Below are positions 1 through 12,659 of a DNA stretch of 12,659 bases, one piece after another (position 1 is the stretch's first letter; each line of letters begins with the position of its first letter). This stretch comes from Caldilineaceae bacterium (GTDB lineage Bacteria > Chloroflexota > Anaerolineae > Caldilineales > Caldilineaceae). The stretch covers positions 1-12,659 of the forward strand of contig WGCB01000816.1 of the NCBI GenBank assembly GCA_015494005.1, given 5' to 3'. The translations under genes and the position numbers were made by a program. The notes beneath the pieces were generated by a model. That model was given only the letters and a program-made list of their open reading frames with translations, was not told the DNA's origin and did not search any database.

Positions 1-297
1 ACCTTGGAGAGCCTGGCCCAGCTGGGCGTGGCCTCCCTGGTGGAGCAGGTCATCGCCCACGACGACCCCTACCCCAGCAAGCCCGCCCCGGATGCACTGC
101 AGGCCCTGGGGGAGCGCTTCCAGGTGCCCCTGGACCAGGTGGCCATGGTGGGGGATTCCGTCACGGACATGCGCATGGGCCAGGCCGCCCAGGTGGGCCT
201 GCGGGTCGCCGTCCTCACCGGGCCGGGCACATCCGCGGCCTTGGCACCCCACGCGGACGTGGTGCTGGAGTCCGTGGCAGCGATCCGGGTGGGCTGA
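1..297 (+). CDS. HAD-family hydrolase (phosphoglycolate phosphatase-like), C-terminal fragment
   Basis: This is the 3' end of a gene that begins before the window; the frame is open from base 1 and stops at TGA 295-297. The visible 98 residues hold the last two haloacid dehalogenase motifs: the motif III lysine in SKPAPD (Lys codon at 79-81) and the motif IV acidic loop GDSVTD (151-168). The latter binds the catalytic Mg2+ in this superfamily. SKPxPD followed by VGDSxxD is typical of Gph/PGP-like small-molecule phosphatases. The nucleophile Asp (motif I) and the cap domain lie outside the window, so the substrate cannot be inferred. A TTG at 4 is an artefactual start. The HAD assignment is firm; the exact enzyme is not. 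Confidence 0.85.
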   Translation, partial: TLESLAQLGVASLVEQVIAHDDPYPSKPAPDALQALGERFQVPLDQVAMVGDSVTDMRMGQAAQVGLRVAVLTGPGTSAALAPHADVVLESVAAIRVG

Positions 298-313
298 GCC
301 AGCCTGGCGAACC

Positions 314-385
314 TTCACCCGCTCACCCTCTCACCCCTTCACCCTCTCACCCTTTCACCCGCTCACCCTTTCTCCCTCTCACTCC
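314..385. repeat. Tandem 8-bp repeat tract, consensus YTCACCCN, nine units
   Basis: Nine successive 8-base units follow each other without gaps: TTCACCCG, CTCACCCT, CTCACCCC, TTCACCCT, CTCACCCT, TTCACCCG, CTCACCCT, then two decayed units (TTCTCCCT, CTCACTCC). The tract occupies most of the gap between the HAD gene and the first S41 protease gene. It is strictly pyrimidine-rich on the plus strand apart from the A of each unit. Eight is not a multiple of three and no reading frame uses it. Two similar short-period tracts lie at other gene borders in this window (3582-3639 and 7296-7384), so this looks like a genome-wide class of intergenic tandem repeats. Confidence 0.85.
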
Positions 386-431
386 CATACATTTTTGGGC
401 CCCAGGCTTGCTTTTCCCTGGCGGATGCGTA

Positions 432-440
432 TGGTACAAT
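432..440 (+). promoter_or_regulatory. Extended -10 promoter of the first S41 protease gene (probably leaderless)
   Basis: TGGTACAAT combines the extended -10 dinucleotide TG (432-433) with a -10 hexamer TACAAT (435-440). Only a poor -35 (TTTTCC, 412-417, 17-bp spacing) is present, as is common for extended -10 promoters. Transcription would begin about 6-8 bases after 440, that is at or next to the GTG start codon at 448, giving an mRNA with essentially no leader. No Shine-Dalgarno sequence precedes that GTG, which fits. Confidence 0.55.
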
Positions 441-447
441 CCCCAAC

Positions 448-1698
448 GTGCGCACACTTCTCTGGACCACGGTCAAAACCCTTGCCATACTTCTCGTTCT
501 CGTGGGCGTCTTCCTGGCCGGGCGGCTCAGCCAGCGGATCGGCCCCCTGGCCTCCCTGGAGCCCTTGGAGCCGGCCCTGCTGAACTCCGACAGCAGCCAG
601 ACGGCCACCAACGAGGACATCCCGAACCTGGAGCTCTACCGCCGGGTCTGGCAGCTCCTGGAGCGAGACTTCTACGGCCCTGCACCGGACCCGACCCAGC
701 GCACCTACCGAGCCATCCAGGGGCTGGTCGCGGCCTACAATGACCCCTACACCGTCTTCGTGGAGCCCCAGCCCCGGGAGCTGGAACGGGACCAGCTGGA
801 GGGCAGCTTCGGCGGCATCGGCGCCTGGATCGACCAGGAGGAAGGGGAGTTCCGCCTGCGTCCCATGCGGGGCCAGCCCGCGGACCAGGCCGGCCTCCAG
901 GCCGGAGACCGCATCCTCCTGGTGGACGACACGCCCGTCACCTCGGAGATGGACATGGACACGCTGCTGGCCCTGCTCCACGGCCCGGTGGGCACGGAGG
1001 TGTGCCTGACGGTGGAGCGGACCCAGGAAGACGGGCCCCAGGAGCTGACCATCTGCGTGACCCGGGCGGAGATCGAGACGCCCAGCGTGGAGTGGCGCAT
1101 CCTGGAGGAAGCGGCGCCAGCCAAGGTGGGCTACATCAAGCAGAGCTTCTTCAGCAAGCGCAGCCCCGAGGAGATGCGCACCGCCATCCAGGAGCTGCAG
1201 GCGGAGGGCGCGGAGCGCTTTGTCCTGGACCTGCGGGGCAACCCGGGGGGCCTGGTCAACTCCGCCATCGAGATCGCCAGCCTCTGGCTGTCCGACGGCG
1301 TCATCCTGGTGGAGGAGCGGGCCGACGGCACCCGCCAGGAGTTCACCGCCACGGGCATGCCCCTGGCCCCGGACGCGCCCCTGGTGGTCCTGGTGGACGG
1401 GGGCTCGGCCAGCGCCAGCGAGATCGTGGCCGGCGCCCTGCGGGACCGAGGCCGGGCCCTGCTGGTGGGGGAGCGCACCTTCGGCAAGGGCAGCGTGCAG
1501 CTGGTCCACGAGCTGCCGGACAAGAGCAGCCTGCACGTGACCAACGCCCGCTGGTTCACCCCCAAGGACCAGGCCATCGACGGCGTGGGCCTGGAGCCGG
1601 ACGTGCCAGTGGCCAGCGGAGAAGATCCCCTCAGCCGAGCCCTGGCCACCCTGATGGAGCTGGAGAGCCCGGCTGAGACCGCGGCCCGCCTACGCTGA
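448..1698 (+). CDS. S41 family carboxy-terminal processing protease (CtpA/Prc-like), first of a tandem pair
   Basis: This is a 416-residue PDZ serine protease. Residues 8-25 form one hydrophobic segment (uncleaved signal or N-terminal anchor), placing the enzyme outside the membrane. A PDZ-like region follows at about 110-200 (GGIGAWI, then AGLQAGDRILLVDD). The S41 catalytic core includes the substrate-site block LDLRGNPGG (260-268), Ser322 in GGSASASEI and Lys347 in TFGKGS. The Ser-Lys spacing of 25 equals that of E. coli Prc and B. subtilis CtpB, so the dyad looks intact. Such enzymes trim C-termini of exported proteins; the substrate here is unknown. GTG 448 is chosen because the next in-frame start candidates would remove the membrane segment. 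It has no Shine-Dalgarno and lies directly behind a -10 element. A paralogue follows after 71 bp. Confidence 0.93.
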   Translation: MRTLLWTTVKTLAILLVLVGVFLAGRLSQRIGPLASLEPLEPALLNSDSSQTATNEDIPNLELYRRVWQLLERDFYGPAPDPTQRTYRAIQGLVAAYNDPYTVFVEPQPRELERDQLEGSFGGIGAWIDQEEGEFRLRPMRGQPADQAGLQAGDRILLVDDTPVTSEMDMDTLLALLHGPVGTEVCLTVERTQEDGPQELTICVTRAEIETPSVEWRILEEAAPAKVGYIKQSFFSKRSPEEMRTAIQELQAEGAERFVLDLRGNPGGLVNSAIEIASLWLSDGVILVEERADGTRQEFTATGMPLAPDAPLVVLVDGGSASASEIVAGALRDRGRALLVGERTFGKGSVQLVHELPDKSSLHVTNARWFTPKDQAIDGVGLEPDVPVASGEDPLSRALATLMELESPAETAARLR

Positions 1699-1769
1699 GG
1701 ACGGGGACAAGTCCGCCCCCAGCTTGCCGCCCAACCTTTCACGAACAGCCACAGCGAACGGGAACAGCC

Positions 1770-3071
1770 ATGCCATCCCAAGAACCACAACCCGCCTCCT
1801 CGCCCAAGCAGATCCTCGCCAACCGGGATCTCATGGCCCGGATCCTGCTCATCGCCTTCGGGATCCTCGTCCTGAGCGGGGCTGTCTTCGTGGTGGGCCT
1901 GGGCGCCGGCTTCCTGGCGGCCCGACTGACCGGCCAGGCGGCCCCCGTGCCCCCACGGGAGGGCGCGGTCCCAGGCAAGGTGGAGGCCATCAACCCGGAG
2001 GATTTCCGCATCTTCTGGGAGGCCATCGATCTGGTGGAGCAGGAGTTCTTCGGCCCCCTGCCCGACAGCAAGGACATGACCTACGGGGCCATCCGCGGGG
2101 TCCTGGATCTACTGAACGATCCCAACACCAGCTTCCTCACCCCAGACGAGGCCCAGAGCTTCATGGAGAGCATGGAGGGCACCTTCGAGGGCATCGGGGC
2201 CACGGTGGAGTGGGATGAGGAGCTGAAAGCCGTGCGCATCGTGGAGCCCTTCGAGAACCAGCCCGCCTGGAACGCGGGCCTGCGTCGGGGGGATCTGATC
2301 ATCAAGATCGACGGCGAACCCGTCTCGGAGATGAGCGGCCTGACCGAGGCCATCACCAAGATCAAGGGGCCCAAGGGCACCAAGGTGGTGCTGACCATCC
2401 TGCGCCCAGGGGAGAGCTCGGAGCCCTTCGACGTGGAGGTGGTCCGGGATGTGATCCAGATCCCCCTGGTCTTCTCGGACCAGGTGGGGGAGAACCAGGA
2501 CATCGCCCACATCCGCCTCAGCCGCTTCTCGGAGAACGCGGGGCGCTCCCTGCGCCAGGCGGTGAACGACGCCCTGGACCAGGATCCCCGGGGCCTCATC
2601 CTGGACCTGCGGGGCAACCCGGGCGGGCTGCTCCGGGAGGCGGTCTCCGTGAGCAGCATCTTCCTGGAGGACAAGGTGGTGCTCATCGAGCGTTTCAGCG
2701 ACGGCACGGAGCAGGTCTACCGCACCGAGGGCAGCCCCGCGGTGCCAGAGGATCTGCCCATCGTGGTGCTGGTCAACGAGGGCACGGCCAGCGCCAGCGA
2801 GATCGTGGCCGGCGCCCTCCAGGACCACGGACGGGCCGTGTTGGTGGGCACCGTCACCTTCGGCAAGGGCAGCGTGCAGCTCCCCCACCGCCTGAGCGAC
2901 GGCAGCCTCCTGCGGGTGACCGTGGCCAAGTGGTTCACCCCCAACGGCCGCTCCATCGACGGCACCGGCCTGGAGCCGGACATCCAGGTGGAGCTGACGG
3001 AGGAGGACGTGCAGCAGGAGCGGGATCCCCAGCTGGAGCGGGCCATCGAGCTGCTGCAGAGCGGACAGTAG
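1770..3071 (+). CDS. S41 family carboxy-terminal processing protease (CtpA/Prc-like), second of a tandem pair
   Basis: A 433-residue paralogue of the preceding gene with the same layout. It has a short polar N-terminus, one membrane segment at about 23-50, a helical region, a PDZ-like domain around 130-220 (FEGIGATVEW, AGLRRGDLIIKIDG) and the S41 core. The core carries LDLRGNPGGLL (278-288), nucleophile Ser341 in EGTASASEI and general base Lys366 in TFGKGS, again 25 residues apart. Both paralogues also share the block WFTP...IDG.GLEPD downstream. ATG 1770 gives a complete anchor; only a weak GGGA precedes it. The gene ends 6 bp before smpB, so these genes are probably co-transcribed. Two intact dyads argue for two active proteases, perhaps with different substrates, rather than one decaying copy. 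A role in envelope protein maturation or quality control is inference from the family. Confidence 0.94.
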   Translation: MPSQEPQPASSPKQILANRDLMARILLIAFGILVLSGAVFVVGLGAGFLAARLTGQAAPVPPREGAVPGKVEAINPEDFRIFWEAIDLVEQEFFGPLPDSKDMTYGAIRGVLDLLNDPNTSFLTPDEAQSFMESMEGTFEGIGATVEWDEELKAVRIVEPFENQPAWNAGLRRGDLIIKIDGEPVSEMSGLTEAITKIKGPKGTKVVLTILRPGESSEPFDVEVVRDVIQIPLVFSDQVGENQDIAHIRLSRFSENAGRSLRQAVNDALDQDPRGLILDLRGNPGGLLREAVSVSSIFLEDKVVLIERFSDGTEQVYRTEGSPAVPEDLPIVVLVNEGTASASEIVAGALQDHGRAVLVGTVTFGKGSVQLPHRLSDGSLLRVTVAKWFTPNGRSIDGTGLEPDIQVELTEEDVQQERDPQLERAIELLQSGQ

Positions 3072-3077
3072 GGGACC

Positions 3078-3581
3078 ATGGGCAAGAAGCGCAGGAAGGG
3101 CAAGAAGGGCAAAGAGGAGGTGCGCCGGGGTCCTCGGACGGTGGCCACCAACCGCAAAGCCCGGCACGAATACTTCATCGAGGAGACCTTCGAGGCGGGC
3201 ATCGCCCTGACGGGCACGGAGATCAAGTCGGTGCGCCAGGGCAAGGTGAGCCTGCAGGACGGCTTCGTGCTGATCAAGGACGGGGAGGCCTGGCTGATGA
3301 ACGTGCACATCGCCCCCTACGAGCACGGCAACCGGGCCAATCACCAGGAAACCCGGCCCCGGAAGCTGCTCCTGCATCGCCGGGAGATCGATCACCTGCA
3401 CGGGCAGGCCACGCAACGGGGTTGGACCATCGTGCCCCTGCGCATGTACATCAACGAGGCGGGCCGGGCCAAGGTGGAGATCGCCCTGGTGCGGGGCAAG
3501 CAGAAGTTCGACAAGCGCCAGACCATCGCCAAACGGGAGGCGGAGCGGGATCTGCGCCGGGCGTTGAAGCATGCTTACTAG
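3078..3581 (+). CDS. smpB: SmpB, tmRNA-binding protein of trans-translation
   Basis: SmpB binds tmRNA (ssrA) and delivers it to ribosomes stalled on broken mRNAs. The 167-residue product shows the family blocks in order: GTEIKSVRQGKVSLQDGF (46-63), NVHIAPYEHGN (75-85), RPRKLLLHRREI (93-104) and the basic C-terminal tail KFDKRQTIAKREAERDLRRAL (143-163). That tail enters the ribosomal mRNA channel in known SmpB proteins. An extra lysine/arginine-rich stretch of about 20 residues precedes the core, making the protein slightly longer than usual. ATG 3078 has AGGGGA at 3070-3075, overlapping the stop codon of the protease gene, so translation is probably coupled. No tmRNA gene was recognised nearby. 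Identification is near certain. Confidence 0.97.
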   Translation: MGKKRRKGKKGKEEVRRGPRTVATNRKARHEYFIEETFEAGIALTGTEIKSVRQGKVSLQDGFVLIKDGEAWLMNVHIAPYEHGNRANHQETRPRKLLLHRREIDHLHGQATQRGWTIVPLRMYINEAGRAKVEIALVRGKQKFDKRQTIAKREAERDLRRALKHAY

Positions 3582-3639
3582 GGGAGTTGGGAGTTGGGAG
3601 TTGGAAGCTGGAAGTTGGAAGCTGGAAGTTGGGGGTTGG
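3582..3639. repeat. Tandem 7-bp repeat tract (GGRAGYT), eight units, directly after the smpB stop
   Basis: Starting at the first base after the smpB stop codon are eight contiguous heptamers: GGGAGTT three times, GGAAGCT, GGAAGTT, GGAAGCT, GGAAGTT, GGGGGTT, then GG. Variation is confined to purine-for-purine and T/C changes. A short inverted copy of the same repeat family (7462-7481) also abuts a stop codon, that of the DppC-like permease gene. The tract lies between smpB and the terminator at 3705-3734 and is therefore transcribed as 3' UTR. Confidence 0.88.
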
Positions 3640-3704
3640 TGACAGCGGCTCCCGGGCTTCGGCTCCGCGTGGAAGGCCCTGAACGTAAAAAGCCTCTGAA
3701 CGCA

Positions 3705-3734
3705 AAAAAGGTCCTGGAATCCCAGGGCCTTTTT
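3705..3734. terminator. Bidirectional intrinsic terminator between smpB and the selenoprotein gene
   Basis: A 13-bp stem (3705-3717 with 3722-3734) closes a 4-nt AATC loop. It has only one G-U wobble (3712/3727), and its outer five pairs are A-T. The plus-strand transcript therefore ends in a U run, and the minus-strand transcript does too because the left arm is an A run (3704-3709). It lies between two convergent genes and can serve both. Just upstream is an imperfect direct repeat, CTGAACGTAAAAAG (3679-3692) and CTGAACGCAAAAAAG (3696-3710), the second overlapping the left arm. Confidence 0.9.
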
Positions 3735-3782
3735 GCTTGCTTCGATGACAACGAGGTTCGCTTCGGCCATTCGGCCACCTTG

Positions 3783-4382
3783 TCACCCGGTCATCTGCTC
3801 CTGGCTTCCCCAGGGCGGCTGGATGAACGGCTCCGGCTCCAGGCCCAGCCCCTCGGCCACCCGGGTGATGTAGTTGAAGTAGGCGATGACCTGGGTGGCG
3901 TCGTGGATGGCCCGGTCGTCCAGGCCCAGGGCCCGCAGACGGTCCAGGTCCTGGGGCCCCACGTCGGTCATCCGCAGGGTCAGCTTGGCCGCGTGCTCGC
4001 ACAGGGCCCGGTCCAGGGCGGAAAGGGGCGCCTCCCGCCAGTTTCGGGCCACCTGGTGGACGAAAGCATCCGCCTCCTCTGGCGTGGGGAAGAGCTCGGC
4101 GACCTCGGCACGGAGGTCGTGGGCATGGGCCTGGGTTCAGTAGGCGCAGCCCAGCTCCCAAGCCACCACCGTGGCCAGGAGCTCCCGCTGCACCCGGCTC
4201 AGGGGCGAGCGTCCGTGCATGATGGCCCCGTAGAGCTCCATGCTGGTCTTCAGCACCCGGGGATTCTGGCTCATGACGTGGACGATCTGCCAGATGCGTC
4301 CGGCCCGCCTCACAGCCTTCTCCAGCTCTCGCTTGAGCAGCCCCGTGGCCTCTTCCATGGGGATCAGGCGAATCCAGGGCAT
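3783..4382 (-). CDS. Predicted selenoprotein: AhpD-like / peroxidase-related enzyme with CxxU active site
   Basis: One 199-residue protein is read through an in-frame UGA (4137-4139). Upstream of the UGA lie residues 1-81, with QRELLATVVAWELGCAY; downstream, TQAHAHDLRAEV and the conserved end AYFNYITRVAEGLGLEPE. These are the two halves of a carboxymuconolactone decarboxylase/AhpD-fold peroxidase-related enzyme. The UGA falls on residue 82, exactly the second Cys of the family motif CxxCxxxH, giving C79-A-Y-U82-T-Q-A-H86. Glu67 lies 12 residues before C79, the spacing of Glu118 and Cys130 in mycobacterial AhpD. A SECIS-like hairpin follows. The frame is otherwise undamaged. ATG 4382 is preceded by AGAGGAGG (4387-4394) 4 nt away. 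The likely role is a cytoplasmic thiol/selenol peroxidase; electron donor and substrate are unknown. The alternative is a Cys-to-stop nonsense mutation, which the hairpin argues against. Confidence 0.82.
4100..4119 (-). promoter_or_regulatory. Predicted bacterial SECIS element
   Basis: In the minus-strand mRNA, a 7-bp perfect stem (CGACCUC pairing with GAGGUCG) closes a 6-nt loop CGUGCC. The loop begins 24 nt after the UGA at 4137-4139. Published bacterial SECIS rules, as I recall them, ask for an upper stem of at least 4 bp, a small loop with a G in its first two bases, and a UGA-to-loop distance of roughly 16-37 nt. All three are met, and the GU in the loop resembles the GU that SelB contacts in E. 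coli fdhF. The element is inside the coding sequence, as in other bacteria. Confidence 0.75.
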
Positions 4383-4397
4383 AGCGCCTCCTCTGAA

Positions 4398-4417
4398 TTG
4401 ACTTGGGTGAAAATCAA
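4398..4417. other. Short inverted repeat upstream of the selenoprotein gene
   Basis: TTGACTT (4398-4404) and AAATCAA (4411-4417) form an inverted repeat with one G-U-type mismatch around a 6-bp centre. It lies just upstream of the selenoprotein Shine-Dalgarno. The left arm plus the next base, TTGACTTG, recurs as the -35 region of the GntR gene promoter (11713-11720). It could be an operator or promoter part, but no convincing -10 is positioned to use it. Weak evidence. Confidence 0.25.
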
Positions 4418-4465
4418 CTTGCGGTGGGAATTGGTCTGGGTGGCCCGTGGCCATCGCTCCTGAAA

Positions 4466-4494
4466 TTGGACAGCAGGGCCGCTTTGGCTATCAT
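4466..4494 (+). promoter_or_regulatory. Sigma-70-type promoter of the YigZ-family gene
   Basis: TTGGAC (4466-4471) and TATCAT (4489-4494) are separated by exactly 17 bp, close to the TTGACA/TATAAT consensus. Transcription would start near 4501, giving a leader of about 46 nt before the ATG at 4547. No comparably good promoter was seen for the divergent selenoprotein gene in the same intergenic region. Confidence 0.75.
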
Positions 4495-4546
4495 GGAGGC
4501 CAGTCGACCCGTCACCGGGCTCGCCCCGGCCAGAGAGGAGCCGTCC

Positions 4547-5179
4547 ATGACCCCATCCCAGCGCTACCCCATCCCCGCCGGCCGCCACCGGGTGGAGGAG
4601 GAGATCCGCCGCAGCCGCTTCATCACCACGGTGGGCCCGGCCGGCACCGTGGAGGAGGCCCGGGCCTTCATCGACTCCGTGCGCCAGGAGTTCCCCGACG
4701 CCACCCACAACTGCTGGGCCTACGTGGTGGGGCCGCCGGGCTCCACGGGCCAGGTGGGCCTGAGCGACGACGGCGAGCCCCACGGCACCGCCGGCCGCCC
4801 CATGCTCACCGTGCTCCTGCACAGCGGCGTGGGGGACATCGTGGCCGTGGTCACCCGCTACTTCGGCGGGACCAAGCTGGGCAAAGGGGGGCTGGTCCGG
4901 GCCTACAGCAGCGGGGTGCAGCGGGCCCTGGAGGGGCTGCCCCTGACCGAAAAGGTGGCCCGGGTCCAGGTGCAGATGACCCTGGACTACGCCAGCGTCA
5001 CGCCTTTCCAACGCCTGCTGCCGGAGTACGAGGCGGAGGTGCTGGCGCAGGAGTTCGGGGCCGCCGCCACCTACCGGCTGCTTCTGCCCCAGGAGCGGCT
5101 AGAAGGCTTCCGGGAGGCGGTGGCGGAGCTGACCAACGGGCGGGCCCAGGTGGAGGTGCTGGCGGCCCAGGAGCCGTGA
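4547..5179 (+). CDS. YigZ / IMPACT family protein (UPF0029 plus DUF1949)
   Basis: The product is 210 residues, close to the ~204 of E. coli YigZ. The N-terminal UPF0029/IMPACT domain (about 15-125) contains the family blocks NCWAYVVG (55-62), [13 protein letters not shown] (73-85) and [14 protein letters not shown] (103-116). The C-terminal DUF1949-like domain, a small ferredoxin-like fold, spans about 143-206. Eukaryotic IMPACT modulates GCN2; the bacterial proteins have no settled biochemical role. Start ATG 4547 has AGAGGAG (4534-4540) 6 nt upstream; an in-frame upstream extension to 4403 covers the promoter and is unlikely to be translated. It converges with the transporter ATPase gene, their stop codons only 15 bp apart. 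Confidence 0.93.
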
Positions 5180-5193
5180 TCCCGGGCCGGCTC
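5171..5193. other. Small hairpin spanning the convergent stop codons
   Basis: GAGCCG (5171-5176) and CGGCTC (5188-5193) pair as a 6-bp stem around an 11-nt loop that includes the YigZ stop codon. It lies between two convergent genes with only 15 bp between stops. There is no U run on either side, so a terminator role is doubtful; it may simply slow convergent transcription. No better terminator was seen for either gene here. Confidence 0.3.
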
Positions 5194-5194
5194 C

Positions 5195-7330
5195 TCAGCG
5201 CTGGATGACCGGCTCCAGGCTGCGCAGGGTCTCCAGGGAGAGGTGACAGAAGATGCGGTGACCGTCGCCCACGTCCCGCCAGGGGGGAACTTCCGCCGCG
5301 CAGATGGCCCCGTTGTCCGGCAGGAGGTGGCGGCGGGGGCAGCGGGTGTGGAAGCGGCAGCCGCTGGGCGGATCCAGGGCGCTGGGCACGGAACCCTCCA
5401 GGCGGATGCGCCGCTGCCTGGCCCCTGGATCCGGGATGGGCACCGCGGAGAGGAGGGCCTCGGTGTAGGGGTGATAGGGCGGGGCGTAGATGGCGTCCGC
5501 GGGGCCGAACTCCATAACCTGGCCCAGGTACATGACCGCCACGTGGTCGGAGAAGAAACGCACCACGCTCAGGTCGTGGGCGATGAAGAGCATGGTGGTG
5601 CCGTGCTCCTTCTGGATGGCCAGGAGCAGGTTGAGCACCGCGGCCTGCACGGAGACGTCCAGGGCGCTCACCGGCTCGTCACAGAGGACCAGGTCCGGCC
5701 GGCTGGCCAGGGCCCGGGCGATGCCCACCCGCTGTTTCTCCCCGCCGCTGAGCTGCCGGGGCAGGCGATCCAGGTAGCTGGCATCCAGGCGCACCGCCTC
5801 CAGCAGGCGGATCACCTCGTCCTGGACCTGTTCCCGGGGCACGGTTTGGAAGCGGATCAAGGGGCGGGCGATCTGCTGGCCCACGGTGTAGGAGGGGTTC
5901 ATGGTGGAGTCCGGGTTCTGGAAGACCATCTGCAGCTCCTGGATCAGCCTCTCCGGCCGCTTGGAGAGGTCCACGGTCAGGTCGAAGCCCAGGAACTCGG
6001 CCCGGCCGTCGGTGGCGCCCTCCAGGCCGATGAGGGTCTTCACCAGGGTGCTCTTGCCGCAGCCGGACTCCCCCACGATGCCCAGGGTGGTGCGCCGGGG
6101 CACCTGGAAACCCACGCCATCCACCGCCCGCACGAACCGCTTGGGGGCCAGGCCCAGCACGTCCCGCAGGCTGTTGCCCTGGGCCACGTAGTACTTGCGC
6201 AGCCCCTCCACCTCCAGGATGATCTCCTCGCCCGGGGAGCTTGGGGAGCCCTGGGCTCCATTCGGGGCCCCGGCGTGAGCCTGGATGGCCGCCTGGACCT
6301 CCTCCGGGGGCTGCCAGCTGGCCATGTCGATCTCCTCTGCGAAGTGGCAGCGCACCCGGTGATCCTCCGCGAAGAGGCGCAGGAACGGTCGCTCCTCCTG
6401 GCAGCGGGCCTGGGCGTAGTCGCAGCGGGGGTGGAAAAGGCAGCCGGTGGGCCGCTGGTCCGGCGGGGGCACCCGGCCCGGGATGGGGTAGAGGACGCTG
6501 CTGGCCTTGTCCGCGCCCAGGCGGGGCACGCAGCGGATCAGCCCCTGGGTGTAGGGGTGACGGGGGTCCTGGAAGATGGCCTCCACCGGCGCCACCTCCA
6601 CCATCTCCCCCGCGTACATCACCCCCACCCGGTTGCAGACCCGGGCCACCACGCCCAGGTTGTGGCTGATGTACATGATGGCCGTGTTGAACTCCTGGCG
6701 CAGCTCGTCGATCAGGTCCAGGACCGCGGCCTCCACGGTCACGTCCAGGGCGGTGGTGGGCTCGTCCATGATGAGGAGGGCCGGGTTGTTGAGCAGAGCC
6801 ATGGCGATGACCACCCGCTGCTGCTGGCCGCCGGAGATCTGGTGGGGGTAGCGGCCCATGACGTCCGCTGGATCCGGCATGTGGACCCGCTTCAGCATGG
6901 CCAGGCAGCGCTCCTCCGCCTCCTGGTCGCTCACCTTCTGGTGGACGGTGAGCACCTCCTTGAGCTGCTGGCCCAGGCGCACCGAGGGGTTCAGGGCCTG
7001 CATGGGGTCCTGGTAGACCATGGCGATCTGGTTGCCCCGCAGCTTCCGCAGCTCGTCCGGGCGCCGGCCCACCAGCTCCTGGCCCAGGAACTGGATGCTG
7101 CCCCGTTTCACGTAGCCGTTGGCCCCCAGGAAACCCACCACGGACCAGGCCACGGTGCTCTTCCCACAGCCGGACTCCCCCACCACGCCGAAGCTCTCCC
7201 CCCGTTGGATCTGGAACGAGACATCCGTGACCGCGTCGATCTCCCCGCCGCGGATGCGGTAGGTGATGGCCAGGTCTTCGATTGCCAGGACGGGCGATTG
7301 GGGCATTGGTGGATTGGATGCTTGGGTCAT
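5195..7330 (-). CDS. Peptide/nickel-type ABC importer ATPase, two fused nucleotide-binding domains (OppD-OppF/DppD-DppF fusion)
   Basis: This 711-residue protein carries two complete ATPase modules and powers the importer encoded upstream. Module 1: Walker A GESGCGKST (51-59), Q-loop Q107, signature ISGGQQQ (165-171), Walker B LLIMDE (185-190), H-loop H223. Module 2: Walker A (420-428), Q471, LSGGE (527-531), Walker B LVLCDE (547-552), H585. Each is followed by the Opp/Dpp C-terminal extension (HPYTQGL near 258 and HPYTEAL near 620). Each extension has four cysteines (297, 303, 310, 328 and 658, 664, 677, 695) spaced as a possible Fe-S site. Usually two genes encode these modules; fused forms are known. 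Start ATG 7330 is uncertain: ATG 7306 is an alternative, neither has a clear Shine-Dalgarno, and the first ~13 codons lie in a tandem repeat. It is separated from the permease gene by 151 bp of repeat-rich DNA. Confidence 0.93.
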   Translation of the reverse strand: MTQASNPPMPQSPVLAIEDLAITYRIRGGEIDAVTDVSFQIQRGESFGVVGESGCGKSTVAWSVVGFLGANGYVKRGSIQFLGQELVGRRPDELRKLRGNQIAMVYQDPMQALNPSVRLGQQLKEVLTVHQKVSDQEAEERCLAMLKRVHMPDPADVMGRYPHQISGGQQQRVVIAMALLNNPALLIMDEPTTALDVTVEAAVLDLIDELRQEFNTAIMYISHNLGVVARVCNRVGVMYAGEMVEVAPVEAIFQDPRHPYTQGLIRCVPRLGADKASSVLYPIPGRVPPPDQRPTGCLFHPRCDYAQARCQEERPFLRLFAEDHRVRCHFAEEIDMASWQPPEEVQAAIQAHAGAPNGAQGSPSSPGEEIILEVEGLRKYYVAQGNSLRDVLGLAPKRFVRAVDGVGFQVPRRTTLGIVGESGCGKSTLVKTLIGLEGATDGRAEFLGFDLTVDLSKRPERLIQELQMVFQNPDSTMNPSYTVGQQIARPLIRFQTVPREQVQDEVIRLLEAVRLDASYLDRLPRQLSGGEKQRVGIARALASRPDLVLCDEPVSALDVSVQAAVLNLLLAIQKEHGTTMLFIAHDLSVVRFFSDHVAVMYLGQVMEFGPADAIYAPPYHPYTEALLSAVPIPDPGARQRRIRLEGSVPSALDPPSGCRFHTRCPRRHLLPDNGAICAAEVPPWRDVGDGHRIFCHLSLETLRSLEPVIQR

Positions 7331-7384
7331 TGGGGGTGGGTCGGTTTAGGAAATGCTGGTTGATTGGTTCATTCGTTGATTGGG
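7296..7384. repeat. Tandem 8-bp repeat (NATTGGNN) overlapping the ATPase start region
   Basis: On the plus strand, units GATTGGGG, CATTGGTG, GATTGGAT, GCTTGGGT and CATTGGGG run from 7296 to 7335. After a 25-bp degenerate stretch come TGATTGGT, TCATTCGT and TGATTGGG (7361-7384). The period is 8 bp. The tract covers the start codon(s) and the first 11-13 codons of the ATPase gene, so its N-terminal residues (rich in Asn, Pro, Gln, Ser) are encoded by repeat. It resembles the tract at 314-385 in period and placement but not in sequence. Confidence 0.75.
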
Positions 7385-7439
7385 ACGGGCGCGTCCCTGA
7401 TTTTCGGGGGCGACGCGGCGGACAGGGCAAGCCCTGTCC
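7382..7439. repeat. Pair of perfect palindromes in the operon gap (intergenic palindromic element)
   Basis: Two hairpin-forming inverted repeats lie between the ATPase and permease genes. GGGACG/CGTCCC (7382-7387 and 7392-7397) encloses a 4-nt loop. GGACAGGG/CCCTGTCC (7420-7427 and 7432-7439) encloses CAAG, whose outer C and G could also pair. The second palindrome is of a type I associate with dispersed intergenic elements in Chloroflexota and some other phyla; that link is from memory. Neither hairpin is followed by a U run. In the mRNA they could stabilise upstream permease transcripts or lower ATPase expression. Confidence 0.7.
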
Positions 7440-7461
7440 CTGCGGAAGCCAGCCAAATCCT

Positions 7462-7481
7462 CTCTTCCAGCTCCCAACTCC
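7462..7481. repeat. Short copy of the 7-bp repeat, directly after the DppC-like permease stop
   Basis: Read on the minus strand, the bases right after the permease stop codon (7482-7484) are GGAGTTG, GGAGCTG, GAAGAG. This is the same degenerate GGRAGYT heptamer family as at 3582-3639, in the same orientation relative to the upstream gene and also starting at the first base after the stop codon. Only about three units are present. Confidence 0.6.
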
Positions 7482-8402
7482 TCACTTCTGATACCGGGTC
7501 GTCTCCTCCCGCAGGCCGTCCGCGAAGAGGTTGAGGCCGATGACCAGGGTGGCGATGGCCAGGGAGGGCCAGAGCACGGCCAGGGGGTTGGTGTAGATGA
7601 AGCGCCGGGCCTCGTTGACCATGTTGCCCCAGTCCGGGTCCGGCGGGGGCAGGCCGATGCCCAGGAAGCCCAGGGTGCCGATGGCGAAGATGGCGTAGCC
7701 CACCCGCAGCATGGCGTCCACGATGAGGGGGCCCCGGGCGTTGGGCAGGATCTCCACGAACATGATGTACCAGGGGGACTCGCCCCGGGTCTCCGCGGCC
7801 CGGATGTAGTCCCGGGTCTTGATGTCCAGGGCCAGGCTGCGGGCCAGGCGGGCCACCCCCGGCGCGCCGGTCAGGGTGATAGCCAGGATGACCACCAGAT
7901 CCCCCTGGCCCATGGCCGCGATGACCACCAGGTAGAGGACGATGCGGGGGAAGGCGATGAGCGCGTCCTGGATCTGCATGATGATCTGGTCCGTCCAGCC
8001 GCCTCGGTAGCCCGCGTTCAGCCCCAGGAGGGTGCCCAGGGTCAGGGAGCCCAGGACACCCCACAGGGCCACGCCGATGGGGATGACCCAGCCGTTGGGC
8101 AGGCGGGTCTTCACCAGGATCACCTGGGTCCCCTGCATGAGGCGGGAGAGGAGATCCCGGCCCAGGTGGTCCGTGCCCAGCCAGTTCTCCGCGTTGGGGG
8201 GCAGGTTCTGGCCAAAGAGGCTGGCGTTGGGGTCGTAGGGTGTCCAGACGATGGAGATGAGGGCCAGGGCGAACCAGAAGGCCACCATGAAGAAGCCGAT
8301 GGTGCCGATCCGGGACTCGAAGACCAGGGAAAGGCTGCCCCAGAGCTTGGCCAGGGGATTGGGACGAGCCCGGGAGCCGATGGTCTGCGGCGCGGTGGTC
8401 AC
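7482..8402 (-). CDS. Peptide/nickel-type ABC importer permease, DppC/OppC-like
   Basis: This 306-residue inner-membrane protein is the usual DppC length. A cytoplasmic N-terminus leads to a first membrane segment at about 34-53. The DppC hallmark GTDHLGRD follows at 76-83. Further hydrophobic segments lie at about 105-130, 153-180, 232-253 and 278-297. The cytoplasmic coupling (EAA) loop, ARLARSLALDIKTRDYIRAA (184-203) continuing ETRG, is the expected contact with the ATPase. The GTG start at 8402 is supported by an excellent Shine-Dalgarno, GAGGAGGG at 8410-8417, 7 nt upstream. That site overlaps the stop codon of the preceding permease gene, so translation is probably coupled. It pairs with the DppB-like protein to form the transmembrane channel. 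Confidence 0.95.
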   Translation of the reverse strand: MTTAPQTIGSRARPNPLAKLWGSLSLVFESRIGTIGFFMVAFWFALALISIVWTPYDPNASLFGQNLPPNAENWLGTDHLGRDLLSRLMQGTQVILVKTRLPNGWVIPIGVALWGVLGSLTLGTLLGLNAGYRGGWTDQIIMQIQDALIAFPRIVLYLVVIAAMGQGDLVVILAITLTGAPGVARLARSLALDIKTRDYIRAAETRGESPWYIMFVEILPNARGPLIVDAMLRVGYAIFAIGTLGFLGIGLPPPDPDWGNMVNEARRFIYTNPLAVLWPSLAIATLVIGLNLFADGLREETTRYQK

Positions 8403-8415
8403 AGGGAAGCCCTCC

Positions 8416-9714
8416 TCACGAGTAGCGGATCCGGGGGTTGAGGAAGGTGTAGAGCAGATCCCCCACCAGCCGGGTGAAGACCGCGATGCTCACCAGGAGC
8501 ATGGCCGCAGCCTCGATGGCGTTGAAGTCCCCGAAGATGGCCGAGTCGAAGATGTAGCTGCCCAGGCCCGGGAAGCCGAAGACCGCCTCCACCACCACGA
8601 TGCCCCCCACCAGCCAGTTCACGTGCAGCATGATCACCGTGATGGGGGCCATGAGGGCGTTGCGCACCGCGTGGCGCAGCACCACCTGCCAGTAGGGCAG
8701 CCCCTTGAGGATGGCCGTGCGGATGTAGGGCGCGTTCATCACCTCCACCATGCTGGCCCGGGTCATGCGCACGATGTAGCCCAGCTCCACCGCGGTCAGG
8801 GTGAGGATGGGCAAGATCAGCAGCTGAGGATTCTCGAAGATGGCCCGGTCGCTGAGGAAGACGGAGACCGCGGGCACGATCTTCAGCCAGATGCCGAAGA
8901 TGAGGATGAGGAAGACGCCGGTGACGAACTCCGGGGTGGCGGTGAGAGCCAGGCTGCTCACGGAGATAGCCCGGTCCACCAGGCGGCCCTCGTTGATCCC
9001 CGCGATGATGCCCAGGATCAGGGCCAGGGGCATGACCACCACGAAGGCCATCCCGGCCAGGATGGCCGTGTTCCGCACCCGGGGGAAGAGGGTGACGGAG
9101 ACCGGGCGGCCGGTCTGCAGGCTGGTGCCGGGATCGCCCCGGAGCAGCCCCTTGCGCAGGGGGATGTACTGCTGGGGGCCGTCCCCTTCCTTGCGCATGC
9201 CGGCGGAGGTGAGGACGTAGACCTCCTCGCCCTCACCTCGCACCCACTTCACCGCGCTGTTCTTGGTGTTCACTCCCCAGAAGATCTCTTTGCCCTCCGG
9301 GGTCTGCTGCCACTGATCGTCCGCAGGCTGCTCCAGGACCGAGCCGTCCGGCTGGCGCACCAGGGCGAAGAGGTGGCCCTCCCGCATCTCCCAGCGCACC
9401 AGCTGACCATCCACCTGGGCCCACCACTCCAGCTCCTTGGTCTGGGGATTGGGCACGGCCACCAGGGGATGCCCGATCCGAGAGCGGACCCGCCAGTCGT
9501 TGCCCACCAGCCAGTCCAGGTAGCGGATGTACCAGGGCTGGTCCAGGCCCAGCTGAGCTCGGTAGGAGGCCCGCTGCTCCGGCGTGGCGAAGACCCCCAG
9601 GATCTTCACGGTGATGTCGCCGCTGCCCACCTCCACCAGCAGGAAGAGGGCCAGGGAGACCAGGAACATGGTGACAATGGTGGAGATGACACTGCGGAAG
9701 ATGAATCGGGCCAT
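8416..9714 (-). CDS. Peptide/nickel-type ABC importer permease, DppB/OppB-like, with long periplasmic insertion
   Basis: The product is 432 residues against about 300-340 for usual DppB/OppB. The first membrane segment (about 8-28) and the conserved LGLDQPWYIRYLDWL (55-69) are normal. The normal sequence resumes at LRGDPGTSLQTGRPV (191-205), the remaining membrane segments and the EAA loop (about 316-352, TRASMVEVMNAPYIRTAILK). Between them, roughly residues 71-190 form an extra ~115-residue region. It is polar, rich in Trp, Gly, Glu and Gln, with no membrane segment, and by topology lies outside the membrane. It has no family I recognise and looks beta-rich. The start ATG 9714 is 3 bp after the binding-protein stop codon, indicating tight coupling. 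The frame is open and codon use is even throughout, so the insertion is part of the protein. Confidence 0.93.
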   Translation of the reverse strand: MARFIFRSVISTIVTMFLVSLALFLLVEVGSGDITVKILGVFATPEQRASYRAQLGLDQPWYIRYLDWLVGNDWRVRSRIGHPLVAVPNPQTKELEWWAQVDGQLVRWEMREGHLFALVRQPDGSVLEQPADDQWQQTPEGKEIFWGVNTKNSAVKWVRGEGEEVYVLTSAGMRKEGDGPQQYIPLRKGLLRGDPGTSLQTGRPVSVTLFPRVRNTAILAGMAFVVVMPLALILGIIAGINEGRLVDRAISVSSLALTATPEFVTGVFLILIFGIWLKIVPAVSVFLSDRAIFENPQLLILPILTLTAVELGYIVRMTRASMVEVMNAPYIRTAILKGLPYWQVVLRHAVRNALMAPITVIMLHVNWLVGGIVVVEAVFGFPGLGSYIFDSAIFGDFNAIEAAAMLLVSIAVFTRLVGDLLYTFLNPRIRYS

Positions 9715-9717
9715 GGG

Positions 9718-11430
9718 CTAGGCGTCTTTCCAGACCTCGTAGAGCAGATCGTAGCTGGTGGGATGGGCCACCACGTTCTTGAACTCTTCCCGGGTGATGT
9801 TCCAGACTTTCTTCCAGTAGCTGTTGCCGATGGGCCCCCGCTCCTGCATGATGGTCTCCAGGTCGCACATGATCTCCCGGCGAGCCTCCACGTCCAGGGT
9901 GCGCTCGGCCTTGCGCAGGAGTGTGGTGAACTCCTCGTCCACCCAGCGGGTCTCGTTCCAGGGGACGGGGTTGCCCTCCTCGTCCGCGATGTAGGCCAGG
10001 GGCAGGACCATGATGCCCAGGGGCCGGTGGGTCCAGGCGGTGATGCCCAGGTCCACCTCGGTCCAGCGATCCCAGTAGCCGTTGGGCTCGGTGATGTCCA
10101 GGGCGATGTCGAAGCCGGCCGGCTCGGCCAGCTCCTTCAGGGCCTGGGCGATCTCCGGCTCTGCCTCGTCGTTCTTGGTGGCCAGGGTCACCTTCAGGGG
10201 CAGTTCGATGCCCTTCTCCGCCGCGTATTCCTCCAGGAGCGCCCGGGCTCCCTCGGGATCGTAGGGCGGGATGGGCTGCTCGCAGTATTCGGGATGGACC
10301 GGGGCCACGTGGGCGTCGATGGAGAGGTCCCCCTCGCCGAAGTAGGAGAGCTGCAGGATCTTCTCCCGGTCCTGGCATTTCTTCAGGGCCGTGCGCACCC
10401 GGTTGTCGTCCCAGGGCTCCAGGTCCACCCGCACCCGCACCAGGAAGCACTGGGCCGTGCTGGCCGAGTGGACCGCGATGCCTGGGATGTCCTTCAGGGC
10501 CAGCCAGTCGCTGGGACGAGGCTGGTAGATGCTGTCGATCTGGCCGGATTGGATGGCGGCCACCGCGGCGTCCTTGTCGATGGCCACATAGATGATCTCA
10601 TCCAGGTAGGGCAGGGGCTGGCCATCCTCGCCCATGCGCCAGTAGTCCTCCCGCCGCTTGAGCACGGCCCGCTCCCCCTCCGCGTACTCGGCCAGGGTGA
10701 AGGCGCCCGTGCCTACCGGCTGCTTGATGAAATCCCCCTCGAAGTCCCGGTGCAGGATCACCGCGGGGTAGTGGAAGAGGTGCTCGGGCACGGCGATGTT
10801 GGGCGATTCCAGGTGCAGGCGGATGGTGTAATCGTCCACCTTCTCCACGTTCTCGATGCCTCCCCAGTAGGAGATGAGCCCCAGCATGGAGGAGCCCACA
10901 TCCTCGTCCAGCCACTGGCTGAAGGTGAAGATCACATCGTCCGCGGTGAGCTCGTCGCCGTTGTTGAAGGTGATCCCTTTGCGCAGGTTCAGGGTCCAGG
11001 TCTGGACATCGTCGCTGGCCTCCCAGCTCTCCAGCAGGTAGGGGCGGGTGATGTTGTCCGGCCCGGTGACAGTCAGGTACTCGGCCACCTGGCGCACCAC
11101 ATTGGCCGCCTCCACCCAGGACATGCGGGCGGGGTGGTCGATGCGCTGGAGCTGCATGGCCTTGCGCAGGGTGCCGCCCCGCTTGATGCCGCCGACCGAC
11201 CCCGCGGGTGTGGATGTCTCGGGGGCCGCTCCCTCGGTGGGGGCTTCGGTGGGAGCCTCCGTGGGGGCTGCGGGTCCGCAGGCGGCCAGGGCCGTGGCCG
11301 TGGCCACGGATGCGCCCAACAGGGTGGCGAAACGCATGAACTCACGACGGCTGATCCGGCCCTGGCGCAGTGCGCTCTGGGCATCCAGGATGGCTGGGTG
11401 CAATCGTTTACCGGTGCGCTGATCTTTCAT
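9718..11430 (-). CDS. Peptide/nickel-type ABC importer solute-binding lipoprotein (SBP family 5), Tat signal
   Basis: This 570-residue extracytoplasmic binding protein is the first gene of the importer operon. The N-terminus has a twin-arginine motif SRREFMRFA (27-35) and a hydrophobic stretch ending in the lipobox LAAC (48-51). The predicted product is therefore exported by Tat in folded form and lipidated on Cys51. A low-complexity linker of TEAP repeats (about 56-75) tethers the domain. The body carries SBP_bac_5 features: LRKAMQLQRIDHP, LLESWEASDDVQTWTLNLRKG (near 130-150), GDELTADDVIFTF and VGTGAFTLAEY. ATG 11430 has AGGAG at 11442-11446, about 11 nt upstream. Relatives bind peptides, nickel complexes, opines or sugars; the residues here do not let me choose. 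A strong promoter lies about 210 bp upstream. Confidence 0.95.
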   Translation of the reverse strand: MKDQRTGKRLHPAILDAQSALRQGRISRREFMRFATLLGASVATATALAACGPAAPTEAPTEAPTEGAAPETSTPAGSVGGIKRGGTLRKAMQLQRIDHPARMSWVEAANVVRQVAEYLTVTGPDNITRPYLLESWEASDDVQTWTLNLRKGITFNNGDELTADDVIFTFSQWLDEDVGSSMLGLISYWGGIENVEKVDDYTIRLHLESPNIAVPEHLFHYPAVILHRDFEGDFIKQPVGTGAFTLAEYAEGERAVLKRREDYWRMGEDGQPLPYLDEIIYVAIDKDAAVAAIQSGQIDSIYQPRPSDWLALKDIPGIAVHSASTAQCFLVRVRVDLEPWDDNRVRTALKKCQDREKILQLSYFGEGDLSIDAHVAPVHPEYCEQPIPPYDPEGARALLEEYAAEKGIELPLKVTLATKNDEAEPEIAQALKELAEPAGFDIALDITEPNGYWDRWTEVDLGITAWTHRPLGIMVLPLAYIADEEGNPVPWNETRWVDEEFTTLLRKAERTLDVEARREIMCDLETIMQERGPIGNSYWKKVWNITREEFKNVVAHPTSYDLLYEVWKDA

Positions 11431-11643
11431 AGATCCGGGTTCTCCTTTTTTCTAAGCAAGGGGTGGGAAAGAAACGAAGGGCAAGGACAGACGCACCGAA
11501 GGCGCGCCCACATCGGGATTCGGACTGCAAAGGAAAGCTGACCCGACAGGCAACGATGGTATCGGTGATGAAGAGGATTGGGTCAATCGCTGGGGGACGA
11601 GTAGAAGAACAAACCGCAGCAGGAAGATGCGGAAAGCCCGTGC
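11431..11643 (-). other. Long 5' leader of the transporter operon
   Basis: Taking the promoter at 11644-11673, transcription starts near 11637, leaving about 207 nt before the binding-protein ATG. No ORF of note and no riboswitch class I recognise is present. The most visible structure is a hairpin with arms at 11491-11496 and 11502-11507 (GCGCGC with GUGCGU, loop CUUCG), which can be extended by a few G-U pairs. The Shine-Dalgarno lies in an A-rich, unstructured stretch at the end. The plus strand of this interval shows no gene either. Confidence 0.35.
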
Positions 11644-11673
11644 ATTATAGCATGGCCGGATCGCGAGCGTCAA
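11644..11673 (-). promoter_or_regulatory. Strong sigma-70-type promoter of the ABC importer operon
   Basis: On the minus strand TTGACG (11668-11673) and a perfect TATAAT (11644-11649) are separated by 18 bp. This is the best promoter match in the window and points toward the binding-protein gene. It is divergent from the GntR promoter, with 39 bp between the two -35 elements. Confidence 0.85.
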
Positions 11674-11690
11674 ACAGGTTGGAAATCCCC

Positions 11691-11726
11691 TGCCGGAGGC
11701 CATCAATTTGAGTTGACTTGCCGGAG
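11691..11726. promoter_or_regulatory. Candidate operator: direct repeat TGCCGGAG between the divergent promoters
   Basis: TGCCGGAG occurs at 11691-11698 and 11719-11726, start-to-start 28 bp. The first copy lies between the two -35 boxes and the second inside the spacer of the GntR promoter. A short inverted repeat TCAA-N6-TTGA (11703-11716) lies between them and overlaps the GntR -35. A bound regulator here would affect both directions. The match to the palindromic operators usual for FCD-type GntR proteins is not clear, so this is only a candidate. Confidence 0.3.
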
Positions 11727-11741
11727 CTCTTGAGCTATTCT
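11713..11741 (+). promoter_or_regulatory. Sigma-70-type promoter of the GntR regulator gene
   Basis: TTGACT (11713-11718) and TATTCT (11736-11741) with a 17-bp spacer. Transcription would start near 11748, giving a leader of about 128 nt that contains the CACAGG repeats. Confidence 0.75.
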
Positions 11742-11766
11742 ATCAACCACTGCTGAAATGTCAAAC

Positions 11767-11809
11767 TGAAATTTCACAGGCCAGATTGCACAGGCTGAGA
11801 TTGCACAGG
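11767..11809. repeat. Palindrome and three direct repeats ATTKCACAGG in the GntR leader
   Basis: A perfect 10-bp palindrome TGAAATTTCA (11767-11776) overlaps the first of three direct repeats: ATTTCACAGG (11771-11780), ATTGCACAGG (11785-11794) and ATTGCACAGG (11800-11809). They are spaced 14 and 15 bp apart, and the last two copies extend to AGATTGCACAGG. They lie downstream of the GntR transcription start, where a bound repressor could block elongation. They may equally be another short tandem repeat of this genome. Confidence 0.6.
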
Positions 11810-11875
11810 GCGGGTTTCCCAACGCAGACCCCGCCGGTGGCAACGAATCCCTCCACGCCCAGAGGTGACGCACCC

Positions 11876-12556
11876 ATGCAGACATCCATGCTCTCCGCAT
11901 CCACTCGACGCCGGAACAGCAACGAGTCCCTGAGCGCCATCGCCTACCGCAAGATCCGGGACAAGATCGTGCGCCTGGAGCTGCCCCCGGCCTCGGTGAT
12001 CGACGAGTCCGGCCTGGCCCAGGAGCTGGGCATCGGCCTGACTCCCATTCGCCAGGCCCTGCGCCGCCTGGCCCTGGAGAACCTGGTGGTGATCCTGCCC
12101 CGGCGAGGGACCCTGGTCGCGGACCTGAACATGAGCGACCTGCAGAAGATCTTCGAGATCCGGGTGGAGCTGGAGGCTCTGGCCGCCCGGCTGGCCGCGG
12201 AGCGGGCCACCCCCGAACAGATCCAGGCCATGGAGGAACTCCTGGCGAACATAGAGGTCCCCAGGGCCGAGGACGGCCCGGCTCACCAGTGGCTCATCGA
12301 GCTGGACCACCAGGCCCACCTCCTCCTGGCCGAAGCCGCCCACAACGAGTTCCTGGCCGCCACTCTGGCCCAGCTCTACTCCCACGTCCTCCGCCTCTGG
12401 TACGTCTCCCTGCACAAAGTGAGCCGCCTGGAGGAGGCCATCCGAGAGCACCGGGCCATCCTGGATGCGGTGAAGGCCCAGGACGGAGCCCGAGCCGCGG
12501 CCATCATGCGCCAGCACGTCCAGGGCTTCCAGCAAGATTTCGCCAACGTCCTTTGA
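11876..12556 (+). CDS. GntR family transcriptional regulator, FadR/FCD subfamily
   Basis: The product is 226 residues. The N-terminal winged helix-turn-helix (about 17-85) shows the GntR pattern: AYRKIRDKIVRLELPP, then LAQELGIGLTPIRQALRRLALENLV and the wing RRGTLVADL. The C-terminal all-helical FCD effector domain (about 89-215) carries likely metal-binding residues Asp144 and His148 (DHQAH), His192 (REHRAI) and His214 (RQHV), the D/H/H/H set of metal-dependent FCD proteins. Such regulators usually sense small carboxylates. ATG 11876 has AGAGGTGA (11861-11868) 7 nt upstream; an upstream in-frame extension to 11786 begins at a TTG in a repeat and is rejected. It is divergent from the peptide-type ABC importer, its most likely target along with itself. 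The ligand is unknown. Confidence 0.95.
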   Translation: MQTSMLSASTRRRNSNESLSAIAYRKIRDKIVRLELPPASVIDESGLAQELGIGLTPIRQALRRLALENLVVILPRRGTLVADLNMSDLQKIFEIRVELEALAARLAAERATPEQIQAMEELLANIEVPRAEDGPAHQWLIELDHQAHLLLAEAAHNEFLAATLAQLYSHVLRLWYVSLHKVSRLEEAIREHRAILDAVKAQDGARAAAIMRQHVQGFQQDFANVL

Positions 12557-12579
12557 GTGCCACAGGCGAGTGCCACAGG
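12555..12579. repeat. Tandem repeat GAGTGCCACAGG across the GntR stop codon
   Basis: GAGTGCCACAGG occurs at 12555-12566 and 12568-12579, period 13 bp. The first copy contains the last two bases of the TGA stop (12554-12556). The CACAGG core is shared with the three repeats in the leader of the same gene. Confidence 0.6.
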
Positions 12580-12580
12580 T

Positions 12581-12613
12581 GAGGGCCGCAGAGCTGGGTG
12601 CGGCAGGGCCCTC
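12581..12613. terminator. Possible terminator hairpin after the GntR gene
   Basis: GAGGGCCGCA (12581-12590) pairs with TGCGG (12599-12603) and, after a bulge, CCCTC (12609-12613). This makes a GC-rich 10-bp stem with an 8-nt loop 25 bp after the stop codon. No U run follows, so intrinsic termination is not assured. The remaining bases to 12659 show no recognisable gene. Confidence 0.35.
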
Positions 12614-12659
12614 GCCCAGCGCTCATCCCAGGCGGTGACCCACCGCTCCTCCCCCGAAC

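What the first reader, a model, noticed from the sequence alone, without database searches (positions are those of the whole stretch)
3783..4382. A selenoprotein hidden as two ORFs: AhpD-like enzyme with CxxU active site
The two minus-strand reading frames (4140-4382 and 3783-4136) are in the same frame, separated only by one UGA. They are the N- and C-terminal halves of one peroxidase-related/AhpD-fold protein. The UGA is at residue 82, the second Cys of CxxCxxxH, the only position where Sec would be expected. In mycobacterial AhpD this residue (Cys133) is, as I recall, the peroxide-reactive one. Glu67, C79 and H86 match the other catalytic positions by spacing. The gene has an excellent Shine-Dalgarno, an intact frame and its own terminator. 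Standard annotation would give two fragments or a pseudogene. AhpD-like selenoproteins have been reported in metagenomic surveys; I do not know of a studied one in this setting.
Basis: partly seen in the sequence, partly recalled or inferred. Interest (0 to 1): 0.92.

Follow-up and report, generated by a model that had tools for sequence, protein, structure and literature searches.

The report
Selenium-containing AhpD-like redox enzyme gene
A gene that standard software would split in two at a stop codon is very probably one gene whose stop codon is read as the selenium amino acid selenocysteine at an enzyme's active site; this is a known type of bacterial selenoprotein, and its exact reaction is still inferred.

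Summary
On the minus strand, 3783-4382 is one 199-residue frame broken only by UGA at residue 82 (4137-4139), where Cys relatives have the second Cys of CxxC.

The evidence for selenocysteine is strong. UGA stands there in 14 of 14 orthologues in the window's family and in 80 of 80 loci returned from GTDB genomes (best 80 of 261; 8 genes are in both sets). A six-pair hairpin, loop 24 nt after the UGA, fits the published bacterial SECIS rules and pairs fully in 82 of 86 distinct sequences. L90 (CTC) and E93 (GAG) are the only codon-fixed positions among 55 near-invariant ones. The genome has selA, selB and selD. selC was not found in this 820-contig draft but is in 42 of 46 genomes searched.

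It is a new member of a known kind: AhpD-like CxxU selenoproteins (COG2128/TIGR01926) were reported in 2005 and are listed in reviews. Added here: a clade with Sec in all 89 sampled rows, mixing Chloroflexota and Gemmatimonadota, and a codon-level SECIS signature. Peroxide reduction is inferred, not shown.

The parts
3783..4382 (-). AhpD-like selenoprotein gene, 199 codons read through the UGA, plus terminal TGA
   Evidence: One frame; TIGR01926 above cut-off; 14 of 14 family orthologues and 80 of 80 GTDB loci with the same architecture
4137..4139 (-). UGA read as selenocysteine, residue 82 (CAYU motif)
   Evidence: TGA conserved; Cys in distant homologues aligns here
4101..4118 (-). Predicted bacterial SECIS hairpin: stem GACCUC/GAGGUC, loop CGUGCC, 24 nt from UGA to loop; an outer C-G pair (4119, 4100) is also predicted
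   Evidence: Folds at -14.5 kcal/mol for 48 nt; six pairs in 82 of 86 distinct sequences; codon fixation
4387..4392 (-). Shine-Dalgarno AGGAGG, four bases before the ATG
   Evidence: Read from the sequence
3713..3726 (-). Possible intrinsic terminator after the gene (weak)
   Evidence: One hit, shuffles give a mean of 0.9

Best explanation
The locus is one intact, apparently stand-alone gene for an AhpD-fold (TIGR01926/COG2128) selenoprotein. The hairpin just after the UGA recruits SelB with Sec-tRNA(Sec), so the UGA inserts selenocysteine at residue 82 instead of ending translation (inferred from conservation, RNA structure and gene content; no experiment here). In the helical protein the selenol of Sec82, beside Cys79, Tyr81, His86 and Glu67, most likely attacks a peroxide (or disulfide), forms a Cys79-Sec82 selenenylsulfide and is reset by a dithiol donor. 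That last step is inferred from Cys-type AhpD proteins; substrate and reductant are unknown.
For: UGA at this codon in 14 of 14 family orthologues and 80 of 80 returned GTDB loci, with E67, C79 and H86 in 80 of 80. In a phylum search of 400 genomes, 19 of 25 matches have TGA there and 6 have Cys. Hairpin meets the published SECIS rules (rules read in passages; values). Six pairs in 82 of 86; L90 CTC 86 of 86, E93 GAG 86 of 86, R91 CGG or CGT 86 of 86; of 55 near-invariant positions only 90 and 93 are codon-fixed. selA and selD above cut-off, selB on two contigs that overlap exactly by 90 bp, selD itself with in-frame UGA. AhpD fold: model pLDDT 94.7, best match 6k40. The five proton-relay residues of PA0269 (Glu36, Cys48, Tyr50, Cys51, His55; CAYC) match E67, C79, Y81, U82, H86 in spacing, and PA0269 reduces H2O2 weakly (PMC3141380, passages).
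Against: selC was not found in this assembly (one search scored 150 of 846 candidates). Folding energy alone does not stand out: 620 of 5000 synonymous shuffles and 16 of 200 dinucleotide shuffles fold as well. Covariation of the one variable pair rests on three well-supported independent pairs, p 0.25. In a protein database 15 of 28 full-length relatives show Trp and 2 Arg at this position; Trp is probably a table-4 reading of TGA, but I could not check the DNA. No gene neighbour supports a peroxidase role.
Confidence: 0.9

Rival explanations
1. Pseudogene or sequence error: the TGA is a fresh nonsense mutation or a miscall, and the downstream half is not made.
For: The gene looks like two ORFs under the standard code, and the window is from a fragmentary draft.
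Against: The same TGA is in 14 of 14 family orthologues and 80 of 80 other returned loci; both halves keep the same GC3 and catalytic residues.
Confidence: 0.02
2. The UGA is read as Trp (genetic code change or plain read-through), not as Sec.
For: 15 of 28 full-length database relatives show Trp there.
Against: 6 of the 9 other genes checked in the window end in TGA, as does this gene. The position is Cys in distant homologues. The Sec genes and the codon-fixed hairpin would be unexplained.
Confidence: 0.03
3. It is a selenoprotein, but the reaction is not peroxide reduction: for example a disulfide or selenol exchange partner of another enzyme, or a reductive dehalogenase like Bmp8 on the same fold.
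For: The model matches debrominase Bmp8 (6ohi, E 7.6e-5, TM-scores 0.72 and 0.76), and so does the family profile (E 4.6e-5). No conserved neighbour points to a peroxidase system.
Against: The nearest solved structures are named alkyl hydroperoxide reductase AhpD (6k40, 34% identity) and peroxidase-related proteins; Bmp8 is 14% identical. Bmp8's chemistry is known to me by name only; one search listed no paper on it (8 of 1,657 shown).
Confidence: 0.3

Closest known systems
AhpD-like selenoprotein, COG2128/TIGR01926, CxxU (Sargasso Sea 2005, PMC1088965; AhpD-like 1 in GOS, PMC2398784; listed with MCB9421940.1 in PMC9312934 and PMC13188914)
   Same: Same family model (TIGR01926 above cut-off), same CxxU motif, in-frame UGA and downstream SECIS.
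   Different: No difference found; MCB9421940.1 itself was not available for alignment. This member is from a draft genome whose relatives carry Caldilineaceae names.
Cys-type TIGR01926 proteins with solved structures (6k40, 2oyo, 2pfx, 3c1l, 2prr)
   Same: Same fold (Foldseek E 3.7e-10 to 8.8e-9 for the best chains) and same active-site spacing.
   Different: Cys instead of Sec at position 82; 21-34% identity.
AhpD of Mycobacterium tuberculosis and AhpD-like PA0269
   Same: Glu, Cys, Cys and His of the proton relay match in spacing; PA0269 has CAYC where this protein has CAYU (PMC3141380, passages).
   Different: Not a member of the AhpD model TIGR00777 (14.6 against 191.95 bits); no link to AhpC seen.
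NF041238, AhpD-related CFYUT (seleno)protein
   Same: Related domain with CxYU motif (E 1.4e-12).
   Different: 47.5 bits against a cut-off of 175; the model is 357 positions long.

Membership tests
AhpD-like selenoprotein (TIGR01926/COG2128, CxxU) | TIGR01926 score above the curated cut-off | tested here: met
   117.5 bits against 81.8
AhpD-like selenoprotein (TIGR01926/COG2128, CxxU) | In-frame UGA at the second position of CxxC, Cys in homologues | tested here: met
AhpD-like selenoprotein (TIGR01926/COG2128, CxxU) | Bacterial SECIS: loop 3-9 nt, upper stem 4-16 bp, G in the first two loop positions, 16-37 nt from UGA to loop, MFE at most -7.5 kcal/mol (rules from PMC13188914) | tested here: met
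   Loop 6 nt, stem 6-7 bp, G at loop position 2, 24 nt, -14.5 kcal/mol for 48 nt and -8.1 for the 18-nt hairpin alone
AhpD-like selenoprotein (TIGR01926/COG2128, CxxU) | selA, selB, selD in the genome | tested here: met
   selA 361.4 and selD 328.7 bits, both above cut-off. selB in two contig pieces, each below the cut-off alone (175.4 and 163.3 against 242.25 bits), with an exact 90-bp overlap
AhpD-like selenoprotein (TIGR01926/COG2128, CxxU) | selC in the genome | tested here: inconclusive
   Not found in the 87.9% complete draft; 42 of 46 genomes of the order have it above cut-off
AhpD-like selenoprotein (TIGR01926/COG2128, CxxU) | Sec present in the protein | not testable with these tools
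   Needs 75Se labelling or mass spectrometry
AhpD-like selenoprotein (TIGR01926/COG2128, CxxU) | Alignment to the catalogued representative MCB9421940.1 | not tested
   Sequence not held by the tools under that name
AhpD proper (TIGR00777) | Score above the curated cut-off | tested here: not met
   14.6 against 191.95 bits
NF041238 AhpD-related CFYUT (seleno)protein | Score above the curated cut-off | tested here: not met
   47.5 against 175 bits

The most novel reading that the evidence does not exclude
An AhpD-fold enzyme lineage that is obligately selenium-dependent: it has kept Sec with no return to Cys in any sampled member while passing between Chloroflexota, Gemmatimonadota and other phyla; its in-gene RNA hairpin shapes the protein itself (Val or Ile at residue 94 goes with the Asp89 codon); and it carries out a reaction that Cys AhpD proteins do poorly or not at all.
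Probability: 0.3. Interest if true: 0.6.

Novelty: new member of a known kind. Interest (0 to 1): 0.42.

Why it matters
The gene shows how annotation hides selenoproteins: of 120 listed database relatives, 69 align only from residue 84 or 85, just after the UGA. The clade is a clean natural case in which Sec appears fixed, so it suits a test of what selenium buys an AhpD-fold enzyme. The codon signature (CTC, then CGG or CGT, then GAG two codons on) could help to find such genes in high-GC genomes. In the two searches made for it (all 5 and 20 of 156 papers listed) I saw no title on this protein in Chloroflexota or Gemmatimonadota.

Tried and rejected
Pseudogene, sequence error and reading as Trp were considered and rejected (see rivals). 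Gene neighbourhood was tried as a clue to function: apart from three clusters that are this gene's own halves or its antisense frames, no ORF cluster occurs in more than 10 of 81 loci; the ORF calling was crude and some loci are short. Folding energy alone did not single out the SECIS. Covariation alone did not reach significance on the tree. C394, the highest-scoring hit to the selB model, is EF-Tu. The eight candidate selC loci of G000 that were fetched hold ordinary tRNAs, and a relative's selC as DNA query gave nothing better than E 0.2. (this protein against selD) was uninformative. Literature: searches (7 of 7 listed; 15 of 50 listed) showed no title on the biochemistry of a Sec AhpD-like protein; (8 of 9 listed) showed no paper naming 6K40; all these are listings only.

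Full report
What is there. The minus strand of 3783-4382 encodes one 199-residue protein with a single in-frame UGA at residue 82. AGGAGG stands four bases before the ATG, and GC3 is alike on both sides of the UGA (0.90 and 0.92). The read-through protein is a TIGR01926 'peroxidase-related enzyme' above the curated cut-off and has a CMD domain. The active-site motif is E67, then C79-A-Y-U82, then H86. Neighbours are smpB (convergent) and a yigZ/IMPACT gene (divergent). No operon is evident.

Conservation of the UGA. A search of 46 genomes of the order, the window's own included, found 16 with a match at E 1e-20 or better. Fourteen of these are close orthologues (13 relatives at 56-71% identity to the window) and 14 of 14 have TGA at this codon; the other two matches are distant Cys proteins. 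A scan of the GTDB collection (84,980 species) found 261 related stretches, of which the best 80 were returned. In 80 of 80 the codon is TGA, and E67, C79 and H86 are kept in 80 of 80. Eight of the 80 are the same genes as in the family set. The scan's peptide patterns favour this clade, so I also searched 400 genomes of the phylum, which does not use those patterns: 22 genomes and 25 matches at E 1e-25 or better. Nineteen matches have TGA at this position and six have TGC or TGT, all six from one genus. One of the nineteen (L194) also has two TAG codons in its frame. Distant Cys homologues align Cys with residue 82. In the protein database search, 120 of 128 hits were listed: 28 are full length, and the 7 with Cys at this position are at most 43% identical. 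Fifteen others show Trp, two Arg, one Gly, one Ser and two a gap. Trp fits gene calls made with table 4, and 91 of the 120 rows are C-terminal pieces; but the DNA of those rows was not seen, so true Trp or Arg variants are not excluded.

Tree. A tree of 116 rows (101 Sec, 15 Cys) has an 89-row clade that holds the window and is all Sec (support 100/99), inside a 94-row all-Sec clade (97/84). Left out were L191, L204, L030, L032, eight family rows that duplicate GTDB loci, and P0121. L003 was counted as Cys but is very distant and its place is unsure; several deep branches are long. Chloroflexota and Gemmatimonadota rows are interspersed, with two rows labelled Actinomycetota and one each Krumholzibacteriota, Planctomycetota and Pseudomonadota. 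This suggests transfer between phyla, but draft-genome labels may be wrong.

SECIS. The RNA after the UGA forms GACCUC-CGUGCC-GAGGUC, with the loop 24 nt after the UGA, at -14.5 kcal/mol for 48 nt. This meets each rule of the bacterial SECIS model quoted in PMC13188914 (passages). Of 94 collected sequences 86 are distinct. All six pairs form in 82 of 86, and the loop starts with CGG or CGU in 86 of 86. Leu90 is CTC in 86 of 86 (31% of Leu codons elsewhere in these genes), Glu93 is GAG in 86 of 86 (67% elsewhere), Arg91 is CGG or CGT in 86 of 86 (42% elsewhere, while CGC is 44% elsewhere and 0 here), and Val94 is GTC or GTT in 67 of 68 (46% elsewhere). Of 55 positions with at least 95% one amino acid (Met and Trp left out), only 90 and 93 are codon-fixed; the next is 0.95. 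The third base of Asp89 and the first base of residue 94 covary: GAC with GTC or GTT 66, GAT with ATC 15, other 5. On the tree this is about eight changes with three well-supported independent pairs, p 0.25, so I treat it as suggestive. In an alignment of 14 of the 86, chosen to include mismatched cases, 96.4% of cells pair against at most 50% in slid versions; 20 of 500 shuffles do as well. Results against: 620 of 5000 synonymous shuffles and 16 of 200 dinucleotide shuffles of the window are as stable, the mean z over the 86 is only -0.75, and 1196 of 20000 synonymous shuffles of the window make all six pairs with a CGK loop. The case for the SECIS is therefore the repeated codon fixation, not the energy.

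Machinery. The window's genome (820 contigs, 87.9% complete) has selA above cut-off, cut by a contig end; selD above cut-off, itself with an in-frame UGA in the context AGUASK; and selB on two contigs, C145 with the first 136 residues and C300 with the rest, whose ends overlap exactly by 90 bp. selC was not found. In the 46 genomes of the order, selC is above cut-off in 42 and selA in 42. I take its absence here as a gap in the draft.

Organism.

Fold and mechanism. An AlphaFold2 model from 26 aligned sequences, with Cys in place of Sec, has mean pLDDT 94.7. The nearest solved structures are D. radiodurans AhpD (6k40) and 2pfx, 2oyo, 3c1l and 2prr, also by sequence profile. In PA0269 the proton relay is Glu36, Cys48, Tyr50, Cys51, His55 in a CAYC motif, and the protein reduces H2O2 weakly; in M. 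tuberculosis AhpD it is Glu118, Cys130, His132, Cys133, His137 (PMC3141380, passages). E67, C79, Y81, U82 and H86 match PA0269 in every spacing, with Sec in place of Cys51. I infer that the Sec82 selenol reacts first and Cys79 resolves it. Substrate and reductant are unknown. Bmp8, an AhpD-fold debrominase, is a weaker match, so other reactions stay open.

What is known. AhpD-like CxxU selenoproteins of COG2128 were found in the Sargasso Sea data (27 sequences; PMC1088965, passages) and in GOS (299 Sec and 902 Cys sequences for AhpD-like 1; PMC2398784, passages), and COG2128 is in the table of the 2006 bacterial survey (PMC1794560, passages). Reviews list it with MCB9421940.1, under TIGR01926 (PMC13188914, passages) and under COG2128 (PMC9312934, passages). 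The present gene belongs to that kind. NCBIfam's CFYUT selenoprotein model is related, but the gene is not a member.

Verdict. It is a well-supported selenoprotein of a known family. The additions here are the Sec-only clade as sampled, its spread over phyla, and the codon-level SECIS signature. The enzyme's reaction is inferred.

Noticed in passing
L068:6577-7740 (G000 contig C274): selD of the window's genome has its own in-frame UGA (AGUASK context), so SelD is very probably a selenoprotein too.
   Followed up: partly
L069 and L070 (G000 contigs C145 and C300): selB is split over two contigs whose ends overlap exactly by 90 bp.
   Followed up: yes
L002:1501-2022 (G000 contig C254): The same genome has a distant Cys-type relative (30% identity, CLYC motif).
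   Followed up: partly
P0002-P0016: Database relatives with Trp (15), Arg (2), Gly (1) or Ser (1) at residue 82 among 28 full-length rows; Trp is probably a table-4 reading of TGA, Arg is unexplained.
   Followed up: no
L104, L118, L168, L175: The four of 86 sequences whose six-pair stem has one mismatch; in L104 and L118 residue 94 is Leu.
   Followed up: partly
L186-L188, L190, L192-L194, L197, L199, L200, L202-L204: Thirteen more distant Chloroflexota relatives (36-44% identity) also have TGA at this position; several keep a CTCCGT run after it.
   Followed up: partly
G041 (relative genome): No selA match, and only a below-cut-off selC match, in a 99% complete genome; it may have lost the Sec trait.
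   Followed up: no
selA of genus g3 genomes such as G018, G020: The selA match breaks into two parts in one frame near model position 246, which suggests an insertion in SelA of that genus.
   Followed up: no
window 3783-3785: The gene's terminal stop is also TGA in 14 of 14 family orthologues, so the same mRNA uses UGA both as Sec codon and as stop.
   Followed up: no
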